Below the pieces are notes generated by a model, which saw only the letters and a program-made list of their open reading frames with translations, had not been told where the DNA came from and did no database searches. Shown one piece after another: positions 1-64,000 of a stretch of 64,000 nt of DNA. The translations under genes were made by a program, and so were the position numbers. Origin of the DNA: Lytechinus variegatus (taxonomy: Eukaryota > Echinodermata > Echinoidea > Temnopleuroida > Toxopneustidae); contig NC_054741.1 in NCBI RefSeq assembly GCF_018143015.1, forward strand, positions 59,022,197 to 59,086,196. Reading direction: 5' to 3'. Each line of letters opens with the position of its first letter. Positions within the stretch are counted from its first letter, which is position 1.

Positions 1-1289
1 TTGCTGTTCTGCGGAAGTCCATTAAAAGGCACATTTGTTGACACATTGGGTTGATTCTGGGAATATTGGGCATACCCGCTCTGTGATCCACTATTAGCCT
101 GCCATACACCTTGCATCCCCATCGTATTTGAAGCACTGCCTGCGGTATTCCTCACTGTTCCTACATTGTTTTGCATATTTCCTGGTCTAGTACTAGTCCT
201 CGAATAGCCTGAACTTGAGTTAGGCATTGGTCCATAATGTCTTAGTTTCTGAAGAGACCCTGGCACCTGGTTTCCACCTGTCATGGAGTTGTACATTCCA
301 CCTCTGGACATCGATGAGCGCTGATTTGGCACCCTCATCCTTGCACCAACGGAAGAGCCATACATTGCCTGATTATTCCCATATGCCTGGCCCATCATAG
401 CACCAGGATTCACACACTGATTCCCTCGAATTCCCAAATCCGATGACATCGATCCATCAGCGGTCATGTTCATATCAGAAGAATGCATCCCAGGTGTATT
501 ATTGGCTGCATACAATTGGGAGTTTGTGTTTTGTCTTTGAGATGATGGAAACTGGTTTTGATGGTACTGGTTTGAATTGGCTTTATGAGAAAGATGCATA
601 TTCACTGGATGAGGATTGGGATATGGAGCCTGTCCCATTCGCGTTTGACTTGTCCTGTCCCACATCTCACTTGATTTCATCATTGCATTTGTCCGATTAT
701 AAGCGGCAGGCTGGTTGTGGTGAGAAGCATAAGGTCCAAATCCTTCTCCATATTGTTGACTTTGATTAGACATGTTGGGTTGAGGATAGGAAGATTGAGA
801 CATACTAGCGTTTCTATTTGAATATGCGGAGTCTGTCGATGATCCAGAGTAGGAATGCGAGCGTTGCATGTTTGAGAAGGAACCGATGCCGACATTCGGG
901 GGTACGGATGCCCGACGATTCGGGGTTGAGCCGCTCATCGTTCCATACCCAGATTGCATGCCTGTATTTGAATGGCGATTGTAAGCACTGGCATCCATAT
1001 TCGGAGCTGGAAAATTGCGATTATCTCCTCCAAGCATGTTCGAGTTCATCCGCTGAGATGGGTTGTGCGATTGTTTCTGATAAGAATTGTGGGGATCGGA
1101 ATAATTTCCCCCGAATTCAGATGACTCGTTGATGGAGGGTATGTGCGGGTATGCCATTGCTCCGTAACTGTGCTCGCTAGACGGACGGGCCGCCGAGGCA
1201 TTAGCGTTCGTTGGATAGGATGCTTGGCCTCTTACTCCTCCCCCACCAAACTGACTAGCCGTCCCTCGTCCGTACGAGTAACCCGACAT
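1..1289 (-). CDS. N-terminal exon of a Q/N/S/G-rich low-complexity protein (3' partial)
   Basis: Reading the minus strand from the ATG at 1289-1287 (protein start MSGYSYGRGTASQFGGGG) gives about 430 codons without a stop, running off the left edge. An in-frame TAA lies about 50 nt upstream of this ATG, which supports the start. The protein is dominated by Ser, Asn, Gln, Gly, Met and Tyr, with many SGY/QYG/PNM-like tracts and very few acidic or bulky hydrophobic residues. It is therefore probably intrinsically disordered. No folded domain is visible in this part. Such N-termini are common in chromatin and transcription regulators (ARID1-, SS18- or coactivator-like), but I cannot name the family. 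The exon has higher GC and no microsatellite structure, unlike its surroundings, and the long open frame is very unlikely by chance. The function would be decided by exons left of the window. Confidence 0.85.
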   Translation of the reverse strand, partial: MSGYSYGRGTASQFGGGGVRGQASYPTNANASAARPSSEHSYGAMAYPHIPSINESSEFGGNYSDPHNSYQKQSHNPSQRMNSNMLGGDNRNFPAPNMDASAYNRHSNTGMQSGYGTMSGSTPNRRASVPPNVGIGSFSNMQRSHSYSGSSTDSAYSNRNASMSQSSYPQPNMSNQSQQYGEGFGPYASHHNQPAAYNRTNAMMKSSEMWDRTSQTRMGQAPYPNPHPVNMHLSHKANSNQYHQNQFPSSQRQNTNSQLYAANNTPGMHSSDMNMTADGSMSSDLGIRGNQCVNPGAMMGQAYGNNQAMYGSSVGARMRVPNQRSSMSRGGMYNSMTGGNQVPGSLQKLRHYGPMPNSSSGYSRTSTRPGNMQNNVGTVRNTAGSASNTMGMQGVWQANSGSQSGYAQYSQNQPNVSTNVPFNGLPQNS

Positions 1290-2870
1290 CGCTTCGGCCA
1301 GCCAAGGCGGGGTTCCAGAAAAGCAGCAACTCGCTTATGGTCGAAAATATCGGCGCGGCCGAACCGCCAATCTCAAGCGAAAATGAATCATTTGAACGAG
1401 ACGCTTCGATGATACATTGTTATCTGACTGCATAGATGATTATACCTGTTCGTGTTCTCAGTTAGTAATGTTCCGAGTGATGCCACTCAAAACTTAGGTT
1501 GTATAGACAAGGCATTATCTCTATCTCAATGCAATCAAAGTGCTATTAGCGGAGCTAAATCCCGATATCCACGGCAAGTCATTATCAGCTTGCCCGCCCG
1601 TGACAACTGGCCTTTGTAAAACTACGCGAGATATCAGCCTTTGAATGGTCGAGTCAACAACAGGGGAGAAAGATTGGCAGCTCAGTGTAGTGCAGCGGAA
1701 CGCGAGCGAGGCTCAGCAAAAACCTTGAACTTTTTTGGTGGAGTCATGCAAACTTTTTCCCTCTTTACGTGCGGGCCTTCGTACTTGTAGCAATACATTT
1801 GGAAGGTGGTTCCGCAACTTCAAGTTTTACCCAAACACGATATATGTATATTTTTCAATCAGCAACATCACCACTAGTCCCTGGCGTAACGATTGGGGCG
1901 CTTGGGATTCCATGGACCAAAAAAAATTAACCTCCACCACCACCACAACAACAACAAAATGTTAGGAAAAACTGTGAAATATTATATCGTTTCCTGAATG
2001 TCAAAATGTATCACAAAATTAGATGGTCTATCAAAATGTTCAAAAATACTGCTCGTTCGCTTGCAGCATTTTATAACCCCCCCGACACCATGTCTGCCCC
2101 CCTCCAAAATATACTCTAATGACACTATTAAACAGCCGATTGTGAGTTTTTTGTCTGTTTCATAATTATGGGGACATTTCCCTATAGGCCTGTATCATGC
2201 AAAGTATTGAAGATATTTCTATTTCACTAAAAAAAATCCAACCACTTTATCCAAACCCCAACAAAACGATATGATAAAAATTCGACCCCCCCAAAAAAAA
2301 AATGATGAAGGCACAACTGCTTCCCAAAGCGTGACCATTTCCATCCTTGTTTGGGGGAGCCTTACCCCATAGGCCTACCTATCAATGGAAAAGAAGATTA
2401 AGCATTAGTTGAGGTGAGGTCTTAATGCCTAATTGCCCCTCTATTCAGACTTTGAATTGGAATGGGAGGGATTTCTTCACCCTCGAGGCCCAAATCAGCC
2501 CCGATTATTGTTGGTAACACAAAGGGACCCCCATCAGTCGTCATTGGCATAGAATGGCTTCATTCGACGGTATGCAAATTCAATTCGCTGCCCAATTCTC
2601 TCCATTGTATTGGAACGTTATAGAAAAATACATGCTCTTTCGGGCCATGCATTGGTATTTTCTAACTTTACAACGTCTCCTCAGACAATATTTCACTGAA
2701 TTTCATATTAAACAGGATTGATTACACATGTCTATTTTTTTTTCATGGAACGGAAACAACTTTATTATGGCATTCGTTCATCAACATTGTATTATTTGAG
2801 TGCCGTTGATTCCAATATAAAGAATGGAGAATCTCCGAATCATTTCCTTATGTAATTTAGTCATTGATCA
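1290..2870. other. Region upstream of the disordered-protein gene
   Basis: This stretch lies 5' of the minus-strand gene and should hold its promoter and 5' UTR. The first 400 bases are relatively CpG-rich compared with the rest. No TATA box or other core element could be assigned with confidence. The remainder is AT-rich and contains no credible coding frame. Confidence 0.4.
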
Positions 2871-2873
2871 TTG

Positions 2874-3166
2874 ACATCATCACCATCATCATCATCATCA
2901 TCATAATCATCGTCGTCGTCGTCATTGGTTTATTTATTTATTTTAGATATTCATAAAGGGTGGCACATCTTATGATGACATCACCAATTAGGTGGTCTTC
3001 CATGTGGCCCTGTTAACAAAACAACAAATAAAAATCAATCATCATCATCATCATCCTCATCATCATCATCATCACCACCACCACCATCATCCTCCTCATC
3101 ACCACCATCATCATCATCATCATCACCACCACCACCACCACCATCATCCTCATCATCATCATCATC

Positions 3167-3199
<33 letters not shown>

Positions 3200-3296
3200 G
3201 CCATCACCATCATCAATAATCAGGCAAAAAACATCATCATCACCATCATCATCATCATTACATCACCACCGCCACCACCACCATCATCAATAATCA
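2874..3296. repeat. CAT/CAC trinucleotide microsatellite
   Basis: About 420 bases are built mainly of CAT and CAC triplets with short interruptions. The purest part is about 3036-3215, and an ATAATCAGGCAA spacer recurs near 3216 and 3290. One frame reads as poly-histidine and the reverse as Met/Val tracts. These frames are by-products of the triplet repeat, not genes. Confidence 0.9.
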
Positions 3297-3299
3297 GGC

Positions 3300-5210
3300 A
3301 ACAATCATCGCCTCATTTCTCCCAAGCACCATCATTTCCATTATTTTGCCTTTTCTTTTTTGTTTCTCTCTCTCTCTCCTCTCTACTTTACTTGTTATTT
3401 CCACTATCACCGCATCATCCATACGATTCTACGGTCTGCATCCCATATCTGCTCCTCTATCGAATCTCAAACATTTCCTGGCACTCATCGAATTCAGTTC
3501 TTTTTTTATCCATAAAATTCATAAAATCTTCCGTTTCGTGTTCGGGTGTGGGGGGGGGGGTTGTTAATGATATCTAAAAAAAAATGAAATTAAATACTGC
3601 GAAGAAAATGAAGCCCTGCACCATCAAAGTATTTTTTTTTAATATAGCACCTTGTTTTAGCCTGCACTCTAACAACAAGTTGTTTAAGCACAACTTGTTT
3701 AAAAAGTTGAAACAGTAGTTTAAAAATGTAAACAATAGTTGTCATAGTGACACTTTGAACAGTGTTTTTACAGTGATGGGTTTATATATCACTAGATATT
3801 GTCACTCGTATTTTGATTGATGTCTATAAAACCAGAGTGTATGTGATGGCGCTCTTCCGTTTTAATGACAATGGATATTATTGATTGTTGAAATCCGCTT
3901 TAAAATCCGATGAAACTGGGATAAAATGACCCGTAGTTATAAACTAGCATTTTCAAAGTTCTCTTGATATCAATTAGAAAAATCAATCCAAACGGCAAAT
4001 TAAGGCATATAGGCGTAGGCCTATATACTTAAACTGAATGATGATCCTATAAGCACTGTTTGAAGACAAAGAAATTTATGAGATATCTACTATTTTTGAG
4101 CAAGCGCCATGAGCTCTTAGCTGAGGCGGATGCGGCGCTTTACAAGAACCCATCATCATCATCATCATCATCATTCGCAATGAGTATATATTATCCATTG
4201 TTATAGCAAAATACAAACGTGATACAGGGACTTGATGTCGGATGAAAATAATGAAACAAAATATTAATATCCATTCATAATTTTTCCATGTCTAAATGTT
4301 GGTTTGCAAGGTGTTTAAATCTAATTCATTGCTTAAAGGTATTGATTCAGCTGTTTTTCATATGTTTTTAGAAACCCGTGGAAAAACTAAAGATATGAAA
4401 AAAATTTTACTGCAACGCCAGGGACTATATATTTAAATCTTTAATCTTTATATTTGAATTAACAAAGATTAAATCTAAATCAAATATTCGGTTGGTTACT
4501 ATTTACAGCCGATCTGGACTTGTAATCGTAGAGTGAACGTATTTTGTCACAGAACATTTTGTACGTGATAGCTTGTCAGACTAAAAATTGCTCATAAACG
4601 TCGAATTTTGTGTACAAAGTCAATTACTCACTACACATGGTACTTTTCATTCTACCACATAAACTAATGACTGATTTTAAAATATTTTACATGGCCTACA
4701 CCACAAAAAGGTAAAAATATAAAGAAATGTATAAATTAATTAAATAAAATACACAATCGACTGATTTCTAAAACTTTTTTCTAAATAAAATTGTCAGGAA
4801 TGCTTTACATATTTTTTACACTAAATGTTTAGGGGCTTTATTTTGTAAAATAGAGCAAATGGTATGATTTATGTATGAATTAGCAGAATTATTCTATGTA
4901 TTGTTTGTTTTATTTCTGTTCTATATCTGCGTTCAAAATAATACATTATCAGAAATTGTTTGCAATCTATATTACATGAAATAGTATCTTTATTATTTCA
5001 GAAAAATATGCACATTGTTTTCGGTGCTCGAAAAATCGGCGGGCGAAATAACAGGGATGGGGTGAATTTGCCCCGGCCCCATGCACCCGGCCAGCGAGCT
5101 TCCCCCCCCCAAAAAAAAAAGCCCGGCCAGGTTAGGCTAAGATGCATATTTTTTAAAGTTGTATATTACACTCCACCTTGACCACGTGACTCTTGATAAG
5201 TTATGCATTT
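3300..5210. other. AT-rich intergenic DNA, no gene seen
   Basis: No open frame with coding character was found on either strand. A short CAT repeat lies near 4150. A fragment reading GGCGCTTTACAAGAAC near 4133 resembles the 3' ends of some retroposons but is too short to classify. Runs of C and A near 5105 are typical of the homopolymers seen across the window. Confidence 0.5.
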
Positions 5211-5895
5211 TGTTGTTTGAATATAATTCATTCTCCTTATTATTATAGGCCTATACGGAATAATTTAACTGATGATCAGTTTCGTAACGAATGCACAAGT
5301 GATTGATTGATACATTTTTTACATTAATTTTATTCATGATTGTCTTTGTAGGCCAATTGGTGAATTTCTAGCTATATGGAACAAAAGTAAAAAACAAAAA
5401 ACAAACAATCAAACAAAATAGGCAGATTACAATTTTTCAGCACAAGAAAGTGAGAAAGTTTAATAACTGAAACGGTTTTAATCTTTGATTGATTCCCATT
5501 ATGAATATTATATCATTTCCTAAGTACTTTTACGATTAACTTGAATACTTTACTAACTTTAACTTTGTTATTGTTTGAATATCATTCATTTCTCTTCAAA
5601 TAATGTATCGTAATACATATTGGTCTATACCGAAGAATTTATCTGATGATCATGCAGTGTCGTTTTACGAATGCACAATTCATTTTTTTTTTATTAATTT
5701 CATTCATGATTGTCTTTGTATAAATTTCTAGCTATATGGAACTAAAGTAAAAACAAACAAACAAAATAGGCAGATTATAAACTTTTAACACAAGAAAGTG
5801 AGAAAGTTTGATTAACTGAAACGGTTTTAATCTTTGATCGATTCCCATTCATCAATATTTTATCATTTGCTAAGTACTTATACGATTAACTTTAC
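5211..5895. repeat. Direct tandem duplication, two copies, period about 358 bp
   Basis: Copy one (about 5211-5545) and copy two (about 5571-5895) share a long series of matching blocks in the same order. Examples are ATTCATGATTGTCTTTGTA, TTTCTAGCTATATGGAAC, ACAAAATAGGCAGATTA, ACAAGAAAGTGAGAAAGTTT and AACTGAAACGGTTTTAATC. Small indels separate the copies. There is no coding content. Confidence 0.85.
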
Positions 5896-7250
5896 AAGTA
5901 CTGGACTTGAGGTTGAAGTCATTCAAGTGATATGACTATATAGATGGCGCTCTTTCACTTTAAGACACAGTGCTCACCGATCTGCGTGGATAGAATCTCC
6001 GTGATACCAAGTGTCATGAATGTGTGAATAGGGTTTTCAAGTTCCGATTTTGTTTCAATGCCTTGATTTGATTTGATTTACGTCATCGCGGAGGTCATTT
6101 TTTTTTTACAGCAACTACAACAATAATTACATAACATGGCACAAACAAGACGTATTGGTTAATGATTTGCATAGAAGATAATGTTTCTGAAATATGCTTT
6201 TTCACGATTCTGTATACGAAATTAATAATAAATTATAAACATTAGGTCTGAGATCTATATTTATATTTTGTACGAATCCACTGTCCTAAATACTCATACG
6301 CTATAATAATGAAGTGAACATATTCATTGGCCGATAAAATGGAAATCTTTACCTCGGTGGCCACCATACGAGAACACTCCTGAGACACAGGCCTACAGAC
6401 AATTTAATATTATTTCACTCGATCATTATGAAATGGCGTGTCCCTGGGGAGTGTTTATAAAGTGTTAATAATCAAAGTGGCAGTTGTGAAAGAATCATTC
6501 CTGTATATAAAGCGTCAAGAGGACCGACGGCTTAAGGTCATCTCCGAGGGAAATGGTAATGAGGATACAATGCCTTATTAATATAAATTGTGTGTGTGTG
6601 TTGTTAAAAACTTTTCAACAGGATTGAAAATAAGAAGACACATACACAAAAACAATATGAGTGATGATCTTCAGGCAGTAGTATTCGACTATTTTCAATT
6701 AAAGGGCTATTCCAGGCTGAAAATAATATGATTTGAACAGATAAAAAGTCAAACAGACAAACACTGAAAATTTCATAAAATCTGAAAAAGAATAACAGAC
6801 ATGACAAAGTTATGATATTACACAAAGATTTGCATTATTTCGGAGAAATAAACAGTTCTTTGAATGTCTCCATGAATTTTCAGCTAGCAAACTGATATGT
6901 CATATCCCACTTGTTCTTTTGTATTTTGTCATGAAGTCATGTTTATTCAAATTTTGTCCTTTTTCATAAAAATATTGCTGAACAATAACTTCGTTATTTG
7001 CTATCAGATTTTGATAACATTTTTAGTACTTTGCTCGGTGAATTTAGCTATTTCAGTTAGATAAATATTTAGGTTAAACTTTGTAATTCCGAAGGTTCAA
7101 TATTCCATGTATTCCGACGATAAGTTATTCTTATTCTTAATTCCGAACAAAACACGTAAATTGCTTAAACGTGTACATCGATGCTCGTTAACATCTGTGG
7201 CGCTATCCCGAAGGTTCATTAATCTGACAAAAAAATAGGGTTCGTCAATG
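5896..7250. other. AT-rich intergenic DNA, no gene seen
   Basis: Short frames on both strands are AT-rich and lack coding character. The segment beginning AAAGGGCTATTCCAGGCTGAAAAT near 6700 resembles 35521 onward (GGGGTACCCAAGGCTGAAAAT) and may be a diverged interspersed repeat. Confidence 0.4.
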
Positions 7251-8325
7251 GCGTAGCGTGGGTCACGGCATGGGGGGGGGGGGGGCGCGGGCGGGCACCA
7301 GCAAAAAAAAGTAAGTCACTTAGTGAGCTCGCGAAGCGCGCTCAGTTGCCAGGTATTCTGACATTTGAAGAACAGTGCCATTAAACGGATATCATCTCAC
7401 TGATCACATAATGCGAGCTGAATTTTTGTTATATTAGACCTCAAAAGGGACATTATAAGCAATTTTTTTTTGTAATCATGATACGTACCTATTTCTCAAA
7501 ACAAACAAGGCGAGCGCGATGCTCGGGCTGATTTTATATATATATATTGACCCCAAATAGGGATATTTCAACGACTATTTGTTAAGGAATCCGTTTAGAA
7601 CATAGTCATCTAATTCGAGTGCCAAGCGCTTGCTGATTTTGTTAGAATTACATCTAAGCATATGAAGCACTTTTTGTAGTCATTGTAATCATGATTATCA
7701 TACACATCTCACTGATCAAATATTGCAAGCGCGAAGCGCGATCTGAAAATTTAAGAATTTCAGACCTGAAGAGGGGCATTCTAGGGAATGTTTGCAGGAA
7801 TTCACTTACGTATTTCACAAACCAAATGATGCGAACGCATAGTGCGAGCTGAAAATATTTGACATTCCGATCAGAAAAATTTGCATTATGGACTGATTCA
7901 TGCGAACGTAAGCAATGACAAAAAATGTTTTATATCAGGACCTTTAAATGGGGCAATCACTTTAAGTAGTCATGAAAAAGCATATGTCACTACATAAAAC
8001 AATAATAAATCGAAGTGCGAGGCAATAAATTTGGTATATATTGACCTGAAAACGGGAGGTTTTAGTATACAGGGTTATATATCTCGTTAAACCGACAAAG
8101 CTAGCACCAGGAACAATGAAGACATAGGCCCTGAGCAAATTATATCATAAAGTTATCGCAAAAAAATATTTCTTATGTTATAAAGCATAATTGAAATATA
8201 AAATAACATTATAATGAACGATAATTTCTTCTTTCCCATTAAGTTTCTCTTCCTTTCTCCCTCTTTCTCTCATTTCCCCCGCCTTTTTTCCGCCAGTCGA
8301 TGGGGGGGGGGGGGGGGGGGCACGT
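7251..8325. repeat. Copy A of the GCGAGCGCGAAGCGCGAGC interspersed repeat family
   Basis: The element opens with GGCGTAGCGTGGGTCACGG followed by 14 G. Its body is made of diverged tandem units of about 130-180 bp. Each unit has a GCGAGCGCGAAGCGCGAGCTG-like core followed by AAAATTT and a segment reading GACCTGAAAAGGGACATT. It ends in a pyrimidine stretch (AATTTCTTCTTTCCCA...) and 19 G at 8302-8320. The same beginning, units and end occur at 48784-49860, and the same units lie inside 62629-63396. There is no coding potential. It is probably a non-autonomous transposon family. Confidence 0.75.
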
Positions 8326-9047
8326 GGGGTTCGTTATTCTGAAGGTACCGTTGATCGTATACTAAAAGTTTCAGCTCGTTTAATTCGCGCTCGGGTTTAA
8401 TTATTCTTTAGTTGAATTACACATCGTTTTCATGATTTCAAGAACGGCGCAAAATATTTCATTTCTTATTAAAACATAAAAAAAGCGTTCGAATAGCGCT
8501 CGCAACATCTCGCGAGAATGCCCTTTTAACAGTAGTACTTACATGACTTAATTTGCCCTATAATAAAAAAAATCGAGTTTTAGAACTTCAGATTTGACAC
8601 CTTTTTTCCGAACCGCGTGGAAAGCCGAAAATAATTATATCCTATGATCATTATCAGAAATTACTTCGAAAAGGCTTTGCTCAATTTGATTATTACAAAA
8701 CGCACAAAGACTTCACGAAGATAATAATCTCATTGTTAAAATATCACAAAAAGGCCCATTTTGACATATAAGATTTTTTGGGGGCTTGACCCCCCCACGA
8801 AAATACGTTCCGTCGCTCGTTACCATTGAATAGCAACGGTGTCCAACTTTCTACCCCACCCCACCCCCTCCACCACGCTTGCCCTTCCGGTTACCCCGGC
8901 ATCGCCACAGATCATTTCATTTTTCGGACCAACGAACCTTCGGAATTACAAACTTTCGGAATCACGAACTTTCGGAATAACGAATGTAACCTTTATTTTC
9001 AGCCGGAGTACCCCTTTAATAAATAACCAGTAAGGGGGGGGGGCACT
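8326..9047. other. Non-coding DNA with short TTCGGAAT tandem motif
   Basis: Around 8932-8985 a unit of about 17 bp (ACGAACTTTCGGAATAA-like) is repeated three times. Related GTTATTCCGAAGGTT sequences occur at 7195-7235, 8335-8350 and 21525-21630, so this looks like a widespread short repeat. No gene was found. Confidence 0.45.
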
Positions 9048-9078
9048 AATTCGTCCCTGTTTTCACGAAGTGACGGAT
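9048..9078 (+). repeat. Left terminal inverted repeat (31 bp)
   Basis: This is an exact reverse complement of 14555-14585. It contains the CACGAAGTGACGG core that is repeated inside both ends of the element. Confidence 0.85.
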
Positions 9079-9313
9079 GTACGCGCAACTTTTTAAAAGC
9101 CAGTTGTGAGTAAATCGCTTGCAAAGGTTTAGACCTCAATCTCGACCTCTTTAATGTATGCAGGGTGAATAAATATCATATTTTCGTAGAGAGCATATTC
9201 TAGACAATCTTCGATTCCAATCATTTGCATTTTCCTTTAGTATTTACGAAGATAATGAGCTATAAACAGAACCATATTTTCGTGAAAAAAAAATTTTACG
9301 GGACACGCTTAGA

Positions 9314-9418
9314 TTTATTTTCACGAAGTGACGGATAGTGCTGCGCGCGCATAACCGTCACTTCGTGAAAACCCGAAATTCAAGGACGCGCTTCAATTTT
9401 GTTTTTACGAAGTGACGG
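9314..9418. repeat. Subterminal inverted cluster of the TIR core
   Basis: TTTTCACGAAGTGACGGAT (about 9318) is followed about 20 nt later by its reverse complement (about 9351-9371), giving a hairpin with 13-bp arms. A third copy with one change (TTTTTACGAAGTGACGGG) follows near 9399. Repeated transposase-binding sites near transposon ends commonly look like this. Confidence 0.7.
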
Positions 9419-12400
9419 GAAGAGGTTCCGCCTTAGTCCCACGTATAGCCTAGTGGATGCAATTCCATACTTATGTTTTAGATATACACAAACTCTTTAT
9501 TTCCTATTGCAAACAAAATTAATCCTAAATGTAAGATTAATAGGGCCTGCAGCTTCCGCTAATAAGTACAAAAAATTACTTCTAATACTGTTTTCTTTTT
9601 TTTCACGTAATAAAAGGGAAGCCCAATAGACACACGTTTTAAATTCTTAGGCCTATTTTATTTCAATATCATATTCATTTTTGATAGATGAACAATGAAA
9701 TTCGAAAGCTTTGTATAACAGGTCATGAAAAATGTGACTACAATGTAGTCGAATTGTCTTTTGTTCTTGTTAATTTATAAAGAGTTTAATTATACCCTTT
9801 GTGTGCTCTGACTCCGTTTGGAAATTGAAAATTCAACATTATAAACTTTTGTTAGTCTATTAACCTCCCTACCCCCTTCATAAAATGAAATCCCGATTGA
9901 TCAATGTCTCTTAAATGTTGTGTATTAATTCTTTGTTAAGGCCGAGTTAGTAATTCAACATTATTCTTTGAGACTAATAACTCGAAAATTGTAGTCAACT
10001 AAATGTGGACCTAACTTGTCAAAGGCAACAAGAATTGGTAAATTATGACTAATTGCTACCCCCCCCCAAAAAAAAGAATTTGTCAAAATAAAGCGAACAA
10101 ATTTCGAGTTACATATCATTCTCGCCCCCCCCCCCCTCATTCTCTCTCTACTCCGTTTTTCCTTTATCACAATGGTCATGTATTCTCTCCTGAAAATCCT
10201 ATTAAAATATCTTTTCATGCAAAATGAGAGTTATGTCATAAATCATTGAAAATACTAACGATATAAAATAAATTCTTCAAAGTTAGCAATGTGAATAAAT
10301 TTAGAAGAACACTTTTAATTCTATAACATATAAAATCATAGCAGCAAGTGACAAATAGAAAATTAAAATGTAACATTTTTTTCATATCAATCATTTCGAT
10401 AACATGATAAAGGTATGCTTAATAAATTCATTAAAGTATCATCTCCATACAATGTTAACAATGGAAATATATTTTTGACAAAATTTTAAATTCAATAATA
10501 TATAGGACCATAATCGCTAGTGACAAACACATCAACATTCATAATTATTAAAATTAATTTAATATTGCACTGTGAAAGGTATAGGAAATGAACCATCAGG
10601 TACACATTGTCAGAATTTTGTCATTTTATACATTTCATAAAACTTTAATATACCGTTATGCAACAATGTATTTATTTGTATATCATACCTTGCTAAACAC
10701 AATCAGTATAATCCTAGTCTGGGAATGCCACATTTAGAAATACAGAATTGCTATCAAGTACCAAATTCTACATTCAAAACATTCCAATGACAAATTAATA
10801 AACTTTCAATTACAAGATTACTGGAAAATAATTAATGCTAGTGGTGCAGGAAAGTTGTATTCTCTAATGTATATTTGTATTAACATACACATATACAAGT
10901 ATAATGGCCTATTTCTTTTCCATCAAAATAGAAGTAACATAGTCAACATTACTTGTTACATTCACTACTCTTTGGAATTTTTTAATGAAAAGAATGTCAT
11001 AATTAAATCAATTGCCTTGAGAGTTATTTCATGTTTTTACACACTGTCAAGGACTAAAAAGTCCAATAGAACAAAAAGCTTATCTTTACCGAAGGAAACA
11101 TGCAAACATTTGAATAAACAATTATAAACTATGATGGTCAAAGAAAGAAATATAATTTTAAATCAATAATTTAACGTCATATCAAACAGGATAATTTTTT
11201 TACAAATTTATAATCAAAATCCCAAACGACAGCGACAAAAGCAAAAAAAAATGCAAGGATAAAAAATACGAATGACTAAGTAGATTTGTATTTTTTCCAT
11301 CATTCTCAAGTCATTGGCTAAATAACATTCATCAATACAATTTCCAATCAAACACTTATTTTTTAATTGCAAATTATTGTCAGAGTCCAAAACAGGAACA
11401 TATATTAAAATACACCTTAGTTTCTTCCAAATCTGAAAACTTTACAAAAAATCGTCTTCATGGTTTTAGAAAATAACATCTTTGATCTAGTGGGATTAAA
11501 AAAAAGAGTAAAATTCTTACTACAAATAGACAGAAAAACATGTGCTGCAGTGTATCTGCAGACAGAAAAACATGTGCTGCAGCTAAACATAATCATGTAT
11601 TACTTCTTTCGTGAATAACAAAATCTAACAGTTGGATTTTCTGGAATAAAATTACGACACATCAACTGCATGAACCAGGTGTGTGAGCGATGACAAATAA
11701 AGACCTGAAAATTCTGTAGAGTTGGGGGATTAAATTGAATGAGATCTCAAACTATTGTACAGAAATGGGGGATATCAAGCTTGAAATAAAAAGCAAAAAA
11801 TAACTAAAATCAGCTTAAGAATTCTCACACCCCTGATAAACCAATAAAACATTACCTCATGGAAGAGGGGGGGGGGGGGGTGTCTGTATTAATACATTTG
11901 GCTTTTGAAAATGAATTTACAAAAACCTAATATGATTTTCACCCCTACATCCTTACTAGTAATATATCATGCAGCTATCGAGTTTCACAATGCATGTCAG
12001 TCTAAATTGTATGATTGTTATTAAAGAATATGTAGTATTAACACAATTCATTTAAGCACAATACAGCTAATAACATTCAGTTTTATTTTAAATGTAGAAA
12101 TATGCAGTATTTCTGTTTTTTAGATAGCACCAAGCAAAATGAAAACATGCGAATCAAATGAATGAAAAAGGGTAATTATTCTGCATCCATATGTGGACGA
12201 TGTGTATAAGCAATTTTAACATGTAAGTATAGAAGATAAGTGACTATTCTGAACTTTATATTTGACTGTATATATAAAATATTTTTAAAGGAGTTCATAA
12301 TCATATCACTATAAGAGCAGAGACTTATAGTTCAAGCAGTATAGTTTCTTTATATAATACACTGCTCTAAAAATGAAACCAGATTTGAAAGTCCTATCAT

Positions 12401-12682
12401 AATTAAAACTAAACTTATGTTGAAGTCAAAATCTCAAGAAAATTAAAATTGATATCAGTTACCCAGTTGGAAAAAGAAAAAGTTAGATGAGAGCACTGAA
12501 CCTGAAAGGCCACGAGGTAGAGCCAACTCCTTCACATTTTCACAAGTGTAGACAGAGTTTCATCATTAGAATTGCAGTCAGAGTTCTCAGAAGATGTTTC
12601 TAGTTTGGTTACTTCAATAGTTCAAAACCAGGGCACACTATAAAAATCCAGTCACTACCAAATCCACTGTCATGTCACCAAA

Positions 12683-13334
12683 TCAGATCATATCTGCGAT
12701 GTTCAGGGAATCATCAATGACACATCTGACAAGCGTGTCGGCCCCTGGATCTAACCTATGTGTGTGGAATGAAATAATGTACAAATTATCTGTTTGTTTT
12801 CAAAGTTTTTTGTCAATCCAATATCAAGTTTGTAGAATAGATAGCAGACTCAATATTTTAAATTACCCTTACCAAACATAAACCTCCCCAGTCAGTATGG
12901 TACAAGAATATACTTTATACACTCTATTTACCAATGATAATTTAAGCAAATATTTCAATTAGATGTTTCCAATTTATAAGAAAGTTTCAGCTGAAAATAT
13001 GATCACATGTCAAATTTGTAATGCTCTAGGGCAGTACACCAAGCATCTGTTAAAATGAGAATGTTCTTTTACAACTTAGAAATACATGTATATCTGCTAA
13101 ATTATAACGTATTCCAAAATTAATATTTTCTGATTATAACTTTGAATCAACATAGTTTTATAGCTTCATTGTTTACCAGATTTGCAATTGAAATTAATTT
13201 TGGTAGTGAGTGAAAATCAATGAATTGCTTATACTGACAGGATGTCATGTGAGTTTATAACACTATGAAAATTCTCACCTGGAATTGTATCTGACCATCA
13301 GCAACAAGTGTACCAGTTCCAGGACTTCTCTCAT
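12683..13334 (-). other. Possible two-exon minus-strand coding segment inside the 5.5-kb element
   Basis: An ATG at 13334 opens 18 codons that end at a strong donor (AG|GTGAGA, exon end 13279). A pyrimidine-containing acceptor (CACACACATAG) places the next exon at 12755. Joined in phase 2, the frame continues to a TGA at 12683, giving 42 codons in total (MREVLELVHLLL... ...IDDSLNIADMI). The phase-0 joining is also open for 37 codons, so the frame is not unique. The peptide is not recognised. It could be the tail of a captured or resident gene, or chance. Confidence 0.18.
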
Positions 13335-14554
13335 TTGTTCTCTGAAACATCACTTATTGTATATACTGCATCTGAAAAAAATGAAAATATCTTCATCATC
13401 ATGATTATGATCAAATCCGAGGTGCAGTTATTTATGTAGATTCTTTCAGTTTCTGTAAAACGTTATAGAGATAAGGGCGAGGAAGTGGCCACCAAACAAC
13501 AAAGTATAAAGCTCTATCTACATTAGATGTAGACTGAGTCTGGACTTGAGATTATTTAAAACATAAATCCCCAGTAATCTTCAGTTTAACTAACTAAGGA
13601 CTCAACTTATTTGCCCACACAGGTTGGCCACTAACTTTACCAAATTAATTCATGATCTCAGCATTCATATTGTTATTTATAGACCCCCCCCCCGGGTGGG
13701 GGGGGTATCTTTCCATTACATATTTTTTAAAGTATGTAATTACATGATGAGTTCACTATAGCAAAGCAGATAATAAAATCTATGTATTCATTTGTGATTT
13801 TTTTATGGAAATTTATTGCAAATACTATTCATATGGCCTGGGAACTTGTGAAGACAAGTTAGAACTTAACGAGTATGAGTTAACACAATGGCAATGCATG
13901 TAAATTAGACTAGATCTAGCTAGGCTAGGCCTAAACTTTTGCACCTATATACGATTATTTCACCAAATCCTCAGCCTTCATTAAATCTATTTAGTCTTGA
14001 TAAATGTTATAAAATATTCTAACCCTCATGGTTTGACTGAATTTACATTCAAGTTCGATTGAGTGATAAAGTACACGCAATACTCAGTTCAATTTTCACT
14101 GACACGAAAATAAATATGTGGGGCAATGTATGTAGAGATAGGACGTTATTTTAAGGATTTTTGCTATCAGAGACGTTTAAAAAGGGTTGAAATCACTCGA
14201 AATGACTTTAAAGGCTGCATTACATTTATTTCCTTTCCTACATTTACAAAAAACTCACCATTTCATGGTCTTCGGCTGTTCCAAACTGTAAATATTTGCC
14301 TTCCGTCACTTCGTGAAAAAACTCTTGAGTGCAAAGCGTATTCGTTTGTTTTCACGTAATTATGACGGCTGCTTATCCGTCACTTCGTGAAAACAAGAAA
14401 TCCTTTTACCCGGTATTTTATTGAATGTCATGTCGTCATAGCAACGTAATTAGACATTATTGTGATCTGAAACTTTTTGAGGTTCAAGATATAAGTCATA
14501 GATGTCCAAAAATGCAAAAAACTCAAAATTGAAAAAAGTGAAAATTTTCCTCTT

Positions 14555-14585
14555 ATCCGTCACTTCGTGAAAACAGGGACGAATT
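14555..14585 (-). repeat. Right terminal inverted repeat (31 bp)
   Basis: This is an exact reverse complement of 9048-9078. Inward copies of the same core lie at about 14304 and 14380. Confidence 0.85.
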
Positions 14586-15539
14586 GTGACAACGGCAGCA
14601 AAACCCCCGACAAGACCATCCTGTCTTATCAAAATCAGGATGGGGCGAACTCATGGTCGCAATTACAGAATTGCGGCATTATAACGTTAGTAGACAACAA
14701 GACCCTTTTCCTTCAAAGGGGCAAATCAAAAGCTTGTAACTAACATTTTTGATGAGTAGATAACAAAATGAGGAAATGATTAATTTGATGAAAAAATAAA
14801 CGGATTAATAAATTGATTAATACCTACGTATTAAAATGAATAACAATGGATGAAACAATGAGTAATTGAATGGACAGTTAAAGAAAATAAAGTAGTCAAA
14901 ACAGGATTAGGTAGTAAATAAAAGAAGAAAAGACGTGTAAATAACGTAAACACAAAGCTTCGTGATCGAGTACATCGATGCGAGCAAAAGCTAGGCTCAC
15001 TGCGCTGCACTCAGCGCAGTGCCCACTGGCTTTTTGTTTACAAACATCGGGAATTGTGATGTCATATCAATGTGCGCGCACGCGACTACTTCGAGACCAT
15101 AGAGATGTATATTATTGACGTCATGCCACCAAGCCGATGAAAAGTTTGTTAAACCTTTGTTATAAGCTATAGTTACAGTCTACCTTCACGCGTATTTTGA
15201 CGTCACCTGATGAAAAGTTTACTGACCTTTTGTTTGTTACAAACAACTGTTGAAAGCTACGTTGACGTCACACACAACACACACCCACGCGCATGATTTG
15301 ACGGCACGCGTGCAAATTTGCATAAATAATGTGGAAATCGATATGCATATCGATCGAGCGCGCTAGCTCGATGTTCATTCGGTTTTGGACATTTTGGATA
15401 AAATAGTGTGCACGAAGGTTCTTCTGCAACTGAGTGAAAGTAGGCCTGCACTAACCCAATCAAGTCTAGATCTACGCTAAAATAAACTAGAGATTCGACT
15501 TACACCCGTTTAAGTTCAGAATATATTGTCTTGATAAAG
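14586..15539. other. Non-coding DNA, mixed composition
   Basis: GC content rises after about 14990. A perfect 10-bp inverted repeat with a 4-nt loop (CACTGCGCTG / CAGCGCAGTG) lies at 14998-15021. Short open frames on the minus strand (for example 15257-15463) have no recognisable similarity. The region may be upstream sequence for the exon proposed at 15540-15716. Confidence 0.35.
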
Positions 15540-15716
15540 ATTTTCACCCCTTTGTCTTGAAGCCAGGCAACAAAGGACGTCTTGCGTTTCAACAACGATA
15601 ACGTCAACGACGGTCGACGTCAACGGAACTTAACCTTGGCTTGGCCTTGGGCCTAGTAGAGATACGGTGTCGGTGATCAGCTCCTCTGCCTCTGAATTTT
15701 CGAATTGTGATTGAGA
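15540..15716 (+). other. Candidate non-coding first exon of the LC8 gene, ending at a donor site
   Basis: A CpG- and GTCGAC-containing stretch of raised GC ends at GATTGAGAT|GTGAGTAGC, with the donor GT at 15717. No long open frame is present. It lies 5 kb upstream of the LC8 coding exon, on the same strand, and that exon starts with a 5' UTR splice acceptor. Assigning it to LC8 is inference from position and strand only. Transcript data would decide. Confidence 0.3.
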
Positions 15717-15769
15717 TGTGAGTAGCTAGTTAGGCATAGCCTTAAGTTCTGGAGGTCTAAGTTCTAAGA

Positions 15770-15944
15770 AAGAAACCTATCTAAAAGACTAAATATAGAT
15801 CTACCGCCTAGACCCGGTAGATCTCTAGCCTAGGCCTAGAACTAGAACTAGAAGTCTAACGCTATACTAGTCTAGTCTAGATCTAGACTGTCTGAAGACG
15901 TGTCGGGGTCCCCCGGGCAAGATCTAGACTAGATCTAGAGTCTG
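15770..15944. repeat. CTAGATCTAGA-rich low-complexity stretch
   Basis: The stretch is crowded with CTAG and AGATCTAGAC motifs, many overlapping and palindromic. Similar motif-rich DNA lies at 17330-17800. It is probably a degenerate simple repeat. No gene was found. Confidence 0.55.
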
Positions 15945-17251
15945 GGCAAGTCCAAGAATTCGCGCGCGTTACGTATGGGACATTTCAGAGGCTTTAATGA
16001 CCTGAAAAATAGTGTTAAATGACTTTGATTAGATTGAATACCCTCATGATGTTAGACATCTAGCAGAAGAATAATCATGCAAAAAATGGTGACATATGAC
16101 TTCGACCTTGACCTTTTAGTTTTAGAGGGAAAAGATGTGCCGTTACGTATGGGACGCAGAAAAAAGACAATTTTTCAAACATTTTTTTTCAAGTTGAGAA
16201 TTCTCTAAAAGTATTTCATTTGACAACTTGTAACTTAGTGTGATAGAAGTCACAATACTATAGTATATCTAAGGCAAGTTTCATGTCATATGCCAAATAC
16301 TTCTAATTACAGACTCTAATTAAACAAATTAATGACATGTTACGTATGGGACAGTTACGTATGGGACATTTTGTCCCCATGGAGAACGTCCACAATTTTC
16401 CCTATAATTCAAATAATTGAAATAATTAAAAATATAGAAATAAAAGAGTGTCATTCTTTTACAATGTTCTATTGAGACATATTTGAAATGAATGAAAAGG
16501 AAATTGGTCATTTCAACATTTTTTTTCTTGCTTTTCATGGTTTCATGAATTTCTTATGTATTTCTATTGTTTTTTATTTTTTTCATATTTTTCAATTTTC
16601 ACAATTTTTTTGCTTCAATAGTTTTCATTAATCAGTATTCATAACAAATTAGTCTTTAAAAACCAAAGAAAAGGTAAATAATCACTTTGTACACAAATCT
16701 CCCAATTGACATTTTGTGTAAATGTCCCATACGTAACAATTTTTTAATTAACTCTTAATTAAAAAGTAAACTCTATTTTTGAAACTTTTTGTGGTATAAA
16801 CATTTTCATACTCAATAAATTAGAACTTCCCAGAGATGCAACAATTCAAGTATTGTATTATGAGAAATAACTTAAAAAAAAATCCTCAAAATGTTACGTA
16901 TGGGACATTCCATCCTTGGACAAGACCTAATTTGCATAATTAATTAGATGACACCACTTTTTTCCCCTCAAAAGTAGTAAGATGTTAGGGGGTCCATGTC
17001 CCACCTATGATTAAATCTCAGAAGTTTCGTTTTTATTTTCTATGAGTTTTTATAATTGTCCCATACGTAACGCCCATTTTAACAATTATGCAAATTAGGT
17101 GCCCCAAATTAGCATAAATATACATATTATCAAATTTTTCTTAATGAAATTTGAAAATTCAACATTTGGGCTTTCTTACCCCACCAAAGATAACTTCTTA
17201 AATTAAAGACGAAATTTTGCCTTCTGGGGTGACCATTTCTTGGACTTGCCC
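15945..17251. mobile_element. 1.3-kb TIR element with seven internal GTTACGTATGGGACA motifs
   Basis: The ends are exact inverted repeats: GGGCAAGTCCAAGAA at 15945-15959 and TTCTTGGACTTGCCC at 17237-17251. Both are flanked by GTCT, a likely 4-bp target duplication. Inside, the 15-mer GTTACGTATGGGACA (last base once changed) occurs forward at 15968, 16142, 16339, 16354 and 16893, and inverted at 16723 and 17057. The copies at 16339 and 16354 are back to back. The interior is AT-rich with no coding frame. It is a non-autonomous DNA transposon of unknown superfamily. Confidence 0.8.
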
Positions 17252-17392
17252 GTCTACATTATGTCATAATTTATAAAGGTTTCTTCTTAAAATCTTAGAA
17301 CTTAGATCTTTCTAAAAATTCTACTACCGGTAGGCCTACCGGTAATTATTAGTAGGCCTAGCCTAGGACCTACGTCACCTAGTCCAGGACCA

Positions 17393-17542
17393 GGGGCCCG
17401 TTGCATAAAACTTTTTACATGAGAAAACTCAGGTTGTTTTTACCCGAGTTTTTTTCGCTGTGTTAAAGTCAATGGCAGAAATCAGACTAACCTTAGTTTT
17501 CAGTTTTCTCAGGTAAAGTTTTAGGCCTATGCAACAGGCCCC
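17393..17542. mobile_element. MITE of the GGGGCCCGTTGCA family
   Basis: The left end GGGGCCCGTTGCATAAAACT and the right end (reverse complement GGGGCCTGTTGCATA) form imperfect inverted repeats. They extend inward through AAAACTTTTTAC and AAAACTTTACC. The element is about 150 bp and non-coding. A perfect-TIR relative lies at 47588-47738 and a one-sided relative near 23941. Confidence 0.75.
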
Positions 17543-19460
17543 ATAACTAGATTCCTAGACTAATTCAACTTGGATCTAGATCTACCCTAGCGGGGCCTAG
17601 ATCTAAATTTACACAGACAAGAATAAAGATTATTACTTGCCTTGGGCAAGTCGATACCGACCGCCAACACCTTAGTCCCCTCGTCTAGATCTAGTCTGCA
17701 GGCACATTCACAGACCCTAATGCCTAGATTAACATTTCAGTGGAATAATTAATATATTCTAAAGAGCTATACGGTAGGCCTAGTATAGTCTTTAGGATGG
17801 GGGGTCGGGTGTCCGGACACTTTATATTTTTGAAGCCTCCTTTTTCGTCTTTGGATTACACTAAAAATATGAATTCAATACTTGTAATCATCTTCTATTA
17901 ATTATGTTCTTTATAATATTTCCTAACATTTTGTACTAAAAATTTATGAAAATTCGTTGGTAAATCTTTCTAAATGATTTTCTAAAATTGATCGTCCAGA
18001 CACACAGACACAACAACTGGGTATATAGATCTATCTAACAATGCAAAAGAGGATGACACTTTTTGCATATCTCTGTCAGGTCGAAACCTTCAATTTTCCT
18101 CCAAGAAATTATGTTGAAAACTATGCATAAGAAAGTTAATTAATGTATTACGGTACATGAATTAACTTACAAGTATGAATAAATTACCGCTAAATGAGCA
18201 GTACCGGTAATTTATACATTACGGTACTTGTAAATCAGCATTTTAATGGATTTCATTGTAAACAATCCCATAGGGCACATCCGACCCTGCGGCCCATGCC
18301 CCCCCCCCCCCGAGAGACAGGAGAAATATTTGTAAGGGAAATATATGTCGTTCATACTCAAGCGAGGACCCTATTTTCTTTTTCTTTTTGGCATTTGCTT
18401 TTCAAATATTTCGTGGAACGAAATGGCATCTACTTTGCTCACACATAGGTCGTGGGGTAGACTGGGCAGGACACAATTTGTCCATGTATCGGAAACGGTT
18501 GTCATGGTAATGGCGTCAGGGTTGGGGTATCTTCAGTGATAGTTATATATATTTTTTTTAATTGCCAATTTTTCCTGACATACATCATATTTTATTGAGG
18601 GCTTCTTAATTTCTTTCTCTACAAAATTCTCCTCTTGGATAATCCTGGATCCGCCCCTAATCATATACGGTATTGAAGTATTGAAAATCACAACTTGATG
18701 CCAAAACATGTTAATTTATGTAATTGAGTAGCAGTATAGAATAACCAGGTATCACAATGCATCAAGAAGAGCAAAACATTTTGCATGCTTTTGTCAGGTC
18801 AATAACTTCATTTTCTTCACAGACTATTGAAAAACGAATTCCCGTGTAAAAATATGTGAATTTATCTAAATGAGCAGATAATCAACATGTATATTATTGT
18901 GAATTTCACTGATATGCAATCTATGAAACAATTTAAGCTTTCTAGGACGAGGTTTAAGAGGTTATCTTCTCAAACCATGCATGATCAGGAAACTAAAAGA
19001 ACTTAAAATGTCCCATGAACAGGATGGGTAGGCGTGAGGAAGAACCCATTTTGATCTCGCTCGTACAGAGTAATTGTCAATCATTTCACCTCTAAATATG
19101 TATCAATTAATGTCCTTTCAAATGGGAACAGGTTATACAAGTCATTACCATATTTTTACGTAGAAGCAGATACTTGTACCAGAATACCTTTTATCACCTT
19201 GATGATGTTGTTGAGAATGATTGCGATGCACTTAATACTTCATTCAATGTGCGTTGTTGAAACATATGACAACACAATCCTCATACATACCATGATTTGC
19301 ATGTACATGTGTATGAAATCTTGCTAAAATTTGCCTAAATTGAAATTCACAGTCGAGTCCCAATCCCAGTCTTATCCTAACAAAATACAACTCATATTGG
19401 CTAAATATTAAGGCTACAAGACCTACATGTATAGAACCACAGCAAAAATTCACGGACATA
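17543..19460. other. Intergenic or intronic DNA, no gene seen
   Basis: CTAGATCT-rich stretches lie before 17800, a 10-C run lies at about 18301, and the rest is AT-rich DNA. If the first exon at 15.7 kb belongs to LC8, this is intron. Confidence 0.4.
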
Positions 19461-19531
19461 AAAAACAAAGTTAGAAATATCTTTGATTCTCATTTTCCCC
19501 ATCTCTCTCTCTTTAATTAGTGTCTACGGCC
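19461..19531 (+). repeat. Left copy of a duplicated splice-acceptor segment flanking an inserted element
   Basis: About 70 bases, including TTTGATTCTCATTTTCC, a CT-rich tract, TTTAATTAG and TGTCTACGGCC, match 20714-20780 with a few differences. The right copy is the natural acceptor region of the LC8 coding exon. This copy lies on the other side of the inserted repeat element at 19543-20717. Confidence 0.85.
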
Positions 19532-19542
19532 TTTAAAAAAAG

Positions 19543-20717
19543 ACAAGTGGAATGCCTCTGGCGGTCTCACCTGCATCACGCGATTCAATAAAGCAGCAGC
19601 ACTGACTTTGAAAACTACTATAAAATAATTATTCACAAAAACACCAATCATATAATGATAAATAAATTACTATGTTCATTGACATTTGACCTTGATCATG
19701 TGACCTAAAACTTGTCAGCGATACTTGATTACCCCTATATCCACAATTTATGCACTATATGTATAAACTTTGTAAGTTATGACAATAATCTAATAATTAC
19801 CTCTGAAATGGCCAAAGTTCAATGACCTTAAATGACCTTTGACATAGATCATGTGACCTGAAACTCGCACAGGAATTTTAGTGATTCTTGATTACTCTTA
19901 TATCCAAGTTTCATGACTCAGATCCATAAGCTTTCAAAGTTATGATGGTATTTCAACAGATACCCCCATTATGGCTAAACTTCATTAACCTTTAACCTTG
20001 GTCATGTGACCTGAAGTGCGCACAGGATGTTCAGTGATACTTAATTACTCTTATGTCCAAGTTTAATGAACTAGGCAAATATACTTTCAAAGTTATGATG
20101 GTAATTCAACAAATACCCCCAATTTGGACAAAGTTCATTTATCCTAAATGACCTTTGACCTTCATCATGTGATCTGAAACTTGCACAGGATGTTCAGTTA
20201 TACTTGATTACTGTTATGTCCAAGTTTCATGAATAAGATTCATAAACTTTTAAAGTTATGATGGTAATTCAACAGATTTGGCCAAAGTTCATTGACCCTA
20301 TCACCTTGACCTTGGTCATGTGACATGAAACCCATGCAGGATAATTAGTAATACTTGATTTATCTTTTGTCCAAGTTTCATGAACTAGGTCCATATATTT
20401 TTTTAAGTTATGAAGACATTTCAAAAGCTTAACCTTCGGTTAAGATTTTGATGTTGATTCCCCAACATGGTCTAAGTTCATTGACCCTAAATGACCTTTT
20501 ACCTGGTCATGTGACTCAAAACTCAGGCAGGATGTTCAGTAATACGTGATTAATCTTATGGCCAAGTTTCATGAACTATATACTTTCTAAGTTTTGCTGT
20601 CATTTCAAAAACTTAATCTTCGGTTAAGATTTGGTGTTGACGCCGCCGCCGTCGGAAAAGCGGCGCCTATATTCTCACTCTGCTATAGTCTCACTCTGCT
20701 ATGCAGGTGAGACAAAA
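19543..20717 (-). mobile_element. AGGTCA-repeat element, copy 1
   Basis: It starts ACAAGTGGAATGCCTCTGGC followed by GTCTCACCTGCATCACGCG and ends GCGGCGCCTATA...GCAGGTGAGACAAAAA. The same ends in reverse orientation bound copies at 29657-30752 and 40349-41392. The body holds about six tandem units of roughly 155 bp, each with CATGTGACC, TGACCTTTGACC-like sites, AAGTTATGATGGTAATTCAAC and TTCATGAA. GTCTCACCTGC near one end and GCAGGTGAGAC at the other form short inverted termini. It is non-coding and sits just upstream of the LC8 coding exon. Confidence 0.85.
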
Positions 20718-20780
20718 AAGAAATCAGAAATATCATCTTTGATTCTCATTTTCCCTCTCTTTTAATTAGTGTCTACGGCC
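20714..20780 (+). repeat. Right copy of the duplicated segment; LC8 5' UTR acceptor
   Basis: The pyrimidine tract TTTTCCCTCTCTTTTAATTAG ends at an AG at 20768-20769 and precedes the LC8 start codon by 30 nt. It matches 19461-19531. Two near-identical acceptors therefore lie about 1.25 kb apart. Confidence 0.8.
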
Positions 20781-20799
20781 AACTTGGTAACAAGTCATC

Positions 20800-21069
20800 A
20801 TGTCTGAACGAAAAGCCGTGATCAAGAATGCTGATATGCCTGAGGACATGCAACAGGACGCAGTGGACTGCGCTACCCAAGCTCTCGAGAAGTTCAACAT
20901 CGAGAAGGACATCGCAGCCTACATCAAGAAGGAGTTCGACAAGAAATACAACCCAACCTGGCATTGCATTGTGGGTCGCAACTTTGGCAGCTACGTCACG
21001 CACGAGACAAAGCATTTCATCTACTTCTATCTGGGACAAGTCGCTGTGCTTCTTTTCAAATCTGGATGA
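20800..21069 (+). CDS. DYNLL1: Cytoplasmic dynein light chain LC8
   Basis: A complete 89-codon frame begins [19 protein letters not shown] and ends [11 protein letters not shown]. It matches the LC8/DYNLL family along its whole length, which is the family's normal size. Conserved blocks seen are [38 protein letters not shown] and [14 protein letters not shown], the last forming the strand that binds partner peptides. LC8 is a small homodimer that serves as a light chain of cytoplasmic dynein and as a general dimerisation hub for short linear motifs. The coding region has no intron here, whereas vertebrate DYNLL genes have one within the coding sequence. A plausible acceptor at 20769 implies a spliced 5' UTR, and no poly(A) tract follows, so a recent processed copy is not favoured. 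DYNLL1 and DYNLL2 cannot be told apart at this distance. Confidence 0.95.
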
Positions 21070-21432
21070 TGGAAAGTTACAATGAAGAAATTTTGATGTT
21101 TTAAACGTTAAATCATCTTTCGTGATGACGTAAAGAATGAATGAAAATAGCGTTCTTAGAAGTTACTTGTTTTATTCGTGAGTTGAGTTTTAAGGTAATC
21201 TTTTGTTTGTTTTTGATGTGAGATAACTTATGTGGATCTCTAGAGCAGAATATGATGAAGATTTGATAAAAAACATCTCACTTGACCGCTCAATATGGAA
21301 TGTTTATATCTCTATTTCAAAGTGATGCAGTATGTTTTGATTAATCATTTGCACGTTGCATATTAATTTGTATATGAACCAATATTCAGCCTATATCCAA
21401 CTAAATTAAGTTTCTTGTGTTTTTGACACACA

Positions 21433-21438
21433 AATAAA
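21433..21438 (+). terminator. Candidate polyadenylation signal of the LC8 gene
   Basis: AATAAA lies about 365 nt after the LC8 stop codon, in AT-rich 3' sequence on the coding strand. It is the first clear canonical hexamer downstream. Confidence 0.5.
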
Positions 21439-21439
21439 T

Positions 21440-23022
21440 TACGCATGATTCTACATCCCATATTTTCTTTCATTCACATCATCTTATTTCAGGCCCCCCC
21501 CCCAAAAAAAAATGGCTGATATGCGCTCGTTATCCCGAAGATTCCTTATTCCGAACATTCCAAATTGTTTAACAAGCTGTTTGTTAATCTGGAAAAAAAA
21601 ACAGTTTGTTAATCCGAACATGTGGGTTCGAATATTAAGCCTTTGGAATATCGAGCTGTAACACTTTTTAAAACTGTAAATTGCAATAGTCTATAAAGCA
21701 AGTAATGTTACCGGTCGACTTTCATATTAATTTGAAGTCGAAATATCATTCATTGAGTGAAAATAATCATAATATTTAATTCGATTGCAATCAAATCAGT
21801 TATCATTAAATCTGTATGCATCTAAAAAAAAATGAAGTTTGGAAACTATGTATTTTGTTGAAAAGTTACGTTAATATGATTTCGGGAAATTTCACTTTTA
21901 GATTCTATTTGTCGATTACTGCTGGTTCATATATTGATAACGATGATGATGATTACCTATGAAAGTTTTTGTTTCCATTATATAAAATGTAGGAATTTAA
22001 AGATTCCAAATACCACTTTTGTCATGTTTGCGGCTGGAAATATCGGAATTTGTGCATGTTCATTTGATCATTTCACACTCGTGTGACACCTTCATAGTGG
22101 CAAGAACTCCCTGATGGTCTGATATAGATCGTCGCAATGAAAGTAAATTGATACTCACAAAGGTCGAATATATACTTCTAGGAGTTTTATGAAGCCAAAA
22201 TGTTATGCCTACATCCTAAGTTGATGGCAGTGCATGAATACGATTCATTTGGAAATCTAGAAATCTTCGCAGGTTTAGTTGATCATTTCACAAACATACA
22301 TGTGCGTATGTCTACGGAAGTTTTACCATTAATGATACTTGGTTTTGAGCAAGATAAATACATCGATATTCATAAATGCCGAATGTGGTTACTATCAGAT
22401 AGTACTATCTGATAGTAGCTCAATACTGCCCGCCTGCTAGTCACAAACACTATTTATAATTACGTCTCTCATCAATATTAATATCATTAAATGAAATAAT
22501 CGCTATTCCTTATCGAAGAAGAGTGTCGCTAGTCGTAGTACAGAACACGGTTTGTTAATCATAAGGGTTTATATCATAGCGACCCCTTGTCTAAAATTTT
22601 GATTATTGAATTCTGTGAATAATAAACATTTTGATTTCATAAATAGTGATGCCCTTTCTGTTTTATGACGTATGGGGACCTTTTTTGAATAGTGGTCCTT
22701 GAAACACAAGTCATTATGACTAGCGGCTCTTATGAAAATCAGTCATTTTGATCAGCGGAACTGTCCCTATAAAATGTATTTGATGTGCATCAAAAAGGAG
22801 AGCTAAAATGCATCATAGAGGCTTTACAAAAGCAAGGTCCGTGAATCGACTGATAAGCGTTTCGTAAAAAGGAATCGTCAGGTGTGTTTAATCCGTCAGT
22901 TACCGTATATACATGTTGTAGCATTGCTTCTCAGCCAGTCTGTTGATGAACGATCCCCAGATTATATTGGCCCACCGTAAACCTCTAAATCATGGCGATA
23001 TCAACATTCACATTATCAATAC
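21440..23022. other. AT-rich intergenic DNA, no gene seen
   Basis: It holds a C-run/A-run near 21494, a TTCCGAA-type repeat fragment at 21525-21630 and a perfect palindrome at 22390-22417. The open frame at 22200-22412 has no recognisable similarity and ends in the palindrome. Confidence 0.45.
22390..22417. repeat. Perfect 28-bp palindrome
   Basis: The half-site ACTATCAGATAGT is followed directly by its exact reverse complement, with one more matching base on each side and no spacer. Confidence 0.9.
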
Positions 23023-23271
23023 CACGGGCGGATCCGGGATTTTCAGAAGGGGAGGGGTCACGTTTTCCTGAGGAAAAAATTAACAAGAAAAACAAAAGGG
23101 GGTTAAAAAATTATGAATATTTCGTCCACGAAAATATTTTACAAGAAAAAAAAGTCTTCACTTAAAAAAAAGAGGGGGGGGGGGTAGGGCACACTTCTGT
23201 TTTAACGGCATTTGCATTGCAAATTTTAATTGTGCCTCTCAAGGGGGAGGGGTATTCTGGATCCGCCAGTG
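23023..23271. mobile_element. hAT-like MITE of the TGGCGGATCC family, copy 1
   Basis: The left end CACGGGCGGATCCGGG and the right end GGATCCGCCAGTG are inverted repeats. Flanking 8-mers ATCAATAC and ATCAATGC match at 7 of 8 positions, as expected for an 8-bp hAT target duplication. The interior has a G-run and no coding frame. Confidence 0.75.
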
Positions 23272-24263
23272 ATCAATGCAAACGTCTTGCGATCTGACCA
23301 TTACAACACTGCGGTCTGATTGGCTGAAAGTTAGATTGGCCCTCTAATTTGAATGACATGGCCAAGTGAATTATAGTAGACTGTTATATCATTATCGCCC
23401 TTGTGATCAATCCTTGATTGTTCCGGGAGCAATGGAACACACTAGAACTCTGACGTCATATCTCTTCTCATTCAGTTCCAAATCGGATTGCCAGGAGTGC
23501 GGAGTAGACGCTTTTCAAATTGATGTGGTTTTGAGCTGATGTTTGCTTGCACGATAAGGGGGTAAATTCATGTAATAATTGTCTGAAATGTTATATTTGA
23601 TTGTATTCTTATGCGGCAATTTTTTTGCTTGATTTGGTTGAATTTTGGAATTTTTAAATGAAAAATTGTTCAGTTATTTTGCCAAGGTGTGGCGCCATGA
23701 AATAATTAAAATGTGTTTTTCTTATTTACATACATTAATTAAGAGGACTGTGATTATTTTTTATGCATGATGGTGTTTAAGCATGTTAAGACAACATTGT
23801 AAACAATTCGATCAAACAAACAAAATCATTCCCGACCTTAGAAGTCAAAGAATAAAAGACGAGATATCTTTCTAAATTTTAAACGATCATATTGTAGTAT
23901 TGCTTGAGAAAAATATTTATAATAAGATTTTTAAAGATAAGGGGCCCGTTTCATACAATTTTTGACTTGCAACTCTAACAACTCTCATATCTATTGCAAA
24001 TTTTGTTATCGCAGTTGCAATGGCCACTGTGAAATCGCACGATTCAAGCAGCACTCTGAATTAAGTACCCGTGGGAGTCGAATAAATTTGTATTTGTATC
24101 ATTATTTTCTGTAAAAAATAAAGTTTTGAAGTGATAACCTGACCAAGAATTTTTACCATGAGGACAAATAGAACATTAAGAAAATATCAAAAACTCTCGT
24201 TCATAATTTTGGAATCATGACTGACTATTGATGTGATGCGCATTATGATCTTACAGTTACCTT
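23272..24263. other. Intergenic DNA, no gene seen
   Basis: The sequence is AT-rich. A one-sided GGGGCCCGTTTCATA motif near 23941 may be the end of a decayed MITE related to 17393-17542. Confidence 0.4.
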
Positions 24264-24456
24264 CAGGTGCGGATCCAGGATTTTCCAGGGGGAGGGGGGG
24301 GGGGCATTTTCCCGAGGAAAAAAAGGGGTCCTCACTTTCAAAGGGGCGGGGGGGGGGCACAGTTGTGTTTTAACGGCATTTTTACAATACGAATTTTAAT
24401 GGTGCCTCTCAAGGGGGCCCGAGCCGTCTGTGCCCACCCCCGTGGATCCGCCAGGT
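24264..24456. mobile_element. hAT-like MITE of the TGGCGGATCC family, copy 2
   Basis: The ends CAGGTGCGGATCCAGGATTT and GGATCCGCCAGGT are inverted, with two G-runs inside. Flanks GTTACCTT and GTTACCCC agree at 6 of 8 positions. The interior shares CTCAAGGGGG and TTTTAACGGCATTT with copy 1. Confidence 0.7.
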
Positions 24457-24529
24457 GTTACCCCTAGCTATATATAACAAAAGTATTCTAACATGCATAT
24501 ATACACATAACGTAATGAAGATAACTGAC

Positions 24530-24680
24530 TGAGGAAGAGAGAGTTTACTGAACGGAGGAAAGTGAGAGACATAAGGAGGAAGGGGGGGGGGGGGGAGGAA
24601 AGAACAAAAAAAAAGAAAGAGAGAGAGAGAGAGGAGAGAAAGGTGGAGAAAAGGAATGGAGGAGAATCATAACATGATCA
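24530..24680. repeat. Purine-rich low-complexity tract
   Basis: The tract contains GAGAGAGAGAGAG, a 14-G run near 24583 and A-rich segments. It is a simple repeat with no gene. Confidence 0.7.
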
Positions 24681-24899
24681 AGTAAAAAACAAACAGAACA
24701 AACCCAATTTGTGAAAAAGGGTTGTTTTCCGTTATTATGATAATGACATAAAACGTGTATTCAGGGGCCCATTTTTAGAAGACTTACAAACTACTGTACT
24801 ATAGTAACTGTGCTACTACAACCCTACTACAACTAATACTAGTATTGTGATTTACTGCTAAAGGCAAAGTTATATATGTGTAGTTGTAACTCTTTATGA

Positions 24900-25100
24900 A
24901 ATAGTCCTCTCACACTGTCACAAAAAATTGTGCACTCTTCAAGATTCTCCCCCCCCCCCGCTCCAAAAACAAAGAAGATGTTCGGGGCGCCTGAGACCGT
25001 TCATCCCACCCCTTTGTTTTGCTTCTTAATTGCCCACATCACCACTGCCCTTTCCTTACCCCTCAATCCTGGATCCACCCTATAGACATGATAGAAGTGT
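24900..25100. repeat. Duplicated block shared with 48150-48325
   Basis: The segment CTCACACTGTCAC...TTGTGC...CCCCC...GAGACCGTTCATCC...TTGTTTTG...ACATCACCACTGCCC...AATCCTGGATCCA occurs in the same order in both places. It lies in line with a second shared block at 26060-26390 / 50680-50995, which suggests a larger duplication rather than two unrelated repeats. Confidence 0.65.
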
Positions 25101-25767
25101 TTCAGGTTGCACGGGTCTAATCACAACTGGCAGGCCATAGATATTCATTCGAGCCATCACATTGCTCAAATTTTAAATTTGATATTGTTGATTGACAAAA
25201 ATGAATGAATATGACTAACAATCTAACACTGATTCGAGGGAGGATACCTACTGAACTTACTTTTTCCAAATTGGAAAGATATATAACCACCATTGAATTA
25301 TATTTTTATTGCCGGAAGAATTAGGGTCATTTTACTCTCTCAAGTGATGAATTTGGTCCCGTCAGGTGTAGTCTTAATAAATGGTGATCTATTTTTAAAA
25401 TGAGCTGGTCAGTGTACCCTTTTCTGGTCAGATATGGAATGTCAGACATTTATCCTATCCACTGGTAGTAAAAATTCAACCCTTGAATTTCCTCCTTATT
25501 TTTAATGAATTATTTTTAAGTGCCACTTTAACACACGAGTCTATGGGAAATGAATTAGGCATGTGAGCCCTACATACGGATTTGTCGGCCGTTTTATCCG
25601 ATATCCCACAAGTCCTGTTTCTATCCAACAGCTACAATAGAAATGATGTTTTTCAGCCAAACAAAATCCTGGAAAGTTGTCAAGACAAAATGTTGATGAA
25701 TTGCTATTATACGATGAAGGTTTAGTTTCTATCATTATAACCATTTGCTCTTTTTTTTAAGTTCAAA

Positions 25768-25988
25768 GGGGTGTTGCAAGAAACTTGCGATCAATTGCAA
25801 GTCTATTTTCAGTCCCTAAATCGATCAAGTTTTTAGATTGAAAACACATTTCCGATTGATGTCTAATCTGCTTCTTGAAACAAGCAGTGTAATCTGACTT
25901 TCTATATACAGTTAAGATTGATTTATCAAGTGTAAAATGACAACAGAATATTTACAATTGATTGCAAAAATTTTCTTGCAACACCCCC
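25768..25988. mobile_element. MITE with GGGGTGTTGCAAGAAA ends
   Basis: The left end GGGGTGTTGCAAGAAACTTG is inverted at the right as TTTTCTTGCAACACCCCC. GATCAATTGCAA and TTGATTGCAA also pair inside. The element is about 220 bp and non-coding. Its style resembles the GGGGCCCGTTGCA family but the termini differ. Confidence 0.75.
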
Positions 25989-26059
25989 AAGTCTCATTTG
26001 AAACAAAGTCATGAGGTTATGTGAAAAATTTATATCTAAAGCCATGCGATCGTATAGAG

Positions 26060-26304
26060 GCACAGAGGTACAGAATACCACCATCGTCATGGTTATTGGT
26101 ATTATAATTATTTGATATTTCAATGCTCGGTGGAATTTCCCCGTCACTTGAATAGACTGCATGGTAAATAATGTAAAATTCGTTTACGATGATTGAATCA
26201 CATTGTAATAAGTGCACAACACTGTGGACACGGGGGAGGACTGAGACCAATAACATTGCCTTTAGAACGAAATTAACTTCTGGAATTAACGGATATAGAC
26301 AAAG
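26060..26304 (+). promoter_or_regulatory. Duplicated promoter/first-exon-like block, copy A
   Basis: This block is about 80% alike by eye to 50680-50933 in the same orientation. Shared pieces include CACCATCGTCA, GGTGGAA followed by TTCCCCGTCACTTGAA, TGTAAAATTCGTT, GGAGGACTGAGACCAATAAC and TCTGGAATTAACGGATATAG. Both copies keep a CCAAT box (here 26247-26251) and end in a donor-like site, here AAAG|GTCAGT with exon end 26304. The next coding exon on the same strand is the TRIM gene at 37433. I infer a TRIM promoter and 5' UTR exon. Confidence 0.4.
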
Positions 26305-26829
26305 GTCAGTGAATTGAACTATTCTTGCATTATTTGAAGTGTAGGTATATCTTACACACCTTAAGAATTGCTCGTACTTAGCAAGATGAAAAAAAAGTAG
26401 AGAGGAAATTCCGTTACGAAATATTATAATGTACATTAACTTTTTGTCAACCCGGAAGTAAGATGAAAAAATAAAGTGGAGTGGAACCCAAAGTAGAATT
26501 TATTAATGTCTATCCCATGGGTACTTCCAAAAAATGTGACACTTTAGTATCACTCAATACAAATCATACTCTACATTTCTTGTTTCAGGTTTAACATTAA
26601 TTGAGACCATGCATTTTACTGGAAATGTCGTGCCATTTAGACTTTAATGAAGACATGCATTTATTGAGGAAACCCATGGAAATAGTGTATGTCACTAATA
26701 CTAATAGACACGGTCTTAAGTCATATTATGGAAATTAAGTTCACCAAAGCCTGAAACAAAATGCACATAGTTAAGTCAGGTATGAATACCTCAGATATTT
26801 TATAAGGGTAAAGGTGACACCAATGATAT

Positions 26830-27372
26830 TTCTAATTATAGGCCAATTTCCGTTGAATGTCATATTGCTAAATTAGTGGAAAAGGAAGTTCAATCCCAAT
26901 TTTTATCTTATTTACAGACAAAAGATCTCATTAATATTGACCAATATGCCTTCTTGCCAAATCACTCAACTAATACTTGCTTACATAGAATTATTGATTG
27001 GTACGAATCTTTTAATGAAAAAGAGAAAGTTGGTGCATGTTTCCTTGATATTTTTATTGTATTGACCATGAATTGTTACTTTGTAAACTTAATAATTATG
27101 GCATTTCTGACACTGAACTCCTTTGGTTTCAAAGTTTTCTCTCAGACAGAAAACAAGCAGTTTTTTCTCAAGGTAAACAATCCAAAACAAAACATATATC
27201 TATAGGAATTCCTCAAGGTAGTATTTTAGGTCCTTCCCTTTTTTCTAATTTTCATACGTGAGATTGTTTAAAGAATTGTACATGTAATATTTACGCTGAT
27301 GATGTGGTAATATATGTGTCTATTAAAGATATTAATGCTATAACATCCAAGCTTAAAAAAGATTTGAATTGA
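26830..27372 (+). mobile_element. Old CR1/L2-like LINE, left part (reverse transcriptase)
   Basis: Plus-strand frames read ISNYRPISVECHIAK, QYAFLPNHSTNTC, GACFLDI, FDTIDHELL, GIPQGSILGPSLFS and YADDVVIY. These are the classical reverse transcriptase blocks in order. The frames are shifted relative to one another and contain stops, so the copy is dead. It ends at KKDLN, where the opposite-strand LINE begins. The continuation lies at 32095-32905. Confidence 0.85.
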
Positions 27373-29656
27373 TTTGAATTTATTTCTGCACTCAGCATAA
27401 ATATTCAACATATCATCTAGGTGATACAATTAAGTTTTACAAAACAAGTTAAGAAATAGTCATAACAAAGCAATGAAAAATTAATATCAAAAAGTAGCAA
27501 TATTCAATGAAAATAAAATAACAGTTTAAACGAATGCAGGAGACCGCCATCGTGAGCGGTTAAGCTTGAAAATGATGGCGGCCTCGTAAAATGGTACATA
27601 AATTTCTTTCATTGATCAAGTGGGTGCAATGCAGGTGCAGGTGCGGGTGCAGTAAAGGGTAGTTGAATAATTAACTTGAAGAGGGGGATGCATATGATTC
27701 AATGGTTTTTCTTTTAATAGTGGCTTTAAATGAGTATAATGTTGAACATGACTTAACGTTGTTTGGAAGTTGTTCCAAATATCGGGACCATAATGTCGAA
27801 TTGATTTATGAGTTATTAATAACTTAGGGTTGGTGAGATGAAGGTTTCCTGATGTGCGGGTTGGGTAGGAATGAACAGACCTGTTAAACCTAAACATATT
27901 ATTAAAGGACGGAGGAAGTTGATTATTAAAGTATTTGAACATAAAGATAGCTACTTGAATCGTATTTATATCAAAGATTTTTAAGGTTTTAAGTTTATGA
28001 AACAATGGGTCAGAATGAGCCAAGTAATGTGACCCTGTGCACATACGGATTGCTTTTTTTGTTGTTTAAAGATGGAGTTTAGTTTAAAAGAACCACAATT
28101 TGCCCAAACGATATTACAATATGTTATATAAGGGAGGGCTAATGAATTGTATAATAAGAATAAAGTTTTGTCAGGAAGAGTGAATTTTAACTTAGAAATT
28201 ATTCCGATACTTTTGGAAACGGACATCGTAACATGGTGAATGTGTTGATTCCAAGTCAAAAATTCATCCATAATTATACCTAAAAATTTAGATTGGTTTT
28301 TCTGTTCAAGGGGGGTGCCGTCAATGTTAATGTGAATCGGTGGGTTAATGTTATGGGAATGGTGTCTGAAATACATAAAATGTGTCTTTTTGTATTAAGG
28401 GAGAGTTTGTTGGCTGTGAACCAGTTTGACACTTTGTCTATTTCACGATTAACGATATTGTTTAATGAATTAAGGTCTCTATGAGAATAAAATATATTGG
28501 TGTCGTCGGCAAATAATACGAAGGATAAAATAGAGGAGGTTCTAATAATGTCGTTAATGTAGAGTAAAAATAAAAGTGGGCCTAAAATGGAACCTTGAGG
28601 GACACCACATCGAACTAAAAGAGAATCAGAGTCGCAACTGTTAAAATTGACATATTGCCTTCGATTATTTAAGTAGTCTTTAAAAAAAGAGAGACATTGA
28701 CCTCGTATTCCATAATGGTTGAGTTTGGAAAGTAAAATTTCATGGTTGAGGGTGTCAAACGCTTTACTAAGATCGCAAAAAATGCCAATTACGTGTTCTT
28801 TGTTCGCTATGGCATTTGTTATTTTGTCATAAATTTGAAGTAATGCTAAGTCTGTTGAATAATTTTTTCTAAAACCATATTGATTACAATTTAGAATGTT
28901 GTATTTGTTTATGAATTTATAAAGTCTTGTGTAAACTATTTTTTCGAGAATTTTAGATATTGTTGGAAGTAAGGAAATGGGACGGTAATTACTTATTTCG
29001 TGAGGGTTGTCTTTTTAAAGATTGGATTAACTTTTGCAATTTTGAATAAGTCTGGAAAAACACCTTGGGATAGGGAGTTATTAAATATGTGAGTAGGAGG
29101 GCTAGCAAGAGGGTGGATTATTTGCTTAAGAAGAGACATGTTAATGCCATCGCAACCAGAAGATCTAGAATTATGAAGGGAACGAACAATAGTGATTATT
29201 TCGGAGGGGTTTGTTGGGGTTAAAAAAAGAGATTCTTGATTTGGATCTGTGAGGTAATCTGTAAAATGTGCGTTGGGACTATTAATTTTGTTTGCAAGCT
29301 CGGGTCCAATATTGGTAAAGTATTTCAAGTAAAGTATTTTTTTCTGGGATCAAGTATTTCAGATCCATTGAGAGTGATTTTATCATTAGGTGGGGGGTGT
29401 GTTATTGTACCCAACACTTCTTTGATTACTTTTCAAGTTGTATTTGTATTTCCATTGGCAGCGTTTATTTTGTTAGTAAAGTGCAATTTTCGGGATATTC
29501 GAATTAATTTTGTTAGTTTATTACGATATATTTTATATTTTTTTTAAAGAATCATCAGTTGGATTGCGTAAGTGATATTTATATAGGCGATTACGTGTCT
29601 GTATGGACTTCAGTAAACCTTTCGTTATCCAAGGATTTTTGGGTTTGTTACGTTGG

Positions 29657-30752
29657 TTTTTGTCTCACCTGCGAAGCAAAGTGAGACTATAGGCGCCGCT
29701 TTTCCGACGGCGACGGCGGCGGCATCAAATCTTAACCTGAGGTTAAGTTTTTGAAATGACGTCATAACTTAGAAAGTATATGGACCTAGTTAATAAAACT
29801 TGGCCATAAGGTTAGTCAAGTATTACTGAACATCCTATTAGAGTTTCATGTCACATGACCAAGGTCAAAGGTCATTTAGGGTCAATGAACTTAGGCCATG
29901 TTGGAGGAATCAACATCGAAATCTTAACCTGAGGTTAAGTTTTTGAAATGTCATCATAACTTAGAAAATATATGGACCTAGTTCATGAAACTTGGACATA
30001 AGGTTAATCAAGTATCACTGAACATCCTGCATGAGTTTCCCGTCACATGACCAAGGTCAAAGGTCATTTAGGGTCAATGAACTTTGGCCGAATTGGGGAT
30101 ATCTGTTGAATTCCCATCATAACTTTGAAAGTTTATGGATCTGATTCATGAAACTTGGACATAATAGTAATCAAGCATCACTGAAAATTTTGTGCAAGTT
30201 TCAGGTCTCATGATTAAGGTCATTTAGGGTCAATGAACTTTGGCCGAATCGGGGGTATCTGTTGAATTACCATCATAACTTTGAAAGTTTATTGGTCTAG
30301 TTCATTAAACTTGGACATTAGAGTAATCAAGTATCACTGAACATCCTGTGCGCATTTCAGGTCACATGACCAAGGTCAAAGGTCAATGAACTTTGGCCGA
30401 ATTGGGTGTATCTGTTGAATTACCATCATAACTTTGAAAGTTTATGGATCTGATTCATGAAACTTGTACATAAGAGTAATCAAGTATCACTAAACATCCT
30501 GTTCGAGTTTCAGGTCACATGATCAAGGTCAAAGGTCATGAAAGGTCAATGAACTTTGGCCATGTTGGGTTTTTTTTGTTGAATAACCATCATATCTCTG
30601 TAAGTTTATTGGTCTAGTTCATAAAAAGTGGACATAAGAGTAACCATGTATCACTGAACATCTTGTGCGAGTTAGAGTAGTATTCAAAGTCAGCACTGCT
30701 GCTATATTGAACCGCGTGATGCAGGTGAGACGGCCAGAGGCATTCCACTTGT
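29657..30752 (+). mobile_element. AGGTCA-repeat element, copy 2, inside a LINE
   Basis: It runs from TTTTTGTCTCACCTGCGAAGC with GGCGCCGCTTTTCCGACGGCG to GATGCAGGTGAGACGGCCAG...CATTCCACTTGT. Six units of about 155-190 bp follow one another. AGGTCAAAGGTCA is intact in four (near 29867, 30055, 30374 and 30527). LINE coding sequence resumes on both sides, so insertion postdates the LINE. Confidence 0.9.
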
Positions 30753-31773
30753 TTACTTTACCTATAGGGATATTCTTTTCATAATAATGTTTTAATGTAT
30801 TATTGAAGTTATTGTATGCAATATTGGGATTTACTTCATTATAAACATCATCACATTCTTCCAAAACTAGATCTTGCTTCAGTAATTCTATATTTTGTTT
30901 AGATTCTTTACGATAAGTATATTCTTTATTTGATTTGGGGTAAGACAATTTACAATCACAAGTTAAGAAAATAGGCAGGTGGTCCGAAACTTCAGAACAT
31001 AAAATCCCTCCTATGGCTTTGTTATTATGAACATTCGAAAATATGTTATCAATCTGAGTTGATGAATTCAAGTTAATCCTTGTGGGTTTATTAATAATAG
31101 AAATAAAACCAAACGAATATATTAATTTCATGAAATTTGATGAATTATTAATGTGAGATGAGGGCAAGAAGTTGATATTACAATCACCGAGCAAAAAACA
31201 ATGTTTGTTTTCATTCCCTATTTCATGAAAAAAATATTCTAGTTCATCGTGAAAACGATCGATATTTGTATCAGGTGGTCTATAAATTAATCCTATGATG
31301 ATATTTTTGGATTTAGAATTTTCAATCTCTATAAACAATGACTCGGCATGCAATAATTTAACATCAGATCGAATCTTGAATTTGAGATTTTGTGAAATGT
31401 AAAAAGCAACTCCTCCTCCTCTTCTTCCCTTACGGTCTGCCCTTATCAATTTATAATTAGGTATATCAAACATGTCAGGAGAACTTCCATGTAGCCATGT
31501 TTCGCTTAAACCGATGACTGAAAATTGAAAGTTATTTAATGAGTGTAAGAGGTTAACTAAATATTTAAAGTTTCTATTTAGACTTCTTATGTTTGCATGT
31601 AAACGAGATAGATGATCTGGAGTAATATTAAATTCGTTGTTGAATTCTTGGGGAGTGTAATATTTGCTATCTTGCGGGTTCTCAATGAAAATATCTGGAG
31701 TAAAATTATGTGACTCAAACAGGGGAACGTGAAAATGTAAAGTACCGGAGGTTTGGAGAGAGGTCAACTGCAA
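30753..31773 (-). CDS. LINE apurinic-type endonuclease domain
   Basis: The 340-codon frame shows the endonuclease order: LHANIRSLNRNF, SVIGLSETWL, RRGGGVAFYI, IIIGLIYRPPDTN, FLLGDCNINFL, THIDNIF-type TQIDNIF and SDHLPIF. The catalytic SDH and GD.N motifs are present. The frame is cut at NIPIGKV by the inserted repeat element; codons beyond 30753 in the raw frame come from that insertion. The domain nicks target DNA to prime reverse transcription in CR1/L2-type elements. Confidence 0.85.
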
Positions 31774-31969
31774 GTGTGCAAGTGGTGCATGTGCGTGAGT
31801 GTGTGTGTAGAGGTGTATTCATGTGTGAAAGTGGTGCTAGTATATCAACAATAAGACCATATTTGAATGCAAAAAGAGTAAGACCCATCTTGGTCATTAA
31901 TGGCTGGGCAGCAGAGCAGAGCTCGACCACCTTAAAGATACAATGGATAAACCAATTTCAGCAAATAAA

Positions 31970-32040
31970 AACTTTACTATGAGGGCATTGGAAGAATGCC
32001 GGTCACTATGAGGGTTTACTATGAGGGCATTGGAAGAAGA
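31970..32040 (+). repeat. Short direct repeat TTTACTATGAGGGCATTGGA
   Basis: A 20-base segment occurs at about 31974 and about 32014 with a partial copy between. It lies at the junction between the two LINEs. Confidence 0.7.
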
Positions 32041-32094
32041 CAATATTTACAAAAAAAAAAAAAGAACCATGAATCATAAAAAGAAGTCCAACAA

Positions 32095-32905
32095 GATTGA
32101 GTAATCACTATAGACTTCTATTAATGAATGGTATACTCATAACAGATTAAGGATTAATGCGAAGAAAAGTAATGTTATGATTTTGGCCAATAAATAAGGG
32201 AATAATAATGATTTTAAATTGAAGGTTTATCTTAAAAATGATATCATTGAACAAATACAAAGCATAAGATACCTAGGCATCATGTTAGATTGTAAACTTT
32301 GCTGGGATGCTCATATAAAATATTTAATCAAATCTTTAAGTTACAAGATATTCACACAAATGAAAATAAGTAATTCTTTTAAGCCAGGATGTTTTGAATA
32401 AAATATATAAATGCACCATACAACCAACCTTTGATTATTCTTGTTCCGTATGGGGAAACTGTTCTTTATATCATAGAAATACACTTTTACGATTACAGAA
32501 AAGGGCTGCGCGCATATATAGTAACAAGCAATTTTGATTATAATATAAATACCCTTAATATAATTAATTGTCTTAAATGGCAAACTCTTCATATCAGACG
32601 TGATTACTTTTTAGCTTGTATAATGTATAACTGTATTCATGGAAAGGCCCCAGTCCGAATGTGCAATGAAGTGGAAATGGTTTTTGAAAGACATTCTGTT
32701 ATAAATACTAGACTTGCCAATACGTTGAACGTCGTTTTACCAAAGCCTACTCTTGAATGTTTTAAGAGTTGTTTTAAATATGCTGGTGGCTTGGTTTGGA
32801 ATAGCCTCCCATCTGATATTCAAAATGCAAATGCTCTTGAAGTTTTTAAACGTATGTATATAAATGCCATTATTTTAAAGCTGTCGTTAAATGAAATGAA
32901 ATGAA
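32095..32905 (+). mobile_element. Old CR1/L2-like LINE, right part (RT C-terminus and 3' end)
   Basis: NEWYTHNRLRINAKKSNVMI follows directly in sense from the KKDLN end at 27372. Then come SIRYLGIMLDCKLCWDAHI and, at 32431-32904, the C-terminal region ending LVWNSLPSDIQNANALEVFK. The 3' tail is (GAAAT)n at about 32888-32905. Frameshifts and stops are present. Together with 26830-27372 this is one element interrupted by about 4.7 kb. Confidence 0.8.
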
Positions 32906-33012
32906 ATGTATTTTTTTTTCTAATTGACCGACTTTCTTTAATTTCCTTCTCCCACCTCCCCCTCTTACCTTCCTCTCTCGTCTTCTTTCTTTTATCCTGT
33001 TCTTCTAAATCA

Positions 33013-33400
33013 GACCTCTATAATAAATTACCAATTCATTTATCGTCTAGTTCAACGATACATTCATTTAAATCAAACATTCAATTGAATCTCGGTTTTC
33101 CATAATGATTTGCCTGTTGTGGCATTTTTTTTTGTTGGGGGGGGGGTTGGGTAGTGATTTTTCATTCTTTTCATGCATTCGATTAAGTTTTGTGTATATT
33201 TTGTATATTTGTTTTATATGCATGTATTTATGTTTTAAGGACCCCATGGAAGAACAATGGTATCTTATTGATACCGCTGCATGAAATGGGCCATCCTCCA
33301 TCTGTATGTTATGTTAAATAGATCATGTATATATTTTATTTTTTTTATATGGAAATAAATACAAACAAACAAACAATAAATAAATAAATAAATAAATAAA
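33013..33400 (+). mobile_element. 5'-truncated LINE copy, same family as 58362-61722
   Basis: It starts within the sequence encoding the last residues (TATAATAAATTACCAATTC) and follows 61350-61722 almost base for base. It includes the G-run, CATTCGATTAAGTTTTGTGT, GACCCCATGGAAGAACA-like text and the end GGAAATAAATACAAACAAAC, then (AAAT)n. Truncation at the 5' end is the normal outcome of LINE insertion. Confidence 0.9.
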
Positions 33401-33410
33401 TTAAAAAACA

Positions 33411-33815
33411 ATATCTTGCCAGGTCGACATGCATGATAACGTTATTATGTAAACCTGGCGATACGTTAGCTCGCCAAGTCGACTCTTCAAACGTTGTATA
33501 TCGATTTGGCAAAACACATTTTCTCGCCAAATCGACTGATAAAAAAATTGAAAAAATTATACTTGTATATTCATTATTTTTGTTTTGAAATGTGGAAATA
33601 AAATAAATCAAATCAAAAGTTGTCGGCTTGGCGAGATACACTATCACGTCGTGGCGACATGCTGTATGTCAACTTTGCGAGATATACGTGTTGGACGTAT
33701 TGTTCAACGGCTTGTTACCATATAACATTTTCAAAAGTCAACTTTGAAAGAAAGGCATTTCGCAATGTAAGCATTTAAAAGCTTTTAAAGCCTACTTAGC
33801 AAGATATTTGGCCAT
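33411..33815. repeat. Repeat with recurring CGCCAAGTCGAC motif
   Basis: Variants of CTCGCCAAGTCGAC / GTCGACTTGGCGAG occur near 33418, 33470, 33525, 33622, 33645 and 33672. The same motif resumes at 34087-34115, beyond the MITE 33827-34074, which interrupts it. Alternating CGTTAT/TACGTT spacers separate the motifs. No gene was found. Confidence 0.6.
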
Positions 33816-33826
33816 GTCAACATAAG

Positions 33827-34074
33827 CAGAGGCGTCGATCGGGGAAGGGGGTGATTACCCTTACTAATATTCGGGGAGGGGCAAACATATCGATTTGTCC
33901 CCCCCCCCCAATTCTGATAACTTTATAAATTTACAATTGTGAAATGCAACTGTTTGCTTAAAAAGCATCGTAGATAACTAATCTTGGCATTAAAATGCTA
34001 TACGAAACAAACAAAATTGTCAATATTGCACGCGAATCAACCCCCCCCCCTCCAAGCATGGATCGACGCCCCTG
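33827..34074. mobile_element. hAT-like MITE with CAGAGGCGTCGATC ends
   Basis: The left end CAGAGGCGTCGATC is inverted at the right as GATCGACGCCCCTG. G- and C-runs inside are complementary in style. The same termini, with a clean 8-bp target duplication, bound 62629-63396. Here the flanks agree only partly. Confidence 0.75.
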
Positions 34075-34132
34075 CTATTAAGCATGTTAAGTCGACTTGG
34101 CAAGATAGCGTATCTCTTCCATCACACTTTAA

Positions 34133-34739
34133 AGGACAAGCCTACCCCAACAAAAAGAACATAAACTTGTTTTGAATAAAAAGAGAACAATCCAACAATC
34201 ACAACACAAAAAATTGCATCATCAGAATCGGATATAAATGAGAGTTAAGTTATGACATTTTTAAACTCTCGCTTAATTTTACAAAATAGTTTTATGCACA
34301 CCCTGCAGGGTCTGTACGTAAATGAGGGAATTGATGACATCATCCTCTCTCACTATTCCTTTTGTACTTTATTATTATGAAATATATGAAATAATTTTCT
34401 TTACATTGTGGAACAAGTTTTATTCCTTCCTAAATATTCGGAATTACCATTGTTTTAACATTTTATGATTCAGTTAAGTTGGTATTATCAAATTTAAAAA
34501 AATCAATATTGTGTAATTCAAACAATAAAAAACAAAAGAAACAGTGAGGGACATCATCGATTTTCCCATTTGAATGCGACTAAATTGTGCATATACTATT
34601 TTGTGAAAAATAAGCGAAACTGTGAAATGTCATAACTTTCTTATTTTACATTAGATTTCGATGTAATTTTCAGCATTATGCTTGTCTGATTTTTATCCAT
34701 TGATTCGAATCAACATTTTTTCAGGGGCGGACTTGACCT
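34133..34739. mobile_element. TTAA-flanked MITE (Kolobok/piggyBac-like ends)
   Basis: TTAA at 34129-34132 and 34740-34743 flank the inverted ends AGGACAAGCC and GGACTTGACCT. TTAA target duplications are used by piggyBac and Kolobok transposons; which of the two applies is not decided here. The element is 607 bp, AT-rich and non-coding. Confidence 0.7.
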
Positions 34740-34743
34740 TTAA

Positions 34744-36170
34744 AGCCCCGTAAAAAGTACAAATGTACAAATCCAACATGCAGCAAATGTTTGTAAAAGG
34801 TTATGCCATTCGGCTTTTCAGCCGCTATAGATACCCTTGTTGTAATAAACCGTTTTAAATAAAAATAAATAGATACATAGGTAAACATTCCCTCCATGCA
34901 ATGGAATACGAGTTTGTATATGGGGGGGGGGGGGGAGGGGGTTGGGAAGCTGTATGAACATATCCCACTATCTTCGCCTCTGCAGCATAATAAAGAGACA
35001 CTAATTCTTGATACAAGAACAGCATTATCAAAACTATAGAAAATGTCAGAGGTCGGTGGATATTCCCAGTCATTAAGATTAGATTGACGAACCGTTCGTA
35101 CACAATGATAATGGTATTATTACGATCAGTTTACTATAAAAAATACGCACGTCAGAGAACCCAGCTTCTATTCATAATTCAGTGCATATTTATTACTATC
35201 GTAGAACGATTTCATCTTGTACATAGGGGGAAGGTGAGTGAATTAACTCTTTTCAGTAGAGTAAGAAAAAAAATCTTGTGTGTATTGTGTTCTTAGTTCA
35301 CATTGATCAAGTCAAATCATATTTACAATGTCTCCCATATCAGACATGAAATCATAATTTACTTTGGACTGAAAATGTAAGGTATGCGTATAGATGGGCC
35401 ATCTTTGTCACATTGAGAAATGCTAATAATTCTTAAGATGAAAATGCATATACAAGCACTCATGCTTTCTTAGCAATCAGGTAAAATTCACTACCATTTA
35501 CTCGCTTATATATTTTTATGAAGGGGTACCCAAGGCTGAAAATCGTGTATATTTTTATTGAAAAGATAAAGCAATTCAGAAAAACAGAAACTGAAAATAT
35601 AATAGCTGGAGATGAATAAGAAAGTTGGAAAAGGTATGAAATTATGGATAAAATAACAAAGATATGATTTAATATTCTAATTCATAGGAGGATAAGCCTA
35701 CTCAACACTGTGGAATTAAGTTTTTAATAGAAAAAATAAAAAAAAAGAATTATTATGAATAATAAAACCTTATTTATGACACATTGATATACAGATTATG
35801 ATAATTATAATTTTGGTTCCTTTATTGTGAGCTTAATATAATGATGTCAAACTAAATTTTTCAATCGATGCATTTAGGCGTAATGTGGTTAGCTTTATAT
35901 GATTTTATGCTTACCTTATATTCATATGAACATAATATAATATATGAAAGGAAAATTTTAGTGATTAGGAGGTGAAAATTTATTTACATGTAAGAACGTA
36001 TATCCCGAAAAGATGAAAAACTTTGAAGGAATTATGTTGTACCCTTTGCATAAATTTTAATTTTAAACTACATATAATAATCACAAATAGTTTAGAAAAT
36101 GTCGAAATAAAATCGTAGATTTTGAAAGGAGCATATATAACTCTCAAAAATGAAAGGTAAAGTATACATA
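34744..36170. other. AT-rich non-coding DNA, no gene seen
   Basis: The stretch includes a 14-G run near 34922. If the block at 26.3 kb is the TRIM first exon, this is part of its intron. Confidence 0.4.
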
Positions 36171-36173
36171 GGG

Positions 36174-36175
<2 letters not shown>

Positions 36176-36266
<91 letters not shown>
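36176..36266. repeat. (AT)n microsatellite
   Basis: About 90 bases of AT dinucleotides with two short interruptions. Confidence 0.95.
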
Positions 36267-36269
<3 letters not shown>

Positions 36270-36726
36270 TACCTTCGTCATATCGGTCTACTACTGTCGG
36301 TTTCACGCTTTCGGCTATCTTCATGCAGACTGAAGATTTTTTTTTGGTTTAAATCATATTTCATTCCTCATATCACATGTAAAAATTAAATAAAACTTGA
36401 CATCATTAACATAAATTACGCATAAAATTTTAAAATGGTAAGAAAAGGAATACATATGGAATTCAAATGTAAACTTAGAATCAATCTGCTCACATTTCTT
36501 TAACAACTTATAATCACGAAGAGATTAATACAGAACAGAATCCGGGTACAACAACAACAGCAAAAATCTCTATTAGTTGCATTACGGAAATATACTTATT
36601 ATCTGTATGTAAAACTCAAAATATACAAGATTCTTTTTTCCACCCTCGTTTACCATACTCTTCAATCAAACTGATTAATGAGGAAGTTATATTAATTAAA
36701 AAAAAACATACACACAACTTAAGATC

Positions 36727-36954
36727 GTTATTGGCTATAGGGCGACCCCGATCCAATCGATCACCAGATGACAAGATTTTCGACACTATACCAATTCTAA
36801 TTTCCTTTATCGGGTGTCGGTGGGTTTTGAACAATGACGAGCCGCCATGCCTCAGCTGGATCAAAGCTATTGCTCAGATACAGTACATGTATGGAATAAA
36901 ATCAATAAATTATAATGTGAGAAATTGGATCGGGGTCGCCCTAACCACTAACTC
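36727..36954. mobile_element. MITE ending exactly at a tRNA gene
   Basis: A 19-bp exact inverted repeat, AGGGCGACCCCGATCCAAT, lies at 36739-36757 and 36924-36942. Weaker pairing extends outward through GTTATTGG / CCACTAAC. The right side abuts the first base of the tRNA-like gene at 36955. No coding frame is credible inside. Confidence 0.7.
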
Positions 36955-37026
36955 GTCTCTGTGGTCTAGTGGTTAAGGAATCGGCGTTACAAGCTGGGTG
37001 CCCGGGTACGATTCCCGGCAGAGACA
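36955..37026 (+). tRNA. tRNA-Val (anticodon UAC), or tRNA-derived head of a SINE
   Basis: The 72-nt sequence folds as a tRNA. The acceptor stem GTCTCTG/CAGAGAC pairs 7 of 7, the T stem CCGGG/CCCGG 5 of 5, and the anticodon stem TCGGC/GCTGG pairs with two wobble pairs. Loop U33 and anticodon TAC lie at 36988-36990. The D arm (GTCTAGTGGTTAAGGA) has one bad pair. Box B reads GGTACGATTCC, one base from consensus. The discriminator base is A. UAC reads the valine codon GUA. A T5 terminator follows at once. The weak D-stem pair and altered box B leave open a tRNA-derived SINE or pseudo-tRNA. Confidence 0.7.
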
Positions 37027-37031
37027 TTTTT
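37027..37031 (+). terminator. RNA polymerase III terminator
   Basis: Five T residues start directly after the discriminator base of the tRNA-like gene. Confidence 0.7.
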
Positions 37032-37432
37032 CGGAATCACCAAAGGACAGATAGCTCTGGCATGTCTGGGAACCTTGATTTAAGCTACGCCTACCATTAT
37101 TATCTTCATTCATTTCTTTCACAAGTAACATATAATATGCATACATACATTCATATAATAATATATATTCTTTCTTTTTCTACTATTTATCATTAACAGT
37201 ATATTACTATTATCATTATTATAATATTAGAATAAACATATATATTAATCATAGCTGGGTATATTTGTTCAATCAAAAGTACATCTTCTAAAGAATGAAT
37301 AAATCAAGAAATGTATGCTGTCATACCCTTTTTCCGTTCCTTTCCAGATCATGCGGTACGCTCCGAAGTGGCATTGTTTTCCCTTCTTATGAATTCATTG
37401 TTTTTATTTTGTAATTATGTAGAGTTCCTGTC

Positions 37433-38929
37433 ATGGCTGAGGAGTTAAAAGACACGATTACTCAGAGTCTGGAGTGTCCTGTTTGTCTGACTACCTTCAC
37501 TGATCCAAAGATACTGTCTTGTTGCCACACCTATTGCAAGGTCTGTCTGGAAAAGCTCTTGGAATGCCATGGTGATGATCAGATGATCCGATGTCCTGTC
37601 TGCAAAGCTGATACCCAGGTCCCAAATCAGGATGTCGGCCAACTACCGGCAAGCCTAGCTTTGAGGAATCTTATAGAGGACGTGAAAAATCAACATCAAA
37701 TTTGCACGAATTGTGATTCCGAGGATAAGCCCAAAGCTGTTGTCTACTGCCAAGACTGTGGCAACTATCTATGTATTACTTGCCACAATATGCACTCTCA
37801 GTGGAAAAACTTTGTCGATCATGAGATCATAGCCATGAGTGAGATCTCATCAGGAAAGGTGTCAATACGTAGATACCGGAAATGCAGGAAACATCCGAAA
37901 GAAGATGAAGAATGTTTCTGTTCTAATTGTAAGAGATTCACATGCTTCAGGTGTGCTGTTATGGAACATAAAGACCAAGGACACCAGGTCATCGAGGCAG
38001 CTACGTATGAAAGTAATCACATGAAGACCATCGAAGAGCTTAAATCCAAGGTGGAGAAGAAACAATCTAGCTTTCAGAATTACATCGATCTCATCGATGA
38101 AGAGCAGAAGTGTGTGGATGATGCTATGAAGCATTGCACAGATGACATCAACAAAGCATATGATGAAGCAGTTCAGCAGTTGACAGAGAAGAGAGAAATC
38201 CTTCTTGGTGAAGTCAAGGGAAAGACTAAAAGAGCAGAGAATGCCCTTGAAGAAATGAAGACATCAGCTCGGCAGCGCATCAATCAGTTGACGACCATTG
38301 CTGAGATGGTAACCAATAGGAGAAATGCACCAGTAGACATGGATACTTTGGCTGTGTATGACACTTTATGTGAAGACCTACAAGAGGCCTTAAATCAGGA
38401 AAATCCTGATTACGAGCAGCCGAATAAAACATGCGGGAAGGCGAAAAGTTCAATTTTTGAGAGAAATGTTGGAAAGGACGAGCTAGGTCTTGGAAAGATT
38501 GTTAATGAGATTTTAAAGAGCATTACTTTGCCTACTAAAGATAGCATGAATGCCATGGTAAACACACCAGATGGTAGGATGGCAGTAGGACGTGGTAAAG
38601 CACGTGGCGTGAACATCTTCTCTGCTAATGGTCGTCTCCAGAAGACAGTCCTCAAGGATGTTAGTATGTTTGCATTGGGTTTCCTCTCTGATGGTCGATG
38701 TGTTGTAATTGATATGTCAAACACTGTAGCACTGTACTCACAAGACTACACAAAGTTGAATGTGATGTTTAAGACTTTGAATAAAGATGAAGGTGGGGTT
38801 TCTAACCTCACTGTTGATAGTGATGATCTGATCTATGTTAGCTACAGGAAACCCAAGAAGATCCTGGTGTTCTCATCAGCAGGTGGGAAGGCAATCAAGG
38901 AGATACCATGCCACGGATATGTACCTTAG
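37433..38929 (+). CDS. TRIM56-like RING/B-box/coiled-coil protein, ended by an in-frame TAG
   Basis: The 498-codon frame from MAEELKDTITQS carries a C3HC4 RING finger (C15, C18, C30, H32, C35, C38, C54, C57). It also has B-box 1 (C91, C94, C106, C109, C114, C117, H121, H130), B-box 2 (C151, H154, C163, C166, C171, C174, H179, H184) and a coiled coil of about residues 195-310. From about residue 365 a C-terminal region with NTPDGRMAVG and LGFLSDGRCVV repeats looks like the beta-propeller-like end of TRIM56/TRIM2/3-type proteins. RING TRIM proteins are E3 ubiquitin ligases, often in innate immunity. The acceptor TTTTGTAATTATGTAG lies just before the ATG, implying a 5' UTR exon. The TAG at 38927-38929 falls inside the propeller, and the same frame continues afterwards. 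Confidence 0.9.
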   Translation: MAEELKDTITQSLECPVCLTTFTDPKILSCCHTYCKVCLEKLLECHGDDQMIRCPVCKADTQVPNQDVGQLPASLALRNLIEDVKNQHQICTNCDSEDKPKAVVYCQDCGNYLCITCHNMHSQWKNFVDHEIIAMSEISSGKVSIRRYRKCRKHPKEDEECFCSNCKRFTCFRCAVMEHKDQGHQVIEAATYESNHMKTIEELKSKVEKKQSSFQNYIDLIDEEQKCVDDAMKHCTDDINKAYDEAVQQLTEKREILLGEVKGKTKRAENALEEMKTSARQRINQLTTIAEMVTNRRNAPVDMDTLAVYDTLCEDLQEALNQENPDYEQPNKTCGKAKSSIFERNVGKDELGLGKIVNEILKSITLPTKDSMNAMVNTPDGRMAVGRGKARGVNIFSANGRLQKTVLKDVSMFALGFLSDGRCVVIDMSNTVALYSQDYTKLNVMFKTLNKDEGGVSNLTVDSDDLIYVSYRKPKKILVFSSAGGKAIKEIPCHGYVP

Positions 38930-39268
38930 CAAATCACTTCCTACAATGATTCACTAATCATTAGTACAGGTAAAACAGTACATTTGATAGACAAAGAAGG
39001 TGATGTAAAACATACATTATCCAAAGGAAGTAATACTTTCCCCTTCGCTGCAGTGTCTCAAAGCAATACAATCCTGGTAGCCCAGGTGAACCACAATGAA
39101 GGATTGGTGAGCATTGAGGAGTACACTGACGAGCTGAAGCACGTTCGGAACCTCGTTAATGAGTACAAGATTGAGAAGCCTACGAGAAAGTGGTATTATC
39201 TCCAGCAGTACCGATCAGGAGAGATCGCCTTCTGCACTTCTGATAACCTCTATATTATGATCACATAA
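38930..39268 (+). pseudogene. Continuation of the TRIM frame beyond the TAG
   Basis: In the same frame as 37433-38929, codons after the TAG read QITSYNDSLIISTGKTVHL... and run 112 codons to a TAA after CTSDNLYIMIT. The amino acids keep the propeller pattern (STGKTVHLIDKEG, ILVAQVN, GEIAFCTSDNLYI). The TAG looks like one substitution in a 611-codon gene, for example from CAG. It may be a young pseudogene, a polymorphic null allele, an assembly error or a read-through site. Confidence 0.8.
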
Positions 39269-39596
39269 AATAATGGATGAAACTGCAAGAAATACGTCAT
39301 ATAATAACATTGTATACAGCGTTAAAAATTGACTTTCTAGATGACATAAATTTCTTCATAAAGTTCTTCAACTTTCCTAGAAAAAAATCCAAAATTATCA
39401 GTAACCGGCACTTTCACTGTGTCTTTATTTTACGATGCTGTCAATTAAGCTGATCAGAAGTGAATAGAATGTGGATATAAACTTTGACATAATGGTTAAA
39501 AGTAGTCCAAGACATTATTCAATCACAATCTGTTTTCAGTTGTCTCGGTATTTTCTTATCCAATCCCGATCAAATTGATTTGTGGAAAATGTTATA

Positions 39597-39615
39597 AATA
39601 AAATGAATCAATAAA
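39597..39615 (+). terminator. Candidate polyadenylation signals of the TRIM gene
   Basis: AATAAA occurs at 39597 and 39610, about 330 nt after the final TAA of the TRIM frame. Confidence 0.5.
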
Positions 39616-39619
39616 AAAT

Positions 39620-40348
39620 ACAATAAATGAATTCTAAATTGATAAAATTGTATGGCTACATTCATGCCAATATGTTAATTTCAAATGCAAAAACAAATTA
39701 ATGTAAAAGATTGAAGAACCCTTTAATGATCAACGGTGACATTTTAGATATTCACCATGTACAGCATGGTTAAACAGGATTGCTTAGAATATAAAGAAAC
39801 ATTTAGGAAAATATAACAATTAATGGATGATTTACAACAATTCTGAATACAGATAACAAGGCCTTGGGAACGACTTTTAACAGGGGTGCTGAAGTAATTT
39901 TGGAAAACGAAAATAAAATAAAATAAAAATAAAAGGGTTTTCACTACAAAATGGAGATCCATCCCCAGCACCCGCTTCCCAGGGCCATGTGAATGAACGT
40001 AAAGTAATTCATAGATGGTGAATTTCTGATGTCTTTAGATCAATTGTTCCCTTTTAGGACCTATAAAACGAATATTATGTTGATATTAACGCGTCCAGCG
40101 TCTTAGCAAATGTACATTAAGAGGAGCGTGTATTGTATTGTATATAAATGCTGATTTGTATCAAACAACTGAGAAAAATGAACAGGCATCAGCCGATTGA
40201 TACACTGATAAATAAAAAAAATACATTGAGGAATGGGGATAATGGTTTGCTAGTTCGATCGCGAATGAGCACGATATGTGATATGGATCGGCAACCGTAA
40301 AATTAATATTTATAATAAAAAAAGGATAGGACAGGGCCCAGGAAACGA
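39620..40348. other. AT-rich DNA downstream of TRIM, no gene seen
   Basis: Only short AT-rich frames are present, with no repeat signature that I recognise. Confidence 0.4.
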
Positions 40349-41392
40349 TTTTTTGTCTCACCTGTGAAGCAGAGTGAGACTATAGGCGCCGGCGACGGCG
40401 GCGGCGGTGGTGGCGTCAACACCAAATCTTAACCGAAGGTTAAGTTTTTGAAATGACAGCATAAAGTATATGGACCTTGTTCATGAAACTTGGCCATGAG
40501 GTTAATCATGGTCCATTAATTAATCAAGTATTACTGAACATCCTACCCGAGTTTCAGGCTACATGACTAAGGTCAAAGGTAATTTCGGGTCAATGGACCT
40601 TGACCATGTTGGGGGAATCAACATCAAAATCTTAACCTGAGGTTAAGTTTTGGAAATGCCATCATAACTTCAAAAATATATAAACCTAGTTCATGAAACT
40701 TAGACATAAAAGTAATCATGTATTACTGAACAACCAACCAACCAGAGTTCAGGTCACATGATCAAGGTCAAAGGTAATTTATGGTCAACGAACTCTGGCC
40801 ATGTTGGGGGTATCTGTTGGATTACCATCATAACTTTGATAGTTTTTGGATCTGATTCATGAAACTTGGACATAAGAGTAATCAAGGACCATTGAACATC
40901 CTGTGCGAGTTTATGTCACATGATTAAGGTCAAAGGTCATTTAAGGTCAATGAACTATGGCCATGTTGGGGGTATTTGATGAATAACCAACATAACCCTG
41001 TAAGTGAATGGATCTAGTTCATAAACTTGAACATAAGAGTAATCAAGTATCACTGAACATCCCATGCGAGTTTCAGGTCACATGGCCAAAGGTCATTTAA
41101 GGTCATTGAACTTTGGCCATTATGGAGGTAATTACTAGATCGTTGTAATAACTTTCAAAGTTTATAGATATAGCTTATAAAATGTGGATATAGGGGTAAT
41201 CAAGTATTACTGACAAGTCTTAGGACCCACGATCAAGGTCAAATGTCATTTATTGTCAATGAATGTAGTATTGTATCATTATATGAATGGTGTTTGTTGT
41301 GAGTGATTATTTGATAGTAGTTTTCAAAGTCAGCACTGCTGTTATATTGAATCGCGTGATGCAGGTCAGACTGCCAGAGGCGCTCCACTTGT
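40349..41392 (+). mobile_element. AGGTCA-repeat element, copy 3
   Basis: Same orientation and ends as copy 2: TTTTGTCTCACCTGTGAAGC, GGCGCCGGCGACGGCGGCGG, and at the right GATGCAGGTCAGACTGCCAG...CTCCACTTGT. It has about six internal units. The AGGTCA pairs are more decayed than in copy 2; AAGGTCAAAGGTCA is kept near 40927. Confidence 0.88.
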
Positions 41393-41865
41393 TTGACTGG
41401 GGGTGCTGATGTAAATTTGGCAAGCGAAAAAAAAAGTTTCTTTACAAAATGTAGGTAATTACATTAATTTTGTCACACCTTCCGGAATTTCAGGGGCTGC
41501 TGCCTATGAAGAACAATACACGCAGCACGCCCAAGGAACATATACTGAGGGCGCTTCAGCACCCCCGCTCTCCGGGACCATGAGAGATAATCATTTGACG
41601 CTAATATTATGGAGCAGCAGTGACACTTTTTCGAGCGAAATATTCACAACACATGTTTCTCTAAACATGTTCTAGGGGAGTTACTTGATTGCCCCCTCCC
41701 CTTCTCTTTGTCCTTCCTATATTTTGTATTTTGTTATCTAGTTTGTGTTACGCAGGCGTATCTTGCTCCAAGTCGTTTTCCAGGGGTTTTATGCTTAAAT
41801 CATTCAGTTTGTATATATTTGTATTTCTTAAATTTCAGTTGATTTCTTTCGATTTGTACTTGTCA

Positions 41866-42780
41866 GAGAAAAGATGTACAATGAAAAAGAAGAAATTGTA
41901 TCATGTATTAATTTACTTGTAGCAGTTATACTCATATTAAAAACACAAATATTTGATCTTCCAGTTGCCTGCATATACTATAGTTACATAAGTGGACTAT
42001 GCATTCTCCATACTTAAAATAGTTTGTACATTATGTAAGACAATATAATTTTATCAAAATCAGAAATGAAATAACAAAGTTATGGCTTTTCAAAATTTTC
42101 ATTATGCATTTTATCCCTATATTTGCGAAACAGTTCATGGATATGGATTGAATGAGCTGACAATCACCTTATACTTTTTTGTATTTTATTATGAAAAATT
42201 ACAACATTCATTTTAGTTTCTGTCTGTATGATATTTAAAATAAGATTGTTTACTGATCAAATGTGATGTGCAAGAAACATATTGTTTATATAATGTGTAT
42301 TTTCTGATTTTCTTGTTTGTAGTCGGTTTGTTTTGATAGAAGAAAAGGTGCAATGAAAAAAAAAGAAAATAGATCATGTGTTCAATTGACTTGTAACACA
42401 ATATTCTCATATTATAGCAAATATTTAATCTTGTAGTTGCCTGAAAAGAGTTATTAAAAGAGTCCTTTAACGGACTATGTGTTCTCCATGCAGACTGTAA
42501 AATATCTGATCTGAAGTAAAAGAGTACATATTTATGTAAAATAGGATTTCTTAAAAAACCCGAAATGAAATGAAAAAAAAAATGGATTTTCAAGTGTTGC
42601 ATTATGCATTCTACCGGTGAAACAGTTGTGAATGTCATCATGAATATGAATATAAAGTGAGCTGAAAATGCCACCCCACCTTTTTTATTATGAAAATTTA
42701 CAAGATTATTATTTTTGTTTCTGCTCGCAGAAATAACAAAAATGAATGATTAATGATCAAATGTGATGTATAAGAACCAC
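41866..42780. repeat. Direct tandem duplication, period about 470 bp
   Basis: Blocks recur in the same order in both copies: AATGAAAAAGAAGAAA / AATGAAAAAAAAAGAAA, ATCATGTATTAATTTACTTGTA / ATCATGTGTTCAATTGACTTGTA, GTAGTTGCCTG, GGACTATGTGTTCTCCATG, TTGCATTATGCATT, and GATCAAATGTGATGT followed by AAGAA.CA. No gene was found. Confidence 0.8.
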
Positions 42781-43282
42781 ATTGGTGAATGAGGTAACTT
42801 TTTTGGGAGATAAGACATAGTTTATACTCTTATAAGCAATGAAATAATTAACAATTCATATTAGACAAAAGGAAGTGAGAACATCAGCTTACTTGCTGCA
42901 TCATGACACACATAAATAATAGAGATGAAACTTCAAATTCTGTCAACTTCCTTATTTTTATCAGCTTTTAGTAAATGTTCAGTGACTTGCTTGCTCAATT
43001 AAGTCCATTCAATTCATGTTATCATCAGCCTGAGCCTTAAAATAGTTGGAAGATGAAGGATTCATTGAAATTTGATTTATCATTTTCACATATCCTTGCA
43101 TATACATATACATGAACATTGTAGAATCTTGACTTGTGTGAAAGACCGAATTAATTCATCATCTTTAGTAGATAACTCTCTCTTGTCTCTGCTTTCATAC
43201 ATATGGCTGTTTTTTTTGCCAAAGCACATTACTTGAATATAATCAACCTTATACTAACATGAAAAGAGAATGCAAAATATAA

Positions 43283-43320
<38 letters not shown>

Positions 43321-44612
43321 ATTGAACTCTAAAAATTGAAAATTTGTTTGCCATGTTGTTTACGATGCTACATTTATTTAGTGAAAACAATACTGCATAG
43401 GTGAATGAATTCTTTTGCTGCTTTATATGTAACTAAAAACGAGTGTTATAGAGTACTGCATTTATCTTTAAAATGTTTTTATCACTTTCTGGAAATTAAT
43501 CTGTAAAGAAATTGTCTTTTTAAAAAAATGAAAGTTAGTTATGCACCTGAAAAATTGATTACTCAAAATAAATTTAGATATGCATTTGTGACATTAAATA
43601 ATTTACTTAACATTCCTAGTTATCAATTATTCCTACTAGTTGTCTTTCCTCTGCCCTCTCTCTCTCTCTTTCACTTTGTCCCTTTTCCCTCTCCCATCTT
43701 TTAATAAAATCTAGATATACCTTGCACACTACATGTGTACATGTTATTTGCGTAGTCAGAAACACAAGTCTAATTCTTTAAAGATACATAATAAAGGTCG
43801 CGATAAGTATTGTACGAGAATTTCGCTTTCGTCGTTTGTTAGTTTAACTATAAGGGTGACAGAGAGAGAGAGAGAGAGAGAGAAGGGTGTGGGGGTATAT
43901 AGAGAGCAAGAGGTTGGGACATGATAGAGAGAGAGGGAGGGGGATAGAGAGAGAAAAAAAAAAGAAAAACAAACAAACATGAGGGTTTCCTCTTTGGAAA
44001 GAAATTAACTACAAAGAACTTTTAGGCATTGATCAAACAATTTCACTATCAAATATAATCAATATCGAGAAGTTTTCAATCACTGAAAGTGATATAAACT
44101 ATAAATCAAAATACAACAGAATTCTCATTAAAAACATACTGTTTAACAAATATATTTCATTTGCCCCCCCCCCCCAAAAAAAAAAGTCAAAAATATGTAC
44201 AAGAATTGCAGTATAGAATAAACCCAAAGGACTAGATTTTACATTTGAAAAGTCTTGAATATTACTTTCAAGTTGTATTGGACAACGACAAATTTCCAAT
44301 TCAATCAAGATTTGAGATTACTAGGATGAAAATACTTTCCAAAGACACCATGTTTCTGGATGATGATGTAAGTGAATGTAAAATTAATATTCAATTATTA
44401 AGATACTCTTCATGATAGGTTTGATTAGTACGTCTGGAGAGATATCATGAAAGAAAGAAAAATGGTTTCAACTGTACACGATCATGACAATAAATATGAG
44501 TCTTATTCCTATATTGGAAATAAATACTGAATTGAATTGAATGGAATATATTATTCTTCTCAATATTATTCCATGACAGCTTCGATAATATTCATTCCTT
44601 CCTACCTGCCAT
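42781..44612. other. AT-rich DNA with microsatellites, no gene seen
   Basis: It contains (TA)n at 43285-43317 and (AG)n-rich DNA at 43858-43960. A TTGAATTGAATTGAA tail near 44530 follows AATAAATATGAGTCTTATT and may be the 3' end of a decayed retroposon. Confidence 0.5.
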
Positions 44613-44951
44613 TTGAATGTAGATCACCATTCTGAATATATCAAATTAACTCCCAAGTCCCAAATAACTTCTCACCTGAAAAACCCAGTCCCTCTTTCCT
44701 TCGCCGAAAACAACTCTTTCTCGAGGAGAGCTTTTCTGAAGAACACTTGCCCTAGAGTCTTTGGGAGTACTAGACCCTGTCTTTGTGAATGGGAGGAAAA
44801 TCAGATCAGGAATCACCGATTGGTCTGCCTCCTGTACCAAAACTACACACTGCAAGATATCTTCAAGGTTTTCATCACCAAAGATGAATCACTGGACGCA
44901 AAGAGCAAGTTGAGAGGCATATGGTGGCTCACTGGAAAATCGGCAGACTGA
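44613..44951 (+). other. Unrecognised 112-codon open frame
   Basis: The frame begins MNVDHHSEYIKLTPKS and ends LRGIWWLTGKSAD. GC is somewhat higher than around it. No motif is recognised, no splice or promoter context is seen, and the opposite strand is also partly open. It may be an exon or a repeat fragment. Confidence 0.2.
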
Positions 44952-45045
44952 TGCAGGATCATGCAATCGAGTCTGGCCTAAGATGTAAATATAACCTTCG
45001 GCAAATGCCAAGTGATCATTTTAGGATTTATGCTAGAATCAAGGA

Positions 45046-45256
45046 TTATTATCATTATTATTATTATCATCATTATATTCATAAATGGATGAAAATCCCT
45101 CCAGTTCAAAGATGAGTTATCCTCTGGGAGAGGTGTTGTATGATCTTTTAAATAGATCATACAACACCTCTCCCAGAGGATAACTCATCTTTGAACTGGA
45201 GGAATTTTCATCCATTTATGAATATAATGATGATAATAATAATAATGATAATATTA
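45046..45256. repeat. Near-perfect long palindrome, arms about 102 bp, 7-nt loop
   Basis: The left arm (45046-45147) and right arm (45155-45256) are reverse complements with one internal mismatch (ATCCCTCC against ATTCCTCC) and a slightly different outer end. Each arm holds ATTTATGAATATAATGATG, TCTTTGAACTGGAGG, GAGTTATCCTCTGGGAGAGG and TGTTGTATGATCT. Only TTTAAAT separates them. It would form a long hairpin in RNA or single-stranded DNA. Confidence 0.95.
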
Positions 45257-46287
45257 AGCGACACCTTTATAAAGCTGTCTCTCGTTATCTTCCTATGCAA
45301 AATATATAAACAAAAATTTAGTTTTGAAAACTATCGGAGTGCTTCCATCTGGTTGGGGGGGGGGGGGCATTTTATCGTATGATCCTCCTCAGCGCTGCAG
45401 AAAGGCCTACGTGGGAAGCTATTTGCTAGTGCTACATTGCTATATGCTATACCCCAAACAGACTGAACCAGAGCTCTTATCTTACAGAATCTTGACAACT
45501 TAGTAACAATTAAAAGACATAGCTGATATCTGTACAGAGATTCATCTGATTGGTAGAATTCAATTCGAACAAATTTTCCTCTTTTCACAATCAATTAGGT
45601 TTTTTTTACCTGTGAGCCTTCGCCTACTCGTTTCAGTCATCGAATTGTTAACTAATTGTGTATTGTATTTCTGTGGTTTCAGTAGGCTTCTTCACACTAA
45701 CGCTGACTCGACGTAGATGGGGCAGTATCGGTTGCGCGAAAGTCCCGTGAGGGGCACACACCATAGACTCATGTTTTAATGAGATTTGAAAAAAATCGCC
45801 CAAAATAAGTCTTAATAATGACAACATTCATCCAAGCCTTTATCAATTTGTAGTTCATCTAATCTCCTTCCAATGCTAAAAATATGAAAAGGGATTTTTT
45901 TAGCATTTTCTCGCGCTATAGAGGGGCTCAAACGCAGACTACGTGCAAAATTGGTTGCAGTCACAGTGCTAACAGTGTTTCTTGGGCAACTAATTAAGGT
46001 CCCATAAAATCCAGCATTGACAAATTACTGCTCTCCAATGGGACTGAACAGATCCAGTAGTAATCCCTCTCTATGGCCATATGAAAATATTGTTCAGATA
46101 TGTACCATTGATTTTATATGAATATTTTTCTAACCATTACGTCATTTCGGGTCTAAAGGGGATTCCCGAAATTGCCGGATCCCATTAGTGGTGTCCGTCC
46201 TGAGAATGATGTGCCTGGTTCTCCTGGATGTGAATGGCCTCTGTAATCCATCTTGTGTATTTATTGTCATCTCTGGCTACGATCTTG

Positions 46288-46543
46288 CATTGGCGGTGGA
46301 AGCCAAAAATTAAGGGAAGGGGGTCCACCTGAAATTTCGGGATGGACACATGTAAAAAACTGGACAAGCAAAAAAAGGTCATCAACAAAACTTTTAGGGG
46401 GGTGACCACAAAAATGTTAGGGGGTCCATCTGAATTTAGAGGACGACGCAGGAAACAAAATCGACAAGCAAACAAAAAAGGCTATCAACAGAAATCTGAG
46501 GTGGGGGCAGGCCCCCTTCGTCCCCCCGCTTCCGCCGTCTATG
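46288..46543. mobile_element. MITE with CATTGGCGG/GGAAGC ends and an internal duplication
   Basis: The left end CATTGGCGGTGGAAGC and the right end (reverse complement CATAGACGGCGGAAGC) are imperfect inverted repeats. Inside, a unit of about 83 bp with GACAAGCAAA, ATCAACA and GGGGGTCCA elements occurs about twice. No clear target duplication was found. Confidence 0.55.
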
Positions 46544-46734
46544 GTATGCTCTTATTCCAATAAGTGGTTCCTTTGGGCTACATGGTCACTGGTATCAGCC
46601 GACTTAGAAAAGGTTGACTCAGCCTCCTTCTCTCTTAAACTTACAAGCCCACTACACAGTTGTGATGTATCTCTTTCTGCAACAAACACTTTATAAAAAC
46701 ACTGGTTTCAGAAAGCAAAGGTGTCTGATCCTAT

Positions 46735-46985
46735 TGAAGAGAAGTGACAGATCACGATGCCTTCAAAGATCTTTTCCAGCATTTCAGACTAGTTCATCAC
46801 TCATGAACAGTAATGTAGCCTTGTCTGGAAGATGTTGGAATGTTTTTACAATCTCTTGGATTTACCAAGAAATTGACACCAAGTCTTCTTCAATCATTGA
46901 TGCATTTCAAAGGTCTAATTCAACAATCCAGGCTAGTTCATCAATCATGAAAGGTGATAAAGTCATTCAGGAAGATGATAGAATG
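46735..46985. repeat. Two-copy direct repeat
   Basis: Two segments share CATTTCA(G/A)A...CTAGTTCATCA.TCATGAA and GGAAGATG.T.GAATG, spaced about 125 bp apart. The open frame at 46614-46991 owes its length to this repeat and is not supported as a gene. Confidence 0.5.
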
Positions 46986-47587
46986 TCCTAACAGTCCCGT
47001 GCATTAACAAATCAAGCAATGTCAAGACTTCATTAACATTCTGATGGTGTTCTATATTATTGAATCCTGAGTGCATTGCAGCAATATTTACTTGTGATAG
47101 TCTTACATTCGAACAGTTCATTAGAAATCGTTTCGCTCCCATTGGAAGAAAATGTTTCTGAAATGACTATGGATGTAAATACAACTTTATGGTTTTAGCA
47201 TTGATACTTTCTGGTTTTAATAGAAACGTGACTTCATATAACAACGTGATGATAACAATGAAGAGATGTGCTAAAATGCCAAAAAGAAATAGAGCGAACT
47301 TAGAAGAATGTCTAAATCATTAATCACACACAGGCCTCTGAGTCAAAAAGTGATATTATTACTACTTGCCAGTGATTTCTCGAACGATTATGTTGGTTAA
47401 TAAGGACAGTCTTGTCACATATACACGCGCAACGTTCTTGAAAAATGAAATTATACGATGATTGGGCTCTCACTCGCGTCATTCGCGCATATAAATTTCT
47501 ATAAATAAATGTCTATGAAAGGATATTGCTTGATAAATTTGACCGATGTTTTTAGTCAATAAAAGCGTAATTTAGAATTTAATTGAT

Positions 47588-47738
47588 CTGGGGCCCGTTG
47601 CAGAAAGAGTTACAATCAATCGCAACTCTAAAAATCAGGCGCAACTTGATTTTCAACCAATCAACTGTGCGCATTTGGGACTTGCGATTGATTTTTTGAC
47701 TTGCGTTTAAACGCAACTCTTTCTGCAACGGGCCCCAG
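47588..47738. mobile_element. MITE with perfect 24-bp terminal inverted repeats
   Basis: Ends CTGGGGCCCGTTGCAGAAAG (plus AGTT) at 47588-47611 and the exact reverse complement at 47715-47738. It is 151 bp long and non-coding. The perfect ends suggest it is younger than its relative at 17393-17542. Confidence 0.85.
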
Positions 47739-48149
47739 ACTTGAAAACGCAGTGGCGTATCAAATAAAAGTAATAAAAAGTTGCGAGCGAGCAATGATTT
47801 CGACATTTTTATTAGAGAAATCGAAGTTTGTGATAGATTTTGACATAATATTAAAAAAATAATATCACATTTCACCTTTATCTCTTTCCTTATCCCTTTT
47901 CTTTCTTAGGTCGTGAAAAATGGGGGGGGGGGGGGGGGTAAGAGCCCTGCATCTGTACGCCAGTGCGAAAACCTGCATTAAATACTGAAGCATTCGATCG
48001 CTCGCATTGAAAGTACTAAGTCATGATTAGCTTTCAGACATTATTAAATTCATTCACAGTAAATTCCAACTATAAGGTTTACTTCCCAAGAAATTTGTAT
48101 TAAAATGCTTTAAAATTGTGACTTTATACTCCATTTTAGTCCCTACCTT

Positions 48150-48325
48150 TGCTGAGGATCTCACACTGTCACTAAATAATTGTGCCCCTTCGAGATTTGC
48201 CCCCCCCCTAAAAATAAAGAGACCGTTCATCCATCCTTGTTTTGTTTTCTAATTCTATTTGGCTTATTACATCACCACTGCCCCTCCCTTGCGCATGTTT
48301 AATCCTGGATCCATCCCAGGGGAAC
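48150..48325. repeat. Duplicated block shared with 24900-25100
   Basis: See the matching block: GATCTCACACTGTCAC, AATTGTGCCCCTTC, GAGACCGTTCATCC, ACATCACCACTGCCC and AATCCTGGATCCA occur in the same order and orientation. Confidence 0.65.
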
Positions 48326-48783
48326 GTTTCATACCGATGTTTTTATCCTACAATATTACCCTATCAGTGCTTTTTATTGTCAGCCAATCAAAATCGTGGA
48401 AAGTTGTTAGATCTGACAAGTTGTCAGATGTGACAGCTTGTCAGACATGAAATGGTGATGAAATGCTAGCATACGATCAGGGCCGTAGCCAGAAGCATTT
48501 TGTTGGGGGGGGGGGTGTACCAGCTAAATTTGTCAACTAAATTTGGTGTGACAGCGCCAACGTGAGCACAGGGGGAGTCTGATGGGGGATGTGCCCCCCT
48601 TACAATAATCACATGTAAAAAGATTTTGAATTATTAGAATTGAATTAGTGGCATTTGGTGAATACTTTAAGGTAAATTATACAAAGATATACAAAGATAT
48701 TTGAATTGTAAAAATAAACATTTTGGATCAAAATAGAAAGGCTATTGTGCCGTAGTTGCTAACTTGCAGTATAATGATTTACC

Positions 48784-49860
48784 CTGATGTGGCATACCGT
48801 GGGTCACGGAATGGGCAACTGGTAAAATTTTTGAGTCACTCGGTGAGCGCTCAATTGCCACGTATAGGCTTATTGACCTTATAGAGACATTTTAATGACT
48901 GTGCCATTAAACGGATATGTAATGTACCTCACTGAGCAAATGATGCGAGCGCGAAGCGCGAGCTGAAAATTTTTGATAATCAGACCTAAAAAGGGACATA
49001 ATAGCAATTCTTAAAAAATAAAAATACTTATCTGTCTCGCTAAACAAACAATGCGAGCGTGAAGTGCGAGATGAAATTTTTGTATTTATTGACCCCAAAC
49101 AAAGAAAGTTTACGGACTATAAATAAAAGAATACTCATCTCAAAAGAATACTCATCTCATCTCATCTTGCTGATTTTGTTAGAAAACATAAAACAATTTT
49201 TGTAGTCATTGTAATCATGATTAAAATACGTATCTGACTAACCAAATATTGCGAGCGCGAAGTGCGAGCTGAAAATTTAGGAAATTCAGACCTGAAGAGA
49301 AGCATTTTAAAGACTTTTTTTAGAGTATACATATCTCACCATAGTCATCTAATGAATGCGAGTGCTAAGCGATTGCTGATTTTGTTAGAATCACATCCAA
49401 ACACATGAAGAGTTTTTGTAGTCATAGTCATAGTATCCAAATAGTATCCAAGTCCTTTGGAAGTGCATATAGAGACATTATTCATAATTGTGATATGCGC
49501 TATACAAGTACTGTTTACTAATCATGATTATCATACGCATCTCACTAGCGCAAAGTGCGAGCTGAAGATATAAGAAATTCAGATCTAAAGAGGGGCATTC
49601 TTAGGCTTGTTTGCGGAATCTACTAAGACTATACGTATTTCACTTTTAATGAGCTGAAAATTTTTGATATTTAGATTAGAAAAAGAGACATTTTAAGGAC
49701 TGATTTTAGGAATTCATGAAATTACAGGGTTAGGGTCAAATTATGAAAAAATAATGTAATATAACATTTTAATGTACAATAATTTCTTCTTTCCCACTAC
49801 GTTTCTTTCTTCTCCCTTTTTTTTTTTGGGGGGGGGGGCAGCCGGTGGAGGAGAGGAGTA
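48784..49860. repeat. Copy B of the GCGAGCGCGAAGCGCGAGC family
   Basis: It opens GGCATACCGTGGGTCACGG and continues with GTCACTCGGTGAGCGCTCAATTGCC. Units carry ATGCGAGCGCGAAGCGCGAG near 48942, 49052 and 49249. It closes with AATTTCTTCTTTCCCACTA, a T-run and a G-run near 49829. It matches copy A at 7251-8325 across its length, with internal rearrangement. Confidence 0.75.
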
Positions 49861-50384
49861 GACAAGTCTACAAGTTGTAAACTTGTCTTCATGAATTTGC
49901 CAACTGCAGAGTTACCAGTTTTTTAAGTCTTGTGTTCGGCTCTTTTCAGATCTGAAACGGGGCAGTATTTGTACATCACTTGGCTGACTGATAGATTGCA
50001 AAGTGTTCTGTCACTTTAATAGGCCCCCTTTATAATTTGCCAACTATACTTTGGCATTGATTATTCAAATGAAACCTTGGAAATTCATCCCACCCCATAT
50101 TTCTCTACAGGTCTAGTCTTGCCTCTAACTTTACAAAACTAATGTGTTCGTTAATTCGTCAATAATAATTGTGGTATAATTTGCAAACTTACAAGCTTGT
50201 TTATATTGGGCGAGGACCGGGGGCTTACTTTGTGTGTTATTATAGCTCAATCTGATTTGTCCTTTGTATTTTGATGACTAGTAGGGCTCTAAGCCTGGCT
50301 ACATGGACTTGGATTTGCCAACTGGTTGTCTTTACTCTATAAGTCGTAACCTTCTTCTAAGTTACCCCTATTTTTCTTTCGTTT

Positions 50385-50385
50385 T

Positions 50386-50416
<31 letters not shown>

Positions 50417-50480
50417 CTCTCTCTCTCCCCTCTCCTTCTTTCTTTTTTTCTCTTCCTTTCTTTCCCTCTTTCTTTTTCTC
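50385..50480. repeat. (TTTC)n and CT-rich microsatellite
   Basis: Tandem CTTT units pass into CT dinucleotides and T/C-rich sequence. The open frame across it is a by-product. Confidence 0.9.
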
Positions 50481-50679
50481 CCCTATCCTCCATTTTGCCG
50501 ACTCAGGACTGGTACATGATTTTACCGACGGCTACGGCCCTGATATAATAAAGATTTGATTTGTTTCATTATATTTATCGTGTTTATTTTTGTCAAATCT
50601 CCTTTTCTACACATTAAGTCATTAGCCGATATGAAAAAAAAAACAATAAGGTCTAGAGGGATGTGATCATAAGTATTAT

Positions 50680-50933
50680 AGGACAGAACACCACCATCGT
50701 CACGTTCATTATTCTAATTTGATATGTCAAAGAACTATTTGATATAGCAAAGGTCGGTGGAAATTCCCCGTCACTTGAACGGAGTGCATAGTAAAGTGTA
50801 AAATTCGTTCACGATCATAGATCATAATTTTGATATGCATAACTGTGTGTGGACATGGTGGAGGACTGAGACCAATAACCTTGCCTTTTTACAGAACGAA
50901 ATCAACTTCTGGAATTAACGGATATAGACAAAG
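50680..50933 (+). promoter_or_regulatory. Duplicated promoter/first-exon-like block, copy B
   Basis: It matches 26060-26304. The CCAAT box is at 50872-50876, GGAATTAACGGATATAGAC is conserved, and the block ends AAAG|GTGAGTA, a stronger donor than in copy A (exon end 50933). No coding exon follows on the plus strand before 64000 except LINE frames. If this copy is active, its coding exon lies to the right of the window. Confidence 0.4.
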
Positions 50934-51017
50934 GTGAGTAAATAGAACTATTCTTGTATTTTTTGTAAGTGAAGGCACATTTTACGCACATTGAAATGGT
51001 AAGATTAAGGTGGGGCA

Positions 51018-51218
51018 TTATACAGATATTGCCTACCTAGAATTTGAATATAACATTTCCTCTCCCCGATGGAGTTATATTTTTCCCAAGGGAATATATT
51101 TTGCCCGAAGCGCGCAGCGCTGAGGGAAAATATTATCCCGAGGGAAAAATATAGCTTCGGAGGGGAGTTGAAATGTTATTTATTAAAACGATAGACCAGG
51201 CAATATCTGTTATATTAT
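51018..51218. mobile_element. Hairpin MITE with ACAGATATTGCCT ends
   Basis: TTATACAGATATTGCCTACC at the left and GGCAATATCTGTTATATTA at the right are inverted. Inside, AACATTTCCTCTCCCC...GAGTTATATTTTTCCC pairs with GGGAAAAATATAGCTTC...GGGGAGTTGAAATGTT, and GCGCGCAGCGC lies at the turn. It is about 200 bp and mostly self-complementary. Confidence 0.75.
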
Positions 51219-51905
51219 ATAGTATATGTGGATTCGCCATCAGAAATTGCATTCATCATCTGGTTCAAGAGCGAAATTCTTGCTACAGCTCTGATCCGTC
51301 TACGTCATAATAGATTTTGAAAATGCATCAAGCGCGTTCTTCATGCAATCGACGCGTTAACACTAGCGCGTACATCAAATACACTATCTTGTTGCGCAAC
51401 TTGTATGCAGCGAGTGACGTCACCTTAGTGGATATAACGCCGCAATTGAAAATACTACGCAGTATATTCCCTGAGGTGACGTCAAAACCAAGAATATAAC
51501 AAATGCGATCCTCGCAGCTATGGTCACGTGATGGCGTATTGACCTATCACTGATTCGAATCTACATGACCTATGTAATATAATGGAATACTCAATTTCAA
51601 ACTTGCATTATGACGTCATCAACGACAAAAAAAATTAAGACAATGACACTGGCAATTTCCGATAGATTTCGTTTGTACTTTTTTTATGTCATCGACAATT
51701 TATGCATTACCAGGTGTAAATTCCAGAGAAATTCGAATTCATTTTTCCAAAAGAAAAATCCTTTTTGTCCCACTACTGGTGCAAAATGAATCTCCCCCTT
51801 TTATGGCACTCTTCATTGGGTCTTCAATTCTCATCCCATGTCTGTCTGGTAGTTTTCCGCTTGTAGTTCCTGATCATCTTTACGACGACTTGCAAACAAT
51901 ACACC

Positions 51906-52246
51906 CACTGGCGGATCCGGGGGGGGGGGGGCACAGCCGGCCCGTGCCCCCCTTTTTAGAAGCAAAACTAAAATTTGTAATGTAAAAATGCCATTACAAC
52001 AGAAGTGTGCCTCCCCTTTTGAAAGTGAGGCTCTCTCTCTTTTTTTTGCCTTTCATTTTGTTCGGGGACGAAATATCAGTCATTTTTGGCTTAAACCCTT
52101 TTTCCGGGGGGGGGGGGTCTTGTCAAAATTTATAGGGGACGAAATATCATTCACTTTTGGTTTAAATTTTCTTTTTTTTTTGCTTGTCTTAATTTTCCTC
52201 GGAAATACCTGCCCCCCCCCCTTGGAAAATCCTGGATCCGCCACTG
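51906..52246. mobile_element. hAT-like MITE of the TGGCGGATCC family, copy 3, with exact 8-bp target duplication
   Basis: Ends CACTGGCGGATCCGG and GGATCCGCCACTG are inverted. The 8-mer AATACACC flanks both sides exactly (51898-51905 and 52247-52254). The interior has G- and C-runs and two similar GGGGACGAAATATCA segments. An 8-bp duplication is typical of hAT transposons. Confidence 0.88.
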
Positions 52247-52510
52247 AATACACCTGAAAAATATTGAGGTTATCCAACTACCGCAAACAATCAAATTGAT
52301 CTTAAAGCTCGTGATACAAAATGGTTTTCACCTGGGGCAAAATAGAACATACTTATAGCAAAATGGTTCCATTTTGCCCCTTTTAATAATCAATTTTGCC
52401 CTAATGGTGTATTTTCTTATCAAAGGTTTACATGCTAAATCCCTGAAGCAAAGAAGGCATGTAAAAACATGTGTATAATGTTGATATCTTTTAAGTTAAT
52501 TAATTTATAT

Positions 52511-52551
52511 AGTTGCATGTATCAATTTTATCAAAATTGATACATGCAACT
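52511..52551. repeat. Perfect 19-bp inverted repeat with 3-nt loop
   Basis: AGTTGCATGTATCAATTTT, then ATC, then the exact reverse complement. It lies in otherwise ordinary AT-rich DNA. Confidence 0.92.
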
Positions 52552-52761
52552 AGAAAATTTACAGTTCTATAATCACCACTTATCTTAGATCACGAGGGTG
52601 CATTTTTTAAAGAGACGTTACTCGGATGTGTGCAGGGGGGCGTTTCATCAATATTTTCGTCCGACAAGTTGTCAGATCTGACAACTTTCCTGAATTCTGA
52701 TTGGTTGAGAAGCACTGTTACTATAGTAACTGTCGGATAGGTGAGGGAAGTGAACAATAAT

Positions 52762-55712
52762 GTTTTTTTTTTAAAGAATGGAATATATATACCTGAATAT
52801 TATGGTGAAACCAATTTCGAAAGGAGGTGAGGCAAGTTTCAATGGAGGTTATTAAAAAAATAAACTGTACTACACATTATAGTGAAGCCAGTTTAAAAGG
52901 AGGTGAGGCAAGTTTCAATGGAGGTTTTTATAATTAACTGTACTCTAAATTATGGTGAAGCCAATTTAAATGGAGGTGAGGCAGGTTTCAATGGAGGTTT
53001 TTTTTATAAAGAATAAACTGTACCACACATTATGGTGAAGCCAGTTTAAAAGGTGAGGCAAGTTTCAATGGAGGTTTTTTTTAAAGAATAAACTACTACA
53101 AATGATGGTGAAGCCAGTTTAAATGGAGGTGAGGCAGGTTTCAATGGAGGTTTTTTAAAAAGAATAAACTGTACCACACATTATGGTGAAGCCAGTTTAA
53201 AAGGAGGTGAGGCAAGTTTCAATGGAGGTTTTTTTAAAAAGAATAAACTGTACCACACAATTATGTTGAAGCCAGTTTAAATTACAGGTGAGGCAAGTTT
53301 CAATAGAGGTTTTTTTTTAAGAATAAACTGTACCACACATTATGGTGAAGCCAGTTAAAAGAAGGTGAGGCAAGTTTCAATGGAGGTTTTTTAAAAAGAA
53401 TAAACTGTACTACAAATTATGGTGAAGCCAGTTTAAATGGAGGTGAGGAAGGTTTCATGGAGGTTTTTTAAAAAGAATAAACTGTACCACACATTATGGT
53501 GAAGCCAGTTTAAAAGGAGGTGAGGCAAGTTTCAATGGAGGTTTTTAAAAAAGAATAAACTGTTCCACACATTATGGTGAAGCCAGTTTAAAAGGTGAGG
53601 CAAGTTTCAATGGAGGTTTTTTAAAAAGAATAAACTACTACAAATGATGGTGAAGCAAGTTTTAATGGAGGTGAGGCAGGTTTCAAAGGAGGTTTTTTAA
53701 AAAGAATAAACTGTACCACACATTATGGTGAAGCCAGTTTAAAAGGAGGTGAGGCAAGTTTCAATGGAGGTTTTTTAAAAAGAATAAACTGTACCACACA
53801 ATTATGTTGAAGCCAGTTTAAATTATAGGTGAGGCAAGTTTCAATAGAGGTTTTTTTTAAAAGAATAAACTGTACCACACATTATGGTGAAGCCAGTTAA
53901 AAGAAGGTGAGGCAAGTTTCAATGGAGGTTTTTTAAAAAGAATAAACTGTACCACACATTATGGTGAAGCCAGTTTAAAAGGAGGTGAGGCAAGTTTCAA
54001 TGGAGGTTTTTTAAAAAGAATAAACTGTTCCACACATTATGGTGAAGCCAGTTTAAAAGGAGGTGAGGCAAATTTCAATGGAGGTTTTTTTTTAGAATAA
54101 ACTACTACAAATGATGGTGAAGCCGGTTTAAATGGAGGTGAGGCAAGTTTCAATGGAAGTTTTTTTTAAAAAAGAATAAACTGTACCACACATTATGTTG
54201 AAGCCAATTTAAAGGGAAGTGAGGCAAGTTTCAATGGAGGTTTTGAAAAGAATAAACTGTACCACACAATTATGTTGAAGCCAGTTTAAATTATAGGTGA
54301 GGCAAGTTTCAATAGAGGTTTTTTTTAAAAAGAATAAACTGTACCACACATTATGGTGAAGCCAGTTTAAAAGAAGGTGAGGCAAGTTTCGATGGAGGTT
54401 TTTTTTAAAAAAGAATAAACTGTACCACACATTATGGTGCAACCAATTTTAAAGGTGAGGCAAGTTTCAATGGAGGTTTTTATAACTGTACTACAAATGA
54501 TGGTAAAGCCATGTAAAAGGAGGTGAGGCAAGTTCCAATGGAGTTTTTTATAACTGTACTACAAATGATGGTGAAGCCAATTTAAAAGGAGGTGAGGCAA
54601 GTTTTAGGTTTTTAAAAAGAATAAATTGTACTACACATGATGGTGAAGCCATTTTAAATGGAGGTGAGGCAGGTTTCAATGGAGGTTTTTAAAAAGGAAA
54701 ACTGTACTGGTATTATGGTGAAACCAATTTTAAAGGAGGTGAGGCAAGTTTCAATGGAGGTTTTTATAACTGTACTACAAATGATGGTAAAGCCATGTAA
54801 AAGGAGGTGAGGCAAGTTCCAATGGAGTTTTTTATAACTGTACTACAAATGATGGTGAAGCCATGTAAAAGGAGGTGAGGCAAGTTTCAGGTTTTTAAAA
54901 AGAATAAATTGTACTACACATGATGGTGAAGCCATTTTAAATGGAGGTGAGGCAGGTTTCAATGGAGGTTTTTTTAAAAAGAAAAAATTATGGTGTAGCC
55001 AATTTAAAAGGAGGTGAGGCAAGTTTCAATGGAGGTTTTTAAAAAGAAAAAACTGTACTGGTATTATGGTGAAACCAATTTTAAAGGAGGTGAGGCAAGT
55101 TTCAATGGAGGTTTTTATAACTGTACTACAAATGATGGTGAAGCCATTTAAAAGGAGGTGAGGCAAGTTTCAGGTTTTTAAAAAGAATAAATTGTACTAC
55201 ACATGATGGTGAAGCCATTTTAAATGGAGGTGAGGCAGGTTTCAATGGAGGTTTTTTTAAAAAGAACAAATTATGGTGTAGCCAATTTAAAAGGAGGTGA
55301 GGCAAGTTTCAATGGAGGTTTTTAAAAAGGAAAACTGTACTGGTATTATGGTGAAACCAATTTTAAAGGAGGTGAGGCAAGTTTTAATGGAGGTTTTTAT
55401 AACTGTACTACAAATGATGGTGAAGCCAATTTAAAAGGAGGTGAGGCAAGTTCCAATGGAGTTTTTTTATAACTGTACTACAAATGACGGTGAAGGGTTA
55501 GGGTTAGGGATTTGTTCTTTTTAAAAAGAACAAATTATGGTGTAGCCAATTTAAAAGGAGGTGAGGCAAGTTTCAATGGAGGTTTTAAAAAAGAAAAAAC
55601 TGTACTGGTATTATGGTGAAAATAATTTTAAAGGAGGTGAGGCAAGTTTTAATGGAGGTTTTTATAACTGTACTACAAATGATGGTGACGCCAATTTAAA
55701 AGGAGGTGAGGC
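52762..55712. repeat. Minisatellite, about 39 units of about 76 bp, with higher-order structure
   Basis: The unit is roughly ATTATGGTGAAGCCAGTTTA, AAAGGAGGTGAGGCAAGTTT, CAATGGAGGTTTTTT, AAAAAGAATAAACTGTACCACAC. Variant units are interspersed. One with TTATGTTGAAGCC, AATTATAGGTGAGG and CAATAGAGG recurs near 53260, 53800 and 54268. Another with ACTGGTATTATGGTGAAACC recurs near 54708, 55061, 55335 and 55598. The right part uses TATAACTGTACTACAAATGATGG in place of the A-rich linker. Nearly every unit holds AGGTGAGG. No unit spacer is unique, so it is not a CRISPR-like array. Confidence 0.97.
55495..55509 (+). repeat. Telomere-type GGGTTAGGGTTAGGG inside the minisatellite
   Basis: Fifteen bases of TTAGGG-type sequence replace the usual end of one minisatellite unit, right after GACGGTGAA. 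Confidence 0.8.
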
Positions 55713-55859
55713 ATATCACACAATTATATTTTTTTATGTAAACAATAACGTGTATATACCTTAGGAAAGAAAAAGAATGGGGTGTGCCTATGGGCCTGCC
55801 TATAGGGTTTCACCTTCAATTGTTTGCTGTAGTAAAACTTATCTTGAGTGATACTAGCA

Positions 55860-56165
55860 TTATTGATTTTAAGGTCAAGGTCACAATGAAATGTTTTCAT
55901 CTTACTCTTCTGCAGTCTTTCTAAATGTGATAACTTCAGTTTAAACTTTACCTAGGCTCATATATTTGTTATGTATGATACTAGCATGGAGGAAGCATAA
56001 CGATTTTGAGGTAAAAAGGTCAAGGTTGCAGTGACATGTTTTCATCCTACCCTTCTCAAGTCCTTAATTGTTAAGGAGATAACTTCAGTTTAGCTTAACG
56101 TAGCTAGGTTCATATAATTATATATATATGATACCACCATAGATCCCAGGAAATCTCTGATTTTC
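55860..56165. repeat. Two diverged tandem units of about 147 bp
   Basis: AAGGTCAAGGTCACAATGA and AAGGTCAAGGTTGCAGTGA, each followed by ATGTTTTCATC, TACTCTTCT/TACCCTTCT, GATAACTTCAGTTTA and a TAGG.TCATATA.TT segment. Confidence 0.65.
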
Positions 56166-56189
56166 AGGTCAGACGGTAAAAGGTGAAGT

Positions 56190-57900
56190 CACCACCTTCC
56201 ACTTTTCTTGCTTGACCAATTACTCTATTTTCCGTGTTACGTGTTTTAAGATGTCCAGGATGGTCATTGTTACATGGGTTTGATAGAAGTTCTTTAGCTC
56301 TTTGTAAACGTTTTCTGACCCTGAACTGATAGGTCATCCTTTTTGCCATGTTTAACATACATGACAGTATTTATTTGTTGCATGTACTTATATTCTATTG
56401 AGTTACAATCTCATGGTGGACTTTTACCTTTTAATCTCATTGGACAATGATAGTACTGTCCATCTAAATTCCAAATCAGACTGTTTAACCATCTTCTATG
56501 ATGTTCATAATGGGTATTTGTTACTTGACGTACTTAGATAGAGTTCATTACCTCTTCGTAAACGTTTTGAACCTTGCATATAGGTCATCCTATTATCTCA
56601 TGATGTTCGACAAGCAAGACGATATCTCTGTTCTATACAGTCTTATTCTAGAATGACAAAGAATGACAAAGAGTGTGACTTTTCCACTGTATTTTGGGAT
56701 AATGGTACTGCTGTCTATTTTAAAGTCTAAATAAGATTGTTTAACCATCTTTTAAGATGTCCAGGATGGTCATTGTTACATGGGTTTGATAGAAGAAGTT
56801 CTTTAGCTCTTTGTAAACGTTTTCTGATCCTGAACTGATAGGTCACCCCTTTTGCCATGTTTAACATGCATGAGTATTTATTTGTTGCATGTACTTATAT
56901 TCTATTGAGTTACAATCTCATGGTGGACTTTTACCTTTTAATCTCATTGGATAATGATAGTACTGTCCATCTAAATTCCAAATCAGATTGTTTAACCATC
57001 TTCTATGATGTTCATAATGGGTATTTGTTACTTGACGTACTTAGATAGAGTTCATTACCTCTTCGTAAACGTTTTGAACCTTGCATATAGGTCATCCTAT
57101 TATCTCATGATGTTCGACAAGCAAGACGATATCTCTGTTCTATACAGTCTTATTCTAGAATGACAAAGAATGACAAAGAGTGTGACTTTTCCACTGTATT
57201 TTGGGATAATGGTACTGCTGTCTATTTTAAAGTCTAAATAAGATTGTTTAACCATCTTTTAAGATGTCCAGAATGGTCATTATTACATGGGTTTGATAGA
57301 AGAAGTTCTTTAGCTCTTTGTAAACGTTTTCTGATCCTGAACTGATAGGTCACCCCTTTTGTCATGTTGAGTATTTATTTCTTGCATGTACTTATATTCT
57401 ATTGAGTTACAATCTCATGGTGGACTTTTACCTTTTAATCTCATTGGATAATGATAGTACTGTCCATCTAAATTCCAAATCAGATTGTTTAACCATCTTT
57501 TATGATGTTCATAATGGGTATTTGTTACTTGACGTACTTAGATAGAGTTCATTACCTCTTCGTAAACGTTTTGAACCTTGCATTATAGGTCATCCTATTA
57601 TCTCATGATGTTCGACAAGCAAAGCGATATCTCTGTTCTATACAGTCTTATTCTAGAATGACAAAGAATGACAAAGAGTGTGACTTTTCCACTGTATTCC
57701 GGATAATGGTACTGCTGTCTATTTTAAAAGTCCAAACTAGATTGTTTAACCATCTATTAGGATGTACAGGATGGTCATTGTTACATGGGTTTGAGAAGAA
57801 AAAAAAAGTTCTTTATCTCTTTGTAAACGTTTTCTGATCCTGCTTATTGGACATCCTATTATTATCTTACGATGGTCAGCATACATGACGATATCTCTGT
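56190..57900. repeat. Tandem array of 507-bp units, about 3.4 copies
   Basis: The marker AAGATGTCCAGGATGGTCA occurs at 56248, 56754, 57261 and (as AGGATGTACAGG) 57759, giving periods of 506, 507 and 498. The middle copies are almost identical. Within a unit, two halves of about 250 bp are related: TAAACGTTTTCTGATCCTG...ATAGGTCACC and TAAACGTTTTGAACCTTGC...ATAGGTCATCC. The unit is therefore itself an old dimer. Decayed material continues to about 58140. There is no coding frame. Confidence 0.9.
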
Positions 57901-58361
57901 CCGGTTCATTGCACAGTGTACATTCTATTTTATGAGGATACTATTCTATGAAAATAATACATTGTTTTTTCTGGAATGATAGAGACAATTGTTTTCAAAT
58001 TCTCGTTTAAATATTTAGAATGATCATTGATTCTTGTCAAGTTTGAGCAAATCTCTATTCTAGAATGACAAAAGGTATCTATTGAGATACAGTCTTATGG
58101 AGGACTTTTGTCTTTTTCTCTCATTGGACAATGTTAACAGCTTTTGATAAATATTTTTTTTTACTACACTTGGCAAGGGTAGGAAAAAAAACGACATTTC
58201 GCTTACCAAGATACTTTTATTTTAATTTTCATTCAAACCATTCATTATCATTACTATTGCATTTGTATGTAATTGTAGTCTGGGGGTTCTTGTGGGTTTT
58301 TTAGTTTTTTTATTTTTTTATTTTTTATTTTTATTTTTTTTCTTCTTCTATATCATTGTTA

Positions 58362-59681
58362 ATGAATAGACGTTTTCCTTGTGCTATATGTAACAACGTC
58401 GTGAAAAATAACCAAAAGGGGCTACTTTGTACATCTTGCAATTTATGGGTTCATATTTCTTGTGTCAACATTCCTTTGAGGATTTATAACGATGATTCAG
58501 AACTTTTCTTAAATTGGAAATGTCCAAAATGTTTAATGAAAGAATTACCTTTTTATAATGATACTTCTGATACTTCAAACCTACCGATTTATAATGTACC
58601 ATTTATTGGACATGACGAAAGAAATCTTAGATATCGGGAGTTAGCATTAAAAGGATTACGTTTTGCGCAGTTAAATGTTGTAAGCTTATTGAGGAATATT
58701 GATGAAATACGTTCAATTCTCATTGACAATCAAATTCACATATTTGCACTTAATGAAACGAGATTAGATGATAGCATTAATAATGGTGAGGTACTTATAC
58801 CAAATTATGAAATAATCCGTAAAGATAGAAATAGGGTGGGAGGTGGAATTGCAATTTACATCCACGAAACTTTAAAATTTACGCTATTAGAGCATGATTC
58901 ATTGTCTTCGATAGAAGCAATAGCAATTGTTACTCATTTAAAAAACACGCAACCTATTATATTTGTTAATTGGTACAGACCTCCTAATTCCCATAGTGCG
59001 GTTCTCGATTAATATGAACAAATGTTATCTTTTGTTAGTGGATTCAACTATTCAATGATAATAATGGGAGATGCAAATTTTGATATAAAACGACCGAGTA
59101 ATTCACAGACTTTGAAATACAATCAAATTAATAGTATTTATTCACTAGAACAAGTTAATACTTCTAAATATACACGAATAGTGGGCGGCTCCGCAACACT
59201 AATTGATCATATGCTTACTAATTCTATAAATAAAGTGAGGTCTTTTGGTGTAATCGATAATGGGCTTAGTGATCATTCTATGAGTTTTCTCATTTGGAAA
59301 TCCCATTCAATGGATACCCATGAAAAATACGTTACCTTCAGGAAGTGTAGAAATATTGATATCAGTCGCTTTAAATCTGATGTTAAAAACCAAAATTGGA
59401 ATGAGATAGAAAATTTTGATGACATAAATGATGCGGTAAAAAAGTGGGAAGAACTTTTGCTAGAGGTTGTGGATAAACATATGCCATTTAAGACTAAACG
59501 TGTAAAGAATAAACACTCTCCTTGGTTAAATGAACATCTCTTCAACTTAATGAAACAGAGAGATCGAATGAAATGTAAAGCTAAATCAAAACAAGATGAA
59601 AGGTTATGGGTAGAGTATAGGCGCTTAAGAAATAAAGTCACCTATGAAATAAAAAAAGAAAAAAAAGAAATATTATTATGA
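58362..59681 (+). CDS. LINE PHD finger and endonuclease frame
   Basis: The frame starts at ATG 58362 (MNRRFPCAICNN). The finger uses Cys4-His-Cys3 spacing: CAIC, CTSC, HISC, CPKC within the first 65 residues. The endonuclease follows: LRFAQLNVVSLLRN, HIFALNETRLDD, GGGIAIYIHETL, FVNWYRPPNSH, IIMGDANFDI, TLIDHMLTN and LSDHSM. A TAA at 59010-59012 breaks the frame before the GDANFD motif, and the same frame continues beyond it. After the endonuclease comes a basic linker with SPWLNEHLFNLMKQRD. Confidence 0.9.
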
Positions 59682-61445
59682 AAAATTATGTCAAAATCAA
59701 ACTAGAAATGAGTCTTGGAAAGTACTAAAATCATTTATATCAAATCGTAATGTATCATCTGCTAACCATTCATGCACTGGTGACGCTTTTGAAACTGCTA
59801 ATAAATTCAATCTACATTTTGCAAGTGTTGCTAACAACGTATCTATTGATGAAACGCAAGGTTTAACAGATTTTCCTCAAGTACTTGATATTGATGATAT
59901 ATTTACTTTAAACAAGATACAAGAAAGTGATATTTTAAAAGAAATCAATGCACTTAAAAACAAAAAGTCTGTTGGAGTTGATGGTATATCTACATTTATT
60001 CTAAAGACTTGTGCAAATGAATTAGTCCCCTCAATAACCTATTTAATAAATAGATCTATTGTAGACGGAAAAGTACCAGGTAAATGGAAAGTTGCCAAGA
60101 TAATACCTTTACACAAAAAGGGGGACAAATCGAATCCTGATAATTTCAGACCAATTTCATTACTCCCATGTGTTTCTAAGTTACTTGAAAGGGTCATTCA
60201 AAAACAGCTATTGCATTATCTGAATAAAAACCAAATCCTCATTTCTGAACAATCAGGATTTAGACCTAAACACTCAACTACGACAGCCCTATCAAAGGTT
60301 ACTGATGAATGGCTTCTTGCCATGGATAATGGGGATTATACGGGAGCCGTCTTTTTAGATTTACAAAAAGCCTTTGACCTAGTCAATCACCAAATACTTT
60401 TATCTAAACTATCTGTCCTTGGAGTTACTGGTAAATCACTCGATTGGTTCTTAAGCTATCTTTCCGATCGTTAAAATTAGAACTTGTTTGAATAATGTCT
60501 ATTCTTATGAATATGTAATTTCAAATGGTGTACCCCAGGGGTCTATATTGGGTCCGCTTCTCTTTGTTATATTCATAAATGATTTGTCATGCTCTCTTCA
60601 TAAATGTTCTTTTCATTTATATGCCGATGACTCTGTTTTATATTTCTCGGATAAAAATCCACTTGTAGTTGAAAGAACACTTAATAATGAACTAAAAATG
60701 TTGCAAATTGGATGAGCAAAAATCGATTAAAACTTAATTGTAATAAATCCGTAAGTATGTTTTTAGGTACTCGGCATATGTTGGCAAGACACAAAAATCT
60801 TCACTTACGCATTCGCGAAACAGATATTCAAATGGTAGAAAGTGTTAAATATCTTGGAGTTTTTATTGATAGGGAACTTAAATGGAATGTTCATTTTGAT
60901 CACATGTGTTCAAAAATTGGTAAAATGATTGGTTTCCTTGGCAGACTTAGGCGATTTGTTAATGAATCTAGTTTAAATTTAATATATTCTTCGGTTATCC
61001 TTCCACACTTTGATTATGCTGATATTGTTTGGCAATCTGCATCTAAAAAATATTTGGATTTATTGCAAAAACTACAAAATCGTGCAGGAAGAATTATTCT
61101 AAAAATCGATCCATATTTGCATACTTCATCCTCATACATCCATGACATCTTGAAATGGAAGACTTTAAATACCCGGCAAAAGAACATATGTACGTAATGA
61201 TGTTTAAAATTTTGAATAATTTCGCACCTGATTATATGAAAACACAATTTTCTCGTAAATCATACCCTTACTCTCTCCGTACAGAAAATCACATCAGTCT
61301 CCCAAAAACAAATTCAAACAGCTGTAACCGGACATTTTTGTATAGGGGGGCTACACTTTATAACAAATTACCAATTCATTTATCGTCTAGTTCAACGATA
61401 CAGTCATTTAAATCAAATATTCAATTGTATCTCGGTTTTCCATAA
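59665..61445 (+). CDS. LINE reverse transcriptase and C-terminal region (frameshifted)
   Basis: Frames in order read KNKKSVGVDGISTFILK, KVAKIIPLHKKGDKSN, NFRPISLLPCVSKLLE, SGFRPKHSTTTAL, GAVFLDLQKAFDLVNH, GVPQGSILGPLLFVIF, HLYADDSVLYF, NRLKLNCNKS, VKYLGVFIDRELKW and finally YNKLPIHLSSSSTIQSFK. The catalytic YADD is intact. The frames change near 60475, 60697 and 61180. Confidence 0.9.
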
Positions 61446-61722
61446 TGATTTGCCTGTTGTTGCATTTTCTTTTGTTTTTTTGGGGGGGGGGGGGGGGGGG
61501 TGGGTAGTGATTTTTCATTCTTTTCATGCATTCGATTAAGTTTTGTGTATATTTTGTATATTTGTTTTATATGCATGTATTTATGTTTTAAGGACCCCAT
61601 GGAAGAACAGTGGTATCTTATTGATACCGCTGAAATGGGCCATCCTCCATCTGTATGTTATGTTAAATAGATCATGTATATATTTTATCTTTTTATATGG
61701 AAATAAATACAAACAAACAAAT

Positions 61723-62628
61723 GGGTGGGGCATATTATGAGCTTGCCTTAGCGACAAACTTGTTTTTAAATAAAGTGATTTTAATTTTTCAACCAGTATC
61801 TCAAATTTCTGCAATCTTAACTAAAAATGTATTCAGTTCGTGAGAAAAATTAATATATATTAGACAATTAGGGGGCACTCAATATCAATATCATGAGGAT
61901 ACATTTAGGGGGAAATTCAATATCTTGATATCTTTAACAGTTTAATGTATTGATACATTATATTTGAAGATAGGAGGACCATTTGCTAAGTTGTCATTAA
62001 TAAATGCTCTCCTTGCCATTGTCAAATGGCCAAGACCAAAGGATTTTAGCAACATTTCAGCAACAAAACATGTGCATGCAAGACCGAAAATTGCTCAAAA
62101 AGCATGACTTCATGTACAGACACAGATTCTGTTACTTGCCAAAAATTTATGTATCATTATTTATACACATACTGATTTTAAAAAAATCATATGTTTATAA
62201 AGAAGATTTCAGCACCCCTCATTCTCCCCCCCCAAAGAAAACACACAGTAAACAGAATATAATTAATAAGACAAATATATAGAAATTTATATATATCAGT
62301 AAATGCATATAAAAATCATTTTTCAATTTTTGTCTCTCTTTCATAGTAAGTTTTCTATGAATGGACAGGAGATAATTAATTAGAGAAATATATAAGAAAT
62401 TTATTGAACAGTAAAGAAACATAGAAAATCGTTTCAAATATTGTATTTTCTTTGCACTAAGATTTCTATGAATGGCAACAAAAAGCAATAAACAAAAGAT
62501 AATTCTAGAAATATATAATAATTTTATTGAAAAGTAAAATAAACATGGAAAGTTGTTTTCAATCTTGTAAATTGTCTTACTAGCAGTACAACTTTTGCTT
62601 CCATGATCAGAGCAAGGTCTAACATAGC
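61723..62628. other. AT-rich DNA, no gene seen
   Basis: Short direct similarity is seen within 62280-62560: ATATATAAGAAATTTATTGAACAGTAAA... and ATATATAATAATTTTATTGAAAAGTAAA, about 120 bp apart, each followed by AACATGGAAA/AACATAGAAAA and a TTTCAA.. segment. These are two or three decayed tandem units. Confidence 0.4.
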
Positions 62629-62853
62629 CAGGGGCGTCGATCCATTTTTCAGATTGGGGGGCAAAATCATGAATCAATTTTCCAAAGGCGCTCGATCACA
62701 CAAACACATATGTGTACATATATTTTTTTTTAAAACAAGTGCACACCTAGTACCAACAATGCATACAGCATTTCCATTTATTTGAAAGCAGAATAAAAGA
62801 GCATTGTAGATTAAATGCCTTGCTCACGGGCATATATATATATGTATATATAT

Positions 62854-62893
<40 letters not shown>

Positions 62894-63396
62894 GTGTATA
62901 TATATACATATCTCACCAGCAGATTAATGCGAGCGCGAAGCGCGAGCTGAAAATTTTGATATTTCGATCTGAAAAAAAAATTGAGTTTAATGGACGTTTT
63001 TAATAAAGAACAAGATATATATCCAACAAAAGATTATTGCAAATCGAAGTGGGAGTTCTTTTGAGGTTTAGAACTGAAAACGGGACCATATTCACCTATT
63101 TAATCATGGAAAGTATGGGTTTTTGTTACAAAAATGATGCGAGCGCGAAGCGCGAGCTGAAATTTTTTGATATTCCAATCTGAAAAGTGGACATTTTGAG
63201 CACGATTTTAGACGAAGAACGAGTTGTGTATCTCAATCTCGCTTGCTGATTTCTGTGTAACATTACAATCTTATTTTATTTTTAGCACATGCCGAATTAT
63301 TGGGGGGGGGGCAAAATGATATGTTTGCCCCCCCCCCAATATTTTCATTGGTGGGGCGATCGCCCCCCTGCCCCCCCCCCATAATCGACGCCTCTG
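62629..63396. mobile_element. hAT-like element with exact 8-bp target duplication, carrying GCGAGCGCGAAGCGCGAGC units
   Basis: The left end CAGGGGCGTCGATC and the right end ATAATCGACGCCTCTG are inverted. The 8-mer AACATAGC flanks both (62621-62628 and 63397-63404). Inside are a (TA)n/(CA)n stretch at 62832-62911 and two GCGAGCGCGAAGCGCGAGCT units (near 62929 and 63138), the same unit found at 7251-8325 and 48784-49860. G- and C-runs flank CAAAATGATATGTTTGC. It is non-autonomous with no coding frame. Confidence 0.88.
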
Positions 63397-63404
63397 AACA
63401 TAGC

Positions 63405-64000
63405 CTTTAGACAAGGCTCCATGTCTGGTATAACATGTATTTCATTGTCTGATGTCTCATGACATTAGGCATGTTAGGCATCAAAAGTGTGAATCGGCAT
63501 GCTCATGAATAGTTCATAGCGAGCAGTAAAAGTGAAGTTTCATAAGGCCTTGCAACAGAAGTTGCTTGATCTCACATGTCCCCGTGGGTTTTGCCATCTC
63601 TCTTCTTCATCAAACTAACCTTATTTTAACCACTACTTGATGAAGTCATGTTGCCTTGTCAAAAGGCTAGATCTAATAAAGCATTATCTCCTTTGATGAT
63701 GTGTCACCATTCACATTATTCAACTACAGGTGAAGATCAAATCTGTGATTGTTTCTCTTTCATGTTATTAACAATTTATTTTATATGATAGCAAGATTGG
63801 TATTTTTACCAGCATTCTTTCTGATGAAAGTAATTTATACCCTGGGACACTGTTTGTGACTTTTTCTAGTAGATGTATTCAATGCCTATGCAATATGTGT
63901 AAAACATGTATTTTTTAAAGGCAGTTGGCAGCTTAATGTTATAGTTGTGAAACAGTACTAAATTACTCCATAACAGTATCTCTTGTAAAAATATTTGAAT
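63405..64000. other. Window end, no gene seen
   Basis: AT-rich DNA without a recognisable coding frame, repeat or RNA gene. Confidence 0.4.

Follow-up and report, generated by a model that had tools for sequence, protein, structure and literature searches.

The window analysed here is a stretch of 64,000 nucleotides of Lytechinus variegatus DNA, and it contains an element of 5,530 bp at positions 9052–14581, with inverted terminal repeats and copies of a short core sequence near both ends (Table 1). The sequence-only reading of this DNA had described a unit with perfect 31-bp inverted repeats and had considered a target duplication not to be evident. The 31-base ends in the window sequence (9048–9078 and 14555–14585) are exact reverse complements, as that reading held, but the true terminal inverted repeat is 27 bp long and starts with CGTCCCTG, and the AATT on both flanks is a palindromic 4-bp target duplication. 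This duplication was overlooked because AATT, being palindromic, adds four bases on paper to the inverted repeat and thereby hides the duplication. The outer four bases were assigned to the duplication and not to the repeat, since they vary among copies and agree within 34 of 36 pairs, whereas the inner 25 bases are nearly constant; the 25 bases from CGTCCCTG inwards were identical in 76 of 85 genome matches. The window element thus illustrates how a palindromic target duplication can pass for part of a terminal repeat.

Table 1 Features of the element in the window
Feature	Position	Strand	Observation
Target site duplication, left copy (AATT)	9048–9051		Equals 14582–14585; identical 4-bp duplications in 34/36 facing pairs
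Left 27-bp terminal inverted repeat, CGTCCCTGTTTTCACGAAGTGACGGAT	9052–9078	+	Exact inverse of 14555–14581; outer 25 bp matched 85 times genome-wide
Subterminal core, exact	9318–9334	+	Faces 9355–9371 as hairpin partner
Subterminal core, exact	9355–9371	-	Faces 9318–9334 as hairpin partner
Subterminal core, one mismatch	9402–9418	+	From core search of the window
Interior without long ORF, Pfam domain or codon periodicity	9421–14302		Collinear among compared copies except for deletions and inserts
Subterminal core, exact	14303–14319	-	From core search of the window
Degenerate core-like copy	14348–14368	+	Faces 14377–14393; from fuzzy search
Subterminal core, exact	14377–14393	-	From core search of the window
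Right 27-bp terminal inverted repeat	14555–14581	-	Exact inverse of left end
Target site duplication, right copy (AATT)	14582–14585		Equals 9048–9051

A search for the core TTTTCACGAAGTGACGG with up to three mismatches revealed seven copies in the window (six exact and one with a single mismatch), all located inside 9060–14573. The chance expectation was 0.13 copies, and seven were not attained in any of 100 shuffles, in agreement with the earlier judgement that the clustering of cores is hard to explain by chance. The description of the subterminal copies as facing inwards held roughly, but the left and right clusters also contain opposed copies that face each other.

The sequence-only reading had proposed a search of the same genome with the end sequence. 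Using the outer 25 bp and allowing up to three mismatches, we obtained 85 matches in the assembly (869,567,369 bases in 33 contigs) and none with the reversed control; counted from the match list, the 85 consist of 36 facing pairs and 13 single ends. Identical 4-bp duplications flanked 30 of the 32 facing pairs that were fetched and all four that were read separately, and the two fetched pairs without an exact 4-bp match were L016 and L025. Among these 34 duplications, AATT was found 16 times, AAAT six times, ATAT five times, ATTT four times, and AGAT, TAAT and AAAC once each; 31 of the 34 fit the pattern AWWT. In the fetched pairs, the base preceding the duplication was T or C in 26 of 30 cases and the base following it was G or A in 27 of 30. 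The tabulation of duplications comprised 33 rows, including one copy with a truncated right end that lies outside the 36 pairs (L026+27), and omitted five loci with a single recognisable end (L010, L012, L022, L028 and L032).

According to the sequence-only reading, ends found mostly as short independent MITEs would have spoken against a large unit. MITEs are short elements of less than about 1 kb. All 36 facing pairs, counted from the end list, were at least 4.6 kb apart and no short form was seen; the MITE reading was ruled out on these grounds.

Insertion was also evident from a comparison with empty sites, another check proposed for this unit. For each of the 31 copies whose two ends lay in a single fetched locus, the flanks were joined and matched against the fetched loci and the window. 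Clean empty sites in uninterrupted repeat copies inside the window were found for two family copies. For L034, two repeat copies (33029–33120 and 61369–61461, the second situated where a reverse-transcriptase element ends) contain AATT once each, and for L043, two others (19543–19858 and 41076–41397) contain TAAT once each. Junction-spanning matches for L018, L037, L040 and L044 were ragged at or beside the junction and were left out of the count.

Alignment of the family showed that, deletions and inserts aside, 32 other long copies are collinear with the one in the window. The divergence comparison was limited to copies aligned over more than 3,800 positions, which form two main subfamilies: one resembles the window copy and diverges from it by no more than 3.4%, and the other is 7.4–8.1% away. 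The closest pairs of copies were 0.32–0.35% apart, and 358 substitutions and 46 indels were fixed between the subfamilies. For the tests of substitutions, cores and phase, copies were grouped by their identity to the window copy, a procedure by which one 466-bp piece of a B copy (L031) fell into group A. An old copy on C15 (L053) is collinear as well, with 72–82% identity over the aligned interior pieces. The family has thus long been spreading while keeping its interior. Several B copies carry an extra stretch of about 590 bp that looked retroelement-like by eye.

Longer copies were considered as an autonomous form of the family, and were instead read as family copies with nested elements inside. 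Two such copies, L026+27, of about 12.8 kb and cut short at its right end, and L029-31, of 22.6 kb, contain inserts of 7.3 and 18.1 kb, respectively, near the same point at element position ~3257. Each insert has its own inverted ends (those in L026+27 seen by eye), the two inserts resemble each other over 151 bp only, and the larger one holds ORFs that were named reverse-transcriptase-like by eye. A further candidate, L052 (C10:3875000–3877199), was considered as a separate family with related ends, and is rather a lone old fragment. Only the first 86–94 of its terminal 379 bp match family copies, and otherwise only an adjoining 63-bp stretch was matched, in a search that scored 40 of 45 candidates and gave 41 matches.

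Comparison of the subfamilies revealed fewer fixed differences in the cores (1 of 119 sites) than overall (358 of 5,361, 6.7%; P = 0.0026), and private changes amounted to 19 of 4,180 in the cores versus 2,286 of 181,997 overall; this test of core conservation is biased, because the core had served to find the family copies, and because the choice of regions was made partly after inspection. The right 500 bp, with 15 fixed differences in 496 sites (P = 0.00024), were also more conserved than the rest. Conservation was not significant for the left hairpin (5 fixed differences in 143 sites, P = 0.079), for the right subterminal block (4 in 98, P = 0.21) or across the left 500 bp (31 in 500). The clustered cores are probably binding sites for a transposase.

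The interior showed no recognisable transposase, whether judged by open reading frames, Pfam matches or phase bias. The element's longest stretch free of stops spans 129 codons, and no six-frame piece of 25 residues or longer matched Pfam with an E value below 0.057, which bears out what had been noticed from the letters. The 358 fixed substitutions were split 133/111/114 among the codon phases, and of 1000 random sets, 398 reached the strongest bias seen in any 150-bp stretch. By eye, exon-like stretches were noted on the minus strand near 14258–14340, 13270–13340 and 12680–12740; splice-like motifs flank the short open stretches near 14258–14340 and 13270–13340, and an acceptor-like site lies near 12740.

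These splice-like motifs are what a degenerate autonomous element might retain, with an interior that is a decayed transposase gene split by introns and with copies that spread either before the gene failed or later in trans. The higher conservation of the right 500 bp relative to the remainder and the collinearity of the old copy L053 across most of the interior are in line with it. However, the search for traces of such a gene was negative at several levels: four short exon-like peptides, like the six frames, had no Pfam match, and a 42-residue peptide joined from exon-like pieces had no match in the PDB. The phase bias stayed within chance while 46 indels separate the subfamilies, indels have changed the exon-like pieces themselves in some copies, and even L053 has no stop-free stretch longer than 131 codons. 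We consider a decayed gene of this kind unlikely.

The ends might alternatively have captured host DNA, with exons in place of a transposase gene, and the exon-like minus-strand motifs in an interior without a Pfam family match would suit such a gene-carrying element. A 951-bp interior piece including two of the exon-like stretches nevertheless matched family copies only (40 of 43 candidates scored), and no source locus outside the family was found for it, one match being the old copy at 78% identity; we hold capture of host exons to be quite improbable. It is a distinctly speculative idea that the transposase belongs to an unrecognised superfamily and may assemble a multi-site end complex on the clustered, facing copies of its terminal core, with the 5.5-kb interior kept because it is useful to the element, for example as a spliced non-coding RNA from the right subterminal region. 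Chance inverted repeats, an assembly artefact or segmental duplication instead of transposition can practically be dismissed: although the flank of one end at C1:670–681 kb is the exact reverse complement of that of another over 204 bp and may be an assembly artefact, the excess of cores over chance speaks against this reading, and the matching duplications at independent sites and the empty sites refute it.

We searched for an autonomous partner of the family through its ends. The exact 13-bp terminus CGTCCCTGTTTTC had 95 matches in the genome, of which 81 were family ends and the other 14 were unpaired, and its reversed control had 12; no other paired family with this exact terminus was present in the assembly, in a search by exact match from which a terminus with one changed base escapes. 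A search with the right end gave 40 matches (40 of 47 candidates scored), all of them at ends already listed or where the right end of L026+27 is truncated. A search of open-licence papers for the end sequences yielded two papers, each matched by the 13-base piece only and neither dealing with transposons. As no partner with these ends was found, the source of the transposase may have been lost, may be missing from the assembly or may have changed ends.

With regard to known systems, the family resembles MITEs and other non-autonomous cut-and-paste transposons in having terminal repeats and target duplications without coding capacity, and in presumably having been moved in trans; it is unlike MITEs in its size of about 5.5 kb, its common non-coding interior and its repeated subterminal cores. 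The Ginger, Chapaev and Academ superfamilies, which produce duplications of 3–4 bp, are similar in the length of the target duplication. Ginger termini begin with TGT and Chapaev termini with CAC, and neither matches CGTCCCTG. We know of no preference for AWWT targets in Ginger, Chapaev or Academ.

The AWWT target rule suggests a transposase of the Sola2 type. Sola2 elements of Dictyostelium fasciculatum and Polysphondylium pallidum have AWWT 4-bp duplications beside short terminal inverted repeats, and social amoeba Sola2 families exist in which the transposase region is mostly deleted, according to PMC3627910. The present family shares with these Sola2 elements the AT-rich 4-bp AWWT duplications, and differs from them in its terminal repeat of 27 bp, versus 12–13 and 21 bp (PMC3627910). 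It is also unlike Sola2 in that no Sola2 or other transposase was found in the family. Under the Repbase policy (PMC4455052), non-autonomous DNA elements are classed by duplication length and terminal alignment; the duplication length, the first half of this rule, fits Sola2. We tentatively class the family as long non-autonomous Sola2-type transposons, an assignment that derives from the duplication pattern and to which we give about even odds.

Among the interpretations offered by the sequence-only reading, a large non-autonomous derivative fits best; that reading correctly described a real transposable unit without a recognisable transposase, and missed its duplication. Given its ends and duplications, the empty sites, the family with its collinear copies and the absence of recognisable coding, the window unit very probably belongs to a family of non-autonomous cut-and-paste DNA transposons that are long, at about 5.5 kb. 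Most non-autonomous elements are shorter, and we counted the unusual uniform length of 5.5 kb against this explanation. In the mechanism that we propose, a transposase made in trans by another element would bind the terminal 27-bp repeats as well as the core copies clustered near them, would excise the element at the outer CG, and would cut Y-AWWT-R targets with a 4-bp stagger on insertion, so that AWWT is duplicated; supply of the transposase in trans and its binding to the cores are, in our judgement, highly likely.

As far as could be told, the family is a new member of a familiar kind, and biologically the window element is an ordinary genomic parasite, unusual mainly in its size. Its exact ends, clear Y-AWWT-R target rule and repeated subterminal sites provide a base for hunting the transposase, and, the family having spread recently, insertion polymorphism can be tested in populations.

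Two copies of the element family, which belong to different subfamilies, each carry one large insert, of 7.3 kb in the copy spread over the fetched genome loci L026 and L027 and of 18.1 kb in the copy spread over L029–L031. The insertion points in these two copies are nearly identical and AT-rich, at about position 3257 of the element (window position ~12304), and the likeness between the two inserts is confined to 151 bp. Several copies of the B subfamily have in common an additional stretch of ~590 bp that starts with a TTA run; it is carried by loci L019, L014, L043, L009, L042, L032 and L031, and partially by L023. Judged by eye, this stretch appears retroelement-like.

Inspection by eye of the minus strand of the window copy revealed splice-like motifs around three short open stretches, which are listed below together with the ORFs and repeats located elsewhere in the window. 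A 10-bp deletion within the second of these stretches separates the window type from other copies.

Features inside the element and elsewhere in the window
Feature	Window position	Strand	Details
Exon-like stretch, first	14258–14340	-	splice-like motifs, by eye
Exon-like stretch, second	13270–13340	-	splice-like motifs, by eye
Exon-like stretch, third	12680–12740	-	splice-like motifs, by eye
Dynein light chain type 1 ORF	20791–21066	+	
Non-LTR retroelement-like ORFs	28283–31818	-	reverse transcriptase + endonuclease
TRIM-like ORF	37415–38926	+	RING + B-box
Near-perfect inverted repeat	45047–45253		arms 103 nt, 98% complementary, spacing 1 nt
Long tandem array	52799–55713		units ~70–80 bp, with higher-order periods
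Non-LTR retroelement-like ORFs	58305–60471	+	reverse transcriptase + PHD finger

At G000:C1:669800-681000 on contig 1 of the same genome (loci L032 and L009), the outer flanks of the element ends at 670178 and 680702 are exact reverse complements over 204 bp (100%). This arrangement is an inverted duplication of flank and element together, representing either an assembly artefact or a very recent event.
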